Shown here one piece after another: positions 1 to 64,000 of a stretch of 64,000 nucleotides of DNA. The translations under genes and the position numbers were made by a program. The notes beneath the pieces are model-generated. The model did not search any database. It was not told where the DNA came from and saw only the letters and a program-made list of their open reading frames with translations. The stretch's first letter is position 1; each line of letters starts with the position of its first letter. The DNA is from Janthinobacterium sp. GW456P (GTDB lineage: Bacteria > Pseudomonadota > Gammaproteobacteria > Burkholderiales > Burkholderiaceae_D). The stretch is taken from contig NZ_NEHB01000001.1 in the NCBI RefSeq assembly GCF_002127655.1, forward strand, positions 211,972 to 275,971. Reading direction: 5' to 3'.

Positions 1-540
1 CCCCTGCTGCAATCGACATTGCTGCATGCGACCTCGATTGCTGTCGTGTATCGCGGCCAGGAATTCATACTGCATCAAGGCGAGCTGGAGACGGGCAAAG
101 CCAATGCGCCGAACGATACGACGCTGTATGAAATCGGCTCGGTCAGCAAAACGTTTGCCGGCCTGCTGCTGGCGAGCGCCGTGCTCGATGGGAAGGCGGC
201 GCTCGACGATCCCATACAAAAATATCTGCCGACCGCGTACCCGAACCTGCAGTCGCAGGGGCAGTCAGTGCGACTGCGCCATTTGATCACGCACACCAGC
301 ACCATGCCGGGCATGCTGCCATTGCAGGTGAACACCATCTTGCAGGATTTCACGGCACACGCCACGCCGGCGAAGCTCAATGCCGCCTATGCCCACTACG
401 GCCAACGGCAATTCTGGCCCTGTCCTTGTATTGAAAATCCTTGTGCCGCGGGTCTGATGCTAGCCCTGGCCGCCAGCAACATGCCTGAATGTGCTGGCGA
501 GGTGCCTGCTCACTCACCGTGGCGGTTTTGGTCTTCCTAA
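1..540 (+). pseudogene. truncated serine hydrolase (beta-lactamase / class C penicillin-binding family), 5' end outside window
   Basis: The reading frame is open from base 1. It encodes the N-terminal part of a class C beta-lactamase/esterase-type serine hydrolase. The segment YEIGSVSKTFAGLLLA contains the SxxK nucleophile motif, and it is followed by the family's LDDPxQKYLP and LRHLITHTS blocks. Similarity seems to continue to about base 413. The remaining 42 codons (Cys/Pro/Trp-rich) do not resemble the family, and the YxN and C-terminal KTG-type motifs of a normal protein of over 350 residues are missing. The gene is therefore probably a remnant cut by a deletion or rearrangement. The breakpoint is inferred from the loss of recognisable family sequence. 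A GCGGTTTT/AAAACCGC hairpin surrounds the stop codon. Confidence 0.6.
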
Positions 541-546
541 AACCGC
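522..546. other. 8-bp inverted repeat at the end of the truncated hydrolase
   Basis: GCGGTTTT (522-529) pairs exactly with AAAACCGC (539-546) around a 9-nt loop that includes the stop codon. It could act as a weak transcription end signal, but no long T tract follows. Confidence 0.4.
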
Positions 547-587
547 TGCCTGCAGCATTTTTTCATCCGCATGACATCCGTGCTGAA

Positions 588-616
588 CAAAAAAAAGCCG
601 CCCGGCAAGGGCGGCT
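588..616 (-). terminator. rho-independent terminator of amn
   Basis: On the minus strand a perfect 7-bp stem (GCCGCCC/GGGCGGC, bases 597-615) with a 5-nt loop is followed by about nine T residues, 20 nt after the amn stop codon. Confidence 0.85.
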
Positions 617-636
617 GGCATTGGTGAAGGTGGCGC

Positions 637-2151
637 TTACTGGAACGCCACCTCGGCAAAACTGCGCAATTTGCGGCTGTGCAGCCGGTCCACGCCCTGG
701 CGGCGCAGCAGTTCCACGGCGCGGATGCCGATGCGCAGGTGCTGGTCGACGCGCTCGCGGTAAAAATGGTTGGCCATGCCGGGCAGTTTGATTTCGCCGT
801 GCAGCGGCTTGTCGCTCACGCACAGCAGGGTGCCGTAGGGGACGCGGAAACGGAAGCCGTTGGCGGCGATCGTCGCGCTTTCCATGTCCAGCGCGATGGC
901 GCGGCTCTGGCTGAAGCGGCGCTCCGGCGTGCGCTGCGGCAGCAGTTCCCAGTTGCGGTTATCCGTGCTGGCCACGGTCCCCGTGCGCATGATGTGCTTT
1001 AAATCATGCCCCGTCAGCTGGGTGATTTCCGCCACGGCCGTTTGCAGCGCCTGCTGGATTTCGGCCAGCGGCGGGATCGGCACCCACAGCGGCAAGTCTT
1101 CGTCGAGCACGTGGTCTTCGCGCACATACGCATGCGCCAGCACGTAGTCGCCCAGGCTTTGCGTGGTGCGCAGGCCCGCGCAATGGCCGAGCATCAGCCA
1201 CGCGTGCGGGCGCAGCACGGCGATATGGTCGGTGATGGTTTTCGCGTTGGCCGGTCCCACGCCGATATTGACCATGGTGATGCCGCTGCCGTCGGCGCGC
1301 AGCAGGTGGTAGGCGGGCATCTGCGGCAAACGCGGCGGCGCGGCGCCCAGCGCATCCTCGCTCTCGACCGTCTGGCCCACACGGCGCGTGACCACGTTGC
1401 CCGGTTCGACGAAGGCGACGTAGCCGTCGTCGTCCGAGGGCGCGGCCGCATCGGGCGCGCGGTCCATCATGGCGTGGCCCAGGCGGATGAATTCGTCGAT
1501 GTAGAACTGGTAATTGGTAAACAGGACGAAGTTCTGGAAATGCTGCGGCGAGGTGCCGCTGTAATGGCGCAGACGCTGCAGCGAGTAATCGACGCGCGGT
1601 CCCGTGAACAGCGACAGCGGCTGCGCTTCGCCGTGCGCCGGTTCGTGCGTGCCGTTGGCAATGCCGTCGTCCATGGCCGACAGGTCGGGCAGGTCGAACA
1701 GGTCGCGCATGGCCAGGCGGCGGCCCGCATCCATATTGCCTTCGATATGGTCATGCTCGGCGAACGAGAAATGCACGGGGATGGGCTGGGCGCTGACGCC
1801 CACTTCCAGCAGGACCTTCTGGCCGCTGTTATGGTTTTTCAGCAGCAGGGTAAACTGGTCCAGGTAGTAATCGCCGAACAGGTCGGGGCGCGTCAGCGTG
1901 GTTTCAAACACGCCGGGGCCGGCGACAAAACCGTAGGCCAGCGGCGAGTCGGCGCGCGCCACGGTGTCGGTCTGGATGCGCACGAAGGGGTAGCAGGCGC
2001 GCACCCGTTCGTGCATGTCTTCGCCGGCGACAAAGCGCTGCAACGCGTCGCGCAAGTGTTCGATGCTGCTGCGGTAAATGGCTTGCACCTGTTCCAACGC
2101 CAGGCGGGGATCGTCGAAGCGGGAGGAGGCGATGAAGGGGGGCGTAAGCAA
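637..2151 (-). CDS. amn: AMP nucleosidase
   Basis: Hydrolyses AMP to adenine and ribose 5-phosphate in the cytoplasm, a purine salvage/adenylate control step. The protein (504 aa) resembles the E. coli enzyme along its length. Recognisable blocks are VDYSLxRLRHY, FQNFVLFTNYQFYxDEF, ITMVNIGVGPANAKTITDH, RPHAWLMLGHCAGLR, DYVLAHAYVREDHVLD, and the C-terminal DMESATIAANGFRFRVPYG, CVSDKPLHGEIKLPG and DRLHSRKLR. The last part is the nucleoside-phosphorylase-like catalytic domain. The frame is open far upstream, but a TTG at 2151 has AGGAG 7 nt before it and gives the family length, so it is the chosen start. It is transcribed divergently from the tetR gene across a 124-bp gap and ends at a strong terminator. 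Confidence 0.93.
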   Translation of the reverse strand: MLTPPFIASSRFDDPRLALEQVQAIYRSSIEHLRDALQRFVAGEDMHERVRACYPFVRIQTDTVARADSPLAYGFVAGPGVFETTLTRPDLFGDYYLDQFTLLLKNHNSGQKVLLEVGVSAQPIPVHFSFAEHDHIEGNMDAGRRLAMRDLFDLPDLSAMDDGIANGTHEPAHGEAQPLSLFTGPRVDYSLQRLRHYSGTSPQHFQNFVLFTNYQFYIDEFIRLGHAMMDRAPDAAAPSDDDGYVAFVEPGNVVTRRVGQTVESEDALGAAPPRLPQMPAYHLLRADGSGITMVNIGVGPANAKTITDHIAVLRPHAWLMLGHCAGLRTTQSLGDYVLAHAYVREDHVLDEDLPLWVPIPPLAEIQQALQTAVAEITQLTGHDLKHIMRTGTVASTDNRNWELLPQRTPERRFSQSRAIALDMESATIAANGFRFRVPYGTLLCVSDKPLHGEIKLPGMANHFYRERVDQHLRIGIRAVELLRRQGVDRLHSRKLRSFAEVAFQ

Positions 2152-2240
2152 GCGGATTCTCCTGGTAGCGGTTCGTGCATACCATTGTAAGGCAGCCGGG
2201 CAACTCATGTTGCCGCTCGTGTGGGCGCAGGCCGGGCCGC

Positions 2241-2278
2241 TTGACGAATTCAAATAGAATCTGTATTCTATTTGAATG
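2241..2278 (+). promoter_or_regulatory. tetR promoter with perfect palindromic operator; leaderless start
   Basis: A -35 TTGACG (2241-2246) and a -10 TATTCT (2264-2269) lie 17 nt apart. A perfect 13-bp inverted repeat, ATTCAAATAGAAT-CTGT-ATTCTATTTGAAT (2248-2277), covers the spacer and -10 and runs into the ATG at 2276. Transcription would start about 7 nt after the -10, on the ATG itself, and no Shine-Dalgarno is present. Autorepression by the TetR protein is inferred. Confidence 0.75.
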
Positions 2279-2875
2279 GTCAGACTTGCCAAATTCAACG
2301 AAAACAACTTCATCGACAGCGCCATCGCCGTCGCCGCCCAGTGCGGCGTGGGCGCCGTGTCGATGGCCGCCATCGCCGTCAAGGCCGGTGCGCCCATCGG
2401 TTCCGTGTACCACCGCTTCGATTCGCGCAACGCCATCCTGGCGCGCGCCTGGCTGCGCGTGAAAAGCGACTTCCGCGAGGAGGTGGCCAGCCGCTGGCTG
2501 GGCGGCGACACCTGGGCCGGCGTGCACGGCTTGCTGGACTGGTGCCGGCGCAAGCCCGTGTACGCGCGCTTCCTGCTGCAATGCGCGGACAGTCCGGATT
2601 TCAGCGGTGGCCTCAGCGAGGAGTTGCTGGCCGCCGTCGAAGAGGAACAGGCGGCGCTCGACGCCTGCTTTGTGCGCTGCGCCGAAGCCATGCCTGCCAC
2701 CACGGAGCTGGACATCGGTCACATGCTGCTCAAATTCGTGCTGATCGACGCGCCCGTGGCCGTCGTCAAGCCTTACCTGACCCAGGAGCGGCCGATACCT
2801 GCCAGCGTCGATGCCATGCTGCGCGCCTCGCACGACGCCGTGCGCGGCTGGGCGACCCAAACCATCACACACTGA
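2276..2875 (+). CDS. TetR/AcrR family transcriptional regulator
   Basis: Predicted one-component repressor of 199 aa. The N-terminal 60 residues form a TetR-type helix-turn-helix: an opening helix FIDSAIAVAAQCG, then VSMAAIAVKAGAPIGSVYHRF, where the GSVYHRF recognition-helix segment is typical of the family. The C-terminal half is an all-helical ligand-binding domain with several Cys residues (LLQCADSPDF, ACFVRCAEA) and no recognisable ligand signature. The ATG overlaps the right arm of a perfect palindrome that also covers its -10 element, so it very probably represses itself. Only 17 nt separate it from map, implying co-transcription and TetR control of map. The inducer is unknown. Confidence 0.9.
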   Translation: MVRLAKFNENNFIDSAIAVAAQCGVGAVSMAAIAVKAGAPIGSVYHRFDSRNAILARAWLRVKSDFREEVASRWLGGDTWAGVHGLLDWCRRKPVYARFLLQCADSPDFSGGLSEELLAAVEEEQAALDACFVRCAEAMPATTELDIGHMLLKFVLIDAPVAVVKPYLTQERPIPASVDAMLRASHDAVRGWATQTITH

Positions 2876-2892
2876 CAAAGAAAAGAATCCCC

Positions 2893-3696
2893 ATGCGTTA
2901 TTCCACCCAGCTTGAACACGGCAAGAAAATCCCCCTGCACGACGAAGAAGGTTTCATCGGCATGCGCGCCGCCGGCCGCATCGCCGCCGACACGCTCGAC
3001 TACATCGCTCCTTTCGTCAAACCGGGCGTGTCGACGGCCAAACTCGACGCCCTGTGCGAGGAATTCATGCGCGCCGCCGGCGCCATCCCCGGCACCATCG
3101 ACTACCATGGCTACAAGCACGCCAGCTGCATCTCCGTCAATCACGTGGTCACGCACGGCATCCCGTCCGAAACCAAGATCCTGAAAGTGGGCGACATCCT
3201 CAACATCGACGTGACGCCGAAATTCAACGGCTGGTTCGGCGACACCAGCCGCACCTTCAAGGTGGGCGCCGTCTCCATCCTGGCCAACCGCCTCGTCAAC
3301 ACGGCGTATGAAGCCATGATGGCCGGCATCCACACCGTGCGTCCCGGTGCCACTCTGGGCGACGTGGGCGCCGCCATCGAGGCGGTGGCCAAGGCGCAGG
3401 GCTTTTCCTCGGTGCGCGATTTCTGCGGCCATGGCGTGGGCCAGGTCTTCCACGACACGCCGCAAGTGCTGCACTATGGCCGCGCCGGCACGGGCATCGT
3501 GCTCGAACCGGGCATGATTTTTACGATCGAGCCGATGCTCAACGTGGGCAGCTACCAGGTCAAGGTCTTGCCCGACAAATGGACGACGGTGACGAAGGAC
3601 CGCTCGCTGTCGGCGCAGTTCGAGCATTCGCTGGCCGTGACGGAAACGGGTTTTGAAATCTTTACCCTGACCGGTTCGACCGAGCCGCTGGTTTGA
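2893..3696 (+). CDS. map: type I methionine aminopeptidase
   Basis: Removes the initiator methionine from nascent proteins and needs a dinuclear metal centre. All five metal ligands of the pita-bread fold are visible in the 267-aa protein: D106 (NIDVTPK), D117 (GDTSR), H180 (FCGHGVG), E213 (TIEPM) and E244 (QFEHS). Length matches the E. coli enzyme (264 aa). The frame is open further upstream, but the ATG at 2893 matches the family N terminus. The ribosome site is weak (AAAGAAAAG). It lies 17 nt behind tetR and 2 nt before a small hypothetical gene, not beside rpsB where the housekeeping map usually sits. It may therefore be a second, conditionally expressed copy (inference). Confidence 0.95.
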   Translation: MRYSTQLEHGKKIPLHDEEGFIGMRAAGRIAADTLDYIAPFVKPGVSTAKLDALCEEFMRAAGAIPGTIDYHGYKHASCISVNHVVTHGIPSETKILKVGDILNIDVTPKFNGWFGDTSRTFKVGAVSILANRLVNTAYEAMMAGIHTVRPGATLGDVGAAIEAVAKAQGFSSVRDFCGHGVGQVFHDTPQVLHYGRAGTGIVLEPGMIFTIEPMLNVGSYQVKVLPDKWTTVTKDRSLSAQFEHSLAVTETGFEIFTLTGSTEPLV

Positions 3697-3698
3697 GC

Positions 3699-4103
3699 AT
3701 GGATGCGGCCAGTGCCAGCTTGACGCAGCGCCTGCTGAACAAACACCGGCGCGACGCGGAAGACGCGCTGCAGCAGGTGGCGCTGGCCGTGCTGCAGCAG
3801 GAGGGCATCCGCGACGACAGCGTGCTGCGTTCTGAGCGCATCGCGGCCCTGGCGCCGCCCGTCGCCGGCGTGGTGATGCTGGCCGAGTGGCTGGCCTACG
3901 TGGACTGGGAAGGCTTCGACAGCGCCCTGTACGCGAATATCGACGCGGTGGCGGCGTTCGTCGCCGGTGAATTGGCACTGCCCGGCGCGGCCGCCAATCT
4001 GCTGCAAACGCGCGATGCGGCCGTGTTTGAAGCGCAGCGCCCCGCGCTGGCCGCTGCGGCCTTGCTGTTCATCGAACGCCACATCGCGCTCTTTCCCAGA
4101 TAG
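3699..4103 (+). CDS. hypothetical protein, third gene of tetR-map operon
   Basis: A 134-aa soluble, Ala/Leu-rich, predicted mostly helical protein with no signal peptide, membrane segment or motif that I recognise. Its ATG lies 2 nt after the map stop codon, so translation is probably coupled to map. A TTG six bases upstream overlapping the map stop is an alternative start. Codon usage and GC content look like the neighbours, which supports a real gene. Function cannot be assigned; context only suggests it shares the TetR-controlled message. Confidence 0.7.
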   Translation: MDAASASLTQRLLNKHRRDAEDALQQVALAVLQQEGIRDDSVLRSERIAALAPPVAGVVMLAEWLAYVDWEGFDSALYANIDAVAAFVAGELALPGAAANLLQTRDAAVFEAQRPALAAAALLFIERHIALFPR

Positions 4104-4121
4104 CGGCCTGCGTCTTACAAT
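4093..4121 (+). promoter_or_regulatory. possible sigma-70 promoter of the nitrobindin-like gene
   Basis: TTCCCA (4093-4098) and TACAAT (4116-4121) are separated by 17 nt and lie 39 nt upstream of the ATG at 4160. The -10 is good and the -35 only partial. Confidence 0.4.
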
Positions 4122-4159
4122 GGCGGCAAGCACTGTTGCCCCATTTTGAAGACTCCCGC

Positions 4160-4804
4160 ATGAGCGATTTTCCCGAAGATATCTACACCGAGCCGTCCGC
4201 CGACGTGCATACCCTGAACAACCTGGGCCCATTGACCGGCATGGCCGGCATCTGGACGGGCACGCGCGGCCTGGACGTCAAGCCGAAAGCGGACGGTCCG
4301 CGCAAGCAGGCCTTCGTCGAGCGCATCGAGCTGCAGCCGATCGACCCCGTCACCAATGGCCCGCAACTGTTCTACGGCTTGCGCTACTACATCCACATCA
4401 CCAAGCCGGACCAGGTCAAAACGTATCATGAGCAGGTCGGCTATTGGCTGTGGGAGCCGGCCACGGGCGCCGTGATCCAGACCCTGGCCATCCCGCGCGG
4501 CCAGATCGCCATGGCCTCGGGCACGGCGGCGGCGGACGCCACCAGCTTCGAACTGGTGGCCAAGCGCGATTCGACGGCCTACGGCATCTGCTCGAACCCT
4601 TTCCTCGAACACGCGTTCACCACCGTCGAATACCGCATCAAGGTCGACATCCACGCCGACGGCACCTGGGGCTACGACGAAGACACGGTCATGCTCATTC
4701 GCGGCAAGGATGAACCGTTCCACCATACGGACCGCAACCTGCTGACGAAGATCGGCGAGCCGACGCCGAATCCGATGGCGCTACAGGCGCTGGCGGCAGC
4801 CTAA
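4160..4804 (+). CDS. nitrobindin-like heme-binding beta-barrel (FABP-type) domain protein
   Basis: A 214-aa cytoplasmic protein of the nitrobindin/THAP4-like beta-barrel group. The N-terminal LTGMAGIWTGTRG matches the usual P-L-x-x-L-x-G-x-W-x-G opening. It is followed by alternating strands with LFYGLRYYIHI, EQVGYWLWEPATGAVIQTLAIPRGQIAMASG and FTTVEYRIKVDIHADGTWGYDEDTVM, which fit the barrel pattern. Nitrobindins bind heme b and react with nitric oxide or peroxynitrite. Whether this member binds heme is not established from sequence. It has its own possible promoter and is followed by a hairpin and the 102-bp palindrome, so it appears to be a single-gene unit. Confidence 0.75.
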   Translation: MSDFPEDIYTEPSADVHTLNNLGPLTGMAGIWTGTRGLDVKPKADGPRKQAFVERIELQPIDPVTNGPQLFYGLRYYIHITKPDQVKTYHEQVGYWLWEPATGAVIQTLAIPRGQIAMASGTAAADATSFELVAKRDSTAYGICSNPFLEHAFTTVEYRIKVDIHADGTWGYDEDTVMLIRGKDEPFHHTDRNLLTKIGEPTPNPMALQALAAA

Positions 4805-4812
4805 AAATCGGA

Positions 4813-4834
4813 AGCGGCGGTTCTTGCCGCCGCT
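4813..4834 (+). terminator. hairpin after nitrobindin-like gene
   Basis: AGCGGCGG (4813-4820) pairs perfectly with CCGCCGCT (4827-4834) around a 6-nt loop, 9 nt after the stop codon. No T tract follows, so efficiency as a terminator is uncertain. Confidence 0.45.
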
Positions 4835-4839
4835 CTGCT

Positions 4840-4941
4840 GGAGCGCCTGAAAAATGCTCAGGGCTAGGCGCGTTGCCGCAGGCAGTACGAACGTACGGCC
4901 AGGCAACGCAACAACGCCCTGGGCTTTTTCTCAGGTGCTCC
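4840..4941. repeat. about 102-bp long imperfect palindrome between convergent genes
   Basis: The two halves are near reverse complements. Outer arms are GGAGCGCCTGAAAAA against TTTTTCTCAGGTGCTCC, with inner blocks CAGGGC/GCCCTG and GCGTTGCC/GGCAACGC. The centre is GTAC-gaac-GTAC (4885-4896), and the axis is at about 4890. It fills the gap between two convergent genes and its last bases abut the stop codon of the downstream gene. It could serve as a bidirectional terminator or be a dispersed palindromic repeat. No second copy is present in this window. Confidence 0.7.
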
Positions 4942-7404
4942 TTAAGGCTGTCCCTGGGCCACGGCCTTGATCGCGCGTTCCTCGCCCATGGCGGCGGCGA
5001 TCTTCCAGCGCTGCATGGCGCTGGCGCGGTCGGGGCGTTTTAAGCCCGCGCCTTCCCAGTCCATCAGCCCCAGGTTATAGATGTCGCCCGCGCTGCCCTT
5101 GTCGGCGGCCAGGGTGAACCATTTGCGCGCTTCCTTGTGGTTGACGGGGATCTGGTAGCCGCGCACGTTGTACAGGCCCAGCAGATGCATGGCTTGCGCA
5201 TTGCCCTTGTTGGCTGCCTGTTTCAGCAGGTCGAGCCCGCGCGCCATGTTGCGCGGCTCCTGCCAGCCTTCGGCCAGCATCACGCCCTTCGCCGTCAAGG
5301 CATAACTGTCGTTCTTCAGCAGGCCCTTGCCGATCAGGGGCTTGGCGGCCACCTGGCGCGCTGCGCGCTGCTGCGCCGTCGGCGCCGTGACGGGGCCGGG
5401 CTTGCCTTCGCCCATCAGCAGCATCCAGCCATATAGTCCATACGCGCCCGCATCGCCCTTGCCGACCAGGCTTTCCAGCATGGCCAGCGCCTGCACCTTG
5501 TCGCCATTTTCATACAGTTTGACGGCTCTGGCGGCACTTGCGTCCGGCGGCACGACGGCCGGCGCGTGTGGCGTCACCGGCACCGAGGCCATGGCCGCCT
5601 CCTGCGGCGGAGCAGCGGGGCGCACGCGCACGGGCAAGCCATAGCTGGCGGCCAGCACGGCCAGGCTGGCGGGCGCGAGGATCAGCACTTGCGCCAGCTG
5701 GTTGCGGCGGCCCTTGCCGGCGATGCCCATGGCGCGCTCGGCCTGCTGCTCGCCGCCCAGCGCTTCGCTCAGCACGGCTTTGACCTTGCGGTTGAACAGC
5801 CAGTAGCCGGCGCCCGTGACGAGCAGGCCGGCGACGGCGGCGGCCCCGCGCCCGGCGAAGAACCAGGCGGCGATGGCGGCGGCCAGCGCGGCCAGCGCGC
5901 TTTTCCACCAGAATTGCTTGGCCAGCCGCGTGTAGACCTGGCGCAGCGCACCGAGCACGCAGGTGCGCACATTGTTTGCATACTCGGCGGAGACGACGTC
6001 GACGTGCGCATGGTCCGCGTCGCCGCTGAGGACCGACTCGATCACGTCCGCATTCAGCTCCGAGGCGGCCACGTCGCGCAGCGGCGTGAGCAAGCCTTGC
6101 ACGTGGGCCGAGAACAGGCCGTCATCCAAGCTGCCGGCCAGCGCATCGCTGAGCGCCTTGAGGTCGCCGCGCAGCAGCTTTTCCACGATGTCGTCCAGGG
6201 TCAGCCAGCGCAAGTCCGTGCCATACGCCACCAGGTGGTGTTTTTCGGCGTTGCACGCGGCGTCCAGGCGCACGATGCGCAGCTTGCCGGCATACAGGGC
6301 GTCGACTTCCTGCGGCTGGTCTTCATTGTAAATGCTCACTTTTGCCAAGCTGAGGCTGCTGGCAATGGCCGCCAGTGAGTGCACGCTCTCCTTGTCGCGG
6401 ATGCGGCGCGCGTCGTCGGGCGCCTGCTTGGGCAGGCTGACGCTGTAGCCGGGCGCCACGTGCACGTCGATCCAGGCCGCCGTGCCCACCTTGCCGGAAC
6501 CGTCGCAGGGGTTGCAGCGCAGGTCGCCCACGCCGCTGCAGGTACGGCACGTCACCTTGCCGCTGGCGCGGCAGGTGCCGCAATTGATGTTGCCGGAACC
6601 GTGGCAGGTGTTGCAACTGACCTTGCCGAAACTGCAATGGTAGCAAGAGCGGTATTCGGTGCGGTACTGGGGCCGCGTTTCGCTGTGGTAGCTCGTATGG
6701 GAGCTGCCGTTGCTGTAGGTGGTAGTGGGTACTTGCACCGTGATGTAATCGGTGACTTGCTCGGCCACCGTGCCGCTGCCGCTGCAATACGAGCACGACA
6801 CCTTGCCGCTGCCGTAGCAGCCGTAACCGTCGCAGCTGACGGTGCGCCCGCCGTGGCAGTTCCAGCACGTTTCCGTTGTCGCGCCGTGGCAGGTGTGGCA
6901 GCTGACGCGGCCGTGGCCGGAACAGGGGCTGCAGGTATCGAGGTGCCAGTACTTGACGGCGTGCGGCAGGTAGACGCCCGCCTCGACGCCGTTGTAGGCA
7001 TGGCCCGCCTGGCACAGGGCGGCGTCGAGCTTGGACGCCGCGCGGCGCAGCCGTTCCTTCTCTTGCGCGTGAGCGAGCGCTCCCACCTCGTGCGAGGCGC
7101 CCCGGCAGTCGTTGCCCGCCGGCGCGAAATAGCCGTTGATGACGCGCTGCTCGAAGCGCGCCTCGAGCGCATAGTTTGCCTGCAAGGAAAACTCCTGCAG
7201 CACGTCTTCCTCGTCCAGCGGCGTGATGTCCTGCGGCTCGAACCGCGTCTTGTCCTGCACCAGGGTGCGCAGCTTGCCCAATACGGTGGGAATGTCTTCC
7301 TTGCCGAGCTTGACGGGTGCTGGCGCCGTGACGGCAGTCTCTGTCACCTGCGGCGCATCCTCGCCGCCTGGGGTTTCATGGGCCGTCTCGGTGCTGGGGT
7401 TCAT
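4942..7404 (-). CDS. large membrane protein with DnaJ-type cysteine-rich repeats and C-terminal Sel1 repeats
   Basis: An 820-aa protein of unknown function. Residues 1-35 are Ala/Thr-rich and residues 36-150 probably globular. Residues 158-300 hold nine CxxC pairs and one CxxxxC pair in DnaJ-like CxxCxGxG settings (C158/161, 169/172, 180/183, 191/196, 204/207, then 254/257, 265/268, 275/278, 286/289, 297/300), likely binding about five zinc ions. A Ser/Thr/Tyr-rich insert (about 212-250) splits the array. Hydrophobic stretches at about 501-537 and 570-590 are probable membrane segments. After a Pro/Ala linker, about 690-810 contain Sel1-type repeats (AMHLLGLYNVRGYQI, DIYNLGLMDWEGAGL). No J domain is present. 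The start is ATG with AAAGGA upstream. It lies 81 bp behind the araC-type gene on the same strand. Confidence 0.8.
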   Translation of the reverse strand: MNPSTETAHETPGGEDAPQVTETAVTAPAPVKLGKEDIPTVLGKLRTLVQDKTRFEPQDITPLDEEDVLQEFSLQANYALEARFEQRVINGYFAPAGNDCRGASHEVGALAHAQEKERLRRAASKLDAALCQAGHAYNGVEAGVYLPHAVKYWHLDTCSPCSGHGRVSCHTCHGATTETCWNCHGGRTVSCDGYGCYGSGKVSCSYCSGSGTVAEQVTDYITVQVPTTTYSNGSSHTSYHSETRPQYRTEYRSCYHCSFGKVSCNTCHGSGNINCGTCRASGKVTCRTCSGVGDLRCNPCDGSGKVGTAAWIDVHVAPGYSVSLPKQAPDDARRIRDKESVHSLAAIASSLSLAKVSIYNEDQPQEVDALYAGKLRIVRLDAACNAEKHHLVAYGTDLRWLTLDDIVEKLLRGDLKALSDALAGSLDDGLFSAHVQGLLTPLRDVAASELNADVIESVLSGDADHAHVDVVSAEYANNVRTCVLGALRQVYTRLAKQFWWKSALAALAAAIAAWFFAGRGAAAVAGLLVTGAGYWLFNRKVKAVLSEALGGEQQAERAMGIAGKGRRNQLAQVLILAPASLAVLAASYGLPVRVRPAAPPQEAAMASVPVTPHAPAVVPPDASAARAVKLYENGDKVQALAMLESLVGKGDAGAYGLYGWMLLMGEGKPGPVTAPTAQQRAARQVAAKPLIGKGLLKNDSYALTAKGVMLAEGWQEPRNMARGLDLLKQAANKGNAQAMHLLGLYNVRGYQIPVNHKEARKWFTLAADKGSAGDIYNLGLMDWEGAGLKRPDRASAMQRWKIAAAMGEERAIKAVAQGQP

Positions 7405-7485
7405 GCGCGTCCTTTTGCTCTCTGGAAAGATGTTTGAATTTTAGCATCCTCATATGACAAAGCATGACAAGGCGGACCCGCTTTT

Positions 7486-8265
7486 TCAGCGCAGGCCGCG
7501 GCGGAACTGGTCCGGCGTGCCGCCGCTCTGGCGGCGGAACATGGCGATGAAGGCGGAGGCCGTGCTGTAACCCAGTTCCAGCGCGATCGCCTGCACGGTG
7601 TCGCCCCGTTCCAGCAGGGGCAGGGCCGCCAGGAAGCGCTGGCGCTGGCGCCATTCGCCGAAGGGCATGCCCAGCTCGCGCTGGCAGCGGCGCGCCAGCG
7701 TGCGCTCGGTCACGTGCAAGTGCGCGGCCCAGTCGGCCAGTGAGCGATTACTTCCCGGCTCCGCCTGCAGCGCGGCCAAGAGCGCCGCGATGACGGGATC
7801 GTCGCTGCCGGGCAGGTAGTTGCGGCTGCACGGCGCCAGCTGCAGCTGGTCGACCAGCACCTGCGCCAGGCGCCGGTCGGCTTCGGTGGCGGGCGTGGTG
7901 ACGTTCCTTTCGGCGAAGTCGGCCAGGATGGCTTTCAGCAAGGGACTCAGGACCAGCGCGCACGGCTGCGCCGGCAGCTGCGCGCACAGGCTGGCATCGA
8001 TGTAGGCCGAATGAAACACGACATCCTGGCGGATATAGCCGTCGTGCAGGGTTTCTGGCGGTATCCACACGGCGTACTGGGGCGGCGACAGGTAGCGTTG
8101 GCCAGCCACCATGATTTCCATCACGCCCGTGCTGCAATACGTGAGCTGGCCCCAGGGATGGCTCTGGTAATCGAATTGCTGGTGCGCGCGATAGTCGTCG
8201 AGACGAAAGTACACGGGGTAGGGCAGGGCGTCGGACACGGCGGGGAAATGCTGGTTGCTGGCCAT
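7486..8265 (-). CDS. AraC family transcriptional regulator with N-terminal cupin-like domain
   Basis: A 259-aa regulator. The N-terminal half has the cupin/AraC-binding features of the family (HPWGQLTYCSTGVMEIMVAGQRYLSPPQYAVWIPPETLH). The C-terminal 100 residues carry two helix-turn-helix units, SLADWAAHLHVTERTLARRCQRELG and TVQAIALELGYSTASAFIAMFRRQSGGTPDQFR, the second being the signature AraC motif. AGGACAAG precedes the ATG. The gene is divergent from an EamA transporter gene with a 95-bp intergenic gap, so control of that exporter is the natural inference. The ligand is unknown. Confidence 0.9.
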   Translation of the reverse strand: MASNQHFPAVSDALPYPVYFRLDDYRAHQQFDYQSHPWGQLTYCSTGVMEIMVAGQRYLSPPQYAVWIPPETLHDGYIRQDVVFHSAYIDASLCAQLPAQPCALVLSPLLKAILADFAERNVTTPATEADRRLAQVLVDQLQLAPCSRNYLPGSDDPVIAALLAALQAEPGSNRSLADWAAHLHVTERTLARRCQRELGMPFGEWRQRQRFLAALPLLERGDTVQAIALELGYSTASAFIAMFRRQSGGTPDQFRRGLR

Positions 8266-8360
8266 CTTGTCCTGTTCTTCGCATCGTTTGTCCGGTATGC
8301 ATTATATCCATGGAATCGGACCATGCGAAAATGGCGGTATTGAAAATTGGAGTTCTTCGC

Positions 8361-9251
8361 ATGCAAACCAGGCACTACCTGTTTCCCGTGATCGCCGTGC
8401 TGATCTGGGCCATCAATACCATCGTCAGCAAGCTGGCTGTCGGCGTGATCGATCCGGCCGCCATCTCGTTCTACCGCTGGCTGCTGGCCGGCGTGCTGCT
8501 GGCGCTCGTGTTTGCCCGTCCCGTGTGGAAGCAGCGGTCCGTGGTAACACCGTATCTGGGCAAACTGTTCGTGCTGGGCATGTTAGGCATGGTCATGTAC
8601 CAGTGCCTCGCCTACATCGCCGCGCAAACGACGACGGCCACCAACATGGGTATCCTCGCGTCGATGATGCCGCTGCTGGCCGTGGGCCTGTCCGTGCTGG
8701 TATTGAAAGAGGCGCCTACCGTGGGCGGCGTGTTTGGCGGCATCGTGTCCTTGCTGGGACTCGGCTATTTGCTCAGCCATGGCGACCCGGCCGCCCTGAT
8801 CTCCCATGGCGCGGCCTTGGGCGACGCCCTGATGCTGCTGGCCTGCCTGTCGTATGCCGGTTACGGCGTGCTGCTCAAGCGCTGGAAGATTCCCCTGAAT
8901 AACTGGCACTCATTGTTGATCCAGGTCTGGTGCGCCGTGCCCGTGCTGTTTGTGTATTACCTGAGCCAGTCCGCGCCGCCCGTCACCGGCGCCGGCTTGC
9001 CGCTGGTGCTGTTTGCCGGCATCCCCGCGTCCATCATCGCGCCGTTTTTATGGATGCATGGCTTGGCCAAACTGGGCCCCAGCCGCGCCACCACCTTGAT
9101 GAATCTGCTGCCCGTGTTCACCGTCATCATCGCCATGCTGTTTCTCGGTGAAACCTTGCACAGCTATGATGTGATCGGCGGCGGCGTCACCTTGCTGGGC
9201 GTGGTGATGGTGCAAACCCTGAAGCGTCCCCTGCGCCGCGCCATCGCCTAG
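8361..9251 (+). CDS. EamA/DMT family transporter
   Basis: An inner-membrane protein of 296 aa made of two EamA repeats with about ten hydrophobic segments, from FPVIAVLIWAINTIVSKLAVG to YDVIGGGVTLLGVVMVQTL. The short loops and the GxxxxxE-type ends of each repeat are typical of drug/metabolite exporters. The substrate cannot be predicted. The ATG at 8361 is preferred over an in-frame ATG at 8310 because GGAG lies about 8 nt before it and because the shorter form starts directly before the first membrane helix. It is divergent from the araC-type gene, which probably regulates it. Confidence 0.88.
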   Translation: MQTRHYLFPVIAVLIWAINTIVSKLAVGVIDPAAISFYRWLLAGVLLALVFARPVWKQRSVVTPYLGKLFVLGMLGMVMYQCLAYIAAQTTTATNMGILASMMPLLAVGLSVLVLKEAPTVGGVFGGIVSLLGLGYLLSHGDPAALISHGAALGDALMLLACLSYAGYGVLLKRWKIPLNNWHSLLIQVWCAVPVLFVYYLSQSAPPVTGAGLPLVLFAGIPASIIAPFLWMHGLAKLGPSRATTLMNLLPVFTVIIAMLFLGETLHSYDVIGGGVTLLGVVMVQTLKRPLRRAIA

Positions 9252-9289
9252 TTTTTTTGCTATGCTGGTGTTTTACGCAAGGAGCCATC

Positions 9290-9877
9290 ATGCCGGACAT
9301 CGATACCCTGTTGAGTGAACTGGAAGCCTTCGGTAGCAGCAACGATGCGGCGCACACGGAACGCGCCAGCCGCATGCTCAACATCACGCGCGACACGGGC
9401 GAATTACTGGCCGTGCTCGTGCATGCGCGCGGCGCCCGCCGGCTGCTGGAAATCGGCACTTCGAACGGCTACTCGACCCTGTGGCTGGCGCGCGCGGCGC
9501 AGGCGCTGGGCGGCAGCGTGGTGACGGTGGAAAAGGCGCAGGACAAGTTCGACATGGCGCACGACAACTTTGTGCGCGCGCAATTGCAGGGCGTGATCGG
9601 GCAACTGCTGGCGGACGCGGGCGACGTGCTGCGCGATGCGGGCGACGGCGCCTACGATTTCATCTTCCTCGATTCCGCGCGCCAGCAATACGCGCAGTGG
9701 TGGCCGCAGCTGGACCGCGTGCTGGCGGCCGGCGGCGTGCTGGTGGTCGACAACGCCAGTTCGCACTATGCGGACATGGCGGAGTTCCTTGACGCCATCG
9801 GCGCCGACAGCCGCTATACGACGTGCCTGGCGACTGTCGGCAAGGGCGAATTCATCGCCGTCAAGGCGGGCAATTAA
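9290..9877 (+). CDS. SAM-dependent O-methyltransferase (class I, catechol-type)
   Basis: A 195-aa cytosolic methyltransferase. The SAM-binding motif I is RRLLEIGTSNGYSTLWLARA and motif II includes VVTVEKAQDKFDMAHDNF. The metal/catalytic-type segment YDFIFLDSARQQY and VLVVDNASSHYADM follow, as in the small O-methyltransferase (COG4122) family. AAGGAG stands 6 nt before the ATG. Its TAA stop abuts the stop codon of the convergent methionine sulfoxide reductase gene with no intervening base. The substrate is unknown. Confidence 0.85.
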   Translation: MPDIDTLLSELEAFGSSNDAAHTERASRMLNITRDTGELLAVLVHARGARRLLEIGTSNGYSTLWLARAAQALGGSVVTVEKAQDKFDMAHDNFVRAQLQGVIGQLLADAGDVLRDAGDGAYDFIFLDSARQQYAQWWPQLDRVLAAGGVLVVDNASSHYADMAEFLDAIGADSRYTTCLATVGKGEFIAVKAGN

Positions 9878-10387
9878 TTACGCTGCGACGATAGCCGCTT
9901 CCAGCACGCGCACCAGCGATTCGACACCTTGCGCGTCGACCTCGTCGAAACGGCCGGTCAAGGGACTGTCGAGGTCGAACACGCCGATGATCTGGCCGTG
10001 CGCAAACACGGGCACGACCAGTTCCGAACGTGAATTGACGTCGCAGGCAATGTGGCCGGGAAAAGCGTGCACGTCCTGCACGACGATGGACTTGCCTTCG
10101 ACCACCGTGGTGCCGCATACGCCGCGGCCCTTCTTGATGCGGATGCAGGCCGGCTTGCCCTGGAACGGTCCCAGCACCAGTTCCTCGCCTTTCAGAAAGT
10201 AGAACCCGGCCCAGTTCAAACCTGGCATGGTATTGAAGACCAGCGAGCTGAAGTTGGCCGTATTGGCGATGAAGTCGGTTTCGCCCGACAGCAAGCCTTG
10301 CAGCTGCGAACGCAGGTCCGCATACATGGCTTGCTTGGCGGCGGGGGTATCGGTGGCGTAGGCGGCGTCGCTGAGGGTAAACGTCAT
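9878..10387 (-). CDS. msrC: free methionine-(R)-sulfoxide reductase (GAF domain)
   Basis: Reduces free Met-R-sulfoxide, an oxidative repair function in the cytoplasm. The 169-aa protein is a single GAF domain. Three cysteines sit where E. coli fRMsr has its catalytic and resolving residues: C81 (ACIRIKKGRGVC), C91 and C115 (HIACDVNSRSELVVPV). The motif NWAGFYFLKGEELVLGPFQGKPAC is also characteristic. The ATG at 10387 gives the usual family length. The gene is convergent with the O-methyltransferase gene and lies 67 bp downstream of the lysR-type gene on the same strand. Confidence 0.9.
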   Translation of the reverse strand: MTFTLSDAAYATDTPAAKQAMYADLRSQLQGLLSGETDFIANTANFSSLVFNTMPGLNWAGFYFLKGEELVLGPFQGKPACIRIKKGRGVCGTTVVEGKSIVVQDVHAFPGHIACDVNSRSELVVPVFAHGQIIGVFDLDSPLTGRFDEVDAQGVESLVRVLEAAIVAA

Positions 10388-10454
10388 GGTCGTGGTGGGG
10401 CGCGAAATGGGGAAGGCGTCATGGTAGCGCGTCTGGCGCATCCGCGTGCGGCCC

Positions 10455-11345
10455 TCATTTTTGCAGGTGTTCCTGCGCCAGCCGGCGCAGCAGGGGCAGG
10501 GCCGCATGGCCGTGCTCTTCCCGCCAGGCCAGGCCGATGCCGGCCGCCAGTTCCTCGCCCTCCAGCAATGGCCGGTAGGCCACGCCGGCAAGGCGCAATG
10601 CGCGGAACGAATCGGCCAGCAGCGCCATGCCCTTGCCGGCGGCCACGTCGCCGAGCAGCACATGGTGGTCGGGCGCCTCGCGCAGGAAGGCGGGCGCGAA
10701 GCCATGGCGGCGAAACACCTGCTGGCAATGGTCGAAGAAGGCGGGCTGGCGCGCCCGTTCGAACCAGTAAATCGATTCTGCCGCGATGTCGGTCAGGCTG
10801 AGCTTGCGCTTCTTCGCCAGCCGGTGCCCTGCGGGCAGGGCCAGCATCATGGGCTGGCGCGCCAGCGGCTGCACGGCCAGTTCGAAGGTGGCGCTGGGCA
10901 AGGCCAACAGGGCCGCATCGAGCTGGCCCTTGCGCACGGCCGCGACCAGGCGCGGCGAGGGCGCGGCCGTCAGTTCCAGGCGGATATTGCCCAGTTGCGC
11001 CTCCAGCGCCGCGACCAGCGGACGGAACAGGCCGGCCGCCACGGAGCTCGTCAGGCCCAGGCGCAGGCGTGCCGGGGCGGCATCGCTCTGCAGCGACGCT
11101 TGCGCCGCGTCCAGCGAAGCGAGGATGTGCAGCGCCTGCGGCAGCAGCGTGCGGCCCGCCTGCGTCAGGGCCACGCCCTGCGTGTCGCGCTCGAACAATC
11201 GCGCGCCCAGCTTGTCCTCCAATGTCTTGATGGCGCGCGACAGGGGCGGCTGGGTCATGTGCAATTGCTCGGCCGCCTGGCGGAAATTCAGGCAGCGGGC
11301 GACGGCGCAAAACAGGGTCAGGGCATGGGTGTCGAGGGCTCTCAT
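10455..11345 (-). CDS. LysR family transcriptional regulator
   Basis: A 296-aa LysR-type regulator. Residues 1-65 hold the winged helix-turn-helix (LTLFCAVARCLNFRQAAEQLHMTQPPLSRAIKTLEDKLGARLFER) and the rest is the two-lobed effector-binding domain. It is divergent from an aldo/keto reductase gene. A 15-bp dyad ATACC-agaaa-GGTAT, with T-N11-A symmetry typical of LysR boxes, overlaps its start codon, so both autoregulation and activation of the reductase gene are likely (inference). The effector is unknown. Confidence 0.92.
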   Translation of the reverse strand: MRALDTHALTLFCAVARCLNFRQAAEQLHMTQPPLSRAIKTLEDKLGARLFERDTQGVALTQAGRTLLPQALHILASLDAAQASLQSDAAPARLRLGLTSSVAAGLFRPLVAALEAQLGNIRLELTAAPSPRLVAAVRKGQLDAALLALPSATFELAVQPLARQPMMLALPAGHRLAKKRKLSLTDIAAESIYWFERARQPAFFDHCQQVFRRHGFAPAFLREAPDHHVLLGDVAAGKGMALLADSFRALRLAGVAYRPLLEGEELAAGIGLAWREEHGHAALPLLRRLAQEHLQK

Positions 11346-11358
11346 ACCAGAAAGGTAT
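11344..11358. promoter_or_regulatory. putative LysR-type binding site
   Basis: ATACC (11344-11348) and GGTAT (11354-11358) form a perfect dyad with a T-N11-A core. It lies on the lysR-type start codon and 73 bp upstream of the aldo/keto reductase ATG. Confidence 0.55.
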
Positions 11359-11430
11359 CACGAAATTGCGCATTCCCTTGCCGGCCGGCGCGGCGCAGAC
11401 TGGCCGCTTTGACACTGAAGGGAGATCAAC

Positions 11431-12423
11431 ATGCAACTGCAACAACGACGGATCGGTCATAGCGGCTTGAACAGCTCGGCACTGGGCCTGGGCTGCATGG
11501 GCATGTCGGAATTCTATGGCGCCACGGACGAGGCGCAATCGATGGCCACGCTGGAAGCGGCCCTGGCGGCGGGCGTGACCCTGTTCGACACGGCCGACGC
11601 CTACGGTTTCGGCCACAACGAGCAATTGCTGGGGCGCTTTTTGGCGCGCCACCCGGGCCAGGCCCTGGTCGCCACCAAGTGCGGCCTGGCGCGCGAGGAG
11701 GGCAGCTATGCGCGCCGCATCGACAATTCTCCCGCCTACATCCGGCAGGCATGCGAGGCGTCGCTGGCGCGCCTGGGCGTGGAGAGCATCGACCTGTTCT
11801 ACCTGCACCGCCTGAACCTGGACACGCCTTTGGCCGAGTCGATGGGGGCGCTGGCGCAACTGCGGCAAGAGGGCAAGATCCGCGCCGTGGGCCTGTGCGA
11901 GGTGAGCGCCGCCACCTTGCGGCGCGCAGCGGCCATCTGCCCCGTGGCGGCCGTGCAGAGCGAATACTCACTGTGGACGCGCGAACCGGAGCAGGGCGTG
12001 CTGGCCGCCTGCCGCGAGGTGGGCGCCAGTTTCTTTGCCTACAGCCCGCTGGGACGCGGTTTTCTGACGGGCGCCATCGCCGATGCGACCAGTCTCGACG
12101 CGGGGGATTTTCGCCACTTCAACCCCCGTTTTGCCACCGAGAACCTGGCGCATAACCAGGCCATCGTCGCGCAGGTCAGGGACATCGCGCGCGCCAAAGG
12201 CTGCACGCCGGCCCAGCTGGCGCTGGCCTGGCTGCTGGCGCAAGGCGACGACATCATTCCCATCCCCGGCACCAAGCGCATCGCCTACCTGCACGACAAC
12301 CTTGGCGCGCTGGCCGTGCGGCTGGACGGGGCGGAGCTGGCGGCGATGAACGCGGCCTTTCCCCTGGGCATGGCGTCGGGCGCGCGCTATACGGAGGAAG
12401 GCATGAAGGGCGTGGATGCCTGA
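11431..12423 (+). CDS. aldo/keto reductase
   Basis: An NADPH-dependent oxidoreductase with a TIM-barrel fold, 330 aa. The catalytic tetrad is visible as D53 (TLFDTADAYG), Y58, K83 (VATKCG) and H126 (FYLHRL). The C-terminal nucleotide-binding segment IPIPGTKRIAYLHDNLGAL is also typical. The sequence resembles the YajO/AKR13-like group that includes pyridoxal reductases and general aldehyde reductases. The substrate is not predictable. A good ribosome site (AGGGAG) precedes the ATG. It is divergent from a lysR-type regulator with a shared operator-like dyad. Confidence 0.92.
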   Translation: MQLQQRRIGHSGLNSSALGLGCMGMSEFYGATDEAQSMATLEAALAAGVTLFDTADAYGFGHNEQLLGRFLARHPGQALVATKCGLAREEGSYARRIDNSPAYIRQACEASLARLGVESIDLFYLHRLNLDTPLAESMGALAQLRQEGKIRAVGLCEVSAATLRRAAAICPVAAVQSEYSLWTREPEQGVLAACREVGASFFAYSPLGRGFLTGAIADATSLDAGDFRHFNPRFATENLAHNQAIVAQVRDIARAKGCTPAQLALAWLLAQGDDIIPIPGTKRIAYLHDNLGALAVRLDGAELAAMNAAFPLGMASGARYTEEGMKGVDA

Positions 12424-12537
12424 AAAAGTGGCTCCAGCGTACGCCAGCGTACCTAACTGACGCTTTTCCTGCGGGATAATCGGTGACGATCTGCTAGCAT
12501 TTGGTAGGTTGCACCGTGTTCAACGGTCAGGTATCCG

Positions 12538-13371
12538 ATGAGGTGGATGTTGTTAGATGACGATATTTTCGATATAGAACTGAAATTATTGCTTGAGGGA
12601 ATATTGCTGCGGTATCAGCACGATTTCCGCGATTATTCCGTGGCGTCCCTGCGCCGGCGCATGCGCCAGGCCATGGAGCGCTTCGGCTGCGCCAGCCTGT
12701 CGCAATTGCAGGACCGCATCTTGCACGAGCCGGCCATGTTTGCGCAGATGCTGCAATTTTTTACGGTGCAGGTGAGCGAGATGTTCCGCGATCCCGCGTA
12801 TTTCCGCGCCTTGCGCGAAAAAGTCGTGCCCATCCTGCACACTTATCCGTCGATCAAGATTTGGGTCGCCGGCTGCAGCAGCGGCGAAGAGGTGTGGTCG
12901 CTGGCCATCTTGCTGGAAGAAGAGGGCTTGCTCGAGCGCAGCATGATCTACGCGACCGACATCAACGTCGAAGCGCTGGCCGCCGCGGAAGCGGGCATCT
13001 ATCCGGTCGAGCGCATCGCCCAGTTCAGCGAGAATTACCAGCTGGCGGGCGGCAAGCGCTCGCTGTCCGACTATTACACGGCCGCCTACAAGGGCGCCAT
13101 CTTTGACCGGCGCTTGCGGCGCCAGTTCGTTTTTGCCGACCACAGCCTGGCGACGGACAGCGTGTTTTCGGAGGTGCACATGGTTTCCTGCCGTAACGTG
13201 ATGATTTATTTCAATAAAGATTTGCAGGACCGCAGCCTGGGCCTGTTCCACGAAGCGCTGGTGAACCGGGGCTTCCTGGGCCTGGGCATGAAGGAAAGCC
13301 TGCATTTCAGCCGCCATGCGGACAGCTTTAACGAGCTGAGCCCGGCCGAACGCATCTTCCAGCGTGCCTGA
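12538..13371 (+). CDS. CheR-type protein-glutamate O-methyltransferase, stand-alone
   Basis: A 277-aa SAM-dependent methyltransferase of the CheR family. The N-terminal helical domain (residues 1-85) includes FRDYSVASLRRRMRQAM. The catalytic domain carries the SAM motif IWVAGCSSGEEVWSLAILLEE, ATDINVEALAAAEAGIY, and the VSCRNVMIYFN motif near the C terminus. Classical CheR methylates glutamates of chemoreceptors. Here no receptor or cheW is adjacent, and the gene is joined to a CheB-type esterase (adjacent) and two histidine kinases, so it more likely serves a dedicated signalling module. The ATG at 12538 has AGG 6 nt upstream, and an alternative ATG is at 12547. Confidence 0.88.
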   Translation: MRWMLLDDDIFDIELKLLLEGILLRYQHDFRDYSVASLRRRMRQAMERFGCASLSQLQDRILHEPAMFAQMLQFFTVQVSEMFRDPAYFRALREKVVPILHTYPSIKIWVAGCSSGEEVWSLAILLEEEGLLERSMIYATDINVEALAAAEAGIYPVERIAQFSENYQLAGGKRSLSDYYTAAYKGAIFDRRLRRQFVFADHSLATDSVFSEVHMVSCRNVMIYFNKDLQDRSLGLFHEALVNRGFLGLGMKESLHFSRHADSFNELSPAERIFQRA

Positions 13372-13372
13372 C

Positions 13373-13981
13373 ATGCTACCGAGCTCCGCCGTCGCGCCGC
13401 CGCCGTCCGGCCTGCGCCTGATCGCCATGGGCGCTTCAGCCGGCGGCGTGGAGGCGCTGGGCATCGTGCTGCGCGCCTTGCCCGCCACCTGCCGCGCGGC
13501 CGTGGTGGTGGTGCTGCACCTGGCGCCGGGCCGCTCGAGCCAGTTGCCGCAGCTGTACGCGGAACGTTGCCAGCTGCCCTTGCGCGAAGCGCAGGACAAG
13601 GAGCCGCTGCAGCCCGGCGTCGTGTATTTCGCGCCGCCCGACTACCACCTGCAAGTCGAGCCCGATGGCTGTTTTTCCCTGTCGCAGGAAGCGCCCGTGT
13701 ATTTTTCGCGCCCATCGATCGATGTCTTGCTGGAAACGGCCGCGTATGCCTACCGGCGCGCCATGCTGGCCATCATCCTGACAGGCGCCTCGGCCGACGG
13801 CGCGGCGGGCCTGGCGCGCGTGCGGCAGTTGGGCGGCAGCGCCTGGGTGCAAGACCCGCAGCGGGCCAGTTGTGGCATCATGCCGGCCGCCGCGCTCAAG
13901 CTGGCCGGCGCCGACCGCGTACTCGATTTGCCGCAAATGGCCGCCAGCCTGGCATTGCTCGGCGATGGAGAACACAAGTGA
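13373..13981 (+). CDS. CheB-type methylesterase domain protein without receiver domain
   Basis: A 202-aa protein consisting of the CheB methylesterase catalytic domain alone. The Ser-His-Asp triad is recognisable: S22 in GASAGGVEAL, H49 in VVLHLAPGRSS, D142 in LTGASADGAAGLARV. The phosphoreceiver domain that normally inhibits CheB is absent, so activity must be controlled otherwise. The ATG lies 1 nt after the cheR-type stop, and a GTG at 13364 overlapping that gene is an alternative start. The pair forms a methylation/demethylation module upstream of two sensor kinases. The substrate is unknown. Confidence 0.87.
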   Translation: MLPSSAVAPPPSGLRLIAMGASAGGVEALGIVLRALPATCRAAVVVVLHLAPGRSSQLPQLYAERCQLPLREAQDKEPLQPGVVYFAPPDYHLQVEPDGCFSLSQEAPVYFSRPSIDVLLETAAYAYRRAMLAIILTGASADGAAGLARVRQLGGSAWVQDPQRASCGIMPAAALKLAGADRVLDLPQMAASLALLGDGEHK

Positions 13982-14069
13982 ATGGGAATAGTGTAGTGCG
14001 TGTAATATATGTGAGAATTGAAACAATGTTTATGTCCATATCGAAATACGATGGCGTCTTGCCGTTGCG

Positions 14070-15212
14070 ATGCCTGAAGATGATTCCGTGACCGCCCCTA
14101 TTCATATCCTCGTCGTTGACGACATCGCGCAAAACCTGGTCGCCGCCGAAGCCGTGCTGGCACGGCCCGGCATTGTTATCCTGAAGGCAAACTCTGGCGC
14201 GGAAGCGCTGGAATTGCTGTTGACGCATGAAGTGGCGCTGGCCCTGATCGACGTGCAAATGCCGCAGATGGATGGCTTCGAGCTGGCCGAGCTGATACGC
14301 GGCAGCGAGCGCACGCGCAGCATCCCGCTGATTTTCCTCACGGCCGCGTCGCGCGAGCCGAGCTACAGTTTCCGCGGCTACGAGGCGGGCGCCGTCGACT
14401 TTCTCTACAAGCCCATCGATGTGAAAGCCTTGCAAAGCAAGGTGGCGGTGCTGGTCCAGCTACACCAGCAGAAACGCGAATTGTCGGCCCAGCTCGACGA
14501 ACTCAAGCACGCTCTGCACCTGAATGAACTGTTCACGGCCGTGCTGGGCCACGACTTGCGCACGCCCTTGTCGGTGGTGATGAACGGCGCCATGCTGTTG
14601 CCGATGATGAGCGACCACCCGAAGGTGATCGTCACGGCGCAGCGCATCGAAAGCAGCGCCAAGCGCATGGCGCGCATGGTCGACCAGTTGCTGGACCTGG
14701 CGCGCATCCGTTCCGGCACGATGGAGTTGCGCGGCAGCATGCACGACTACCTGGCGCTGGCGCGCGCCATTGTCGAGGAATGCGAGACCGCCGGTCAGGC
14801 GCCGCTGGTCGAAGTCAGCAGCGTGGGCGAGCTGCACGGGCAATGCGACGCGGGCCTGCTGTCGCAAGTCATCTCGAATCTGTTAAACAATGCCATCACG
14901 CATGGCGAGCCGGGCGCGCCCGTGCAACTGGCCCTCGACGGACGGGACGCCGGCAGTATTGAATTGCGCATCGCCAATCGTGGCGTCATTCCCGCCACCT
15001 TGCTGCCGACCCTGTTCGAACCGTTCCAGCAGGCGGGCGAGAAGCGCCGGACTGGGCAGGGCCTGGGACTGGGCCTGTACACGGCAAACATGTTCGTCAA
15101 GGCTCATGGTGGCACGCTCGAACTCAGTTCGACGGCAGCGCAGGGCACGCTGGCGACCGTGCGCATTCCGCGCCAGTGCCAGGTGTGCGTGCAAGCGGGA
15201 CTGGCGCCATGA
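14070..15212 (+). CDS. receiver-histidine kinase fusion (response regulator / HisKA / HATPase)
   Basis: A 380-aa soluble signalling protein. The N-terminal receiver (residues about 11-130) has D17/D18, the phospho-acceptor D61 (ALIDVQMPQMDGF) and the conserved Lys in FLYKPID. A short coiled coil leads into HisKA with H161 in VLGHDLRTPLSVV. A C-terminal HATPase has the N-box SNLLNNAITHG and G-box TGQGLGLGLYTANM. There is no membrane segment, so it receives phosphate or signal in the cytoplasm. The start is uncertain: ATG 14070 lacks a clear ribosome site. The AT-rich 88-bp gap upstream may hold a promoter. Its TGA overlaps the ATG of the next kinase. Confidence 0.9.
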   Translation: MPEDDSVTAPIHILVVDDIAQNLVAAEAVLARPGIVILKANSGAEALELLLTHEVALALIDVQMPQMDGFELAELIRGSERTRSIPLIFLTAASREPSYSFRGYEAGAVDFLYKPIDVKALQSKVAVLVQLHQQKRELSAQLDELKHALHLNELFTAVLGHDLRTPLSVVMNGAMLLPMMSDHPKVIVTAQRIESSAKRMARMVDQLLDLARIRSGTMELRGSMHDYLALARAIVEECETAGQAPLVEVSSVGELHGQCDAGLLSQVISNLLNNAITHGEPGAPVQLALDGRDAGSIELRIANRGVIPATLLPTLFEPFQQAGEKRRTGQGLGLGLYTANMFVKAHGGTLELSSTAAQGTLATVRIPRQCQVCVQAGLAP

Positions 15213-18200
15213 GCGGGCCAGCCTGGCCGCGCGGCGGCGGCGGCATGGGGGAACTGGTGCGCCAGCGCGACTGGTCCGCCACCAGCCTGGGCGCCGTCGA
15301 TGGCTGGCCCGCCAATTTGCGCACCAGCGTCGACATCGTGCTCAATTCGCCCATGGCGATGGTGCTGATGTGGGGCCCGCAGCACGTCATGATTTACAAC
15401 GACGACTACATCCAGATCGCAGGCGAGCGCCATCCGGCGGCGCTGGGCGGTACGGTGCCGGGCATCTGGCCCGAAATCTGGGACTGGAACGCGCGCATCC
15501 TCGAAGCGGGATTGCGCGGCGAGACGCAGGTGCACCGCGAATGCTGTTTGCCGCTGTTGCGCGGCGGACAGCGCACGGACGTCTGTTTCGACTTGTTCTA
15601 CACGCCCGTACATGGCGCCGGCGGCCAGGTGGACGGCGTGCTGTGCACGGCGCTGGAATTGACGGCGCGCATGGAGGAGGGGCGCCAGCTGAGGCTGGCC
15701 ACGGCCGAACTGGGCGAACTCAATACCACCTTGCAAGCCGAGAGCGAGGCCGTGCGCGCGGCCAACCGCCGCCTGGGCGAGGAGCGCGCGCTGCTGCGTG
15801 CCCTGTTCCAGCAGGCGCCGAGTTTCATGGCCCTGCTGCGCGGCCCGCAGCACGTGTTCGAGCTGGCGAATGAACATTATCTGCGCCTGGTCGGTCATCG
15901 AGATCTGCTGGGCAAGACAGTCGAAGCGGCCTTGCCTGAAGTCAAGGAACAAGGTTTCATCGAGCTGCTCGACCAGGTCTACCGCACGGGCGAACCTTAC
16001 GAGGGGCGCCAGGTGAAGGTGGACTTGCAGGCGGCGGACGGGCAGACGGGCCAGCGCCAGATCGACTTCGTCTACCAGCCCATCAAGGATGAAGAGGGCG
16101 TGGTGACGGGCATCCTCGTTGAAGGCATCGACGTGACCGAGCGCATGGAAGGCGAGGAGCGGCTGCGCCTGGCCCAGCAGGCGGGCGGCATCGGCACCTT
16201 CGAATGGTTCCCCGAGACGGGCGCGATGGTGGTGTCGCCCACCTTCCGCCGCCTGTGGGGCATTGCCGACGAGGTGGAAGTGACGGAACGCCTGCTGGTG
16301 AGCCTGGTCGATGCGCGCGACCAGCAAAAGGTCGGACCAAGCAAACTTGACGTCGCGCCCAATCCCCTCGAATACGTCGAGTACCGCATCCGCCGTCCCG
16401 CCGATGGCGCGCTGCGCTGGATCGCGCGCCAGGGCGAGGTGGTGGCCGGCCGCTTGCCGGGCCAGCGCCGCTACGTGGGCGTGTCGTTCGACGTGACGGA
16501 GCGGCGCCAGATCGAGGATGAACTGAACGCCAGCCAGGAGCGCATGGCGGCCATTTTCGGCCAGGCTTCCGTGGGCTTGTCCGAGCTGGGCCTCGATGGC
16601 AGTTTCCTGCGCGTTAACGGCGCCCTGTGCTGCATGCTGGGGCGTTCCGCCGAAGAACTGCTGAGCCTGAACATGAACGACATCATGCATCCGGCGGACG
16701 TCCCAGGCAACAACGTGCTGTTCCAGCGTCTGGTGGAAACGGGCGAGTCGTTTTCGCTGGAAAAGCGCTACCTGAAGCCCGACGGCACGCAAGTGTGGGT
16801 GTCGAGCAATGTCAGCCGCCTCGTCGATGAGCAGGGTCATACGCGTTCCCTGATCGCCGTCAAGACGGACATCACGGACCGGCGCCGCGTGGAAAAAGCG
16901 CTGCATGAATTGAACGAAACGCTCGAGCACCGGGTCGAACAGGAAGTCGGCGAGCGCACCAAGGCCGAAGACGCCTTGCGCCAGGCGCAAAAGATGGAGG
17001 CCGTGGGCCAGTTGACGGGCGGCATCGCGCACGATTTCAATAATGTGCTGCAAATTATTTCCGGCAATTTGCACTTGCTGCAGCATCTGGCGGGCACGGA
17101 TGGCCTTATGCGCCAGCGCCTGGACACGGCGATTGCCGCCGTCGAGCGGGGCGCCAAATTGTCGTCGCACCTGCTGGCCTTTGCGCGGCGTCAACCGTTG
17201 AAACCCGTGGTGGCCGATCTGGCCCGCGTGGTGCGCAACATGGATGCGCTGCTGCGGCGCGCGCTGGGCGAAGCGATCGACATCGTGCTGGTGGGCGGCG
17301 GCGGGCTGTGGAATACCCTGATCGACCGCAGCCAGATCGAGAACGTCATCCTCAACCTGGCCATCAATGCGCGCGACGCCATGGATGGCGTGGGCAAGCT
17401 GACCATCGAGCTGGGCAACGTCGTGCTCGACGAACAGTATGTGCACAACCTGGTCGACGTGCCGGCGGGCCAGTACGTGATGCTGTCGGTGACGGACACG
17501 GGCCGCGGCATGAGCGGCGCCGTGCTGCAGCGGGCGTTCGAGCCGTTTTTCACCACCAAGCCGGAAGGCGCGGGCACGGGCCTGGGCCTGTCGATGGCGT
17601 ATGGCTTCGTCACGCAAAGCCGCGGCCATATCCGCATTTACAGTGAACCTGGCGTGGGCACGGGAGTCAAAATCTATTTGCCCCGATCCCTGATGGCCGA
17701 AGCGGACGAGGAACTGGAATTGAGCGGCGTCGTCACGGGCGGCACGGAAACCGTGCTGGTAGTGGAAGACGATGTGGGCGTGCGCACCACCGTGGTCGAT
17801 ATGCTGGGCGCGCTGGGCTACAAGGTGCTCAAGGCCGAGGATGGCGAAAGCGCGCTGGCCGTGCTGCATAGCGGCGCGCAGATCGACTTGCTGTTTACGG
17901 ACGTGATCATGCCCGGTCCCGTCAGCAGCACGGAGATGGCGCGCCAGGCGCGCGAGTTGCAGCCCGATATCGCCGTCTTGTTTACGTCGGGCTACGCGCA
18001 GGATGTCATCGTGCATGAGGGGCGTCTCGACGCGGGAGTGGAATTGCTCAGCAAGCCGTATCGGCGCGAAGAGCTGGCGCGCAAGCTGCGTCATGTACTG
18101 GCCAACCGCCAGCAGCAAATGCGTGCGCGTCAGTTTGAACGGTCCGGCGCGCCGGTGGCCGGCATCCTGCCGGCCGGCAGTGCGGCGGCCAGCGTGCTGG

Positions 18201-18607
18201 GAAGTGACACGCCGGGACTGGACTTGACGGGCCATGCTCCGGAACCGCAGGGGGACATGCCGACATCGATGAAAATACTTGTGGTGGAAGACAACCTCGA
18301 TTCGCAGCTGATGGTGTGCGAACTGGTGGGCATGCTGGGCCATACGGTCAGCGGCGTGTCCGATGGCGAGGCGGCGTGGAAATTGCTCAACGAGCAAGAC
18401 TTCGATATCCTGTTTACGGATGTCAGCCTGCCCGGCATGTCCGGCATCGCACTGGCACGCATGGTGTTGCGCGATAAACCGGCCATGCGCATCATCTTTT
18501 CCACCGGCTATGGCAAGGAATCGATGGATGAGCTGGGTTTTTCCGCCAGCGTCTTGCGCAAGCCCTATGATTTGATGGAGTTGCAAGCGGCACTCGACCA
18601 ACCTTGA
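15209..18607 (+). CDS. multi-PAS hybrid histidine kinase with two C-terminal receivers
   Basis: An 1132-aa cytoplasmic hybrid kinase. The N-terminal 160 residues form a PAS-like sensor ([20 protein letters not shown]). Further PAS/PAC units follow: [14 protein letters not shown], then a PAS around PTFRRLWGI, then [21 protein letters not shown], with PAC ends such as [17 protein letters not shown] coiled linker leads to the dimerisation helix with H608 ([13 protein letters not shown]) and a HATPase ([32 protein letters not shown]). Two receivers end the protein, with D898 ([10 protein letters not shown]) and D1071 ([13 protein letters not shown]). The ATGA overlap with the preceding kinase indicates translational coupling. 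The first receiver resembles the FixL/MtrB-type PAS-kinase partners. The input signal is unknown. Confidence 0.92.
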
Positions 18608-18636
18608 CGGGCACGCGCCGCTTCGGCCCGCCCGTC
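18606..18636 (+). terminator. possible weak hairpin after the hybrid kinase
   Basis: GACGGGC (18606-18612) can pair with GCCCGTC (18630-18636) across a 17-nt loop overlapping the stop codon. No T tract follows. Confidence 0.3.
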
Positions 18637-18654
18637 TCACACTAGAGGTAAGGC

Positions 18655-19053
18655 ATGACCCCTGAACTGACGATGCTGGCTTGTACCTTGGTGCTGGCGC
18701 TGGTGCAAATCCTGCTGCCGGCGCTGTTCCGCACGCGCGAAACGGGCACGGCCTATAACGTGAGCGCGCGTGACGGCGACGGACCGCCCGTGGGCAAGAT
18801 CACGGGCCGCCTGCGGCGGGCCCAGGCGAACCTGTTTGAAACCCTGCCCCTGTTCGCCGCCGCCGTGCTGATCGCCCACGTGACGGCGCAGGAAAGCGCG
18901 CTCACGCTCTACGGCGCCGCCCTGTACCTGGCCGCGCGCGTGCTGTACCTGCCCCTGTACGCGTTTGGCGTACCCGTCGTGCGCACCCTCGTATGGTGCG
19001 TGTCGATTGCCGGGCTGCTGATGCTGTTCTGGGCCATCCTGTTCGCTTCCTGA
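18655..19053 (+). CDS. MAPEG family integral membrane protein
   Basis: A 132-aa protein with four hydrophobic segments (MLACTLVLALVQILLPALF, LFETLPLFAAAVLIAHV, LYGAALYLAARVLYLPLYAFG, VWCVSIAGLLMLFWAILF). The family motif RLRRAQANLFETLPLF is present. MAPEG proteins include membrane glutathione transferases and related detoxifying enzymes, but many bacterial members have no assigned reaction. GAGGTAAGG precedes the ATG. It stands alone between the kinase block and recQ. Confidence 0.85.
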   Translation: MTPELTMLACTLVLALVQILLPALFRTRETGTAYNVSARDGDGPPVGKITGRLRRAQANLFETLPLFAAAVLIAHVTAQESALTLYGAALYLAARVLYLPLYAFGVPVVRTLVWCVSIAGLLMLFWAILFAS

Positions 19054-19159
19054 ATTCCTACGCTGGCTGTAGCAGCCGTCCTATGGTCGAACGCCAGACC
19101 CGGCCGTAAAGTGGCGGCAAGCTGGCAATTGGCGCCGGCATGTCAGGGACCGGACCACG

Positions 19160-20851
19160 ATGGCGACTACCATTTCTGCAGTGAACGAAGCGGGCAGCGC
19201 CCGCCAGCGCAAGATCCAGCGTCTGCTGCGCTCCGTGTTTGGCGTGGCGCGGCTGCGCGCGGGCCAGCAGGACGTCATCGAGAGCGTGCTGGCCGGGCGC
19301 GACACCCTGGCCATCATGCCCACGGGCAGCGGCAAGTCGCTGTGCTACCAGCTGCCCGCCGCTCTGTTGCCCGGCGCCACCGTGGTGGTGTCCCCGCTGA
19401 TTTCTCTGATGAAGGACCAGCTGGAAAAGCTGCACGAACTGGGCATCACGGCCGTGCAGCTCAACAGCAGCCTGTCGCGCGCCGAGGAAGACGACGCCAT
19501 CGCCCGCATCGCCCAGGGCGGCAGACTCATCATCTTTTGCACGCCGGAACGCCTCACCAATACCGCCTTCCTGTCCCTGCTGGCCGGCGCGCCGCCCAGC
19601 CTGGTCGTCATCGATGAAGCCCATTGCATTTCGCAGTGGGGCCATGACTTCCGTCCCGCCTACCTGGAAATCGCGGCCGCCCTGCGCGCGCTGGGCCGCC
19701 CGCCCGTGCTGGCGTTGACGGCCACGGCCACCGGGGAAGTAATGGACGATATCGATACGCAACTCGAAGCGCGCAAGCTGAATGTCATCAATACGGGCAT
19801 CTACCGCGCCAATTTGCGCTACCGCGTGATCCAGGTCACGAATGCGGGAGAAAAACAGGACGAAGTCCTGCGCCTGCTGCGCGAGACGCCGGGCGTGGGC
19901 ATCGTGTACGCGGCCACCGTCAAGGCCGTCGAAGACCTGGCGGCGCGGCTGGAAGAGTTGGGCGAGAGCGTCATTTGCTACCACGGCAAGCTGGCGGCGC
20001 GCGAGCGCAAGCACAACCAGGACTTGTTCATGAATGGCGAGCGCCGCATCATGGTGGCCACCAACGCCTTTGGCATGGGCATCGACAAGCCCGACACGCG
20101 CTTCGTCATTCACTTGCAGGTGCCGGCCAACCTGGAAGCGTACTACCAGGAATCGGGTCGCGCAGGGCGCGACGGCTTGCCTGCCGACTGCACCTTGCTG
20201 TACTTCCAGGAAGACAAGCGGGTCCAGCAATTTTTTCTGGCGAAGCATTACCCCACGGCCGAGGAACTGGCCGCCATCGTGGCGGCAGCGCAAGAATTGC
20301 CGGCCACGTTTACTTTTGCCGCGCTGTCAGCGGGCTTGCCCGATTTTTCCGACGGCCACCTGAAGGTGTGCCTGAAACTGCTGAAAGACGGCAAGCTGCT
20401 GCGCCAGGACCGCAAGCTGGGCTACAGCCTGAAAGCGCCCTCGGCCAGCTCGCCCTCGTATGCGCAACTGGCGCAGATCTATGTCGACAAGCAGGAGCGC
20501 GACAAGCAAGCGCTCGAGCAGATGGTGGCGTATGCGCAAAGCGGCTTGTGCCGCTGGAAACTGCTGCTCGATTACTTTGGCGATGCCGGCGATTTCGAGC
20601 GTTGCTGCAGCTGCGACAATTGCCTGTCGCCGCCCGCGCTGGCCGCGCCCATTTCCCTCGACGAGTTGCCCCCGGTCCCGTCCCAAGCGCCATCGCCACC
20701 GCCAGCGCCGCAGATCGCCGTCGGCAGCCGCGTGCGCGTGCCCCGTTACCAGATCGGCACCGTGCTGTCGGTGGCGGGCGACCAGGTCACGATTGCTTTT
20801 CCGGAAAACACCACGCGCACCTTCATGGCCGAGTTTGTCGCACCGGCGTGA
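19160..20851 (+). CDS. recQ: RecQ family ATP-dependent DNA helicase (short form, no HRDC domain)
   Basis: A 3'-5' DNA helicase of 563 aa. Motifs visible are QQDVIESVLAGRD (motif 0), PTGSGKS at 54-60 (Walker A), IDEAHCISQWGHDFRP at 151-166 (DEAH plus the RecQ aromatic loop), ALTATAT, and IMVATNAFGMGIDKPDTRFVIH with QESGRAGRDG (motifs V, VI). The zinc site is C-(x16)-CC-x-CxxC in GLCRWKLLLDYFG...CCSCDNC. The C terminus has a Pro-rich linker and a small beta-rich tail (VGSRVRVPRYQIGTVLSVAGD) instead of an HRDC domain. It lies directly upstream of the ligase-associated repair operon, so it may be the helicase of a shared pathway. Confidence 0.93.
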   Translation: MATTISAVNEAGSARQRKIQRLLRSVFGVARLRAGQQDVIESVLAGRDTLAIMPTGSGKSLCYQLPAALLPGATVVVSPLISLMKDQLEKLHELGITAVQLNSSLSRAEEDDAIARIAQGGRLIIFCTPERLTNTAFLSLLAGAPPSLVVIDEAHCISQWGHDFRPAYLEIAAALRALGRPPVLALTATATGEVMDDIDTQLEARKLNVINTGIYRANLRYRVIQVTNAGEKQDEVLRLLRETPGVGIVYAATVKAVEDLAARLEELGESVICYHGKLAARERKHNQDLFMNGERRIMVATNAFGMGIDKPDTRFVIHLQVPANLEAYYQESGRAGRDGLPADCTLLYFQEDKRVQQFFLAKHYPTAEELAAIVAAAQELPATFTFAALSAGLPDFSDGHLKVCLKLLKDGKLLRQDRKLGYSLKAPSASSPSYAQLAQIYVDKQERDKQALEQMVAYAQSGLCRWKLLLDYFGDAGDFERCCSCDNCLSPPALAAPISLDELPPVPSQAPSPPPAPQIAVGSRVRVPRYQIGTVLSVAGDQVTIAFPENTTRTFMAEFVAPA

Positions 20852-20938
20852 ACCCAGTGTGCGCTGTCTGACAGATGATCTGGCGCAAGCGCGCTAGAAT
20901 CAGTCCATTCCAACGCGTGTTAACGCAGGGGGCAGGGC

Positions 20939-21979
20939 ATGGCAGACATGGTAGTGGTGCGCAAGGAAGGCTTGTACTGTGTGCCGGGTCAGTTCTATAT
21001 CGACCCGTGGCGCCCCGTTGAGCGCGCCATCATCACGCATGCGCACGCCGACCATGCGCGGGTCGGGCACCGGCATTACCTGTGCGCCGCGCCCGGCGAG
21101 CAAGTGCTGCGCGCGCGCCTGGGCCCCGTGTCCATCCAGGGCCTCGCGTATGGCGACAGCATTGACCACCACGGCGTGCGAGTGTCTCTGCATCCGGCCG
21201 GCCACGTGCTCGGTTCGGCCCAGGTGCGCATGGAAGTGGGCGGCGAAGTGTGGGTGGCGTCGGGCGACTACAAGCTGCAACCCGACCCCACGTGTGTACC
21301 GTTCGAGCCCGTGCGCTGCGACACCTTCATCACGGAATCGACGTTCGGCCTGCCCATCTACCGCTGGCAGGCGCCGCAGGAAATTAATGATGAAATCAAC
21401 CAGTGGTGGCGCAGGAATGCGGCCGAGGGGCGCACCAGCGTGCTGTTCTGCTATGCCTTCGGCAAGGCGCAGCGCATCCTGGCCGGCCTCGATGCCAGCA
21501 TCGGCCCCATCATCTGCCATGGCGCGGCGCAAGCCCTGACGCAGGTCTACCGCGAGTCGGGCGTGGCCTTGCCCGCCACCGTGATGGTGAGCGAGTTGGC
21601 GGACAAGGCCGCCCTGAAGACGGCGATGGTGATCGCGCCGCCGTCGGCCGCCGGTTCGCCGTGGATGAAGCGCTTCGGCGACTACAGCGATGCGTTTGCC
21701 AGCGGCTGGATGCTGCTGCGCGGCGCGCGCCGGCGGCGCGGCGTGGACCGGGGTTTCGTGCTGTCCGACCACGCCGACTGGCCCGGCCTGATGCAGGCGA
21801 TCACGGCCACGCAGGCCGAACGCATCATCGTCACGCACGGATCGATTCCCGTGATGGTGCGCTGGCTGCGGCAGAACGGCTGGCAGGCGGGCGGCTTCGA
21901 GACGGAATATGGCGATGACGAGGCCGATGACGGTGCGCCGGCCGCATCCGCGGCGGCGGAGGACGTCAGCCATGCGTGA
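20939..21979 (+). CDS. ligase-associated DNA damage response exonuclease (metallo-beta-lactamase fold)
   Basis: First gene of a four-gene repair operon. The 346-aa protein is an MBL/beta-CASP nuclease of the SNM1/Artemis-related type. The zinc-binding HxHxDH is THAHADHARVGH (from residue 34). Further metal ligands are expected in HPAGHVLGSAQV, SGDYKLQPDPTC and LSDHADWPG, with a terminal VTHGS. The family is annotated from its conserved linkage to the ligase below and was once labelled an mRNA 3'-end processing factor. The ATG has a GGG-rich upstream sequence. Its stop overlaps the ligase start by 8 nt. Confidence 0.9.
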   Translation: MADMVVVRKEGLYCVPGQFYIDPWRPVERAIITHAHADHARVGHRHYLCAAPGEQVLRARLGPVSIQGLAYGDSIDHHGVRVSLHPAGHVLGSAQVRMEVGGEVWVASGDYKLQPDPTCVPFEPVRCDTFITESTFGLPIYRWQAPQEINDEINQWWRRNAAEGRTSVLFCYAFGKAQRILAGLDASIGPIICHGAAQALTQVYRESGVALPATVMVSELADKAALKTAMVIAPPSAAGSPWMKRFGDYSDAFASGWMLLRGARRRRGVDRGFVLSDHADWPGLMQAITATQAERIIVTHGSIPVMVRWLRQNGWQAGGFETEYGDDEADDGAPAASAAAEDVSHA

Positions 21980-23603
21980 CTTTGCCCGGCTGTACGCGGA
22001 ACTCGACGAGACGACCTCCACCAGCCGCAAGCTGGCGGCGCTGCAAGCGTATTTTCGCGGCGCCTCGCCCGAGAACGCGGCCTGGGCCGTGTATTTCCTG
22101 GCCGGCGGCAAGCCGCGCCAGGCCGTGCCCACCAAATTGCTGCGCGAATACGCGACCGAACGCGCGGGCCTCGATGCCTGGCTGTTCGACGAGGCCTATC
22201 ACGCCGTGGGCGACCTGGCCGAAACCATCGCCCTGATCCTGCCCGCGCCCGTCAAACGCAGCGACATCGGCCTGGCCGAGTGGGTCGAGCGGCGCATCGC
22301 GCCGTTGCGTGGCGCGGCGCCCGAGGCCATCCGCGCCGCTCTGCTGGCCTACTGGGACGAGCTGGAAACGCGCGAACGCTTCCTGTTGATCAAGCTGATC
22401 GGCGGCGGCTTTCGCGTGGGCGTGTCGAAGCTGCTGGTGACGCGCGCGCTGGCGTCGATTGCCGCCGTCGACAGCAAGCTGATCGCCCAGCGCCTGATGG
22501 GTTGGACCGATGGCAAGGTCAGCCCCACGGGCGCGGGATTTTTGCAACTGATCGCCGCGCAGTCGGAGGGCGAACATGCGCTGCGCGGCGGCCAGCCGTA
22601 TCCGTTTTTCCTGGCCCATCCTTTGCAGGCGGCGCCGGAAACGCTGGGCGGCGTCGCCAACTGGCTGGTCGAATGGAAATATGACGGCATGCGTGCCCAG
22701 CTGCTGCGCCGCGACGGCGTGAACTGGCTGTGGTCGCGCGGCGAGGAATTGATCACCGAGCGCTTTCCCGAACTGGCGCAGCTGGCCTTGCCCGAGGGTA
22801 CCGTGCTCGATGGCGAAATCCTCATCTGGCAGCCGGGCGATGTGCCGGCGCCATTTGCCGATTTGCAACAACGCATGGGCCGCAAAACCGTTTCGCCCAA
22901 GTTGCTGGCCGAGCTGCCCGCCGTGCTGGTGGCCTACGACGTGCTGGAACTCGATGGCGTGGACGTCCGCCAGCTGCCCCAGCTCGAGCGCCGCGCGCTG
23001 CTGGAGACCGTGGTGGCCGGCGTGCACGCTCCCGCGCTGCGCCTGTCGCCGCGCATCGAAGCGGCAGGCTGGGACGCGCTGGCCGCCATCCGCATGGAGT
23101 CGCGCGCGCGCGGCGTGGAAGGCTTGATGCTCAAGGCCGCGTCGGCCGCGTATGGCGTGGGCCGCACGAAAGACGTGGGCACGTGGTGGAAATGGAAGAT
23201 CGATCCATATGCCATTGACGCCGTGCTGATCTACGCCCAGGCGGGCCACGGCCGGCGCGCGTCGCTGTACACGGACTATACGTTCGCCGTGTGGGATGAA
23301 GTGGAGGAGGGCGAGCGCAAGCTGGTGCCGTTCGCCAAGGCGTATTCGGGCTTGACCGATGCGGAGATCGCGCAAGTCGATGCGGCCATCCGCAAGACGA
23401 CGATCGAAAAATTCGGCCCCGTGCGCAGCGTGCAGCCGACGATGGTGTTCGAGATCGGCTTCGAAGGCATCGCCGCGTCCAGCCGCCACAAGGCGGGCAT
23501 CGCCGTGCGCTTTCCCCGCATCCTGCGCCGACGTGCAGACAAGACAGTCGCCGACGCCGACTCCCTGGCTACCCTGAAGGCCATGCTGGCGAGCGCCGCA
23601 TGA
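21972..23603 (+). CDS. ATP-dependent DNA ligase (repair-operon type)
   Basis: Seals nicks using ATP, distinct from the NAD-dependent replicative LigA. The 543-aa protein has an N-terminal helical DNA-binding domain (1-200). The adenylation domain follows with the nucleotidyl-acceptor K236 in [11 protein letters not shown] (motif I), LDGEIL (III), [11 protein letters not shown] (IIIa), [18 protein letters not shown] (IV) and WWKWKIDP (V), and a C-terminal OB fold ends with [12 protein letters not shown]. The ATG at 21972 overlaps the exonuclease gene and is preferred over upstream in-frame starts because it matches the family N terminus [16 protein letters not shown]. Confidence 0.94.
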
Positions 23604-23610
23604 GCAGGTG

Positions 23611-26076
23611 ATGAGCAAAAGCGCGCTGGCGCAGCGCATCGATGCCTGGTTCACGGGGCGTGGCTGGACGATCTTTCCATTCCAGCGCGCCGTCTGGCGG
23701 GCTGGCGCGCAGGGACAATCGGGCCTGCTGCACGCGAGCACGGGGTCCGGCAAGACGTATGCCGTCTGGTTCGGCGCCTTGCTGCGCGCCGAGCGCCAGG
23801 CGCGCACGAGCAGGAAGCAGGGCTTGCGCGTGCTGTGGATCACGCCCATGCGGGCACTGGCGGCCGACACCGTGCGCGCGCTGCAGGCGTCCGGCGAAAC
23901 GCTGGCGCCCGGCTGGCGCATCGAAGCGCGCACGGGCGATACGAGTGCCGCGCAGCGGGCGCGGCAGGCGAAAGCGTGGCCCGAGGTGCTCGTCACGACG
24001 CCGGAAAGCCTGTCCCTGATGCTGAGCCAGGCGGACGCGCAGGAACGCTTCAGCCTGCTGGAAACGGTGATCGTCGACGAGTGGCACGAATTGATGGGCA
24101 GCAAGCGCGGCGTGCAGGTGCAGCTGGCCCTGGCCCGTTTGCGCCGCTGGCAGGACAAGCTGATGACGTGGGGCTTGTCGGCCACCCTGGGCAATCTGCG
24201 GCAGGCGCAGGATGTCTTGCTGGGCGAGGAAAACACCGGCGTGCTGGTGGAAGGCAAAGTCAAAAAGCGCATCCTCGTCGACAGTCTGATTCCTGTGAAC
24301 CCCACGCGCTTTCCCTGGGGCGGGCATTTGGGCATCCAGATGCTGCAGCCTTTGATTACCGAGATCGAGGGCAGCGCCACCACCCTGGTATTCACCAACA
24401 CGCGTTCGCAGGCCGAGCTGTGGTACCAGCATTTGCTCGATGCGCGCCCCGACTGGGCGGGCCTGATCGCCCTGCACCACGGTTCGCTGGACCGCGAAGT
24501 GCGCGAATGGGTCGAGCAGCACCTGAAGACGGGCGAGCTGAAGGCCGTCGTGTGCACGTCCAGCCTGGACCTGGGCGTCGATTTCCTGCCCGTCGAACGG
24601 GTGCTGCAGGTGGGCAGCGCGAAAGGCATCGCGCGCCTGGTGCAGCGGGCGGGGCGCAGCGGCCACGCGCCGGGGCGCATGTCGCGCGTCACCCTGGTGC
24701 CCACCAACAGCCTGGAATTGCTGGAAGCGGCCGCCGCCCGCGCCGCCCTGGCGCAGGGCCACCTGGAAGCGCGGCCCGTGCCGGACAAGCCGCTCGACGT
24801 GCTGGTGCAGCACCTGGTGACGATCGCGCTGGGCGGCGGTTTCGACTCGCCGGCGCTGTACGCGGAAGTGCGCGCGGCCTGGTCGTATCGCCAGCTGACA
24901 TCGGACGAGTGGCAATGGGCGCTCGATTTCGTCGCGCGCGGCGGGCAAAGCCTGACCGTGTACCCGGAATACCGCAGAGTGCTGCCTGACGATGCAGGCA
25001 TCTACCGCGTGCCGGACGTGGCGCTGGCGCGGCGCCACCGCATGAGCATCGGCACCATCGTCTCGGAAGCGGCGATCCAGGTCAAATTCCTCGGCGGGGG
25101 ACGGATCGGCAGCATCGAGGAATCGTTCATCGCCCGCCTGAAGCAGGGCGACCATTTTCTGTTTGGCGGGCGCATCCTGGAATTCGTGCGCGTGCACGAG
25201 ATGACGGCCTACGTGCGGCGCGCCACGGGCAGCCGCGGTGCCGTGCCGCGCTGGCAGGGCGGCAAGATGCCGCTGTCGTCGGAACTGGCGCACGCCGTGC
25301 TGGACCAGCTGCAGCTGGCGCAGGAGGGCCGTGCCAGCGGGCCGGAAATGCGCGCACTGGCGCCGCTGCTGGCGATCCAGCAGAAATGGTCCAGCCTGCC
25401 CACGCGCGCCAGTTTGCTGCTCGAAACCTTGTCCAGCCGCGAAGGCCGGCACCTGTTCGTGTATCCGTTCGCGGGCCGCTCCGTGCACCTGGGCCTGGCG
25501 TCCCTGCTGGCGTATCGCATCGCGCGCGTGCAGCCGGCCACCTTGTCGATCGCCGTCAACGATTACGGCTTTGAATTGCTGGGCGCGGACGATATCGATT
25601 TTGCGCCGCTGCTGACGGCCGCCAGCGGTGCCGATCTTCCCCTGTTCAGCACGGACAACCTGCTGGAAGACGTGCTGGCCAGCCTGAACGCGACGGAGTT
25701 GTCGCAGCGGCGCTTCCGTGAAATCGCCCGCATCGCCGGTCTCGTGTTCCAGGGCTATCCGGGCCAGCCGAAAAGCGCGCGCCAGCTGCAGGCGTCGTCC
25801 TCGCTGTTTTTTGAAGTGTTCCGCAAGCACGACGCGGCCAATTTGCTGCTCACGCAGGCGCAGCGCGAAGTGCTGGAGCAGGAACTGGAACTGACGCGCC
25901 TGCGCACCACCTTGCGCGAGCTGCATGGACGCAGCATCTGCCTGCAAGCGCTGGAGCGCGCCTCGCCATTTGCCTTCGGCCTGATGGTCGAGCGTTTCCG
26001 CGAACAGCTGACGACGGAAAAACTGTCGGACCGGGTGGCGCGGCTGGTGCTGGCGCTGGAAAAGGCGGCCGCATGA
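23611..26076 (+). CDS. ligase-associated DNA damage response DEXH box helicase (Lhr-like)
   Basis: An 821-aa superfamily 2 helicase of the Lhr group. It has FPFQRAVW (Q-type motif), Walker A STGSGKT (43-49), [12 protein letters not shown] (Ia), DEWH at 156-159 (motif II), LSATLGN (III), [14 protein letters not shown] (IV), [15 protein letters not shown] (V) and [13 protein letters not shown] (VI). The C-terminal half contains the winged-helix and Lhr-specific region ([23 protein letters not shown]). A GTG at 23608 is an alternative start. Its end overlaps the pdeM start by 4 nt (ATGA), so translation is coupled. It probably acts with the ligase and nuclease in stationary-phase or damage repair. 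Confidence 0.92.
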
Positions 26077-26747
26077 AGGGACAGGAGCAAGCGCACTGCG
26101 CGGTGGAACTGGATGGCGAGCTGGTCTGGCTGCTGGCGCACAAGGCCGGGTACTGGCCGGCGCGCAGGATACTGATCATTGCCGACATCCATTTCGGCAA
26201 GGCGGCCGCGTTTCGCGCGCTCGGGGTGCCCGTGCCGCGCGGCACCACCACGCAAAACCTGCTGGCGCTCGACGCCTTGCTGGCCAGTTACGCCTGCGAG
26301 GAAATCGTCTTTCTCGGCGATTTTCTGCATGCGCGCGCCGCCCATGCCCCCGCCACCTTGGCGGCCATGCTGGCCTGGCGCACGCGCCATCCCGACGTGC
26401 GCCTGACGGTGGTGCGCGGCAACCACGACGCGCATGCGGGCGATCCGGCCGCCGCGCTGGGCATCCGCATGGTCGATGAACCGCATCAGGTGGGCAAGCT
26501 GTCGTTCTGCCATCACCCGGACACCGTGGCGTCCGGCTATGTGCTGGCCGGCCACGTGCATCCCGTGTTTCACTTGCGCGCGGACAGGGGCGGCTTGCGC
26601 CTGCCGTGTTTCCTGCTGGGCCGCGAGCGCGCCATCCTGCCCTCGTTTGGCGCCTTTACGGGCGGCCATGCGGTGCGGCCAGGCGCAGGCGAGCGCGTCT
26701 ACGTGACGGCGGACGCGGCGATTTTTCCGCTGCCCGCTAACTGCTGA
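26073..26747 (+). CDS. pdeM: ligase-associated DNA damage response phosphoesterase PdeM
   Basis: A 224-aa calcineurin-like metallophosphoesterase closing the repair operon. Metal-binding motifs are D38-x-H40 (IIADIHFGK), G-D83 (LGDFLHA), GN117H118D (VRGNHDAH), and GHVH with H161/H163 (LAGHVHPVF). Family members are predicted endonucleases or phosphodiesterases that process DNA ends before ligation. Overlaps the helicase gene by 4 nt. A stem-loop (26756-26780) lies just after the stop. Confidence 0.9.
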
Positions 26748-26755
26748 GTGTCTGG

Positions 26756-26780
26756 TACTTTTGGTGGAAAACTAAAAGTA
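26756..26780 (+). terminator. inverted repeat after the repair operon
   Basis: TACTTTT (26756-26762) pairs with AAAAGTA (26774-26780) around an 11-nt loop, 8 nt after the pdeM stop. The stem is AT-only, so its strength as a terminator is uncertain. Confidence 0.4.
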
Positions 26781-26952
26781 ACTGCGCTACCGTGGGCGGG
26801 ACTCATCCTACATGCGCTCTTGCCATCCTCCTATTTCTTGTGCCCCATGCGCGCACTAAGATGACGATTCCCTTGCCATGCGAGGGGGAAGAATTGCATG
26901 GTTTGCATTGTTTTTTGCATTGTTTCTGATTCCATCGATCAAGGAGATCATC

Positions 26953-27321
26953 ATGGCCACATCGAGCGACAATAAACAGCAAGGTAGTAAAACCAGTAGC
27001 GGTAGCAGCGGCGGCAGCGGCGGCAACAAGCAAAGCGATACCAGCAAACGGGGTTTCGCTTCCATGGACCCTGCCCAGCAGCGTGAAATCGCCAGCGAGG
27101 GCGGACGTGCCGCGCACGAAAAAGGCACGGCGCATGAGTTCACGTCGGAAGAGGCGCGCCGCGCAGGCAGCCAAAGCCACAAGAACGATGCCAACCGGCA
27201 AAGCGCCTCCAGCTCCAGCGGTTCGCGCGACAATGCCAGCATGAACCAGGAAGGCAACCGCGACAGTGGCAACAAGCAAAGCGGCGGGTCCGGTTCCAGC
27301 TCCGGGTCGCGCAACAAGTAG
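26953..27321 (+). CDS. KGG-domain stress-induced protein
   Basis: A 122-aa, extremely hydrophilic, Ser/Gly/Asn/Lys-rich protein without cysteine or hydrophobic segments. Residues about 32-78 carry KGG-type repeats of the GsiB/YciG group: KRGFASMDPAQQREIASEGGRAAHEKG, followed by the degenerate HEFTSEEARRAGSQSH. Such proteins are general-stress or desiccation proteins and are probably disordered. AAGGAG lies 7 nt before the ATG. The preceding 205 bp contain a TCCTACA half site (26806-26812) resembling the dyad at 36966. Regulation by a NarL-type regulator is only a guess. Confidence 0.85.
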   Translation: MATSSDNKQQGSKTSSGSSGGSGGNKQSDTSKRGFASMDPAQQREIASEGGRAAHEKGTAHEFTSEEARRAGSQSHKNDANRQSASSSSGSRDNASMNQEGNRDSGNKQSGGSGSSSGSRNK

Positions 27322-27345
27322 CGCTAGCTGAGTAGCAAGTCGCAA

Positions 27346-27391
27346 GTGGCCCTGGCCAGCGGGAAGCAGGCACGCCGCCGGTCAGGGCCAC
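27346..27391. other. 9-bp stem-loop after the KGG gene
   Basis: GTGGCCCTG (27346-27354) and CAGGGCCAC (27383-27391) are perfectly complementary around a 28-nt loop, 25 nt after the KGG gene. It could be an RNA end structure. There is no T tract. Confidence 0.4.
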
Positions 27392-27518
27392 GCTTATTTG
27401 GCTGCCGCAAAATTTTGATGCAATGCAGCAGGCATGGACTATGATGAAATAGCTGCGCCGGCCACGGTCCACGCGCAGTCAACGCAGTCAAATCGCACTC
27501 ACGATCAGGGAGAAGATG

Positions 27519-27782
27519 ATGGGCAACTCCACTACGCCGCAAGCCGGCAATAGCCAGGGCGGCACGCCGTCCACGGCTGGCAGCAAGCAAAGCACGGGCG
27601 ACTCGGGCGAGAACTTTGTATTGGTCGATAGCGGGCAGGGCCTCGATATCGGCGACGATCTGTTTTCCATCGGCGAGGTGCGGCGCGCCGACCGCTTGCC
27701 CCACCACCAGTCAGGCTCCGCCGGGCAGAGCCGGCAGAGCGCTGACGATGCGCCTGATACGACGGGCAGTACCGGCGTCTGA
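27519..27782 (+). CDS. small hydrophilic hypothetical protein
   Basis: An 87-aa protein rich in Ser, Gly, Gln and Asp. The first 32 residues are low complexity and are followed by a more ordered-looking block, ENFVLVDSGQGLDIGDDLF. No family recognised. An ATG pair (27516 and 27519) follows AGGGAG; the second has the better 6-nt spacing and was chosen. Composition resembles the KGG protein just upstream, suggesting both are soluble stress or disordered proteins. It runs convergently into the DUF2239 gene with a 9-bp gap. Confidence 0.55.
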   Translation: MGNSTTPQAGNSQGGTPSTAGSKQSTGDSGENFVLVDSGQGLDIGDDLFSIGEVRRADRLPHHQSGSAGQSRQSADDAPDTTGSTGV

Positions 27783-27791
27783 TCTGGCCGC

Positions 27792-28394
27792 CTATCTTTC
27801 TTCGCTCTCAAACCACCCGCGCTGGGCCAGTTGCAAGACGTGTTCGCGCACGTCCGCTGGCCATTCCTGTACGCACGCGAGAAACGCTGCTTGCTTGCCA
27901 GCGAACAGGGCGCGGCTCGCTTCCTCGAAGCCTGGCGCATCGCCGGCCAGCGCACTCATGACCTTATAGGCCGCTTCGCGCGCATGGCGCTGTTCATCGT
28001 GCGCCTTGTTGCCGCGCTGCGCGTGTTCCACCAGTTTGCGCAAGGCCACGGAAGCGCCGCCCGGCTGTGTCGCCAGCCATTCCCAGTGACGGGGCAGCAA
28101 GGTGATTTCGCGCGCCACGACGCCCAGCTTCGGCCGGCCGGCCGTGCGCGCAGGGGCGGGAGCGTCGTCCTGCGGCGCCGGCGTTGCTGCGCGAGGCAGG
28201 CGCTGCAGCACCTCGGCCAGGCTACCGTGCAGGTTCAGGTCGACCTGGCTGCCGCTGGCATCGTCGAAAATCAGGATCTGCGCATCGGGATCGCGCGTCA
28301 CCAGTTCCTTCAGTGTGTGCGCCACGGCATGCAATGTGCCTGCGGCCACTTTGCGTGGGCCGGCAAAGGCGGTCAGTTGGGTGGGGGCGTGCAT
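27792..28394 (-). CDS. DUF2239 family protein
   Basis: A 200-aa soluble protein of unknown function. Family hallmarks are the N-terminal TAFAGPRKVAAGTLHAVA, ILIFDDASGSQVDLNL, and the central RPKLGVVAREITLLPRHWEWLATQPGGASVALRKLVEHA, ending in a helical region with FEEASRALFAGK. The ATG at 28394 has GGAG 6 nt upstream. Its promoter (28425-28469) holds two identical ACCCGGGT palindromes, so expression is probably tightly repressed by a dedicated regulator that is not recognisable in the window. Confidence 0.85.
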   Translation of the reverse strand: MHAPTQLTAFAGPRKVAAGTLHAVAHTLKELVTRDPDAQILIFDDASGSQVDLNLHGSLAEVLQRLPRAATPAPQDDAPAPARTAGRPKLGVVAREITLLPRHWEWLATQPGGASVALRKLVEHAQRGNKAHDEQRHAREAAYKVMSALAGDAPGFEEASRALFAGKQAAFLACVQEWPADVREHVLQLAQRGWFESEER

Positions 28395-28424
28395 AGCTTG
28401 CTCCAATGAGTCCCTATGCAGTTA

Positions 28425-28469
28425 ATTTTACCCGGGTTAAATGGAAAGTCAATATCACCCGGGTAAAAT
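28425..28469 (-). promoter_or_regulatory. DUF2239 promoter with two ACCCGGGT operators
   Basis: On the minus strand TTGACT (28452-28447) and TAAAAT (28430-28425) are 16 nt apart, a strong sigma-70 promoter 31 nt before the ATG. ACCCGGGT palindromes sit at 28430-28437 (touching the -10) and 28457-28464 (just upstream of the -35), centres 27 bp apart, both flanked by A/T runs. Confidence 0.7.
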
Positions 28470-28481
28470 GGGGCAAGCCTG

Positions 28482-28979
28482 CTACAGATCGACCCGGCCG
28501 TGTTCGCCCATGTCCTTCGGCGGCTCGCCCGTGATCGCGGCCTTGGCCATTTCATAGAATTGCATCATCTTGCTGGCGCTGCTATCCCAATACTCGGCCG
28601 ACTGGATCGTCACCTTGATCAGCGACAGTTTCGGATCGTCGAGTCCGCCCGGGAACCAGGCTTTGACCAGCGGATTCCACAACTCCTCCGCCTTGGCGCG
28701 GTCCTTCAGCAGCTGCGCGTGGCCGCAGACGGACACGTACAGGCTGTCGCCCGTGTCGACGAAGCTGACATTGACTTGCGGGTTGTTCGCCAAGTCGCGC
28801 GTATAGCTGGCCTCGTCGGAAACAAAGAACCAGATCTGTCCCTCGTTATCGACCTGTTGCTGCGTCAACGGCCGGCTGGTGAGGATGCGCATGTCGTCGC
28901 TGGTGGTCAGCATGCCGAATTTGACGTCCTTGATCTTGGCCGCGATGCTGGCCAGTTGTTCGCTGGAATACGATTGCAT
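28482..28979 (-). CDS. pyridoxamine 5'-phosphate oxidase family / general stress protein 26-like
   Basis: A 165-aa split-beta-barrel flavin-binding protein. The N-terminal helix is followed by VKFGMLTTSDDMRILTSRPLTQQ, GQIWFFVSDEASYTRDLANNPQVNVSFVDTGDSLYVSVCGHAQLL and LIKVTIQSAEYWDSSASKMMQFYEMAKAAITG, which match the general stress protein 26 subgroup rather than biosynthetic PdxH. It probably binds FMN or FAD, and the substrate is unknown. AGGGAG precedes the ATG at 28979. It is divergent from the Fur-box operon; whether it shares that regulation is unclear. Confidence 0.87.
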   Translation of the reverse strand: MQSYSSEQLASIAAKIKDVKFGMLTTSDDMRILTSRPLTQQQVDNEGQIWFFVSDEASYTRDLANNPQVNVSFVDTGDSLYVSVCGHAQLLKDRAKAEELWNPLVKAWFPGGLDDPKLSLIKVTIQSAEYWDSSASKMMQFYEMAKAAITGEPPKDMGEHGRVDL

Positions 28980-29116
28980 GGGTGCTCCCTTGTTGGTTGT
29001 CCTGAACAACCAGCATAGGCGCTTGCTGCATGCGGCTCTGTACGGCAGCTTACGTAGCTGGGGAGCTTTGTTTCAAAGCTGTTACAAAACGCCGGCCCGG
29101 CGGGGCGCCCCATGTC

Positions 29117-29147
29117 TTGACTTAATAAATGATAATCATTATCATTT
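29117..29147 (+). promoter_or_regulatory. Fur box overlapping sigma-70 promoter
   Basis: TTGACT (29117-29122) and TATCAT (29140-29145) are 17 nt apart. A perfect 21-bp dyad, AAATGATAAT-C-ATTATCATTT (29127-29147), matches the Fur consensus and covers the spacer and the -10. Iron-replete repression of the downstream operon is strongly predicted. Confidence 0.92.
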
Positions 29148-29187
29148 GTTTGAAAATATCGGCATGCACTTTGATTGAAGGATGGGA

Positions 29188-29250
29188 ATGAAGCACACTG
29201 ACTTGTCGCGCCAGCTGGCCCGCTCCTTGCCGGGAGCGGGCTATGGGTAA
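29188..29250 (+). CDS. 20-residue leader peptide ORF upstream of the iron operon
   Basis: ATG at 29188 with GAAGGATGGGA upstream opens a 20-codon frame (MKHTDLSRQLARSLPGAGYG) ending TAA at 29248-29250. The start of the next gene (29243) lies inside its last codons, so ribosomes ending the peptide would be placed for re-initiation. It may be a translational-coupling leader rather than a functional peptide. It could also be a chance frame, because the downstream gene's own ribosome site is weak. Confidence 0.45.
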   Translation: MKHTDLSRQLARSLPGAGYG

Positions 29251-29896
29251 GGCGGGCGCCGCGGACAAGGCCAGGAACAATGCCAGTCGCGCCGTCTGGC
29301 TGAAGAACTTGCATCAATGGCACTGGATCAGCTCGGCGCTTTGCCTGCTGGGCATGTTTTTGTTCGCCATCACCGGCATCACCCTGAACCACGCCGGCCA
29401 GATCGAGGCCAAGCCGTCGATCACGCGCCAGCAGGCGCAGTTGCCGGCACCGCTCATCAAGGAACTGGCCGCGTATGCCGCCGGGCATGACGGCGCCAAC
29501 GCACCGATGCCGGCCGCCGCCGAAACCTGGCTCAAGCAGCAGTGGTCGCTCAATGCGGGCGGGCGTGCCGCCGAATGGTCGATCGACGAAGTCTACCTGC
29601 CCCTGCCCAGGGCGGGCGGCGACGCCTGGGTGCGCATCGGCCTGGAAGACGGGGCCGCCGAATATGAATTGACGGACCGGGGCTGGGTGTCCTGGCTCAA
29701 CGACGTGCACAAGGGCCGCAACACGGGCGTGGCCTGGAGCTGGTTCATCGACATCTTTGCCGGCGCCTGCATCGTGTTTTGCCTGACGGGGCTATTGATT
29801 TTGAACTTCCACGCGGCCAACCGGCCATTTACCTGGCCGATGGTTGGCCTCGGTATTCTGATACCTTGCGCGATCGCCTTGTTGTTTATCCACTGA
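29243..29896 (+). CDS. PepSY-associated transmembrane protein
   Basis: An inner-membrane protein of 217 aa. It has an N-terminal membrane helix (ISSALCLLGMFLFAITGITLNH), a periplasmic domain of about 120 residues with WVSWLNDVHKGRNTG, and two closing helices (WFIDIFAGACIVFCLTGLLIL and MVGLGILIPCAIALLFI). The HQWHW and NDVHKGR histidines are typical of the PepSY_TM group that mediates electron transfer or ferric reduction across the membrane. It is the first full gene after a Fur box and is followed by DUF2271, DUF4198, apbE and flavoreductase genes, which supports an iron-reduction role. Confidence 0.85.
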   Translation: MGKAGAADKARNNASRAVWLKNLHQWHWISSALCLLGMFLFAITGITLNHAGQIEAKPSITRQQAQLPAPLIKELAAYAAGHDGANAPMPAAAETWLKQQWSLNAGGRAAEWSIDEVYLPLPRAGGDAWVRIGLEDGAAEYELTDRGWVSWLNDVHKGRNTGVAWSWFIDIFAGACIVFCLTGLLILNFHAANRPFTWPMVGLGILIPCAIALLFIH

Positions 29897-29928
29897 TCGT
29901 TTTTATTTTTCCTTTTTACAGGCACACC

Positions 29929-30444
29929 ATGAAATTACGCTACTCCCTGGCGCTTGGCCTTCCCCTGATCGGTACGTCGGCGATGGCTGCCGACTTGTCC
30001 CTCAAGATTGAAATTCCGCAACTGAACGTGGCGGAATACCACCGCCCCTACGTGGCGGCGTGGCTGGAAACGGCCGATCAAAAGGTCGTTGGCAATCTGG
30101 CTGTGCTGTATGACGTGAAAAAGAAGGACAAGGCGGGCGAGAAATGGCTGAAGGATATGCGTCAATGGTGGCGCAAGAGCGGCCGCGACCTGACCATGCC
30201 CGTGGACGGCGTCAGCGGCGCCACGCGCGCGCCGGGCGAGCATACGCTGACTTTCCCTGGCGCCAAGGCCTTGCTCGACAAGCTGCCGGCCGGCGAATAC
30301 CAGGTGGTGGTGGAGGCGGCGCGCGAAGCGGGCGGACGCGAACTGGTGCGTGTGCCGTTCCAGTGGCCGCTGAAATCGGCCCAGTCCGTTCCTGGCAAGG
30401 GCAAGGAAGAACTCGGCAATGTCGTCGTCCAACTCAAACCTTAA
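29929..30444 (+). CDS. DUF2271 periplasmic protein with flavinylation motif
   Basis: A 171-aa exported protein. The signal peptide is MKLRYSLALGLPLIGTSAMA, probably cleaved after Ala20 or Ala21. The mature part is a DUF2271 beta-sandwich (PYVAAWLETADQKVVGNLAVLYD, WWRKSGRDLTMPVDGVSGATRAPGEHTL). D93-GVSGA-T99 matches the D-x2-[ST]-G-A-T sequence whose threonine receives FMN from ApbE in NqrC and RnfG. An apbE gene lies in the same operon. It is therefore a good candidate for a covalently flavinylated periplasmic electron carrier. The start is ATG with ACAGG upstream, 32 nt after the PepSY gene. Confidence 0.85.
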   Translation: MKLRYSLALGLPLIGTSAMAADLSLKIEIPQLNVAEYHRPYVAAWLETADQKVVGNLAVLYDVKKKDKAGEKWLKDMRQWWRKSGRDLTMPVDGVSGATRAPGEHTLTFPGAKALLDKLPAGEYQVVVEAAREAGGRELVRVPFQWPLKSAQSVPGKGKEELGNVVVQLKP

Positions 30445-30456
30445 GGCGCCTCTACC

Positions 30457-31281
30457 ATGTTGAAGCAACTGAATAAACCGCTGATCGCCCTGGCGCTGGC
30501 CGGCCTGGCCATGAACGCCCATGCCCACCGGGGCTGGATGGTGCCGTCGAGCACGATGGTGGAAAGCAAGGACGCCTGGGTGACGGTGGATGCCGCCGTC
30601 TCCGATGGCCTGTTCGAGATCGACCACCAGCCGTTGCGCCTGGATGCGCTGCAAGTGACCGGCCCGGATGGCGCGAAAGTGACGCCGGCGAATACGGTCA
30701 CGGGCCGCTTGCGCAGCGTGTTCGATGTGAAGATGGAAAAGCCGGGCACGTACAAGGCTGCCATCGTGTCGCAGAATGTGATGGCCAGCTACAAGCTCAA
30801 CGGCGAGCAGAAACGCTTCCGCGGCAACGAAGAGACGTTCAAGAAAGACGTGCCGGCCGATGCGCAAGACGTAAAAGTCACGCGCACGGCAAGCCGTCTG
30901 GAAACCTTCTTCAGCAATGGCGAAACCAGCACGGAAGTGTTCAAGCCGACGGGCGTGGGCCTGGAATTCGTGCCCGTCACCCATCCGAACGACTTGCGCG
31001 CGGGCGAAAAAGCCACATGGCGCTTCCTGGTCGATGGCAAGCCGGCGGCCAACCAGGCCTTCAGTCTGGTGCCGGGCGGCGTGCGCTACCGTGGCGTGCT
31101 GGGGGAAATCCGCCAGAGCACCGATGCCAAGGGCGAGATCACGTTCACCTTGCCCGCGGCCGGCATGTATTACCTGAGCAGCACCTGGCCAGCGGCCGCA
31201 CCGGCCGTGGCCGGCCAGCCGCCGGCCATGCCCGAGCGCCGCATGACGTACGCGGCCACCGTGGAAGTGCTGCCGCAGTAA
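30457..31281 (+). CDS. DUF4198 domain periplasmic protein
   Basis: A 274-aa exported protein with the signal peptide MLKQLNKPLIALALAGLAMNAHA. The mature protein begins with His and is a DUF4198 (NikM-related) domain: HRGWMVPSSTMVESKDAWVTVDAAVSDGLFEIDHQPL, KPGTYKAAIVSQNVMASYKLNGEQKRF and GVGLEFVPVTHPNDL. A C-terminal carboxypeptidase-regulatory-like beta domain follows. Members are linked to metal uptake across the envelope. Placed between DUF2271 and apbE in a Fur-controlled operon, it may bind or hand over iron chelates (inference). It begins 12 nt after the DUF2271 stop codon. Confidence 0.85.
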   Translation: MLKQLNKPLIALALAGLAMNAHAHRGWMVPSSTMVESKDAWVTVDAAVSDGLFEIDHQPLRLDALQVTGPDGAKVTPANTVTGRLRSVFDVKMEKPGTYKAAIVSQNVMASYKLNGEQKRFRGNEETFKKDVPADAQDVKVTRTASRLETFFSNGETSTEVFKPTGVGLEFVPVTHPNDLRAGEKATWRFLVDGKPAANQAFSLVPGGVRYRGVLGEIRQSTDAKGEITFTLPAAGMYYLSSTWPAAAPAVAGQPPAMPERRMTYAATVEVLPQ

Positions 31282-31307
31282 GCGGCGGCCCCTACGCGAG
31301 AGCTTCG

Positions 31308-32336
31308 ATGCGCCGGGTCCTGCTGCCGCAGCATATTTCCGACCAGGTCGCGCCGCCCGGCGCCGCGATCCGGGATCTGCGCGGCATGACGATGGGCACC
31401 AGCTGGTCGGTGCGCCTGCTGGAGTCCGCCATGCCGGGACGCGCGGGCAGCGCCGACTTGCAGCTGGGCTTGCAGCAGCAGCTCGATATTGTCGTCGCGC
31501 AAATGAGCCACTGGAGCGACGAGTCCGATCTGGGCCGCTTCAACCGCGCCGAGCCCGGCAGCTGGCACAGTCTGTCCGCCGCGTTTTGCGAGGTGCTGGG
31601 CTTTGCCATGCACGTGGCGCACGCGTCGGGCGGCGCCTACGATCCGTGCGCGGGCGCCCTCGTTAACCTGTGGGGCTTCGGTCCGCGCAAGCGCTACGAC
31701 GAGCCCGGTTTTCTTCCTCCCAAGCACGATACAGTGGCCCTGCTGCTGGCACAGCGCCAGCGCCGCCGCCTGGAACTGGACCTGCCGGCCCGCCGCGCGC
31801 GCCAGCCGGGTGGCTTGCAGCTCGATTTGTCGGCCATTGCCAAGGGCTATGGCGTGGACCGCCTGGCCCGCTACCTCGACAGCCAGGGCATCGGCCATTA
31901 CCTGGTCGAAGTGGGCGGCGAGCTGCGCGGCGCTGGCAGCAAGCCCGACGGCCAGCCCTGGTGGGTCATGCTGGAACAGGTCGATGGCGCCGATGCGGAT
32001 CAGCATCCGGCGGAAATGCTGCTGGCGCTGCACGGCCTGTCCGTGGCGACGTCGGGCGACTACCGGCGTTTCTTTCAGGATGGCACGGCGCGCTTTTCGC
32101 ACACGATCGATCCGCGCAGCGGCATGCCGATCGCCAATCAACTCGCTTCCGTCACGGTCGTGCACGAGCAATGCATGGCGGCCGACGCGTGGTCGACGGC
32201 CCTGACCGTGCTCGGTGTCGAAGCCGGCATGGCGCTGGCCGAAGAGCAGGGCCTGGCCGCGCGCTTCCTGCAGCGCGACGGCCTCGGCTTTCAAGAAACG
32301 CTGAGCAGCCATATGCTGGCCATGCTCGACGAATGA
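31308..32336 (+). CDS. apbE: FAD:protein FMN transferase
   Basis: Transfers FMN from FAD to a threonine of target proteins. The 342-aa sequence shows the ApbE signatures MTMGTSWSVRLLE, MSHWSDESDLGRFN, GGAYDPCAGALVNLWGFGP, LDLSAIAKGYGVDRLARYLDSQGIGHYLVEVGGELRGAG, and SVATSGDYRRFF with FSHTIDPRSGMPI, which form the flavin and metal sites. There is no clear lipobox or signal peptide from the chosen ATG at 31308, which is unusual for ApbE. The frame is open upstream, but the preceding gene's coding sequence fills that space. Its natural substrate is probably the DGVSGAT motif of the DUF2271 protein two genes upstream. Confidence 0.92.
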   Translation: MRRVLLPQHISDQVAPPGAAIRDLRGMTMGTSWSVRLLESAMPGRAGSADLQLGLQQQLDIVVAQMSHWSDESDLGRFNRAEPGSWHSLSAAFCEVLGFAMHVAHASGGAYDPCAGALVNLWGFGPRKRYDEPGFLPPKHDTVALLLAQRQRRRLELDLPARRARQPGGLQLDLSAIAKGYGVDRLARYLDSQGIGHYLVEVGGELRGAGSKPDGQPWWVMLEQVDGADADQHPAEMLLALHGLSVATSGDYRRFFQDGTARFSHTIDPRSGMPIANQLASVTVVHEQCMAADAWSTALTVLGVEAGMALAEEQGLAARFLQRDGLGFQETLSSHMLAMLDE

Positions 32337-32349
32337 ACGATTATCTTCC

Positions 32350-33714
32350 ATGATTTTTACGCACGATACGACGCGGCTGGCCTTGCTGGCCGCCCTGTCC
32401 CTCAGTTATGCGGGCGTGTGCCTGGCGCCCTGGCTGCGCGCGCGCGCCAGGCGCCGCGCATCCGCCGCCGCCAAGGCGGCGCTGGCAAACAGTCCCGCCT
32501 GGCTGGTGACATATGCAAGCCAGACGGGCAATGCCGAGGAACTGGCCACGCAAACGGCGCAGAGCCTGCAACTGGCCGGCATCCCCGTGCGCCTGTGCGC
32601 GCTGGCCGAAGTCATGGCCGTTGATCTGCAACAAGCGGAGCGGGCCTTGTTCCTGGTCAGCACCTATGGAGAAGGCGATGCGCCCGACAATGCGGCCGCC
32701 TTCATGGGCCGCCTGATGACGGGCGAGCTGGCGCTGCCGCAATTGCATTACGCGGTGCTGGCCCTGGGCGACCGCAGCTATGGCCAGTTCTGCGGCTTCG
32801 GCCGCGCGCTCGATGCCTGGCTGGCGGCGCAGGGCGCCTCGCGCCTGTTCGAGCGCATTGAAGTCGACCGCAGCGCCGGCGCCGCCATCGAGCAATGGTT
32901 CCAGCACCTGAGCCACCTGGCCGGCACCAGCGACGCGCCCGACTGGAGCGCGCCCGCCTTTGGCGACTGGCGCCTGACGCAGCGGCGCCACCTTAACCCC
33001 GGCAGCGCCGGCGGCGCCATCTATCACGTGGAACTGGCGCCCGTGGCCGGCAGCTTGCCTGACTGGCAGTCGGGCGACCTGGTGCAGGTGACGGCGCCCG
33101 CCGATCCATCCCAGCCACGCGAATATTCGATCGCCTCGATTCCGCGCGATGGCGGCGTGCACTTGCTGGTGCGCCAGCATGCGCATCCCGACGGCAGCCT
33201 GGGCCTGGCCTCGGGCTGGCTCACGGCGCAGGCCGCTGTCGGCGACGTGGTGCAGCTGCGCCTGCGCCAGCACCGGCGTTTCCGTCTGGAAGACAATGCC
33301 CGGCGCCCTTTGATTTTGATCGGCAACGGCAGCGGTATCGCCGGCTTGCGCGGGCATTTGAAAAGCCGCGTGCTGGCAGGGCAGCGGCGCAACTGGCTGA
33401 TCTTTGGCGAGCGCAACCTGGCCCACGATTTTCATTATCGCGAAGAGATTGAAGGCTGGCATGCCAGCGGCGATTTGCCGCGCCTGGACCTGGCGTTTTC
33501 GCGCGACCAGGCCGAGCGGACCTACGTGCAGGACCGCCTGCGCGGCAATGCCGATGAAGTCAGGCTGTGGCTGGAGCAGGGCGCGGCCATCTATATTTGC
33601 GGCAGCCTGGCCGGCATGGCGGGCGGCGTCGACCAGGCCCTGCAGGAGATACTGGGCCGGCCCGCGCTCGACGCGCTGGCGGCCCAAGGGCGCTACCGGC
33701 GCGACGTGTATTAA
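32350..33714 (+). CDS. membrane-anchored sulfite reductase flavoprotein-like diflavin reductase
   Basis: A 454-aa NADPH-dependent reductase of the CysJ/P450-reductase type. An N-terminal helix (LALLAALSLSYAGVCLAPWL) anchors it. A flavodoxin domain binds FMN (VTYASQTGNAEELA, STYGEGDAPDNAAAF, ALGDRSYGQFCGFG). The ferredoxin-reductase domain binds FAD (REYSIASIP) and NADPH (LILIGNGSGIAGLRGHL, IYICGSLAGMAGGVDQAL), and a C-terminal aromatic residue (RDVY) stacks on FAD as in the family. Last gene of the Fur operon, 13 nt after apbE. It probably feeds electrons from NADPH into the PepSY/DUF2271 path. Confidence 0.88.
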   Translation: MIFTHDTTRLALLAALSLSYAGVCLAPWLRARARRRASAAAKAALANSPAWLVTYASQTGNAEELATQTAQSLQLAGIPVRLCALAEVMAVDLQQAERALFLVSTYGEGDAPDNAAAFMGRLMTGELALPQLHYAVLALGDRSYGQFCGFGRALDAWLAAQGASRLFERIEVDRSAGAAIEQWFQHLSHLAGTSDAPDWSAPAFGDWRLTQRRHLNPGSAGGAIYHVELAPVAGSLPDWQSGDLVQVTAPADPSQPREYSIASIPRDGGVHLLVRQHAHPDGSLGLASGWLTAQAAVGDVVQLRLRQHRRFRLEDNARRPLILIGNGSGIAGLRGHLKSRVLAGQRRNWLIFGERNLAHDFHYREEIEGWHASGDLPRLDLAFSRDQAERTYVQDRLRGNADEVRLWLEQGAAIYICGSLAGMAGGVDQALQEILGRPALDALAAQGRYRRDVY

Positions 33715-33729
33715 TGCGGCAGGGATTGC

Positions 33730-34959
33730 TTAGGGCTGGAGCGCGGCCAGCGGCGCCGTGTCCATTTCTTCGCTCACTTCCTGCAAGCCGCGCGCCAGGC
33801 TGGAGATGCTGGGGTTGTCGATGAAGACGCAGCGCTTGCCCGTGCGCTTGCAATAATCCTTCACGCGCCAGTAGGCGCTGTGGCTGATGCAGCCCGTCTG
33901 GCATATCACCAGGTCGGCCGCCGCCAGGCTCGAGTCGAGCAGGTTGGCATTGTCTTCCAGGCCGCCGTCGTGGTGGGCGAACTGCGCGCCGACCCGCTCG
34001 ATCAGGGCGCGGTAGGTGGCGACATTGCCGCTGCGCCCGCCCACGCACAAGACGCTTTGATCGACGAGGCGGATCGGCATTTTCAGCTTGCCGCCGGTCG
34101 GCACTTCCAGCTTGGTAGCCGGTGGCGGCAAGGCGGCGGCCTGGCGCGGCTGGGCCTGTTTCAATTCCGCGATTTGCTGGCGCAATTCCTTTTCGCGCTC
34201 ATCCATTTGCGCCAGGCGTTCGACCAGGCGCGTGCGCGAGTCCAGCGCCGGGATGGCGGCCTGCAATTGCGCCAGTTCCGCGCGCAAGCCGTCGATCACG
34301 CTATCCTTGCCGATGGCTTCGGCACGCGTGCGCAGCAGCACGGCTTCCTGGCGTTCCAGTTCGCCCGTTTTTTCCGTCAGTGCGGCCTGGCTGCGCTGTT
34401 GCAGCTTGGCCAGTTCTTGCGTCAGGCGTGCGTTTTCTTCCTGCAAGGCTGTAAATTTGCCCATGTCGGCGCGCACGCAGGCGCCGGCCTGGTGCTGGAT
34501 CATGTGCAGGTCGCGGCACATCTGCTCTTCCAGCTCGGCGTCGCAGCGCGGGTGCGTCAGGCCGGCCCAGAAAGCGCCCGACACGTCGCCGTTGGCGACG
34601 GCCGTGCGCCACAGTTGCGCTACCTGTTCCGTGGTCTTGGCGCCGCGAAAGCGCAGGATCACGGGAGCGTAGCGGCGTTCGAGTTCTTTTTGCAGTGCTT
34701 CGGACAGGCGGTTGCGCGCGCCGCATTCCGTCACGGCGCCCACGTGCACTTCGTAGTCATCGGCCAGCACGCGTCCGCCCGTCATCTTGCCCACCAGTTT
34801 GCGCAGGTAGCCCAAGGGCAAGCCCACGCCAACCAGCGGGCAATGGCAGGTATGCGACAGTTCCCACAACCGCCGGCGGCGCGAAGCGAGTGCGGCCGTT
34901 TCCGTGTCGGCGTGGGCGCAATTGCTGATGACGGGCAGGGACTGGTCTTTGTCACACAT
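33730..34959 (-). CDS. DUF2325 domain protein with long coiled coil
   Basis: A 409-aa cytoplasmic protein. The N-terminal 130 residues include several Cys and His (HTCHCPLVG, TECGARN, HPRCDAELEEQMCRDLH). Residues about 165-285 form a long Gln/Glu/Ala-rich coiled coil. The C-terminal 100 residues are a DUF2325 domain (SVLCVGGRSGNVATYRALIERVGAQFAHHDGG, DLVICQTGCISHSAYWRVKDYCKRTGKRCVFI). Function is unknown. It is the last gene of the hemP-led operon and converges on the Fur operon with a 15-bp gap, so a role in iron or heme handling is inferred from context only. Confidence 0.8.
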   Translation of the reverse strand: MCDKDQSLPVISNCAHADTETAALASRRRRLWELSHTCHCPLVGVGLPLGYLRKLVGKMTGGRVLADDYEVHVGAVTECGARNRLSEALQKELERRYAPVILRFRGAKTTEQVAQLWRTAVANGDVSGAFWAGLTHPRCDAELEEQMCRDLHMIQHQAGACVRADMGKFTALQEENARLTQELAKLQQRSQAALTEKTGELERQEAVLLRTRAEAIGKDSVIDGLRAELAQLQAAIPALDSRTRLVERLAQMDEREKELRQQIAELKQAQPRQAAALPPPATKLEVPTGGKLKMPIRLVDQSVLCVGGRSGNVATYRALIERVGAQFAHHDGGLEDNANLLDSSLAAADLVICQTGCISHSAYWRVKDYCKRTGKRCVFIDNPSISSLARGLQEVSEEMDTAPLAALQP

Positions 34960-35007
34960 GGCGATATCCTGTTGGGCGGTGGTGCAGCAGTTGAAGAGAA
35001 ATAGAAA

Positions 35008-35334
35008 TTATTGCGGCAGCGGCGAGGCAGGACGCCTGGCGTTCAGCAGGCGTGCCGCGCGCTCGAACAAGGTGGTCTTCGGCGGCGCGGGGCGGTGCAG
35101 CGCCACCAGGGTGGCCCATTGCTGCGACAGTTGCTGGCAAGTCGCTTGCAACACGGGACCCAGGCCGGGCGAAGCCGATAGCACTTGCAGATGGCGTTCG
35201 ATGACTGCGGCCAGTTTCTCGCAAGGACTGCCCGCATGGTAGTGCGACATCAGGTGCAGCACGGCCGACAGCAGTAATTCAGGCTGCTGGCCTTGCGGGG
35301 AAGGAAACATCGGGGAAGATCGGTCGTTCGCCAT
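35008..35334 (-). CDS. small conserved hypothetical protein in hemP operon
   Basis: A 108-aa soluble helical protein (LLLSAVLHLMSHYHAGSPCEKLAAVIERHLQVLS) with one Cys and three His near its centre. No family recognised. The ATG at 35334 has GGAG 6 nt upstream. It lies between hemP (85 bp upstream) and the DUF2325 gene (48 bp downstream), all on the minus strand, so it probably shares their iron-responsive message. Confidence 0.65.
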   Translation of the reverse strand: MANDRSSPMFPSPQGQQPELLLSAVLHLMSHYHAGSPCEKLAAVIERHLQVLSASPGLGPVLQATCQQLSQQWATLVALHRPAPPKTTLFERAARLLNARRPASPLPQ

Positions 35335-35419
35335 CAAACACTCCTGTGCGGTGGTTTGGCTGGCTGCGCGCACGGGGCGCGACTGGCTGGCGAGCGTGGT
35401 GACTGGTTGCCGTGCTGCT

Positions 35420-35617
35420 TCAGGCAGTCAGGATCAGCTTGTTCAATTGGGTGACGCGCAGGCGATAGATCTTGCCGCTGTGCTCAATCTCCACTTCGCG
35501 GCCCTGCTGCAGCAGCGCTTCGCTGGTGATGCGGCGCGCCGGCTGGGCCATGCTGACGGGAGGACGGACGTGGGCGGTAGCGGCATCCTGGATCAAGGCT
35601 GGTTTTGAGCTTTGCAT
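35420..35617 (-). CDS. hemP: hemin uptake protein HemP
   Basis: A 65-aa protein of the HemP/HmuP family. The conserved core is RITSEALLQQGREVEIEHSGKIYRLRVTQLNKLILT, where the IxHxGxxYxLRxTxxxKLILT pattern is diagnostic. HmuP in Bradyrhizobium and Burkholderia acts as a regulator needed for heme-receptor gene activation, so the name uptake protein may be misleading. A Fur-like sequence (35640-35660) lies directly upstream. It is the first gene of a three-gene operon, and no heme receptor gene is in this window. Confidence 0.92.
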   Translation of the reverse strand: MQSSKPALIQDAATAHVRPPVSMAQPARRITSEALLQQGREVEIEHSGKIYRLRVTQLNKLILTA

Positions 35618-35639
35618 GTTGGGCTTTCTTTATCTCAGT

Positions 35640-35688
35640 TGAGAATGATTCGTATTTGCATTATTGTTGAATGTGGCCCGAAAAGCAA
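35640..35688 (-). promoter_or_regulatory. hemP promoter with Fur-like box
   Basis: On the minus strand TTGCTT (35688-35683) and AATAAT (35665-35660) are 17 nt apart. Just downstream, TGAGAATGATTCGTATTTGCA (plus strand 35640-35660) resembles a Fur site (TGAGAAT-G-ATTCGTA). The match is partial, but its place before hemP supports it. Confidence 0.65.
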
Positions 35689-35792
35689 GGCTTATTTGTG
35701 CGAAATCCGCGCTTTTTTGCGCTGGGATGGCAGCGTGAAGAATGGCGCTGCGCGAAGGCGGCCACTGTTGCGGCTGGAAGGGGAGCGGCAGC

Positions 35793-35832
35793 AAAAAAGA
35801 CCCGGCAAGGCGGTGCGCGCCTTGGTCGGGTC
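35793..35832 (-). terminator. rho-independent terminator of the FNR-like regulator gene
   Basis: On the minus strand a GACCCG...AAGGCG / CGCCTT...CGGGTC stem (35799-35832, one small bulge) is followed by TTTTTT (35798-35793), 36 nt after the stop codon. Confidence 0.82.
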
Positions 35833-35867
35833 AAGCCTGTGCCAAGCTGGAAGAAATCGGGATGGCG

Positions 35868-36737
35868 TTAAATCGTGGCCAGCAATTGCGCCGAGGCGGC
35901 CGCGGCGGCGGTGGTGTCGGCCTTGAGCTTGGCGGCAGCCAGCTGCTTGGCGCGCGAGCGCGAGGGGGGCAGGCGGCGCAGGGTTTTCAGGGCGTCCGGA
36001 TCCTTGATGCCGATGGTGCGCTGGTCAACCGAGATCAGGCCGATTTCATTGAAGGCGGACAAAGTGCGGCTCACCGTTTCCAGGGTCAGGCCCAGGTAGC
36101 TGCCGATTTCGTGGCGCGTCATGCGCAGATTGAACAGCTTGCTCGAATAGCCCATCTGCGCGAAGCGGTCGGCCAGCGAGACGAGGAAGCGCGCTACGCG
36201 GGCTTCGGCGCTCAAGGCGCCCAGCATGCCGATCATCGCCTGTTCGCGCACCAGTTCGCGGCTCATCACGCCGTACATGACGTTTTCCAGTTCCAGGTGA
36301 ACACGTCCCAGCGCCGTCAGCTTCTTGAACGGCAACAGGATCAGGTCGCAATCGGACAGGGCCACCGCTTCCGAGGAGTAGTGGCGCGAGTGGATGCCGT
36401 CGACGCCCAGCATGTCGCCCTTCATGGGAAAGCTCAGTACCTGTTCATTGCCGAATTCGTCGATGAGCACGGTTTTCAGGAAGCCCGAATTGACGATGTA
36501 CAAGGTGTCGAACGGTTGGCCGATGGTATGCACGCGCTGGCCCGTCTTGAATTGCACGTGCTGGAACAGCAGTTCGTCGGCGGCGATGGTGCAGGCGCTG
36601 GAGATATGCAGCAGATCGCATACCTCCTTCAGGTTCGACCATAGCCGCCCCTGGCGCTGGCGCCCTGCTTCCATCGGGGAAGAGGGGGCCAGCGATGGGG
36701 CGGCGGCGCGGGTTTCGGGCGTTTGCGTGGACAGCAT
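35868..36737 (-). CDS. FNR-like Crp family regulator with incomplete cysteine cluster
   Basis: A 289-aa Crp/Fnr regulator. It has a cyclic-nucleotide-type beta roll (QRVHTIGQPFDTLYIVNSGFLKTVLIDEFGNEQVLSFPMKGDMLGVDGI), a dimer helix, and the C-terminal HTH MTRHEIGSYLGLTLETVSRTLSAF. The recognition helix E-T-V-S-R equals that of E. coli FNR, predicting TTGAT-N4-ATCAA binding. Against FNR, C40 and C49 align with C20 and C29, but the C23 and C122 positions are Leu and Ile. An oxygen-labile 4Fe-4S cluster is therefore doubtful. A Ala/Lys-rich tail of about 30 residues follows. The second of two ATGs (36737) has AGGAG at ideal spacing. Confidence 0.88.
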   Translation of the reverse strand: MLSTQTPETRAAAPSLAPSSPMEAGRQRQGRLWSNLKEVCDLLHISSACTIAADELLFQHVQFKTGQRVHTIGQPFDTLYIVNSGFLKTVLIDEFGNEQVLSFPMKGDMLGVDGIHSRHYSSEAVALSDCDLILLPFKKLTALGRVHLELENVMYGVMSRELVREQAMIGMLGALSAEARVARFLVSLADRFAQMGYSSKLFNLRMTRHEIGSYLGLTLETVSRTLSAFNEIGLISVDQRTIGIKDPDALKTLRRLPPSRSRAKQLAAAKLKADTTAAAAASAQLLATI

Positions 36738-36965
36738 GTTCATCTCCTGGTGACAGGTAGTTCAGAGTTGAATGACAGGGTGCGCAGGACGGCGGGCAGG
36801 GAAGGGGCGGCGCGCGTCCAGGCTGATAAAGCTCAATTCGCTGACGACTTGCTGTGTGATGAAATAACTTCCCAGCAACTTGATTACTGGTTTCAGTATG
36901 CCAACAACCATATGCAATTAATATCAGCAGTGGCTGAATATGGCAGTAGGAGCTGTGGTAGGTGA

Positions 36966-36983
36966 CGTAGGATTGTTCCTACG
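36966..36983. promoter_or_regulatory. CGTAGGA-ttgt-TCCTACG dyad between response regulator and FNR-like gene
   Basis: A perfect 7-bp dyad with a 4-nt spacer, about 230 bp upstream of the FNR-like gene and 29 bp beyond the response-regulator stop codon. Further GTAGG half sites are nearby (GTAGGAGCTGTGGTAGG, 36947-36963). It could be a NarL-type regulator binding site or a weak terminator of the response-regulator gene; its function is unproven. Confidence 0.5.
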
Positions 36984-37011
36984 GTTGACGCGCGGGCGCG
37001 CGTCGCCGGGC

Positions 37012-37656
37012 TTAGGTCTTGAAGGGGGAGAGCAGGCGGTGCGCCACGGCGTACTGCACCATTTCGGACAGCGAACTCATGCCCATTTTTTGCATGATGC
37101 GCGTCTTGTGCGTACTCACCGTCTTCACGCTCAGGTGCAGGTTGTTGGCGATTTCCGTGATCGACTTGCCCGCCACCAGCAGGGAAAAGACTTCGAACTC
37201 GCGGTCCGATAACTGTTTGTGCAGCAAGCTTTCATTCGGCATCATGATGTTGAGCACGAGCTGCTCGGCCACCTCGGCGCTGATGTAGGGGCGCCCCGAC
37301 GCCACCTTGTGAATGGCGCCCACGAGCTGGGTGCCCGCGCTTTCCTTGGTCAGATAGCCTTGCGCGCCGGCGCGGATGGCGCGCACCGCATATTGTTCTT
37401 CCTCGTGCATGGTGAGGATCAGGATGGCCAGCTTGGGCGCCTCGCTGCGGATTTGCCGGATCAGGTCGACGCCGCTGCGGCCCGGCATCGACAGGTCGAG
37501 CAGCAGCAGGTCAAAGCCGCCCTGGCGCACCTGATTGAGTACTTCAAAGCCGTCGATGGCTTCACCCACGATATCGATATCCGGCGCGCCGTCAAGGATG
37601 CGCTTCAAGCCTTCTCGCATGATGGTGTGGTCGTCGGCAATCACAATACGTATCAT
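37012..37656 (-). CDS. NarL/FixJ family response regulator
   Basis: A 214-aa two-domain response regulator. The receiver has D8/D9 (VIADDHTIMREG), phospho-acceptor D54 (LLLLDLSMPGRSG) and the conserved TKES Lys. The C-terminal LuxR-type HTH is LSDREFEVFSLLVAGKSITEIANNLHLSVKTVSTHKTRIMQKMG. It resembles the GacA/UvrY class. No cognate kinase is adjacent. The ATG at 37656 lacks a strong ribosome site, and a GTG at 37698 would add 14 residues. It lies upstream of the FNR-like gene on the same strand, across a 274-bp gap with a possible binding dyad. Confidence 0.92.
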   Translation of the reverse strand: MIRIVIADDHTIMREGLKRILDGAPDIDIVGEAIDGFEVLNQVRQGGFDLLLLDLSMPGRSGVDLIRQIRSEAPKLAILILTMHEEEQYAVRAIRAGAQGYLTKESAGTQLVGAIHKVASGRPYISAEVAEQLVLNIMMPNESLLHKQLSDREFEVFSLLVAGKSITEIANNLHLSVKTVSTHKTRIMQKMGMSSLSEMVQYAVAHRLLSPFKT

Positions 37657-37808
37657 AGGCGGGCAATCTGGATGCGTGAAATCTGCTCTGTCCGTCACCG
37701 GACAATCAAATGTTAAAAAACTAGAAACGTTGTCATTTTAACCGAAGCGGCCGCATTGTGCTTTTCTGCATATGTCGGCAACGGCGGCCCCGGTGGTCAT
37801 GTGACCTC

Positions 37809-38276
37809 TTATTCGGACGGGGGTTCCTTGATCAGCCTATGCACGAGCACGGGCAATTTCGAGTGCGACAGCACTTTATTGGTCACGCTGCCCAACAGCA
37901 ATTGCCCCCAGCCGCTGCGGCCATGCGAACCCATGAAGATCAGATCGCAATGCTGCAATTGCGCCACTTCCACGATCTTCAGGGCCGGGCTGTCGGAAAA
38001 GGCCGTCAGGCCCGTCGCGTTCAGGCCGCGCTTGGCGGCCGCGTCGAGGATGGGCTGCCAGTGGTCGGCGCCGGCCTTGCGCATGGCGGTGCGGTATTCC
38101 TCCTCGCTGGGATAGCTTGGCGGAATGATTTCGATGTACACCGGGTACTGGTACTCGGGCGCCACGTACAAGGCAAGGATGTCGGCGTGCATCTGTTCGG
38201 CAAAGGCAACGCCGGCGCAGGCCGTCAGGTTGGAGACGGTGGAGCCATCCGTGGCGATCAGAATTTTCTTATACAT
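37809..38276 (-). CDS. universal stress protein (UspA family)
   Basis: A 155-aa single-domain Usp. The N terminus MYKKILIATDGSTVSNLTACAGVAFAEQM and the C-terminal nucleotide-binding motif GSHGRSGWGQLLLGS (G-2x-G-9x-GS) indicate the ATP-binding subclass. AAAGGACC precedes the ATG. A perfect FNR-type site lies 88 bp upstream (centre 38364.5), suggesting induction by oxygen limitation or by the FNR-like regulator encoded 1.1 kb away. Confidence 0.92.
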   Translation of the reverse strand: MYKKILIATDGSTVSNLTACAGVAFAEQMHADILALYVAPEYQYPVYIEIIPPSYPSEEEYRTAMRKAGADHWQPILDAAAKRGLNATGLTAFSDSPALKIVEVAQLQHCDLIFMGSHGRSGWGQLLLGSVTNKVLSHSKLPVLVHRLIKEPPSE

Positions 38277-38742
38277 GGCAGGTCCTTTGGCGGTGACTGA
38301 GCGCGCGCAACACCTCTTATTGTAGACGCGGCGGCAGCATTGTATTCATGCAAAGACTTGATAATTATCAATACAACTGCACCTTCAGTATAGACAACAT
38401 TGGCAGAAAGATCGTGTTTAGCTGCAATGATGTCCATGTGGCGCTGTTGCGCAGACGCCCGGAAGCAGGATTTCTTCTGCTGTGCGTGGTCTTGCACGCA
38501 CGCCAATGGTAGTATTTCAAAATACAACAGCTGGAACACATATTTCCTTGTGGAAAAGCTCTTGTGGACCAGCTTTGCACCAGGAAGCGCGTTTTGAGAT
38601 TTACCAACAGGGCGGCGCCCTGCTACACTCGCACCATCGCAGCGGTATTGCCTCAAATCATCTTAATCGAGAAATTGCGGGTATCAGTCTGTAAAACGCA
38701 CAGTTCAGGCGGAATTTTGACAAATTATGGAGAAGCAGGGAT
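38277..38742. other. 466-bp intergenic region between uspA and cheZ
   Basis: AT-richer than the surroundings. It holds a perfect FNR-type palindrome (38358-38371), TACAAT hexamers facing uspA (38339-38344 and 38319-38324, minus strand), and a GTATTT-ca-AAATAC dyad (38512-38525). No convincing reading frame or RNA gene was found in it. Confidence 0.5.
38358..38371. promoter_or_regulatory. perfect FNR-type binding site
   Basis: TTGATAATTATCAA is an exact TTGAT-N4-ATCAA palindrome, 88 bp upstream of uspA and 378 bp upstream of cheZ. The nearest minus-strand -10-like TACAAT elements put it at about -32 or -52, not at the canonical -41.5, so the mode of action is uncertain. Confidence 0.7.
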
Positions 38743-39603
38743 ATGACCAACGCCGCTGATGATTTCGACGCATTATTCGATGAAGTATCGGCGCAAAGCG
38801 CGGCCGCGGCTCAGCCCGCGCCCGCCGCCGCGCCTGCGCCCGCCGCCGCCGTGATTGCGGACGACGATTTCGACGCGCTGTTCGACTCGGTGTCGGCCAG
38901 CGCCACCGTGCCGGCAGCCGCCGCGCCAGTGGCCGCCGAAGCGGAAGCGCTGCCTGTGGCCAGCGCCGAGGCGTCTGGCGACGCGGCCGATCCCGTCGAC
39001 CAGTCCGACAAGCCGATGTTCGAGCGCCTGGGCGGCATCGTGCGCCTGCTGCACGATTCGCTGCGCGAACTGGGCTACGACAAGGCGCTGACGGAAGCGT
39101 CGTCGCAGATCGTCGACGCCCAGGACCGCCTGGAATACGTCGCCACCCTGACCGAACAGGCCGCCAACAAGGTACTGAACACGCTCGACGAAGGCATGCC
39201 GGCGCAAGATGTGCTGTCGAAGAAAGCCAAGGACATGGACGGCCGCTGGACGGCGCTGTTCGACGGCAAGCTGAGCCTGGAAGAGTTCAAGGCCCTGGCC
39301 GGCGATTCGCGCCAGTTCGCGCAGGCCGTTGCCGAAGCGACGGAAGCGGAGAAAGCGCGCTTGCTGGAAATCATGATGGCGCAGGACTTCCAGGACATCA
39401 CGGGCCAGCTGATCAAAAAAGTGGTCAACATCACCAAGACCGTGGAAAACGAACTGGCCCAGCTGCTGCGCGACAACGCGCCGGCCGAGGTGCGCGAGAA
39501 ACTGGCGCAAAAGCCGGTGCCGCTGATGCAGGGCCCGTCCGTGCCGTCGGTGGCGCTGGACCAGGATAATGTTGACGACCTTCTTGCGGATTTGGGATTC
39601 TAA
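38743..39603 (+). CDS. cheZ: protein phosphatase CheZ
   Basis: Dephosphorylates CheY-P. The 286-aa protein has an N-terminal region with a repeated DDFDALFD-x-VSA motif (residues 6-16 and 41-51) joined by Ala/Pro-rich linkers. The CheZ four-helix core follows from about residue 90. The catalytic segment MAQDFQDITGQLIKK contains D218 and Q222, equivalent to E. coli D143 and Q147. The extreme C terminus VDDLLADLGF is the CheY-binding peptide. Its TAA overlaps the cheA ATG (TAATG). No cheY is nearby. Confidence 0.93.
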   Translation: MTNAADDFDALFDEVSAQSAAAAQPAPAAAPAPAAAVIADDDFDALFDSVSASATVPAAAAPVAAEAEALPVASAEASGDAADPVDQSDKPMFERLGGIVRLLHDSLRELGYDKALTEASSQIVDAQDRLEYVATLTEQAANKVLNTLDEGMPAQDVLSKKAKDMDGRWTALFDGKLSLEEFKALAGDSRQFAQAVAEATEAEKARLLEIMMAQDFQDITGQLIKKVVNITKTVENELAQLLRDNAPAEVREKLAQKPVPLMQGPSVPSVALDQDNVDDLLADLGF

Positions 39604-41483
39604 TGGACGATATGCTCAAGGATTTCGTCGTTGAGGCGATGGATCTTGCGGTTAATGTTGAAGAGCACTTGTTGCGCCTCGAGCGCGATCCTGACAACAA
39701 GGAAACACTGAATGCCGTGTTTCGTTCCTTCCACACGATCAAGGGTGGTGCCGGCTTCATGGGCTTGCCCGCGCTGGTGGCGGCCTGCCACCTGACGGAA
39801 AACCTGTTCGACGCCTTGCGCACGGGCGCCGCGCCAGTCACCCCCATCGCCATCGAGGCGGCGCTGCAAGCGTCCGGTTTCGTCGCCGATCAGCTGACGG
39901 AACTGGCCAACGGTGCCGCGCCGGAAAGCTTGCCGGCCATGCCGGAAGAGCTGGAACACATCCTGACGAACGCCATCGAAGGCAAGGGCATGGACGCGCC
40001 GGCGCCTGCTGCCGCCGTCGTGGCCGAAGTGGCCGTGGCCGAAGTCGTGGTGGCGGCGCCTGCCGCTGCCGTGCCCACTGCCAGCGCCGATGGCCTGGAC
40101 TGGGAGGGCATGTACAACGCCGTCGTGCCGGCCGGTAGCCAGATCGCTGCCGCAGCGGTGTCCGCCGTCGCCGCTGCCCCTGCCGTCGTGGCCGCTGCTC
40201 CTGCGCCCGCCGCTGCCGCTGCCGCCAAGCCGGCCGCCAAGGCCTGGGATGGTGCCGAACGCCGCGAAGAACGTCCGGAAGTGCGCCATGCCGCGCCCGT
40301 CAAGGAAGACAGCATCCGCGTCGACGCCGTCAAGCTCGACGCGCTGCTGGAAGTGGCCGGCGAATCCGTGCAGGCCGCCAACCAGGCTGCCGTGCTGCTC
40401 GAGCGCTTGCTGCAATTCAAATTTGAAGGCCAGGCCGCCACCTTGATGGCGACCCTGGCGGAAACCCTGGAGCGCGCCTCGCGCTACTCGACGGAACTGC
40501 AGCGGGCCACTTTGGCCACGCGCATGCAGCCTGTCGGCCGCCTGTTCCAGAAATTCCCGCGCCTGGTGCGCGAACTGGCGAAAGACCTGGGCAAGGATGT
40601 CGAACTGACCATCGAAGGCGCGGAGACGGAAGTCGACCGCGTCGTCGTGGACAGCCTGTACGATCCGCTCGTGCACATGCTGCGCAACTCGCTCGACCAT
40701 GGCGTCGAATCGCCGGAAGCGCGCCTGGCCGCCGGCAAGCCCGCCAAATCGTATATTTCGCTCAAAGCCTGGCAGGAAGCGAACAGCGTCATGATCGTGC
40801 TGCAGGATGACGGCAAGGGCATGGACCCGGTCTTCTTGCGCAGCAAGGCCCAGCAAAAGGGCTTGATCAGCGAAAACGCCCAGTTGAGCAACGACGAATG
40901 CTTCCAGCTGGTATTCCTGCCGGGCTTCTCGACCAAGGAAGTGGCGTCCAGCGTTTCCGGGCGCGGCGTGGGCATGGACGTGGTGAAAACAGCCGTGGAG
41001 AAAAACCGCGGCGCCATCCACATCGAATCCATGCTGGGCAAGGGCACGAAGTTCGCCATCCGCCTGCCGATCGAACTGTCGATCGTGCCGACCATGCTCG
41101 TGTCGACCTCGGGCGCCGCGCTGGCGCTGCCGATGGCGGTGGTGCAGCGCGTCGTCGAATTGCCGGAAACCTTCATGGAAGTGGGCGGCGCGCCCGTGCT
41201 GAAAGACCAGGGCCGTCCATTGCCCGTGCGGTCGCTGGCCGGCGCCCTGGGCTACGAATCGTGCAGCGAGCGCGTCGGCATCGTCGTCGCCGCGCCACAG
41301 CCGTATATTCTGGCCGTCGCAGCCGTCGATGGCACGGCCGACCTGGTGATCAAACCGATGACGGCCATCACCGTGGAAGGCATCACGGGTACGGCCCGTT
41401 CGGCAGAAGGCGAACTGGTGCTGGTGGTGGGACTGTCCTTCCTGATGGATGGCTGCCGCGGCACGGTACGCATGGCGGCCTGA
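39603..41483 (+). CDS. cheA: chemotaxis-type histidine kinase CheA
   Basis: A 626-aa CheA. The HPt domain has H44 (FRSFHTIKGGAGF). Residues about 132-236 are an Ala/Val/Pro linker in place of a recognisable P2 CheY-binding domain. Then come the dimerisation helices, an HATPase with HMLRNSLDHGVESPEAR (N box), LQDDGKGMD, and SGRGVGMDVVK (G boxes), and a C-terminal CheW-like domain (PTMLVSTSGAALALP, VGIVVAAPQPYILAV). It is coupled to cheZ and followed by a strong terminator. The bicistronic cheZ-cheA unit without cheW, cheY or receptors suggests a system other than the main flagellar cluster. Confidence 0.93.
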   Translation: MDDMLKDFVVEAMDLAVNVEEHLLRLERDPDNKETLNAVFRSFHTIKGGAGFMGLPALVAACHLTENLFDALRTGAAPVTPIAIEAALQASGFVADQLTELANGAAPESLPAMPEELEHILTNAIEGKGMDAPAPAAAVVAEVAVAEVVVAAPAAAVPTASADGLDWEGMYNAVVPAGSQIAAAAVSAVAAAPAVVAAAPAPAAAAAAKPAAKAWDGAERREERPEVRHAAPVKEDSIRVDAVKLDALLEVAGESVQAANQAAVLLERLLQFKFEGQAATLMATLAETLERASRYSTELQRATLATRMQPVGRLFQKFPRLVRELAKDLGKDVELTIEGAETEVDRVVVDSLYDPLVHMLRNSLDHGVESPEARLAAGKPAKSYISLKAWQEANSVMIVLQDDGKGMDPVFLRSKAQQKGLISENAQLSNDECFQLVFLPGFSTKEVASSVSGRGVGMDVVKTAVEKNRGAIHIESMLGKGTKFAIRLPIELSIVPTMLVSTSGAALALPMAVVQRVVELPETFMEVGGAPVLKDQGRPLPVRSLAGALGYESCSERVGIVVAAPQPYILAVAAVDGTADLVIKPMTAITVEGITGTARSAEGELVLVVGLSFLMDGCRGTVRMAA

Positions 41484-41498
41484 CCGATTGCATTTCTT

Positions 41499-41537
41499 AA
41501 AAAAGCCCGCGGCAGCCCTCCTGCCGCGGGCTTTTTT
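41499..41537. terminator. bidirectional rho-independent terminator
   Basis: AAAAAAGCCCGCGGCAG (41499-41515) is followed by a 5-nt loop and CTGCCGCGGGCTTTTTT (41521-41537), an 11-bp GC stem with A and T tracts on both sides. It serves cheA and the convergent S41 peptidase gene, whose stop codon overlaps the T tract. Confidence 0.93.
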
Positions 41538-42682
41538 CATGCACCGTCGGGGCGCAGCGTACCGCCTTCGAGCCAGCGCTGCACGCGCAGTATTTCTTCG
41601 GCGCGGCCCGCTTCGTCCTTTGGGGGCGGCAAATAGATGTCGGGTTGAATACCGGCCAGGTCCACCTGCAAATGCGGCAAGCGGGCCGAGCGCGAGGTGG
41701 CGTATTGCAGGTGGCGCTGGCCCGACGGCAAGACGTGCAGGCGCATGTTCGAATAGTCGAGTGCGCCATAGCTGTTGCGGCCGATCAATTTCACATGAAA
41801 GCTTTGCCGCGTCGCCAGCAGGAATTCTTCGCAGGAACTGGCGCAGTCGCGGTCGACCAGCACCGCCACGCGCGCCGGCCGGCGCGGCTCCGGCGTATCT
41901 GCGCGCGCATAGCTGACGGTGCCGCCACTTTGCTGCGGCGCGTATTGTCCCGGCTTGACGGTGCGCATCTGCGCCACGGCCTGGGCCGCGAAGGCCGCGC
42001 ACGCCTGGTCGCCGGGCGCCAGCTGCGCGCAGACTTTTTCCTGGCCTTCGATATTGGCCGGCGTGGCTAGCCATTCGGCGCCCATGGTGAGCATTTCGCC
42101 TGAACTGATCCAGGACAATAGCGGCGCATACGTGCTGTCACTGCCGCCGCCGTTGCGGCGCACGTCGAGTATCCAGTTGGGGCGAGCCGCCAGCGTCCCA
42201 CGATGAGTCTCGAGCAGGCTGGCCAGGGCGGCGCGGTAGCTGCCGTGAAAGCTGGGCAAGGTCAGGAGCACAGTCGAGTCCGATAATATCCGCAGCGCCG
42301 GTTCTTTCGATGGCGCCACCTGTCCCTGCGCGGCGGGGCGGGCCGGCGCCGGTTTGGCGATATCGACCGCGCTGCCCGGCTTCACGTGCAAATGGCCCTT
42401 GCGCCACGTGCGCGCATAGTTTTCCAGGATCGCATCGCACGCCTTGCCGTCGGCCGCACCAGCGGCGGCCTTGGTGGCCGTGGCCAGCGCCAGGTCGAAA
42501 TATGTCTGTCCCTTTTGCTCCAGGTGGGCGCGCGCGCCCGTGTCGTTTTCCAGCAGGAAGGGCGCGATGGCGCGCAAGTCCTGTACGCAGGTTTCTCCCG
42601 GCGTGGCCGCCGCCGCATGGGCGCCGGCCAAGGGGAGGGCCGACAGGGTCAGGGCGGCCAGCGCCAGCAAGTTCAGTGTCAT
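41537..42682 (-). CDS. S41 family (C-terminal processing type) peptidase, exported
   Basis: A 381-aa secreted or periplasmic protein. The signal peptide is MTLNLLALAALTLSALPLAGAHA. The S41 core includes LTLPSFHG, WILDVRRNGGGSDSTYAPLLSWI and the nucleophile region VLVDRDCASSCEEFLLATRQS, followed by LIGRNSYGALDYSN and QPDIYLPPP. The PDZ domain of Ctp/Tsp proteases is absent and the Ser is flanked by two Cys, as in a tricorn-like subgroup of unclear substrate. ATG 42682 is chosen because it begins the signal peptide. The gene converges on cheA. Confidence 0.85.
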   Translation of the reverse strand: MTLNLLALAALTLSALPLAGAHAAAATPGETCVQDLRAIAPFLLENDTGARAHLEQKGQTYFDLALATATKAAAGAADGKACDAILENYARTWRKGHLHVKPGSAVDIAKPAPARPAAQGQVAPSKEPALRILSDSTVLLTLPSFHGSYRAALASLLETHRGTLAARPNWILDVRRNGGGSDSTYAPLLSWISSGEMLTMGAEWLATPANIEGQEKVCAQLAPGDQACAAFAAQAVAQMRTVKPGQYAPQQSGGTVSYARADTPEPRRPARVAVLVDRDCASSCEEFLLATRQSFHVKLIGRNSYGALDYSNMRLHVLPSGQRHLQYATSRSARLPHLQVDLAGIQPDIYLPPPKDEAGRAEEILRVQRWLEGGTLRPDGA

Positions 42683-43012
42683 CGAGGTTCCCGGATGTGG
42701 TGGCGCGGCTGCGCCGGTCATTATTGTCGAAATACAATACATGAAAGATTAAAGAAAAAATATCGATTTCTGGCCGCGCCGTGGCTCGTTCGGCAGCCTG
42801 CCGGCAGATGAGGGCGCCGTGTCGCCGATATGCCGATATCGGCAATTTCCAGCTCATATCCAATAAGGTTGCCAAACTTTGTATCGCCAATCCCACGCTT
42901 TTACCTGTTTCGGTTCTGTGTCGTCCAATATATGGCATAATCCTTGTGGATCACCGTATGACCTGGTATCACTTGATCACTTACTACAGGCTGTGGCAAC
43001 GCTGCATAAATC
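42683..43012. other. 330-bp intergenic region between S41 peptidase and leuC
   Basis: Divergent promoters must lie here. Visible elements are a perfect 14-bp palindrome TGCCGATATCGGCA (42831-42844) preceded by a direct GCCGATA copy (42824-42830), and CATAAT about 80 bp before leuC. No small ORF or leucine-rich leader peptide was recognised. Confidence 0.45.
42824..42844. promoter_or_regulatory. palindrome upstream of leuC
   Basis: TGCCGATATCGGCA is a perfect palindrome with a directly repeated half (GCCGATA) in front of it, 169 bp upstream of leuC. Possible operator; the cognate protein is unknown. Confidence 0.4.
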
Positions 43013-44416
43013 ATGATGAAGACGCTTTACGACAAACTCTGGGAATCCCACGTTGTGCGGGCCGAAGATGATGGCACGACAATTTTGTACATCGACCGGC
43101 ACCTGCTGCACGAAGTCACCAGCCCGCAAGCTTTCGACGGCCTCAGCGTGGCGGGACGCCAGCCGTGGCGCATTTCCGCCAACCTGGCCGTGGCCGACCA
43201 TAACGTGCCCACCACCAGCCGGGTCGACGGCATTGCCGACCCGGTCTCGCGCCTGCAGGTGGAAACCCTGGACAAGAACGCCAGGCACTACGGCTTGACC
43301 TATTTCAACATGAACGACAAGCGCCAGGGCATCGTGCACGTGATCGGCCCCGAGCAGGGCGCGACCCTGCCCGGCATGACGGTGGTCTGCGGCGACTCGC
43401 ACACCTCCACGCACGGCGCGTTCGGCGCGCTGGCGCACGGCATCGGCACGTCCGAAGTGGAACATGTGCTGGCCACGCAGACCTTGCTGCAAAAGAAATC
43501 GAAATCCATGCTGGTGCAGGTCGACGGCGCTCTGCCGGCCGGCGTGACGGCGAAAGATATCGTGCTGGCCATCATCGGCAAGATCGGCACGGCCGGCGGC
43601 ACCGGCTACTGCATCGAGTTCGGCGGCTCGGCCATCCGCGCCCTGTCGATGGAAGGCCGCATGACGGTGTGCAATATGGCCATCGAGGCGGGCGCGCGCG
43701 CCGGCATCATTGGCGTCGACGATACCACCATCAATTACGTCAAGGGCCGTCCGTTTTCGCCGGCCGGTCCGCACTGGGAGCGCGCCGTCGCCTATTGGCG
43801 CACCCTGCATTCGGACCCGGGCGCCCGCTTCGACCTCGTCGTCACGCTCAACGCGCAAGAGATCGAACCGCAAGTGACGTGGGGCACCTCGCCCGAGATG
43901 GTGACCGGCATCGATGGCCGCGTACCGGACCCGGACAATGAGAAAGACAGCGTCAAGCGCGACGCCATCGAAAAGGCCCTGGTCTATATGGCGCTGAAGC
44001 CGAACACGCCGATCTCGGACATCCGCATCGACAAGGTCTTCATCGGCTCCTGCACCAATTCGCGCATCGAGGATTTGCGCGCGGCCGCCGCCGTGGTGCG
44101 CGGCAAGTACCGCGCCTCGAACGTCACCCTGGCGCTGGTCGTGCCCGGTTCCGGCCTGGTGAAAGACCAGGCCGAGCGCGAAGGCCTGGACCGCATCTTC
44201 AAGGATGCTGGCTTCGAGTGGCGCGAGCCGGGCTGCTCGATGTGCCTGGCCATGAATGCGGACCGCCTGGAACCGGGCGAACGCTGCGCCTCGACCTCGA
44301 ACCGCAACTTCGAAGGCCGGCAAGGGCAGGGCGGGCGTACCCACCTGGTGTCGCCCGCGATGGCGGCGGCGGCGGGCATTGCCGGCCACTTTGTCGACGT
44401 GCGGGCCATGCGATGA
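43013..44416 (+). CDS. leuC: 3-isopropylmalate dehydratase large subunit
   Basis: With LeuD it isomerises 2-isopropylmalate to 3-isopropylmalate in leucine synthesis, using a 4Fe-4S cluster. The 467-aa sequence begins [15 protein letters not shown] as in E. coli. It contains the aconitase-family signatures [35 protein letters not shown] and [11 protein letters not shown], and the cluster cysteines in [17 protein letters not shown] and [16 protein letters not shown] second ATG at 43016 is possible. The ribosome site is weak. It is followed by an entericidin gene and then leuD. Confidence 0.97.
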
Positions 44417-44484
44417 CGGCAGGGACTGGCGCCGCTGGTTTACACTAGCGTTCCCGGTCCCTTATTTACTATCAAGAAATCATC

Positions 44485-44607
44485 ATGAAAAAACTCTTCG
44501 CCCTCCTCATCGCCACCGTCATCTTGTCCGGCTGCAACACCGTCTCCGGCATCGGCCGCGATGTGCAGAAAGTCGGCCAGGTTGTCACTGGCGCCGGCGG
44601 AAAATAA
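44485..44607 (+). CDS. entericidin A/B family lipoprotein
   Basis: A 40-aa small lipoprotein: MKKLFALLIATVILSGCNTV followed by SGIGRDVQKVGQVVTGAGGK. The lipobox L-S-G-C gives acylation at C17, and SGIGRDVQKVG is the entericidin signature. Entericidins are envelope lipoproteins, a toxin/antidote pair in enterics, but single copies with unknown role are common in Betaproteobacteria. It is inserted between leuC (68 bp) and leuD (51 bp), an arrangement I recall from other Burkholderiales. The ribosome site is weak (AAGAAATCATC). Confidence 0.9.
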   Translation: MKKLFALLIATVILSGCNTVSGIGRDVQKVGQVVTGAGGK

Positions 44608-44658
44608 ACCGCGACGTGCCGGCGCCCCGCGCCGCGCGTCTTACCGAGTAGAAACAGC

Positions 44659-45306
44659 ATGGATAAATTTACGATTTACGAAGGCCTGGTCGCCCCGCTG
44701 GACCGCGCCAACGTCGACACCGACGCGATTATCCCGAAGCAATTCCTGAAATCGATCCACCGCAGCGGCTTCGGCCCCAACCTGTTCGACGAATGGCGCT
44801 ACCTCGACCATGGCGAACCGGGCCAGGACAACAGCCGCCGCCCGCTGAACCCCGGGTTCGTGCTCAACGAGCCGCGCTACCAGGGTGCTTCGATCTTGCT
44901 TACGCGCAAGAACTTCGGCTGCGGCTCCTCGCGCGAGCACGCGCCGTGGGCGCTGGACCAGTACGGTTTCCGCGCCATCATCGCGCCCTCGTTTGCCGAC
45001 ATCTTCTTCAACAACTGCTACAAGAACGGCTTGCTGCCCATCGTGCTGTCGGAAAGCCAGGTCGAGCACCTGTTCAATGAAGTCAAGGCTTTCCCCGGCT
45101 ACAAGCTGGTGGTGGACCTGGAGCAGCAATGCGTGCGCACCAGCAATGGTTCCGTCTCGTACACGTTCGAGATCGATGCCTTCCGCAAATATTGCCTGAT
45201 GAATGGGCTCGACGATATCGGCCTGACCCTGCGCCACGCCGACGAAATCCGCGCCTTCGAAGAACGCCACTTGAATAGCCAGCCGTGGCTGGCCAACGTC
45301 ATCTAA
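44659..45306 (+). CDS. leuD: 3-isopropylmalate dehydratase small subunit
   Basis: Swivelling-domain partner of LeuC, 215 aa. Typical blocks are [53 protein letters not shown] and [26 protein letters not shown]. It is followed after 10 nt by leuB, so the two are certainly co-transcribed, with leuC and the entericidin gene upstream. Confidence 0.97.
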
Positions 45307-45316
45307 AGATCATTCC

Positions 45317-46387
45317 ATGAAAATTGCAATCTTACCCGGCGACGGTATCGGTCCTGAAATCGTCGCGCAAGCCGTCAAGGTCTTGAATGTGCTGGGCGAA
45401 TCGTTCGAGCTGGAAAGCGCGCCCGTGGGCGGCGCCGGCTATGCGGCCCATGGCCATCCTTTGCCGGAAGGCACCCTGGCGCTGGCGAAAGCGGCCGATG
45501 CCGTGCTGTTCGGCGCCGTGGGCGACTACAAATACGACAACCTCGAGCGCCAGTTCCGTCCCGAGCAAGCCATTTTGGGCTTGCGCAAGAACCTGGGCCT
45601 GTTCGCCAACCTGCGTCCGGCCATTTTGTACCCGGAACTGGCGGGCGCCTCGACCCTGAAGCCGGAAGTGGTGTCCGGCCTGGATATTTTGATCATCCGC
45701 GAATTGACGGGCGACATCTATTTCGGCCAGCCGCGCGGCGTGCGCGAATGCCCGGACGGCCCGTTCAAGGGCCAGCGCGAGGGTTTTGACACCATGCGCT
45801 ATGCGGAAGGCGAAATCCGCCGCATCGCCCACGTGGCGTTCCAGGCCGCGCAAAAGCGCGACAAGCGCCTCACCAGCGTGGACAAGGCGAACGTGCTGGA
45901 AACCTTCCAGTTCTGGAAAGACATCGTCATCGACGTGCACAAGGAATATCCGGACGTGGCGCTCGATCACATGTATGTCGACAACGCGGCCATGCAGCTG
46001 GTGCGGGCGCCGAAGAAATTCGACGTCATGGTGACCGGTAACATGTTCGGCGACATCTTGTCGGATGCGGCCGCCATGCTGACGGGCTCGATCGGCATGC
46101 TGCCGTCGGCCTCGCTCGATGCCAACAACAAGGGCTTGTACGAGCCATCGCACGGCTCGGCGCCCGATATCGCCGGCAAGGGCATCGCCAATCCGCTGGC
46201 GACGATTTTGTCGGCCGCCATGATGCTGCGCTATTCGCTGAACCGCGCAGAGCAGGCAAGCCGCATCGAGGGGGCCGTCAAGCAAGTGCTGGCGCAGGGG
46301 CTGCGTACGGCCGACATCCACGAAGCGGGCACGACTTTGGTCGGTACCGAGGCGATGGGTGATGCAGTTGTAAAAGCGCTGGGATAA
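45317..46387 (+). CDS. leuB: 3-isopropylmalate dehydrogenase
   Basis: NAD-dependent oxidative decarboxylation of 3-isopropylmalate, the third leucine pathway step. The 356-aa protein has the start [16 protein letters not shown], the substrate region [30 protein letters not shown], the catalytic Lys in [16 protein letters not shown], and the metal-binding [13 protein letters not shown] and [15 protein letters not shown], then the NAD-binding [20 protein letters not shown]. It starts 10 nt after leuD, and asd follows. Confidence 0.97.
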
Positions 46388-46432
46388 AATAGTCTAATGA
46401 CGGCAGTCGCCGTCTCATCTTGAGGAATGGTA

Positions 46433-47560
46433 ATGAAATTAGTTGGCTTGGTAGGTTGGCGCGGTATGGTCGGTTCGGTCCTGATGCAGCGCATGCAGGA
46501 AGAGGGCGATTTCGCCCACATCGAACCGGTGTTTTTCACGACGTCGAACACGGGCGGCGCGGCGCCGGCCATGGCGAAGAATGAAACCATCCTCAAGGAT
46601 GCCAACAACATCGCCGAACTGTCCAAGTGCGACATCATCATTTCCTGCCAGGGCGGCGACTACACCAGCGCCGTCTTCCCGCAGCTGCGCGCCAGCGGCT
46701 GGGACGGTTACTGGATCGATGCGGCCTCGACCTTGCGCATGGAAAAAGACGCCGTCATCGTGCTCGACCCCGTCAACCTGCACGTCATCAAGGATGCGCT
46801 GGGCAAGGGCGTCAAGAACTACATCGGCGGCAATTGCACCGTCTCCTGCATGATGATGGGCCTGGGCGGCCTGTTCCAGCACGATCTGATCGACTGGATG
46901 ACGTCGATGACCTACCAGGCGGCCTCGGGCGGCGGCGCACAGCACATGCGCGAACTGCTGACGCAATTTGGCACCATCAACAGCTCCGTCAAGGCGCTGC
47001 TGGACAACCCGGCTTCCGCCATCCTGGAAATCGACCGCCAGGTGCTGGCCACCCAGCACGGTTATTCCCCGGACGAAATCAAGCAGTTCGGCGCGCCGCT
47101 GGCCGGCAACCTGATCCCGTGGATCGACAAGGACCTGGGCAACGGCCAGTCGAAGGAAGAGTGGAAGGCGGGCGCGGAAACGAACAAGATCCTGGGCCGC
47201 GGCATCGATTTCGGCAGCAAGGAAATTCCCGTCGACGGCCTGTGCGTGCGCATCGGCGCCATGCGCTGCCATTCCCAGGCACTGACCATCAAGCTGAAGA
47301 AAGACGTGCCGCTCGACGAGATCAACGAAATTATCGCCAGCAACAATCAATGGGTGAAATTCGTGCCGAACACGCGCGAAGCGTCCGTGCGCGACCTGTC
47401 GCCGGCGGCCGTCACGGGCAGCCTGACGATACCCGTCGGCCGCGTGCGCAAGATGAGCATGGGCGGCGAATACCTGTCCGCCTTCACCGTGGGCGACCAG
47501 TTGCTGTGGGGCGCGGCCGAGCCGCTTCGCCGCATGCTGCGTATTTTGTTGGATGCGTAA
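46433..47560 (+). CDS. asd: aspartate-semialdehyde dehydrogenase
   Basis: Converts aspartyl-4-phosphate to aspartate semialdehyde, at the branch to lysine/diaminopimelate, threonine and methionine. The 375-aa protein opens [21 protein letters not shown] and carries the catalytic Cys in [31 protein letters not shown], and the active-site His in [16 protein letters not shown]. Of two in-frame ATGs (46427, 46433) the second is at the right distance from GAGGA and matches the E. coli start. It ends at a strong terminator. Confidence 0.97.
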
Positions 47561-47596
47561 CAGCAAGCAATTGGCAATCAATCGCTGATCAAGATC

Positions 47597-47626
47597 AAGC
47601 CGGGGCTGTTTTCCCGGCTTTTTTTT
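47597..47626 (+). terminator. rho-independent terminator after asd
   Basis: AAGCCGGG (47597-47604) and CCCGGCTT (47613-47620) form an 8-bp stem with an 8-nt loop, followed by a T run to 47626, 36 nt after the asd stop. Confidence 0.9.
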
Positions 47627-47719
47627 CGCCCTGAGCCCGTCAAGGCTCAACCATGCGGAGCTTGCATAGCTCTGGGCATGATGATATGTTGATACCTCTG
47701 GAAAAGTAACAGTTTTCCC

Positions 47720-50290
47720 ATGTCAACTAAGATGCCGCCAACTATGCCTGTACACACTCGTCCCCGGGTCGCCTCCCTTGCCATTAAAACACTCAGCAGC
47801 GCTGTCGCCTGTGCGGTGTTGTTGTCACCGACGGCATCCGCAGCCGAGCTGGGCAAGATCACCGTGCTGTCCGCCGCCGGTCAGCCGCTGCGCGCCGAGG
47901 TCGAATTATCGGCCATCAAACCAGGCGAGGCAGCGAGCCTGCTGGCCAAGCTGGCGCCGCCGGAGGCCTATCGCCAGGCCAACGTGGAATTCAATCCCGC
48001 GTTGAACGCCTTGACGTTTGCCGTGGAAAATCGCAATGGCAAGCCCTTCATCCGTATCAGCTCGGCGCAGCCGGTGGCCGAGCCCATGGTGGATCTTTTG
48101 CTGGAACTGAGCGGCAAGAGCGGGCGCCAGGTGCGCGAATACGCGTTCGTGCTCGACACGCCGGAAGCGCGCCAGACGCGCGGCGCGCAAGTGACGGCGC
48201 CGGCCGAACCGGGCAAAGGCAAGGCGGCCGCCGATGCCGCTCCAGCTGCGGCGAAAAAACCGGCCGGCGAATACAAGGTCAAGACGGGCGATACCCTGAG
48301 CCGCATCGCCAGCGAACTGAAGCCTTCGGGCGTGTCGCTCGACATGATGCTCGTCGCCCTGTACCGCGCCAATCCCGACGCCTTCAAGGGCGAGAACATG
48401 AACCGCATGCAGGCTGGACGCATCCTGGCCGTGCCGGGCGCGGACGCCGTGCGCGCCACCGGTGCGGCCGAAGCGAAGGGCATCGTGACGGCGCACGCCA
48501 TCGATTTCGAAGCCTACCGCAACAAGCTGGCAGGTCAGGTGTCGCAAAGCAAGCCGGCCAAGGCCGCGCAAGCGACGCAAAGCACGGCCGGCAAGATCGG
48601 ACCTACCCGCGTGCAGGAAAAGCCGACGGCCGTGAGCGAGTCGCAAGACAAGCTGAAACTGTCGAAGGCGGAGCCGGCGGCCAAGTCGGCCGGCAAGAGC
48701 GCCGTCGCCAGCGAGGAAGACAAGATCGCCAAGGCGAAACAGGTCGATGAAGCGGCCGCGCGCGTCAAGGAGCTGGAAAAGAACGTCAGCGACCTGGAAA
48801 AGTTGATGGCCGTCAAGAGCAAGGCCATGGCCGACAAGAGCGCCCCGGCGCCCGCCAAGCCGGCCGAGACCGCTGCCAGCGCACCCGCCAGCGCGCCGGC
48901 CGAGGCGCAGCCGCCCGTACCCAAGGCCAAACCGGTGCCGCTGGTGAAAAAACCATCGCCGCTGGAGCCGACGATTACCGACAAGATCAATGATCACCTG
49001 GGTGCCATCGGCATCGGCATCGCCGCGCTGCTGGCGGCCGTGGCCGCACTGGTGGTCGCGCGGCGCCGCAAGGAGGCGCCGCCGCCAGCCCAGGGCGATA
49101 TCGCCCCCGTGGTCGAGCCGGAACCGGAAGCGCCCGTGACGCCGCCGTCCGGCCTGGCGCCGGAAGATCAGCAGTCCGAAGCGAGCAATCACCTGTTCGG
49201 TACGGGCGCGGCCGCTGCCGGCGTGGCCGCCGCGGCGGGCGCCAGCATGCTCGATGCGAATGAAACGGACCCCGTCGCCGAAGCGGACGTGTATATCGCT
49301 TACGGCCGCGATGGTCAGGCGGAAGATATCCTCAAGGAAGCCTTGCGCATCCACCCGGAACGCCATGCGGCCCGCCTGAAGCTGCTGGAAATCTATTCGG
49401 CCCGCAACGACATGCGCGCGTTTGAAGATCAGGCCAGCGAGCTCTACAGTCTGACGCGTGGACAGGGTGAGGAGTGGCCGCAGGCGGCCGCGCTGGGGCT
49501 GGCGCTCGATCCCACGAATCCCCTGTATGGCGATACGGAAGACGACGCCGTTGTCAGCCTGAGCAAGGGTGCCGGCGGCGACGTGCATGGCCACAGCATG
49601 GACTTGCCCGACGATTTGTCGACGCCCGCGCCCGCTCCGCTGGCCGACCTGGCGCCGGCCGAGCCGGTGTCCTCCGTGACGGCCCGCGATGCGCGCGACC
49701 CCCTCGATTTTGACCTCGACAGCCTCGATTTCGAACCCGTTTCCACCAGCGAGCCGATCGTCATGCCGGGGCCGGACAGCACGCCGCCATCCCCGGCGCA
49801 CGATGCGCAGTATGATGCCAGCATGGATTTCGGCCTCGATCTGGAACCGCCGGCCGGTCCCGTCAATGGCGTGGGCGCCGGTTTGACGCCATTGCCTGAT
49901 CCGTTGAAGGAGGTCGACCTGGCCCATTTCGACCTCGATGAACCGGTGGCGCCCGCTGCCGCGCCCGTCGCGGCGGCCGAGCCGTCCCTCGACAGTCTGT
50001 TCGACGATGCGCAAGCGCCCGCCACCTTGCCGGAAGCCATCCCACCGGCACAGGAATTCGACCTGTCCGGCATCGACCTGGACCTCAACGATGGCAAGAC
50101 GGCCAGCGTCGGCGTGGACGACCCGTTGTCGGCCATCCACATGGAAATGGATACCAAGCTGGACCTGGCGATCGCATACCAGGAAATCGGCGACAAGGAA
50201 GGGGCGCGCGAGCTGATCGATGAGGTCATCAAGGGCGGCAGCGAAGAGCAGGTCGCCAAGGCGAATACCATGAGAGCTTTGCTGAGCTAG
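47720..50290 (+). CDS. fimV: FimV/HubP-type polar hub protein
   Basis: An inner-membrane polar landmark protein of 856 aa linked to type IV pili, flagella or chromosome polarity. It has a signal peptide (SAVACAVLLSPTASAAELGKITV) and the FimV N-terminal domain ITVLSAAGQPLRAEVELSAI. A periplasmic LysM-like domain lies at about 187-245 (YKVKTGDTLSRIASELKPSGVS), followed by an Ala/Lys coiled region and a membrane helix (IGIGIAALLAAVAALVVARRRK). The cytoplasmic part is acidic with repeated LDFDLDSLDFE-like segments and TPR-like ILKEALRIHPERHAARLKLLEIY. The conserved FimV C-terminal domain is MDTKLDLAIAYQEIGDKEGARELIDEVIKGG. The upstream ribosome site is weak, and ATG 47744 is an alternative. Confidence 0.9.
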   Translation: MSTKMPPTMPVHTRPRVASLAIKTLSSAVACAVLLSPTASAAELGKITVLSAAGQPLRAEVELSAIKPGEAASLLAKLAPPEAYRQANVEFNPALNALTFAVENRNGKPFIRISSAQPVAEPMVDLLLELSGKSGRQVREYAFVLDTPEARQTRGAQVTAPAEPGKGKAAADAAPAAAKKPAGEYKVKTGDTLSRIASELKPSGVSLDMMLVALYRANPDAFKGENMNRMQAGRILAVPGADAVRATGAAEAKGIVTAHAIDFEAYRNKLAGQVSQSKPAKAAQATQSTAGKIGPTRVQEKPTAVSESQDKLKLSKAEPAAKSAGKSAVASEEDKIAKAKQVDEAAARVKELEKNVSDLEKLMAVKSKAMADKSAPAPAKPAETAASAPASAPAEAQPPVPKAKPVPLVKKPSPLEPTITDKINDHLGAIGIGIAALLAAVAALVVARRRKEAPPPAQGDIAPVVEPEPEAPVTPPSGLAPEDQQSEASNHLFGTGAAAAGVAAAAGASMLDANETDPVAEADVYIAYGRDGQAEDILKEALRIHPERHAARLKLLEIYSARNDMRAFEDQASELYSLTRGQGEEWPQAAALGLALDPTNPLYGDTEDDAVVSLSKGAGGDVHGHSMDLPDDLSTPAPAPLADLAPAEPVSSVTARDARDPLDFDLDSLDFEPVSTSEPIVMPGPDSTPPSPAHDAQYDASMDFGLDLEPPAGPVNGVGAGLTPLPDPLKEVDLAHFDLDEPVAPAAAPVAAAEPSLDSLFDDAQAPATLPEAIPPAQEFDLSGIDLDLNDGKTASVGVDDPLSAIHMEMDTKLDLAIAYQEIGDKEGARELIDEVIKGGSEEQVAKANTMRALLS

Positions 50291-50324
50291 CAATGCCCGC
50301 CGGTGCGGCAGGCTGCCGCGCCGG

Positions 50325-50330
50325 TATAAT
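50325..50330 (+). promoter_or_regulatory. consensus -10 element of truA, leaderless arrangement
   Basis: TATAAT ends 6 nt before the truA ATG (50337), so the transcript would start at or next to the A of ATG. No Shine-Dalgarno exists. The -35 is weak (GGTGCG at 17-nt spacing). A short GC hairpin (GCGGCAG-G-CTGCCGC) lies just upstream. Confidence 0.55.
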
Positions 50331-50336
50331 GCTTCG

Positions 50337-51167
50337 ATGCAAAATATTACGACAGCAACGCCATTGAAGCGTATCGTCCTCGGCCTGCAGTACGACGGCA
50401 CGGCCTGGCATGGATACCAGAAACAGGAAGACGGGCAAACGGTGCAGGACCAGCTGGAAAACGCGCTGGAACAGTTCGCCCGCGTGCGCCTGGCCACCAC
50501 CTGCGCCGGCCGCACGGATACGGGCGTGCATGCGCTCGAGCAAGTCGTGCATTTCGATACGGAACTGAACCGCGACGTGCACTCGTGGGTACGCGGCGTC
50601 AATGCCTTCCTGCCGAAATCGATCGTCGTGCGCTGGGCCAAGGAACTTGACGGCGATCCGACGGTCAATGACTTCTTTCACGCCCGTTTCAGCGCCCGTG
50701 CGCGCACCTATCATTATGTGTTGTACAACAACGCCACCCGTTCGCCGCTGGTGGAAGGACGCGCCGGCTTCTTTTTCCGTCCGCTGGACGTGGAACTGAT
50801 GCGCCAGGCCGTGCAACCGCTGCTGGGCTGGCATGATTTCACGGCCTTCCGCGCCGCGCAATGCCAGGCCAAGTCGCCCGTCAAGCTCATGCACGACATC
50901 CGTATCGAGCGGCGCGGCGACTGCGTGATTTTTACGATTACGGCCAATGCCTTCCTGCACCACATGGTGCGCAACCTGGTCGGTTCGCTCGTCTACATCG
51001 GCACGGGGCGCGAAAAGCCCGACTGGCTCGGGCATTTGCTGGAGAGTAAAGACCGCCACGCGGCGGCGCCCACCTTCATGCCGGACGGCCTGTACCTGGC
51101 GCAGATCGATTACGATCCGAAATGGGAGCTGCCGCAAGACAGCAGCAGCGCCTTGCCCTGGTTTTGA
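50337..51167 (+). CDS. truA: tRNA pseudouridine(38-40) synthase
   Basis: Isomerises U38-U40 in the tRNA anticodon arm. The 276-aa protein shows VLGLQYDGTAWHGYQKQ, the catalytic Asp in CAGRTDTGVHALEQVVHFDT, HARFSARARTYHYVLYN, HDFTAFRAAQCQAKSPVK and FLHHMVRNLVGSLVYIG. It is first in the truA-trpF-trpB-trpA-accD-folC series. It lies 46 bp after fimV with a perfect TATAAT immediately upstream and no ribosome site, suggesting a leaderless message. Confidence 0.97.
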   Translation: MQNITTATPLKRIVLGLQYDGTAWHGYQKQEDGQTVQDQLENALEQFARVRLATTCAGRTDTGVHALEQVVHFDTELNRDVHSWVRGVNAFLPKSIVVRWAKELDGDPTVNDFFHARFSARARTYHYVLYNNATRSPLVEGRAGFFFRPLDVELMRQAVQPLLGWHDFTAFRAAQCQAKSPVKLMHDIRIERRGDCVIFTITANAFLHHMVRNLVGSLVYIGTGREKPDWLGHLLESKDRHAAAPTFMPDGLYLAQIDYDPKWELPQDSSSALPWF

Positions 51168-51189
51168 TCTGCATCAACAAAGGATGAAC

Positions 51190-51873
51190 ATGCCACGCAC
51201 ACGCATCAAGATCTGCGGCCTGACCAGAGTCGAAGACATCCACGCCGTCGTGGCGGCGGGCGCCGACGCCGTCGGCTTCGTGTTTTATCCGAAAAGCCCC
51301 CGTTACGTCACGCCGGCACAGGCGGCCGGACTGATCGCCGCCATGCCGCCCTACGTGACGACCGTGGGCCTGTTCGTCAACGCCACGCTGGACGAAGTGC
51401 GGGCCACCCGGGCCGTGGCGCCCTTGTCGCTGCTGCAATTTCACGGCGACGAGACGCCCGAGCACAGCGCCGCGCTCGCCGGCGCCGTGAATACGCCGTT
51501 TACGCAAGTGTTTCGCGTCAAACCCGACACCAGCTTTGAAGATTTGCTAGAATACGAGCAGCGCTATCGCGCCGCCAGTCCCTTGTTTTCCAGCCTCTTG
51601 CTCGATACTTATGTGGATGCGTATGGCGGTGCAGGAAAGGTATTCGATTGGTCCCTCATTCCAGAAGAACTCGCGCCTCGGGTCGTTTTAAGTGGTGGCT
51701 TGAGCGTACAAAACGCGACTGACGCAGTGGTGCGCGTGCGCCCTTACGCCGTCGACATCAGCAGTGGTGTCGAAGCGTCCAAGGGCATCAAGGACGCATC
51801 CAAAATCCGCGCGTTCATCGCCGCGGTCCAGGATGCCGATGCCATCATTGCCAGAGGAAACCACCATGACTGA
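51190..51873 (+). CDS. trpF: phosphoribosylanthranilate isomerase
   Basis: Third step of tryptophan synthesis from anthranilate, a TIM barrel of 227 aa. It contains the catalytic Cys in [30 protein letters not shown], the general-acid Asp in [18 protein letters not shown], and the phosphate-binding [15 protein letters not shown] and [18 protein letters not shown] 51190 is at 6-nt spacing from AAAGGA, while an upstream ATG (51184) is too close. Its stop overlaps trpB by 8 nt. Confidence 0.96.
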
Positions 51874-53116
51874 CCATACCACTTCGCCCGGCGCTGCCGC
51901 CGCATTGTTCCACGCCACCGATTACGCTTTTCCCGACCTGCGCGGCCACTTCGGCCCGTACGGCGGCTCCTTCGTTGCCGAAACGCTCACGCACGCCTTG
52001 GCCGAGCTGAAAGACGCCTACGCGCGCTACAGCGCCGATCCGGAGTTCCTCGAAGAATTCCGCTACGAGCTGAAACACTTCGTCGGCCGCCCGTCGCCGA
52101 TCTACCACGCCAAGCGCTGGTCCGAGATGGCCGGCGGCGCGCAAATCTATTTCAAGCGCGAAGACTTGAACCACACGGGCGCGCACAAGATCAACAACGT
52201 GATCGGCCAGGCCCTGCTGGCCAAGCGCATGGGCAAGCCGCGCATCATCGCCGAGACGGGCGCCGGCCAGCATGGCGTGGCCACGGCCACCATCTGCGCG
52301 CGCTTCGGCCTCGAATGCGTGGTCTACATGGGCAGCGAAGATGTCAAGCGCCAGGCGCAGAACGTGTACCGCATGAAACTGCTGGGCGCGACCGTCGTGC
52401 CCGTCGAATCCGGTTCCAAGACCCTCAAGGATGCGTTGAACGAAGCCATGCGCGACTGGGTCACCAACATTGAAAACACCTTTTATATCATCGGCACCGT
52501 GGCCGGTCCCCATCCGTATCCGATGATGGTGCGCGACTTCCAGTCCGTGATCGGCGAGGAATGCCTGGTGCAGATGCCGGAAATGACGGGCCGTCAGCCC
52601 GACTACGTGCTGGCCTGCATCGGCGGCGGCTCGAACGCCATGGGCATCTTTTACCCGTACATCGACCAGAAGGATGTCAAGCTGATCGGCGTGGAAGCGG
52701 CCGGCGAAGGACTCGACACGGGCAGGCACTCGGCCTCGCTGACGGCCGGCTTCCCGGGCGTGCTGCACGGCAACCGCACCTATCTGCTGCAGGATGACAA
52801 CGGCCAGATCATCGAGACGCATTCCGTCTCTGCCGGCCTCGACTATCCGGGCGTGGGTCCGGAACATGCGTGGTTGAAAGATTCCGGCCGCGCGCAATAC
52901 GTGTCGATCACGGACGAGGAGGCGCTGCAAGCCTTCCATGACTGCTGTCATATCGAAGGCATCATTCCGGCCTTGGAATCGTCGCACGCGCTGGCCTACG
53001 CGGCCAAGCTGGCGGCCACCTTGCCGAAAGATCAAATTGTACTGGCCAACCTGTCGGGCCGTGGCGACAAGGACATGCATACCGTGGCGGAACGCATGGG
53101 ATTGAATTTCAGTTAA
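51866..53116 (+). CDS. trpB: tryptophan synthase beta chain
   Basis: PLP-dependent condensation of indole with serine. The 416-aa protein has the PLP lysine K108 in [46 protein letters not shown], and the phosphate loop [20 protein letters not shown] precedes the ATG, which overlaps trpF. It is separated from trpA by an 84-bp gap containing a REP-like palindrome. Confidence 0.97.
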
Positions 53117-53139
53117 ACAACTGCCAATCCCGATAACGC

Positions 53140-53174
53140 GTAGGTCGGATTAGCGCATGGCGCGTAATCCGACA
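53140..53174. repeat. REP-like palindrome in the trpB-trpA gap
   Basis: GTCGGATTA (53144-53152) and TAATCCGAC (53165-53173) form a 9-bp dyad, extended by GCGC pairing across ATG. The GTCGGATTA...TAATCCGAC unit is one I recognise as a widespread intergenic repeat in Proteobacteria. This is its only copy in this window. Confidence 0.7.
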
Positions 53175-53200
53175 TTCCCCACCGATAAAGAAAGCTCACC

Positions 53201-53998
53201 ATGTCCCGTATCGCCGCCACCTTCGCCAATTTAAAATCCAGCAACAAGACCGGCCTGGTCACCTTCATTACCGCCGGCGACCCCGGCCCCGACGCCACCG
53301 TGCCCCTGATGCACGCGCTCGTCGAGGGCGGCGCCGACATACTGGAGCTGGGCGTACCGTTTTCCGACCCCATGGCCGAAGGCCCCGTCATCCAGCGCGC
53401 CTGCGAACGCGCCCTGAAATTCAACGTCGGCATCCACGACGTGTTCGGCTATGTGCGCGCATTCCGTGCAACGAACCAGACGACGCCCGTGGTGCTGATG
53501 GGCTATGCCAATCCCATCGAGCGCATCGGCAGTGCCGCCTTCATTGCGGCAGCGCAAGCGGCCGGCGCCGACGGCGCCATCGTCGTCGACTATCCGCCCG
53601 AAGAGTGCGAGGAGTTCGGCGCCGCCATGCGCGCAGCGGGCCTCGACCTGATTTTTCTTTTGGCGCCCACGTCGACCGAAGAGCGTATCGCGCAAGTGGC
53701 CAAGGTTGGCGGCGGCTTCAGCTATTACGTGTCGCTCAAGGGCGTCACGGGCGCCGGTAACATTGATACGGAACAGGTGGCGGAACGCCTCGCGGCCATC
53801 CGCCAGCATGTAAAATTGCCCATCGGCGTGGGCTTCGGCATCCGCGATGGCGCCACGGCCAAGGCCGTGGCCAAGGTGGCCGATGCTGTCGTGATCGGCA
53901 GCCGCATCATCCAGGAGATAGAAAATGCACCCGAAGGCGGTGCCGTGGACGCCGTGCGCAGCTTTACGGCAGGCATCCGCGCCGCACTGGACGCCTGA
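53201..53998 (+). CDS. trpA: tryptophan synthase alpha chain (Glu at the Asp60 position)
   Basis: Cleaves indole-3-glycerol phosphate to indole, working with TrpB. The 265-aa TIM barrel aligns without gaps to the E. coli N terminus. Catalytic E49 is present in [11 protein letters not shown], but the second catalytic residue, Asp60 in E. coli (FSDPLADGP), is Glu here (FSDPMAEGP). Phosphate-binding regions [14 protein letters not shown] and [27 protein letters not shown] are intact. The gene is otherwise full length. Such a substitution may be a lineage trait and the enzyme is presumably active. Confidence 0.95.
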
Positions 53999-54079
53999 GC
54001 AAGCTTGCCGTTTACACAATATGCGGTGACGGCAAAGTTCGACAGCCCGGCGATAAACGGCTACACTTCGGCCACTGAT

Positions 54080-54107
54080 TTGCCTGTTATTGTGCAATAG
54101 ATAAAAT
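54080..54107 (+). promoter_or_regulatory. accD promoter
   Basis: TTGCCT (54080-54085) and TAAAAT (54102-54107) are 16 nt apart and 89 nt upstream of the accD ATG. A 14-bp GC palindrome (CGCCCCGCGGGGCG, 54117-54130) lies in the presumed 5' leader. Confidence 0.6.
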
Positions 54108-54116
54108 TTTTGGTGG

Positions 54117-54130
54117 CGCCCCGCGGGGCG
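54117..54130. other. GC palindrome in accD leader
   Basis: CGCCCCGCGGGGCG is perfectly self-complementary and begins about 3-5 nt after the expected transcription start of the accD promoter. It could form a tight 5' hairpin or serve as an operator. Confidence 0.45.
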
Positions 54131-54195
54131 TCGCCGTTGACCGTCTGCCGGGGGCGTCCACCGACGCTACCCCTACAAGGGCCCAAGGAGAAAAT

Positions 54196-55068
54196 ATGAG
54201 TTGGTTGGAAAAACTGCTGCCACCGCGCATCCAGCGTTCTGATGCCGCCGCGCGCAAGACCATGCCGGAAGGCCTGTGGGTCAAGTGCCCGTCGTGCGAA
54301 GCCGTGCTGTACCGTACGGACCTGGAATCGAATCTGCACGTGTGCCCGAAATGCGATCACCACATGCGCATCCGCGCGCGCGAACGCCTCGACAGCCTGC
54401 TCGACGCGGGCGGCCGCTATGAAATCGGCCAGGAAATCCTGCCCGTCGATACCCTGAAGTTCAAGGACAGCAAGAAATACCCGGACCGCCTGAAGTCCGC
54501 CATGGAAGCGACGGGCGAGACGGATGCGATGGTCGTCATGGGCGGCGCCATCATGAGCCTGCCGGTGGTCGTGGCGTGCTTCGAATTCGAATTCATGGGC
54601 GGCTCGATGGGTTCCGTGGTCGGCGAGCGCTTCGTGCGCGGCGCGCAGATCGCGCTGGAACAGAAAGTGCCGTTCATTTGCATCACCGCCACCGGTGGCG
54701 CGCGCATGCAGGAAGGCTTGCTGTCGCTGATGCAGATGGCGAAAACCACGGCCATGCTGACCAAGCTGTCCGAAAAGAAATTGCCATTCATCAGCGTGCT
54801 GACCGACCCGACCATGGGTGGCGTGTCCGCCTCGTTCGCCTTCATGGGCGACGTGGTCATCGCCGAACCGAAAGCGCTGATCGGCTTTGCCGGCCCGCGC
54901 GTGATTGAAAACACCGTGCGCGAAAAACTGCCGGAAGGCTTCCAGCGCGCCGAGTTCCTCGTCACCAAGGGCGCCGTCGACATGATCGTCGACCGCCGCC
55001 AGATGCGCGAAGAAATCGCCCGTCTGCTGGCCTTGTTGCAAAACCAGGCTGTGGAAGTCTTGGCGTAA
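54196..55068 (+). CDS. accD: acetyl-CoA carboxylase carboxyltransferase subunit beta
   Basis: Transfers CO2 from carboxybiotin to acetyl-CoA together with AccA, in fatty-acid synthesis. The 290-aa protein has the N-terminal zinc ribbon with C31, C34, C50 and C53 ([23 protein letters not shown]). The crotonase-like core has [24 protein letters not shown] and [45 protein letters not shown] precedes the ATG. It has its own promoter within the trp-folC region. Confidence 0.97.
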
Positions 55069-55169
55069 CGCCAACGTAACAGGCCGGGCGGTGTCCTGCG
55101 GACCCGCCTGGTTGCCGCGCAACACCGTCTCCGCGCCTCGCGCACTGTCTCCTCATCAAGAAGTCTCCC

Positions 55170-56468
55170 ATGCACAAGTTCCCCACCACCTTGCCGGAAT
55201 GGCTCGCCATGCTGGAAACCCGCCATTCGGAAACCCAGATCAACATGGGCCTGGACCGCGTGCAAGCCGTCAAGGCGCGCATGCAGCTCGCTTTTACTTG
55301 CCCCGTGATCATGGTGGCGGGCACGAATGGCAAGGGTTCCACCTGCGCCATGCTGGAATCCGTGCTGTTGCGTGCCGGCTACAAAGTGGGCTTGTACATC
55401 AAGCCGCACTTTCTCGATTTTAACGAGCGCGCGCGCGTGCTGGGCGAGATGGCCAGCGACGAGCAGCTCGTCGCCAGTTTCAACGCAGTCGAAGCCGTGC
55501 GCGGCGACACGCCGCTCACGTATTTCGAGTTCACCACCCTGGCGATTTTGCATCTGCTGTCGCAAGCCAACTTGGACGTGGCCATCCTGGAAGTGGGCCT
55601 GGGCGGGCGCCTGGACGCCGTCAACGTGATCGACGCGGACGTGGCCATCGTTACCAGCGTCGATATCGACCACACGGATTACCTGGGCGACACGCGCGAA
55701 GCGATCGGTTTTGAAAAGGCCGGCATCTTCCGTCCAGGCAAGGCCGCCATCTGCAGCGACCCCGTGCCGCCGCAGTCGTTGATCGACCATGCCGAGGCCA
55801 TCGGCGCCGACCTGTGGCTGATGGGCCGCGATTTCAATTATGCGGGCGACAAGCAGCAGTGGAACTACGGCGGGCGCGAGCAGCGCCGCAATTCGCTGGC
55901 CTACCCGAGCTTGCGCGGCGCCAACCAGATCCTCAATGCGACGGCCGTGCTGGCCGCGCTGGAAGTGCTGAAACTGAAGCTGCCCGTGGGCGCGCAGGAA
56001 GTGCGCACGGGCCTCGTGACGGTGGAGCTGCCGGGCCGCTTCCAGGTCTTGCCTGGCCGCCCCAGCGTGATCCTCGACGTGGCGCACAACCCCCACGCCG
56101 CGTCGGCGCTGAACCAGAACCTGGGCAATATGGGTTTCCACCCGTACACCTATGCCGTGTTCGGTTCCATGCTTGACAAGGATATCGATGGCGTCCTCGC
56201 CGCCATGAGTGAACACGTCGACCACTGGTGCCTGACGGGCCTGCCTTCGCCGCGTGCGGCCACGGCTTCCGAACTGGCCGCCAAGGTGCAGATCATGCTC
56301 GAAGATAAGCCCGACAGCAGCGAACATACTGTGTCTATTTTCGATGATCCGGCACAAGCTTTTGCAAATGCAATGAGCCGGGCCGGTGAGAATGATAGAA
56401 TTGTGGTCTTTGGTTCTTTCCTCACCGTTGCAGGCGTGATGAAGGCCCGAAAATCCTCACTTCACTGA
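55170..56468 (+). CDS. folC: bifunctional folylpolyglutamate synthase / dihydrofolate synthase
   Basis: Adds glutamate to dihydropteroate and to folates. The 432-aa Mur-ligase-fold protein has the P loop VIMVAGTNGKGSTCAML, GLYIKPHFLDFNERARV, ILEVGLGGRLDAVNVIDADVAIVTSVDIDHTDYLG, and the C-terminal VILDVAHNPHAASAL. It follows accD after a 101-bp gap and precedes the SPOR gene by 24 bp, the usual betaproteobacterial order. Confidence 0.96.
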   Translation: MHKFPTTLPEWLAMLETRHSETQINMGLDRVQAVKARMQLAFTCPVIMVAGTNGKGSTCAMLESVLLRAGYKVGLYIKPHFLDFNERARVLGEMASDEQLVASFNAVEAVRGDTPLTYFEFTTLAILHLLSQANLDVAILEVGLGGRLDAVNVIDADVAIVTSVDIDHTDYLGDTREAIGFEKAGIFRPGKAAICSDPVPPQSLIDHAEAIGADLWLMGRDFNYAGDKQQWNYGGREQRRNSLAYPSLRGANQILNATAVLAALEVLKLKLPVGAQEVRTGLVTVELPGRFQVLPGRPSVILDVAHNPHAASALNQNLGNMGFHPYTYAVFGSMLDKDIDGVLAAMSEHVDHWCLTGLPSPRAATASELAAKVQIMLEDKPDSSEHTVSIFDDPAQAFANAMSRAGENDRIVVFGSFLTVAGVMKARKSSLH

Positions 56469-56492
56469 AACGCACTCGACTGAAAATCACGC

Positions 56493-57473
56493 ATGGGCTT
56501 GTTCTCGAAACTGTTTAAAAACAAGCAAGAATCCTCTGGCGAAGACAGCGGCTTTTATGTCCCTGGCGAAGCACAGTCGCCGACCCGCAAGCGCGCCGCC
56601 AACACCTCCGGTGGCGGCGGATCGCGCCGTGGCGGCAAGGAAGCACCGGATCCGGTCTTGCCTGAAAAAAAGCGCGCACGCCGTCGCCTGGTCGGGGCCG
56701 TCGCCCTGGCCCTGGGCGTCGCCGTCGGCTTGCCGATGCTGCTCGATTCGGAGCCGAAAGCACCGTTTAACGATATCGCCATCGACATTCCGTCGAAGGA
56801 AAAGGCTGCGCCTGCGCCGGCGCCTGTGCCGGCCGTCCCGGCCCAGGCTGCGTCGAATGGCCTGGACCAGTCCGAGGAAATCGTCGACGCGCCGCTGCCG
56901 CCCGCGGCCAGGCCGGCACAGGCAACGGCGCCCGTGCTGGCCGCCGCCCAGCCAGCTCCCGTCAAGCCGGCCTATGTGGAACCGAAACCCGAGCCCAAGC
57001 CTGAAGCGAAGCCCGAACCGAAACCGGTCAAGGCGGAGCCCAAGCCTGAACCGAAGCATGAAACCAAGCCCGAGCCGAAACACGAGTCCAAGCCTGAGCC
57101 CAAGCATGAAGTAAAACCGGAAGCCAAGCCCGAAGTGAAACCTGCCAAGCCGGCGCAATCGGCCGACGATGCCGCGCGCGCGCTGGCTATCCTGGAAGGC
57201 AAGCCGCAAGAGAAGGCGCAGGACAAGGCCCACGATGCCGGCGGCGGCAAGTTCGTGGTGCAGGTGGCGGCGCTGGCGACGCAGGACAAGGTCGACGAAT
57301 TGCAGGACAAATTGCGCGAAGCGGGCATCAAGTCGTACACGCAGAAAGTCTCCAGTCCGGCGGGCGAGCGCATCCGCGTGCGCGTGGGGCCGTTCGGCAG
57401 CCGCGAAGACGCGGAAAAGACGCGCGCCAAGTTGCAAAAGCTGGGCCTGGGCGGCTCGCTGGTGCCGGCGTGA
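56493..57473 (+). CDS. SPOR domain protein (DedD-like)
   Basis: A bitopic inner-membrane protein of 326 aa. It has a short basic cytoplasmic part (residues 1-64) and one membrane helix (LVGAVALALGVAVGLPMLL). A long periplasmic linker contains about 20 Pro-Glu/Lys units (KPEPKPEAKPEPK-like, residues about 165-220). The C-terminal SPOR domain is KFVVQVAALATQDKVDELQDKLREAGIKSYTQKV followed by RIRVRVGPFGSREDAEKTRAKLQKLG. SPOR domains bind denuded peptidoglycan at the division septum. Position between folC and cvpA matches DedD in E. coli. Confidence 0.88.
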   Translation: MGLFSKLFKNKQESSGEDSGFYVPGEAQSPTRKRAANTSGGGGSRRGGKEAPDPVLPEKKRARRRLVGAVALALGVAVGLPMLLDSEPKAPFNDIAIDIPSKEKAAPAPAPVPAVPAQAASNGLDQSEEIVDAPLPPAARPAQATAPVLAAAQPAPVKPAYVEPKPEPKPEAKPEPKPVKAEPKPEPKHETKPEPKHESKPEPKHEVKPEAKPEVKPAKPAQSADDAARALAILEGKPQEKAQDKAHDAGGGKFVVQVAALATQDKVDELQDKLREAGIKSYTQKVSSPAGERIRVRVGPFGSREDAEKTRAKLQKLGLGGSLVPA

Positions 57474-57493
57474 TGTTGCAAGGCTGAACGGGC

Positions 57494-57982
57494 GTGACGA
57501 TCTTCGATTACCTGGTGCTGTTCGTGCTGGTGACGTCCGTGCTGATCAGCATGATGCGCGGCCTGGTCAAGGAAATACTGTCCCTGGTCAGCTGGATCGT
57601 CGCGTTCGTCATCGCCAACGCGTATGGCGCCACCCTGGCGAAATTCCTGCCGGAAGCCGTGCCGGGTGAAGCCATCCGTTTGTTGCTGGCCTTCGTGGTG
57701 CTGTTCATCGGCGTGCGCATTTTGATGGGATTGCTGTCCATGACGGTCGACGCGCTGGTCAAGGTGACAGGTCTGAGTCTGGCCGACCGCACCCTGGGCA
57801 GCCTGTTCGGCGTGGCGCGGGGCCTTGTGATCGTGCTGACCGCCGTCATCTTGTGTGGCATGACGTCCATCCCGCAGCAGCCATTCTGGAAAAACGCGCA
57901 GCTCAGCCCGCTCGCGGAGCAGGGCGCGCGCGCCATCAAGCCTTATCTGCCTGCCGCTTACGCGCAGCATGTGAAATTTTGA
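57494..57982 (+). CDS. cvpA: CvpA family membrane protein
   Basis: A 162-aa inner-membrane protein with four hydrophobic segments, starting TIFDYLVLFVLVTSVLISMMRGLVKEILSLVSWIVAFVIA. The RGLVKEILSLVSW motif is diagnostic of the family (colicin V production, membrane homeostasis under envelope stress). The start codon is GTG at 57494 and no ATG gives a complete first helix. It lies 20 nt after the SPOR gene and 39 nt before purF, the conserved cvpA-purF pairing. Confidence 0.92.
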   Translation: MTIFDYLVLFVLVTSVLISMMRGLVKEILSLVSWIVAFVIANAYGATLAKFLPEAVPGEAIRLLLAFVVLFIGVRILMGLLSMTVDALVKVTGLSLADRTLGSLFGVARGLVIVLTAVILCGMTSIPQQPFWKNAQLSPLAEQGARAIKPYLPAAYAQHVKF

Positions 57983-58021
57983 ATTTTTTTTAAAATCAGT
58001 AGCACAGTTTAGGAGCACACC

Positions 58022-59545
58022 ATGTGTGGCATCGTCGGCGTCGTTTCCCATCAACCTGTCAATCAATTGCTCTATGATGCATTGTTGCTTCTGCAACATC
58101 GCGGTCAGGACGCGGCAGGGATTGCGACCAATCACAGCAGTATGTTTTCCATGCACAAGGCCAACGGCCTCGTACGTGACGTCTTCCGTACGCGTAACAT
58201 GCGTTCGCTGCAAGGCAACTCGGGCATCGGTCATTGCCGCTACCCGACGGCTGGTTCGTCGAGCGAAGAGGAAGCGCAGCCGTTTTATGTGAATGCGCCG
58301 TTCGGCATCACCCTGGCGCACAATGGCAACCTGACCAACTGGGAACAGTTGAAGCTGGAAATGTTCAAGAACGACCGCCGCCACATCAATACCGACTCCG
58401 ATTCGGAAGTGTTGCTCAACGTGCTGGCGCATGAAATCCAGGAAGCGACGACGGGCCTGAACCTGGACCCGGAAGCCATCTTCAAGGCCGTGACCGTGCT
58501 GAACCGTCGCGTCAAGGGCGGCTATGCGGCCGTCGCGCAAATCGCCGGCGTGGGCTTGCTGGCCTTCCGCGACCCGCACGGCATCCGCCCGCTGTGCCTG
58601 GGCATCAATGAAACGGAGCAGGGTCCCGAATACCTGATCGCGTCCGAATCCGTGGCCCTGGAAGGCATGGGCTTCCGCTTCGTGCGCGACATCGGTCCCG
58701 GCGAAGCCGTCTTCATCGATGCCGACAAGAAATTGCACAGCGCCCAGTGCGCCGACAATGCCAGCTTGAACCCGTGCGTGTTCGAATTCGTCTACCTGGC
58801 CCGTCCCGACTCCGTCATCGACGGCGCCTCCGTGTACGCCACGCGCCTGAAAATGGGCGAATACCTGGCCGAGAAGATCCGTGCCGAATTGCCTGGCGTG
58901 CATATCGACGTGGTCATGCCGATTCCCGATTCCTCGCGTCCGGCCGCCATCCAGCTGGCCATGGCGCTGAACATCGAATACCGCGAAGGCTTCATCAAGA
59001 ACCGCTACATCGGCCGCACGTTTATTATGCCGGGCCAGGCGGCGCGCAAGAAATCCGTGCGCCAGAAGCTCAACGCGATCCCGTCCGAATTCAAGGATAA
59101 GGTGGTCTTGCTGGTCGACGATTCCATCGTGCGCGGCACCACCAGCCGTGAAATCGTACAGATGGCGCGCGAAGCGGGCGCGACGAAAGTCATCTTCGCC
59201 TCGGCCGCGCCGCCGGTGATCTACCCGAACGTGTACGGCATCGACATGCCGACGCGCGACGAGTTGATCGCCTATGGCCGCACGACGGAAGAAGTGTGCC
59301 GCGAAATCACGGCCGATTACCTGGTCTACCAGGATATCGGCGCGCTGAAGCAGGCGATCGCCGACGTCAACCCGGCCCTGACCAACTTTGAGGCTTCGTG
59401 CTTCGACGGCGTCTACGTGACGGGCGACGTGTCGCAGGAATATCTGGACCGCCTGGAATATGCGCGCCACCATCCAAAGGCGGCAGCGCCCGAAGATACG
59501 CCGCGTTCCCAGCTGAACCTGAACCTGGCAACGACAGAAGCGTAA
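58022..59545 (+). CDS. purF: amidophosphoribosyltransferase
   Basis: First committed step of purine synthesis (PRPP plus glutamine to phosphoribosylamine). The 507-aa protein has the N-terminal nucleophile Cys2 (MCGIVGVVSHQ, exposed after Met removal), HRGQDAAGIA and GHCRYPTAGSS in the glutaminase domain, and the PRPP-binding loop VVLLVDDSIVRGTTS in the transferase domain. AGGAG precedes the ATG. A terminator-type hairpin separates it from the MetZ-like gene. Confidence 0.97.
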   Translation: MCGIVGVVSHQPVNQLLYDALLLLQHRGQDAAGIATNHSSMFSMHKANGLVRDVFRTRNMRSLQGNSGIGHCRYPTAGSSSEEEAQPFYVNAPFGITLAHNGNLTNWEQLKLEMFKNDRRHINTDSDSEVLLNVLAHEIQEATTGLNLDPEAIFKAVTVLNRRVKGGYAAVAQIAGVGLLAFRDPHGIRPLCLGINETEQGPEYLIASESVALEGMGFRFVRDIGPGEAVFIDADKKLHSAQCADNASLNPCVFEFVYLARPDSVIDGASVYATRLKMGEYLAEKIRAELPGVHIDVVMPIPDSSRPAAIQLAMALNIEYREGFIKNRYIGRTFIMPGQAARKKSVRQKLNAIPSEFKDKVVLLVDDSIVRGTTSREIVQMAREAGATKVIFASAAPPVIYPNVYGIDMPTRDELIAYGRTTEEVCREITADYLVYQDIGALKQAIADVNPALTNFEASCFDGVYVTGDVSQEYLDRLEYARHHPKAAAPEDTPRSQLNLNLATTEA

Positions 59546-59552
59546 TTATCTT

Positions 59553-59577
59553 GCCCGGCTAGCGCCGGGCTTTTTTT
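59553..59577 (+). terminator. rho-independent terminator after purF
   Basis: GCCCGGC (59553-59559), a 4-nt loop and GCCGGGC (59564-59570) are followed by seven T residues. It stands between purF and the MetZ-like gene, only 11 nt before the next ATG. Confidence 0.88.
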
Positions 59578-59588
59578 GCTCCGCGATC

Positions 59589-60830
59589 ATGAACGATAAA
59601 AAAAACTACGGCTTTACCACCACCATCCTGCATAACGACCGCCGCAAGGGCATCGAGCATGGTTCGCTGCACAAGCCCGTGCACACTTCCGTCGCCTTTG
59701 GTTACGCCGATGCACACCAGCTCGCTTCCGTGTTCCAGGGCAAGGAGCCGGGCTTCCGCTACGGCCGCCAGGGCAACCCCACCGTGTCCGCGCTGGAAGA
59801 CAAGGTCAACAAGATGGAAGGCGGCGTGGCGACTTTGTGCTTCGCCACCGGCATGGGCGCCATCGGCGCCGTGGTGCAGTCGCTGTTGCGCGCGGGCGAC
59901 CATGTCGTGTCGTCGGCCTTTTTGTTCGGCAACACCAACAGCCTGTGGCAAACGGTGACGGGGCAGGGCATCGGCGTGTCCTTCGTCGACGCGACGGAGG
60001 TGGCCAACGTGGCCGCCGCCATCACGCCGCAAACGCGCATCGTGTTCGTGGAAACCATCGCCAATCCGCGCACGCAGATCGCCGACCTGAAAAAAATCGG
60101 CGACCTGTGCCGCGAAAAGGGCATTCTGTACATCGTCGACAACACGATGACGACGCCGTATTTGTTCCGCCCGAAAGCCGTGGGCGCGGGCCTGGTGGTC
60201 AATGCCTTGACGAAATCCATCGGCGGACACGGCAATGCATTGGGCGGCAGCTTGACGGACACGGGCGTGTTCGACTGGACGCAGTATCCGAACATCTTCG
60301 AGAACTACAAGAAGGCGGCGCCCGCGCAGTGGGGCATCGCGCAAATCCGCGCCAAGGCCTTGCGCGACTTCGGCGCCTCATTGGGCCCGGAGGCGGCGCA
60401 CCATATCGCCGTCGGCGCGGAAACCATGGCCTTGCGCATGGACCGCACCTGCTCGAACGCCCTGGCGCTGGCCACCATGCTTGCCGCCGACCCGCGCGTG
60501 GCGGCCGTGCACTATCCGGGCTTGGCGTCGCACCCGCAGCACGCGCTGGCGACGGACTTGTTCCGCAGCTATGGTTCGCTGTTCAGCTTTGAATTGAAGG
60601 ACGGCATCGACTGCTTCGATTTCCTCAATCGTTTGAACCTGGCCATTCCCGCGAGCAACCTCGGCGACACGCGCACCCTGGTCATTCCCGTCGCCCATAC
60701 GATCTTCTACGAGATGGGCGCCGAGCGGCGCGCCAGCATGGGCATTGCCGAGTCCTTGATCCGCGTCTCCGTCGGTATCGAGGATGAGGTGGATTTGCTC
60801 GAGGATTTCCGCCAGGCACTCGATGTATAA
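59589..60830 (+). CDS. cystathionine gamma-synthase / O-succinylhomoserine sulfhydrylase family PLP enzyme
   Basis: A 413-aa Cys/Met metabolism PLP enzyme (MetZ/MetB-like fold type I). It has RYGRQGNPTVSALEDKVNKMEGG, the cofactor-stacking region FATGMGAIGAVVQSLL, D184 in YIVDNTMTTPYLF, and the Schiff-base K209 in NALTKSIGGHGNALGG. The exact reaction (sulfhydrylase, gamma-synthase or gamma-lyase) cannot be told from sequence. The N-terminal YGFTTTILHNDRRKGIEHGSLHKPVHTSVAFGY places it in a subgroup often left as family-level. It sits downstream of purF, where Pseudomonas has metZ, but a terminator intervenes and no clear ribosome site is visible. Confidence 0.88.
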   Translation: MNDKKNYGFTTTILHNDRRKGIEHGSLHKPVHTSVAFGYADAHQLASVFQGKEPGFRYGRQGNPTVSALEDKVNKMEGGVATLCFATGMGAIGAVVQSLLRAGDHVVSSAFLFGNTNSLWQTVTGQGIGVSFVDATEVANVAAAITPQTRIVFVETIANPRTQIADLKKIGDLCREKGILYIVDNTMTTPYLFRPKAVGAGLVVNALTKSIGGHGNALGGSLTDTGVFDWTQYPNIFENYKKAAPAQWGIAQIRAKALRDFGASLGPEAAHHIAVGAETMALRMDRTCSNALALATMLAADPRVAAVHYPGLASHPQHALATDLFRSYGSLFSFELKDGIDCFDFLNRLNLAIPASNLGDTRTLVIPVAHTIFYEMGAERRASMGIAESLIRVSVGIEDEVDLLEDFRQALDV

Positions 60831-60845
60831 GTAGCCGGACAAATG

Positions 60846-60885
60846 AAAAGGGCCGCGACAGTCATGTTGTCGCGGCCCTTTTTTT
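60846..60885. terminator. bidirectional rho-independent terminator
   Basis: GGGCCGCGACA (60850-60860) and TGTCGCGGCCC (60868-60878) form an 11-bp stem with a 7-nt loop. AAAA lies before it and seven T residues after it. It serves the MetZ-like gene and possibly lexA from the other side. Confidence 0.92.
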
Positions 60886-60896
60886 GCGCTGCAGGC

Positions 60897-61532
60897 TTAA
60901 TGCCAGCTGCGCATGAGTCCGACGGCCAGGCCTTCCAGGGCAAACTCGTCTTCCGGCGACACGGTAATGACCTTGAAGTCCGGGTTTTCCGGGAACAGTT
61001 CGATGACGGAACCCGTCTTCTTGTAGCGCTTGACCGTGACTTCGTCGCCGATGCGGGCGACGACGATCTGGCCATTCTTGGCGCTGTCGACCTTTTTGAC
61101 GGCCAGTAAATCGCCATCCATGATGCCGGCGTCGCGCATGGACCAGCCGCGCACCTTCAGCAGGAAGTCGGGCTTGGCCGAAAACAGGGCCGGGTCCACG
61201 TTGTAGCTCGCTTCCAGGTTTTCCTGGGCCAGGATGGGCGAACCGGCGGCCACCCTGCCGATCAGGGGTAGCGACATCAGCAGCGCCGCCGGCACTTTCG
61301 ATGGCGGCGCTTCGGCCGCCGCGCCGATCAGGCGGATGCCGCGCGAGGTGCCGGGCGAAATCTCGATCGCGCCCTTGCGCGCCAGGGCCTGCAAATGCTC
61401 TTCGGCCGCATTGGCCGATTTGAAACCCAGTTCATTGGCGATTTCGGCACGGGTGGGAGGAAAGCCCGTGTTTTCAATCGCGTCCTTGATCAGGTTCAGG
61501 ATTTGTTCTTGTCGTGCTGTCAGCTTGATCAT
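60897..61532 (-). CDS. lexA: SOS-response repressor and protease LexA
   Basis: Represses the SOS regulon and self-cleaves when RecA is activated. The 211-aa protein opens [19 protein letters not shown]. The winged HTH is [26 protein letters not shown]. Cleavage occurs at A96-G97 (RVAAGSPI), and the catalytic dyad is S131 ([11 protein letters not shown]) and K146 (LLAVKK). Start ATG 61532 matches the family although the frame extends 5 codons upstream. Two consensus SOS boxes lie 25-57 bp upstream, giving autorepression. Confidence 0.97.
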
Positions 61533-61556
61533 GAGCGGTGGGTGCATACTGAAATG

Positions 61557-61589
61557 CTGTCTATATGAACAGTCTGTATTTTTGTACAG
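61557..61589. promoter_or_regulatory. two adjacent LexA (SOS) boxes
   Basis: CTGTCTATATGAACAG (61557-61572) and CTGTATTTTTGTACAG (61574-61589) both match CTGT-N8-ACAG exactly and are separated by 1 bp. They lie just upstream of lexA. The opposite side carries no SOS-type gene. Confidence 0.95.
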
Positions 61590-61706
61590 TATCGTCCACT
61601 ATGCAAGGGGATTTCCGTGTTTTCGGCGAATTTCGCAAGAAATACTTGTCCACGGGCGGAAAGCGCGGTGGCGCGCGGCCTTTTCGGGGGCTGGTGGAAG
61701 GAATGA

Positions 61707-61735
61707 TTGAAACGTTTGCAAAAGGCGGTTATAAT
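61707..61735 (+). promoter_or_regulatory. sigma-70 promoter of the rpsF-priB-rpsR-rplI operon
   Basis: TTGAAA (61707-61712) and a consensus TATAAT (61730-61735) are separated by exactly 17 nt, 72 nt upstream of the rpsF ATG. Confidence 0.88.
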
Positions 61736-61807
61736 CTTCGGCTGACCTTCCCACACCCGTCTTGACGCCGGGGTGGGCGATTATCAATCCGACCTGAAGG
61801 AGTTTGC

Positions 61808-62194
61808 ATGCGTCATTATGAAATAGTCTTTATCGTCCATCCGGACCAAAGCGAGCAAGTGCCCGCGATGATCGAACGCTACAAAGCCAGCGTAACCACC
61901 CGCGGCGGTTCGGTTCACCGTGTGGAAGATTGGGGCCGCCGTCAAATGGCTTACTCGATCCAAAAGCTGCCTAAAGCACACTACATCTGCCTGAACATCG
62001 AATGCGACAACGAGACCCTGGTCGAGTTGGAAACAGCATTCAAATTCAATGATGCCGTGTTGCGTCACCTGACCGTTAAAATGAAGAAAGCCGAAACAGC
62101 TCCTTCGCCGATGATGAAATCGGTACAACGCGAAGACGCGGCCAAAAGCCACCGCACCGAAGCACCAGCAGCCGCTCCAGCCGCAGCCGCTTAA
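61808..62194 (+). CDS. rpsF: 30S ribosomal protein S6
   Basis: Ribosomal protein of 128 aa that binds 16S rRNA together with S18. The sequence [26 protein letters not shown] and [40 protein letters not shown] is the typical S6 fold. It ends in an Ala/Pro-rich tail. GAAGGAG precedes the ATG. First gene of an operon with priB, rpsR and rplI. Confidence 0.98.
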
Positions 62195-62214
62195 TTCTTG
62201 ACCAGGATCGTGCG

Positions 62215-62514
62215 CTGAACCAGCTACAAGTTACCGCCATCATTGCCGAGCGTGAAATATTGCGCTATACCCCGGCAGGGCTGCCGATTGTGAATGCAGT
62301 ATTGCAACACAGTTCGCAGCAGATGGAAGCAGGGATTGCCCGTTTGACCGAGTTTGATGTTGCCGCGCTAGCCGCTGGCGAAATTTCAGGCCGGTTCAGC
62401 CAGGCAAGCTTGAGCGGGGTGTATCAGTTCACGGGTTTCCTGGCAAGGAAGAGCCGCAACAGCAAGAGTTTGGTGTTTCACATCATTGATTTTAGTGCAG
62501 TCATTCCCGACTAG
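62215..62514 (+). CDS. priB: primosomal replication protein N (PriB), CTG start
   Basis: Single-strand DNA-binding OB-fold protein (99 aa) that helps PriA restart replication forks. Typical text is LNQLQVTAIIAEREILRYTPAGLPIVNAVLQHSSQ, FDVAALAAGEISG, GVYQFTGFLARKSRNSKSLVFHIIDF. No in-frame ATG, GTG or TTG exists before the conserved N terminus. The CTG at 62215 aligns with the usual Met of the family and has AGGA at 7-nt spacing, so a CTG initiation codon is proposed. A TTG at 62260 would remove the first strand of the fold. It lies 20 bp after rpsF and 25 bp before rpsR. Confidence 0.9.
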   Translation: MNQLQVTAIIAEREILRYTPAGLPIVNAVLQHSSQQMEAGIARLTEFDVAALAAGEISGRFSQASLSGVYQFTGFLARKSRNSKSLVFHIIDFSAVIPD

Positions 62515-62539
62515 CGCATTTTAGATACAGGAGCCTGAC

Positions 62540-62830
62540 ATGGCATTCGGTAAAAAGTTCGACAAAAATAAGCTCAAGCTTAAAGAAAAACGCAAACAGC
62601 AAAACCCTTTGTTCAAACGTAAGAAGTTCTGCCGCTTCACGGCAGCTCACGTTGAGCAAGTCGACTACAAAGACGTCGACACGCTGAAAGACTTCGTCCA
62701 GGAAAACGGCAAGATCATGCCAGCACGCCTGACCGGTACCAAAGCGCACTACCAGCGCCAAGTCGACACCGCAATCAAGCGCGCTCGCTTCCTCGCGCTG
62801 CTGCCATACACCGATCTGCACCACGCTTAA
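62540..62830 (+). CDS. rpsR: 30S ribosomal protein S18
   Basis: A 96-aa basic ribosomal protein, partner of S6. It has a Lys-rich N-terminal extension ([26 protein letters not shown]) before the core [69 protein letters not shown] precedes the ATG. Confidence 0.98.
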
Positions 62831-62857
62831 TCGGTCAGATATTCCTGGAGAAGAACT

Positions 62858-63313
62858 ATGCAAATCATTCTGTTAGAAAAAGTTGTAAACGTCGGTAACC
62901 TCGGCGAAGTCGTCAAAGTCAAAGACGGTTACGCACGTAACTTCCTGATCCCGCAACGCCTGGCACGTCGTGCTACGGCAACCGCTGTGGCTGAATTCGA
63001 AGTCAAGCGCGCCGAACTGGAAAAAGCTGCTGCCGCCAAACTGGCCGCATCGCAAGCCCAGGGCGAAAAACTGAGCGGCCTGACCGTTCAAGTGGCTCAA
63101 AAAGCTGGCGTCGATGGCCGTCTGTTCGGTTCCGTCACCAACTTCGACATCGCTGAAGCGCTGACCAAGCAAGGTTTTGCTGTTGAAAAAGCACAAATCC
63201 GCATGCCTACCGGCCCGCTGAAGATCGTTGGCGAGCACAACGTTTCGGTTGCTCTGCACACCGACGTGGTCGTGGAAGTTGTTATCGCTGTCGTTCCAGA
63301 CGCGAACGCGTAA
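62858..63313 (+). CDS. rplI: 50S ribosomal protein L9
   Basis: A 151-aa ribosomal protein. The N-terminal 23S rRNA-binding domain is [37 protein letters not shown] long connecting helix and the C-terminal domain ([34 protein letters not shown]) follow. It is last in the rpsF operon and ends at a strong terminator before dnaB. Confidence 0.98.
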
Positions 63314-63352
63314 TCGTCTGCGGGCCTGGCCCGCAAGCGCTGCCGCACTATG

Positions 63353-63378
63353 AAAAGCCGGGTTCGCCCGGCTTTTTT
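63353..63378 (+). terminator. rho-independent terminator after rplI
   Basis: AAAAGCCGGG (63353-63362), a TTCG tetraloop and CCCGGCTTTTTT (63367-63378) make an ideal terminator 40 nt after the stop. A second stem (GCGGGCC-T-GGCCCGC, 63320-63334) stands before it. Confidence 0.94.
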
Positions 63379-63446
63379 GTGGCCTTTTTTTCGTGTATTT
63401 TTCGCTGATTTTCAGCCCTTTTTTTTTGCCCTGACGCCGAAGCGGG

Positions 63447-63452
63447 TATAAT
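63447..63452 (+). promoter_or_regulatory. consensus -10 element of dnaB, leaderless arrangement
   Basis: TATAAT ends 7 nt before the dnaB ATG (63460), with no Shine-Dalgarno in between. The -35 is only approximate (TTTTGC, 63424-63429, 17-nt spacing). Transcription should start within 1-2 nt of the ATG. Confidence 0.55.
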
Positions 63453-63459
63453 TCGCGCC

Positions 63460-64000
63460 ATGAACGCCCCCTCTGATCCGCAACTGGATTCCCTCCGTAT
63501 TCCGCCGCATTCGATCGAAGCAGAACAATCCGTTATCGGTGGTCTGCTGCGCGACAATGCCGCATATGACCGCATCGCCGACTTCATGCATGCGGAGGAT
63601 TTCTATCGCTATGACCATCGCATCATCTTCGAGCAAATCGTCAAGATGGTGAACGCTTCCAAGCCAGCCGATGTCATTACTGTTTTTGAAACCCTGACCC
63701 AGCTCGGCAAGGCCGAGGACGTGGGCGGACTCGCTTACCTGAACGCCATGGCGCAAAACACGCCATCGGCCGCGAACATCCGGCGCTATGCCGAGATCGT
63801 GCGCGACCGCGGCGTGCTGCGCAAGCTCATCACCGTCGCCGACGATATCTCCGGCACGGCCTTCAGCCCGCAAGGCAAGGAAGTCAAGCAGATGCTTGAC
63901 GAGGCCGAGTCGAAGATTTTCGCCATCGCCGAAGAAGGCGCGCGCGGCGCCCAGGGCTGGACCGCCATCCAGCCCCTGCTGACGCAAGTGGTCGAGCGCA
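63460..64000 (+). CDS. dnaB: replicative DNA helicase DnaB, N-terminal part (runs off window)
   Basis: The first 180 codons of the replicative helicase that unwinds DNA ahead of the replisome. The N-terminal primase-interaction domain is recognisable: LRIPPHSIEAEQSVIGGLLRDNAAYDRIADFMHAEDFYRYDHRIIFEQIVKM, then YLNAMAQNTPSAANIRRYAEIVRDRGVLRKLI and DEAESKIFAIAEEG at the linker. The RecA-like ATPase domain lies beyond the window. It follows rplI with a terminator between and appears to have its own leaderless promoter. Confidence 0.96.
   Translation, partial: MNAPSDPQLDSLRIPPHSIEAEQSVIGGLLRDNAAYDRIADFMHAEDFYRYDHRIIFEQIVKMVNASKPADVITVFETLTQLGKAEDVGGLAYLNAMAQNTPSAANIRRYAEIVRDRGVLRKLITVADDISGTAFSPQGKEVKQMLDEAESKIFAIAEEGARGAQGWTAIQPLLTQVVER

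Follow-up and report, generated by a model that had tools for sequence, protein, structure and literature searches.

A Fur-box-preceded PepSY-type flavinylation operon of Janthinobacterium with a predicted cytosolic ApbE and a putative exported DUF2271 substrate

Gene content of the operon

The locus lies in a 64-kb stretch of Janthinobacterium sp. GW456P DNA, the whole of which is referred to here as the window. Five genes follow one another in an unbroken row on the + strand, downstream of a Fur box:

29127..29147, + strand: Fur-box palindrome AAATGATAATCATTATCATTT upstream of the operon, with the exact 7-1-7 core at 29130-29144
29243..29896, + strand: PepSY-like membrane protein with 3 TM segments (PF16357 PepSY_TM_like_2, Pfam E 2.6e-78), predicted two-haem transmembrane electron carrier
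29929..30444, + strand: DUF2271 protein, 171 aa (Pfam PF10029, E 7.1e-51), predicted flavinylated periplasmic electron carrier
about 29929-29988, + strand: Sec-type signal peptide of DUF2271
30205..30225, + strand: flavinylation motif D93-G-V-S-G-A-T99, acceptor Thr99
30457..31281, + strand: DUF4198 protein, exported (Pfam PF10670, 1.3e-51)
31308..32336, + strand: ApbE flavin transferase, 342 aa, predicted cytosolic (Pfam PF02424, 5.2e-77)
32350..33714, + strand: membrane-anchored flavodoxin and NAD(P)-binding reductase (Flavodoxin_1 5.1e-29, NAD_binding_1 1.1e-8)

The order PepSY-DUF2271-DUF4198-ApbE-reductase recurs in 30/81 loci, the window included, and Pfam confirmed all five of the genes that the initial annotation had placed under the Fur box. 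The available text of PMC8238504 defines a PepSY-like flavinylation system as a PF03929 or PF16357 protein in a flavinylation-associated cluster; here the protein that matches PF16357 also matches PF03929 (2.5e-10) and adjoins ApbE and DUF2271. We regard the operon as almost certainly a member of this known type.

The exact 7-1-7 Fur box TGATAATCATTATCA at 29130-29144 is the only exact one within 64 kb, and with up to three mismatches to this form the window holds 2 matches against 0.26 expected by chance. The earlier description of the box as perfect holds for the 7-1-7 form and fails for the 19-base consensus, which it matches at 16/19 positions, a score equalled in 0/100 shuffles. Sites of at least 13/19 were found within 450 bases upstream of the PepSY gene in 58/80 named loci, as compared with about 2% of shuffles, and in the same region of 24/63 further loci, the window included. 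The upstream box thus suggests that the operon belongs to the Fur regulon, and iron- and Fur-dependent expression (iron-repressed) is described for the Caulobacter operon in the accessible part of PMC3751524.

PepSY membrane protein and reductase

In an alignment of 22 PepSY sequences, His27, His156 and His217 were invariant and His190 was conserved in at least 90%. Two of these four histidines are expected on each membrane face, according to a predicted topology. By analogy with FoxB, as presented in the excerpted text of PMC11334425, the protein would carry two bis-histidine haems; a sequence profile search of the PDB gave no match for it.

The N-terminus of the reductase reads as a hydrophobic stretch followed by RARARRR. 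The NCBIfam cysJ model matched it in two partial pieces with 267.9 bits, below the cut-off of 668.15, and its length is 454 aa versus 597 for CysJ. Its identification as a full CysJ-type diflavin reductase was rejected, as it reached neither the equivalog cut-off nor the full length. It is predicted to be a CysJ-like but short cytosolic donor of electrons from NADPH to haem.

DUF2271 and its flavinylation motif

The numbering D93-GVSGA-T99 given in the initial annotation was correct, and the motif was absent from all other operon proteins of the window. In a structure model of DUF2271 (mean pLDDT 81.2), residues 71-75, which are 91-95 of the precursor, had pLDDT below 50, so that the motif sits in a loop modelled with low confidence, which is probably flexible. 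The acceptor Ser/Thr was conserved in 161/161 DUF2271 loci and the strict [S/T]GA[S/T] in 120/161; 13 matches below the Pfam cut-off (10 + 3) were left out of the counts. Among loci with a stand-alone apbE, the figures were 118/118 and 100/118, so the loss of the motif that would have spoken against the proposed ApbE target was not seen, and the strict form occurred in 0/7 ApbE-DUF2271 fusions. The proposal that DUF2271 is an ApbE substrate is also borne out by a homologue: according to the available text of PMC8238504 (Meheust 2021), co-expression and a Thr-to-Ala mutant demonstrated that DUF2271 of A. ursilacus is covalently flavinylated by its ApbE at the equivalent threonine. By this analogy, the window DUF2271 is predicted to bear covalent FMN at Thr99.

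DUF4198 and the nature of the acceptor

The predicted mature N-terminus of DUF4198 is a histidine (codon at 30526), which was invariant across 35 sequences, and a permissive pattern found an A-x-A|H-like site in the DUF4198 of 79/79 named loci. The accessible text of PMC12537917 describes a nickel-binding Ideonella DUF4198 of the His-brace type, with His18 as the second ligand, and the mature N-terminal His expected of such a metalloprotein is present here. DUF4198 is probably a periplasmic metal-binding protein.

The nickel bound by the Ideonella protein, together with the resemblance of the DUF4198 structure model to the Zn/Cu/Co-bound Zcp and to 9gcb, raised the idea that the physiological acceptor is another periplasmic metal or an oxidant, DUF4198 relatives binding nickel or zinc. 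We consider this improbable, given the Fur-like boxes upstream of PepSY across loci and the iron-repressed, Fur-regulated expression in Caulobacter. Moreover, the fitness defect of the Caulobacter operon in EDTA is tied to iron in the available text of PMC11870441, and PepSY-type clusters partly co-occur with iron transporters and TonB receptors in that of PMC8238504. Ferric iron is accordingly kept here as the favoured acceptor.

Identity and N-terminus of ApbE

The window ApbE scored 259.4 bits with PF02424 (curated cut-off 25.6), and its best PDB matches were FAD:protein FMN transferases (5mgy, 1.6e-57). It contains TSGDYR, SHTIDPRSG and ADAWSTAL, stretches that presumably have a role in ApbE flavin transferase. 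In a tree, the operon ApbEs clustered together (support 98/94, apart from a single stray on a long branch), and the ApbEs next to them were mostly lipoproteins.

Extracytosolic ApbEs are recognized by an N-terminal signal peptide or lipobox, and in the window ApbE neither was detected by the hydropathy rule (0.57) or the permissive signal rule. The former counts as a signal an 11-residue stretch with mean hydropathy of at least 2 before the ApbE domain; it left 50/52 stand-alone operon ApbEs, and 62/66 in named genomes, without a signal. With the permissive rule, 42/52 stand-alone operon ApbEs lacked a signal. Both rules were negative for the ApbE of the C. segnis homologue (L278), and L065 has a clear lipoprotein as its operon ApbE. 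In eight loci (L103, L105, L106, L115, L127, L102, L053 and L054), the open frame before the ApbE domain spans 17-31 codons and, as judged from sequence, is too short or too polar to encode a signal. Among 72 operon ApbEs with at most 60 open-frame codons before the domain, 11 had an 8-residue stretch with mean hydropathy of at least 2.2.

The enzyme might instead be exported via a weak or atypical Sec signal, a conserved N-terminal R-V-L-I-P stretch, and flavinylate DUF2271 in the periplasm, where flavinylation occurs in other systems. The permissive rule marked 10/52 and 15/67 operon ApbEs as signal-like versus 8/370 internal control windows, and 4/66 named operon ApbEs passed the hydropathy limit. 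Furthermore, the available text of PMC8238504 calls the construct of the A. ursilacus ApbE (WP_053936888.1) 'signal peptide-truncated', so that this member may be exported, and in an earlier study, as cited in the excerpted PMC12052999, a signal-less ApbE failed to complement. The signal-like marks are, however, often due to the stretch RVLIPVALSAPP, which is broken by Pro and often by His, Gln, Asp or Arg, also in the window (MRRVLLPQHISDQ). A loose pattern found the stretch in 83/119 operon ApbEs, 24-27 residues before the domain in 77/83, unlike a signal peptide, and type-2 operons have just MSKTSTDLVRHALNG-like N-termini with a short open frame. In the same loci, the permissive rule was passed by 141/143 DUF4198 and 140/161 DUF2271 proteins; among the 161 are seven fusions whose DUF2271 part lacks its own signal. 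The rule also marks 40/153 reductases and 71/143 PepSY proteins, whose N-termini contain membrane stretches; ApbE-DUF2271 fusions passed it in 7/7 cases and the hydropathy limit in just 3/7. Altogether, export of the operon ApbE seems unlikely to us, and its N-termini make a cytosolic location likely. ApbE and its substrate DUF2271 thus appear to reside on opposite sides of the membrane, a point that the initial annotation did not raise, as it did not mention the signal-less ApbE, and we found no published report of a signal-less operon ApbE paired with a signal-bearing DUF2271.

Distribution of ApbE and FMN_bind proteins

All 77 DUF2271 genomes searched contain an ApbE, as do 291/398 genomes of the phylum sample. 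Among the control genomes, C. vibrioides gave a match to PF02424 (ApbE) and none to PF04205 (FMN_bind). FMN_bind proteins were found in 0/32 sampled genomes whose sole ApbE is that of the operon, in 17/20 with the operon ApbE plus another and in 21/21 without apbE at the DUF2271 locus, in a search that scored just the candidates from a loose first pass and may miss an ApbE or FMN_bind protein. Each of the last 21, all from the sampled set, encodes an ApbE outside the DUF2271 locus that bears a signal peptide or lipobox. In the named genomes, the corresponding counts were 0/9, 26/31 and 8/8; L265 and L052 are one genome, counted in both the sampled and the named sets. Of 14 named loci listed without ApbE, four (L227, L246, L256 and L275) come from short contigs, and L227 does have an ApbE, at the contig end. 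ApbEs outside the operon have lipobox-like N-termini in L167 and L168. The pattern could partly arise from nos, nqr and rnf clusters that bring their own apbE, and FMN_bind was found in neither of the two genomes of family f103, one of which has a sole ApbE.

In the window's own genome, a second ApbE, which carries a Tat-like signal, is encoded close to a NosR-like FMN_bind protein, and this enzyme could serve DUF2271 after export. The operon ApbE would then be cytosolic with another cytosolic target, and flavinylation of DUF2271 would fall to the periplasmic ApbE. Such an arrangement is quite improbable in our judgement, as the operon ApbE was the only one found in 32 sampled and 9/48 named genomes, and among the operon proteins of the window the motif is confined to DUF2271.

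Proposed mechanism

The gene content, the motif, the Fur box, the signal peptides of DUF2271 and DUF4198, the signal-less ApbE and the genome pattern were all read from sequence here, and from them we infer the haems, the electron path, iron as the acceptor and flavinylation before export. Iron starvation would switch the operon on through Fur. NADPH would hand electrons to the membrane-anchored diflavin reductase, and two bis-histidine haems in the PepSY protein would then conduct them across the membrane to the FMN covalently bound to Thr99 of periplasmic DUF2271, which would reduce ferric chelates and free iron from chelators, with DUF4198 probably binding metal beside it. Such a path ending in ferric-chelate reduction is plausible.

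Since the operon's own ApbE is predicted to be cytosolic, it would most likely attach FMN to the DUF2271 precursor before or during Sec export, and we lean towards this order of events. For ApbE, a motif of seven residues is enough (PMC12052999). Work with substrates that carry rigid organic tails indicates that the lumen of SecYEG may widen to 2.4 nm (PMC6028853). We also somewhat favor the broader view of an ApbE clade working in the cytosol on Sec-secreted DUF2271, with covalent FMN added before or during export and two maturation routes. The reading as a whole, a Fur-controlled flavinylation system of the PepSY type that serves assimilatory ferric reduction, with its own cytosolic ApbE and pre-export flavinylation, is in our view probable.

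If it is true, the Sec pathway transports a protein bearing covalent FMN in a large group of Pseudomonadota, and the cell can do without a supply of FAD to the periplasm. One substrate family would have two maturation routes: a cytosolic ApbE dedicated to it or, where the genome additionally encodes FMN_bind proteins of the NQR, RNF or NosR type, a shared ApbE in the periplasm.

Comparison with known systems

The operon type is already published, and the operon itself belongs to a known kind of iron-acquisition system; what is new bears on the maturation of exported flavoproteins, namely the localization of ApbE relative to DUF2271. With the PepSY-like flavinylation clusters in the accessible text of PMC8238504, the window shares the PF16357 protein, the DUF2271 substrate, DUF4198, ApbE, the link to iron, Fur control and the acceptor Thr in [S/T]GA[S/T]. 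Caulobacter crescentus CC3059-3063 / CCNA_03155-03159 matches the window in its five functions and in their order and is Fur-regulated, its products being given in the available parts of PMC3751524 and PMC11870441 as a transporter, DUF2271, DUF4198, ApbE and a sulfite-reductase-like flavoprotein. The FoxB-type PepSY siderophore reductase, as described in the excerpted PMC11334425, likewise has transmembrane-helix histidines thought to ligate two haems, whereas the window has a 3-TM protein with a separate reductase and a flavinylated partner. The cytosolic ApbE of Klebsiella also lacks a signal peptide, but it acts on a fumarate reductase that is soluble and cytoplasmic (PMC12052999), and the predicted substrate in the window is exported. 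Finally, the periplasmic or lipoprotein ApbEs of the NQR, RNF and NosX type belong to the same enzyme family; they differ from the operon ApbE in having a lipobox or a Sec/Tat signal and in modifying FMN_bind proteins that are exported or lie in the membrane.

Organization of the operon and its surroundings

The window has a G+C content of 63.8%, and the features relevant here are as follows.

28482-28985, minus strand, pyridoxamine-5'-phosphate-oxidase-like gene (PF16242, 4.4e-50)
29130-29144, Fur box, exact 7-1-7 match
29243-33714, plus strand, operon of five consecutive genes
33730-34959, minus strand, DUF2325 gene
35420-35617, minus strand, hemP gene (PF10636, 3.8e-16)

The operon genes were assigned to the Pfam families PepSY_TM_like_2, DUF2271, DUF4198, ApbE and a flavodoxin/NAD(P)-binding reductase. 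At 99% identity, the DUF2271 domain matches its counterpart in J. lividum HSC-65S10 and points to Janthinobacterium or a near relative as the source of the window. The flavinylation motif and residue numbering in the initial annotation were correct. The oxidase-like gene is divergent from the operon, with the Fur box in their common intergenic region. Close downstream of the operon, beyond the DUF2325 gene and a small ORF, lies hemP, and the whole neighbourhood may be iron-related.

Conservation of the acceptor motif and of Fur sites

We collected 161 DUF2271 loci: the window, 80 loci from phylum and order genomes (every match above the Pfam cut-off) and the best 80 loci from named genomes, with one genome common to both sets. 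The acceptor Ser/Thr was kept in 161/161 loci and a Ser/Thr three places ahead of it in 159/161, though the strict [S/T]GA[S/T] form occurred in only 120/161. Some apbE-containing operons carried TGPT or SGPT. Change of the motif Gly or Ala lowers flavinylation according to a review (PMC12052999); the literature extracts looked at held no test of flavinylation with Pro in place of the Ala. Upstream of PepSY, 58/80 named loci and 24/63 others, the window among them, had a Fur-like site (at least 13/19); such sites occurred in about 2% of shuffled sequences and in 0/79 coding controls.

The N-terminus of the operon ApbE

In the window ApbE N-terminus, MRRVLLPQHISDQVAPPGAAIRDLRGMTMGT, neither a hydrophobic core nor a lipobox was seen. 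A hydropathy rule (mean of 2.0 over 11 residues ahead of the ApbE domain, all in-frame starts allowed) was passed by 2/52 stand-alone operon ApbEs (L065, a lipoprotein, and the borderline L096) and, in the named genomes, by 4/66. Of the ApbEs encoded outside the operon in these genomes, 33/57 passed it, with the anchor misplaced for some of them, as did 3/7 ApbE-DUF2271 fusions. A more permissive signal-peptide rule flagged 10/52 and 15/67 operon ApbEs, 43/57 ApbEs elsewhere, 7/7 fusions, 141/143 DUF4198 proteins, 140/161 DUF2271 proteins (the seven fusions being scored as misses there) and 8/370 internal control windows. It also flagged 40/153 reductases and 71/143 PepSY proteins, both of which carry N-terminal membrane stretches.

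Many flagged operon ApbEs owe the permissive call to a conserved R-V-L-I-P stretch, present as a loose pattern (R-[VI]-[LF]-[IVL]-P; window 31308-31334) in 83/119 operon ApbEs and placed 24-27 residues ahead of the domain in 77 of the 83 (77/119 overall). This stretch perhaps has a role in docking. Where the open frame ahead of the domain was at most 60 codons long (72 operon ApbEs), mean hydropathy over 8 residues stayed below 1.8 throughout in 48 and reached 2.2 in 11; several had just 17 to 31 polar codons there. A weak point for a cytosolic operon ApbE is that the A. ursilacus ApbE construct of PMC8238504 was termed signal peptide-truncated; this member may be exported.

A tree of 114 ApbEs placed all 52 operon ApbEs in a single group (support 98/94) that also took in one long-branch stray and adjoined mostly lipoprotein ApbEs. 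The fusions (L097, L098, L100, L101, L124, L125, L126), with signal-like N-termini at the counts given for each rule, also formed one group; RP, KP, GP or RE stands in them where the motif has GA, most reading R/K-P-T, and none of the seven had the strict form. In family f17 (L051, L053, L054, L056, L059, L060), DGVTGPT replaces the SGAT motif, and the operon ApbE is present and negative by both signal rules.

Distribution of ApbE and FMN_bind proteins

ApbE was found in 77/77 genomes searched, all chosen for having DUF2271, and in 291/398 genomes of the whole phylum sample. The operon ApbE was the only one found in 32 of the 52 genomes with a stand-alone operon ApbE (window's genome included), and in 25 of these 32 it was negative by both rules. 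No FMN_bind protein was found in the 32 sole-ApbE genomes (0/32) or in the fusion-only genomes (0/5); one was present in 17/20 genomes with a further ApbE (Fisher's test, 0/32 vs 17/20, 5e-11, uncorrected for kinship). Genomes whose DUF2271 locus lacks apbE had FMN_bind in 21/21 cases, each with a signal-peptide or lipobox ApbE elsewhere; a periplasmic ApbE seems able to serve DUF2271 in trans.

Families f1, f2, f5, f10, f55 and f90 each hold both kinds of genome, the sole-ApbE ones without FMN_bind and the others, with one exception, with it; in f103 it was absent from both alike. Among 48 further named genomes (one common to the first set), FMN_bind occurred in 0/9 with a sole operon ApbE, 26/31 with more ApbEs (Fisher's test, 0/9 vs 26/31, 7e-6) and 8/8 with no operon apbE. 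Besides the operon ApbE, the window's own genome (L003, G000 C46) encodes another that carries a Tat-like signal and follows closely on an FMN_bind domain, itself within an open frame of 719 codons; the arrangement is NosR-NosX-like.

No sampled genome combined an FMN_bind protein with a signal-less operon ApbE as sole ApbE. As a genomic pattern, this fits a cytosolic ApbE that would reach DUF2271 but not NqrC, RnfG or NosR. Part of the pattern would also arise simply from the apbE genes that nos, nqr and rnf clusters carry themselves. DUF2271 is a soluble protein, probably exported following its synthesis; NqrC, RnfG and NosR are inserted into the membrane during synthesis. In the DUF2271 structure model, the flavinylation motif falls within a loop of low confidence. 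ApbE needs no more than a seven-residue motif (PMC12052999), and the Sec channel may widen to 2.4 nm, an opening observed for substrates that carried rigid organic tails (PMC6028853).

Comparison with known systems

Meheust et al. 2021 (PMC8238504) showed for Amantichitinum ursilacus that its ApbE flavinylates DUF2271 and that a Thr-to-Ala change abolishes this; they tied PepSY-like clusters, of which 2833 have DUF2271 and 1500 have DUF4198, to iron and Fur. Other reports list CC3059-3063 as Fur-regulated (da Silva Neto et al. 2013, PMC3751524), describe a fitness defect of the Caulobacter locus in EDTA (preprint, PMC11870441) and show DUF2271/DUF4198 genes going up under iron limitation in Alteromonas (PMC7190382). 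The proposal that DUF2271 is the ApbE substrate of a Fur-controlled operon is therefore correct and already in print; what merits experiment is where ApbE resides. Caulobacter CC3059-3063 encodes the same five functions in identical order (PMC3751524), and the window operon is a further member of this known system.
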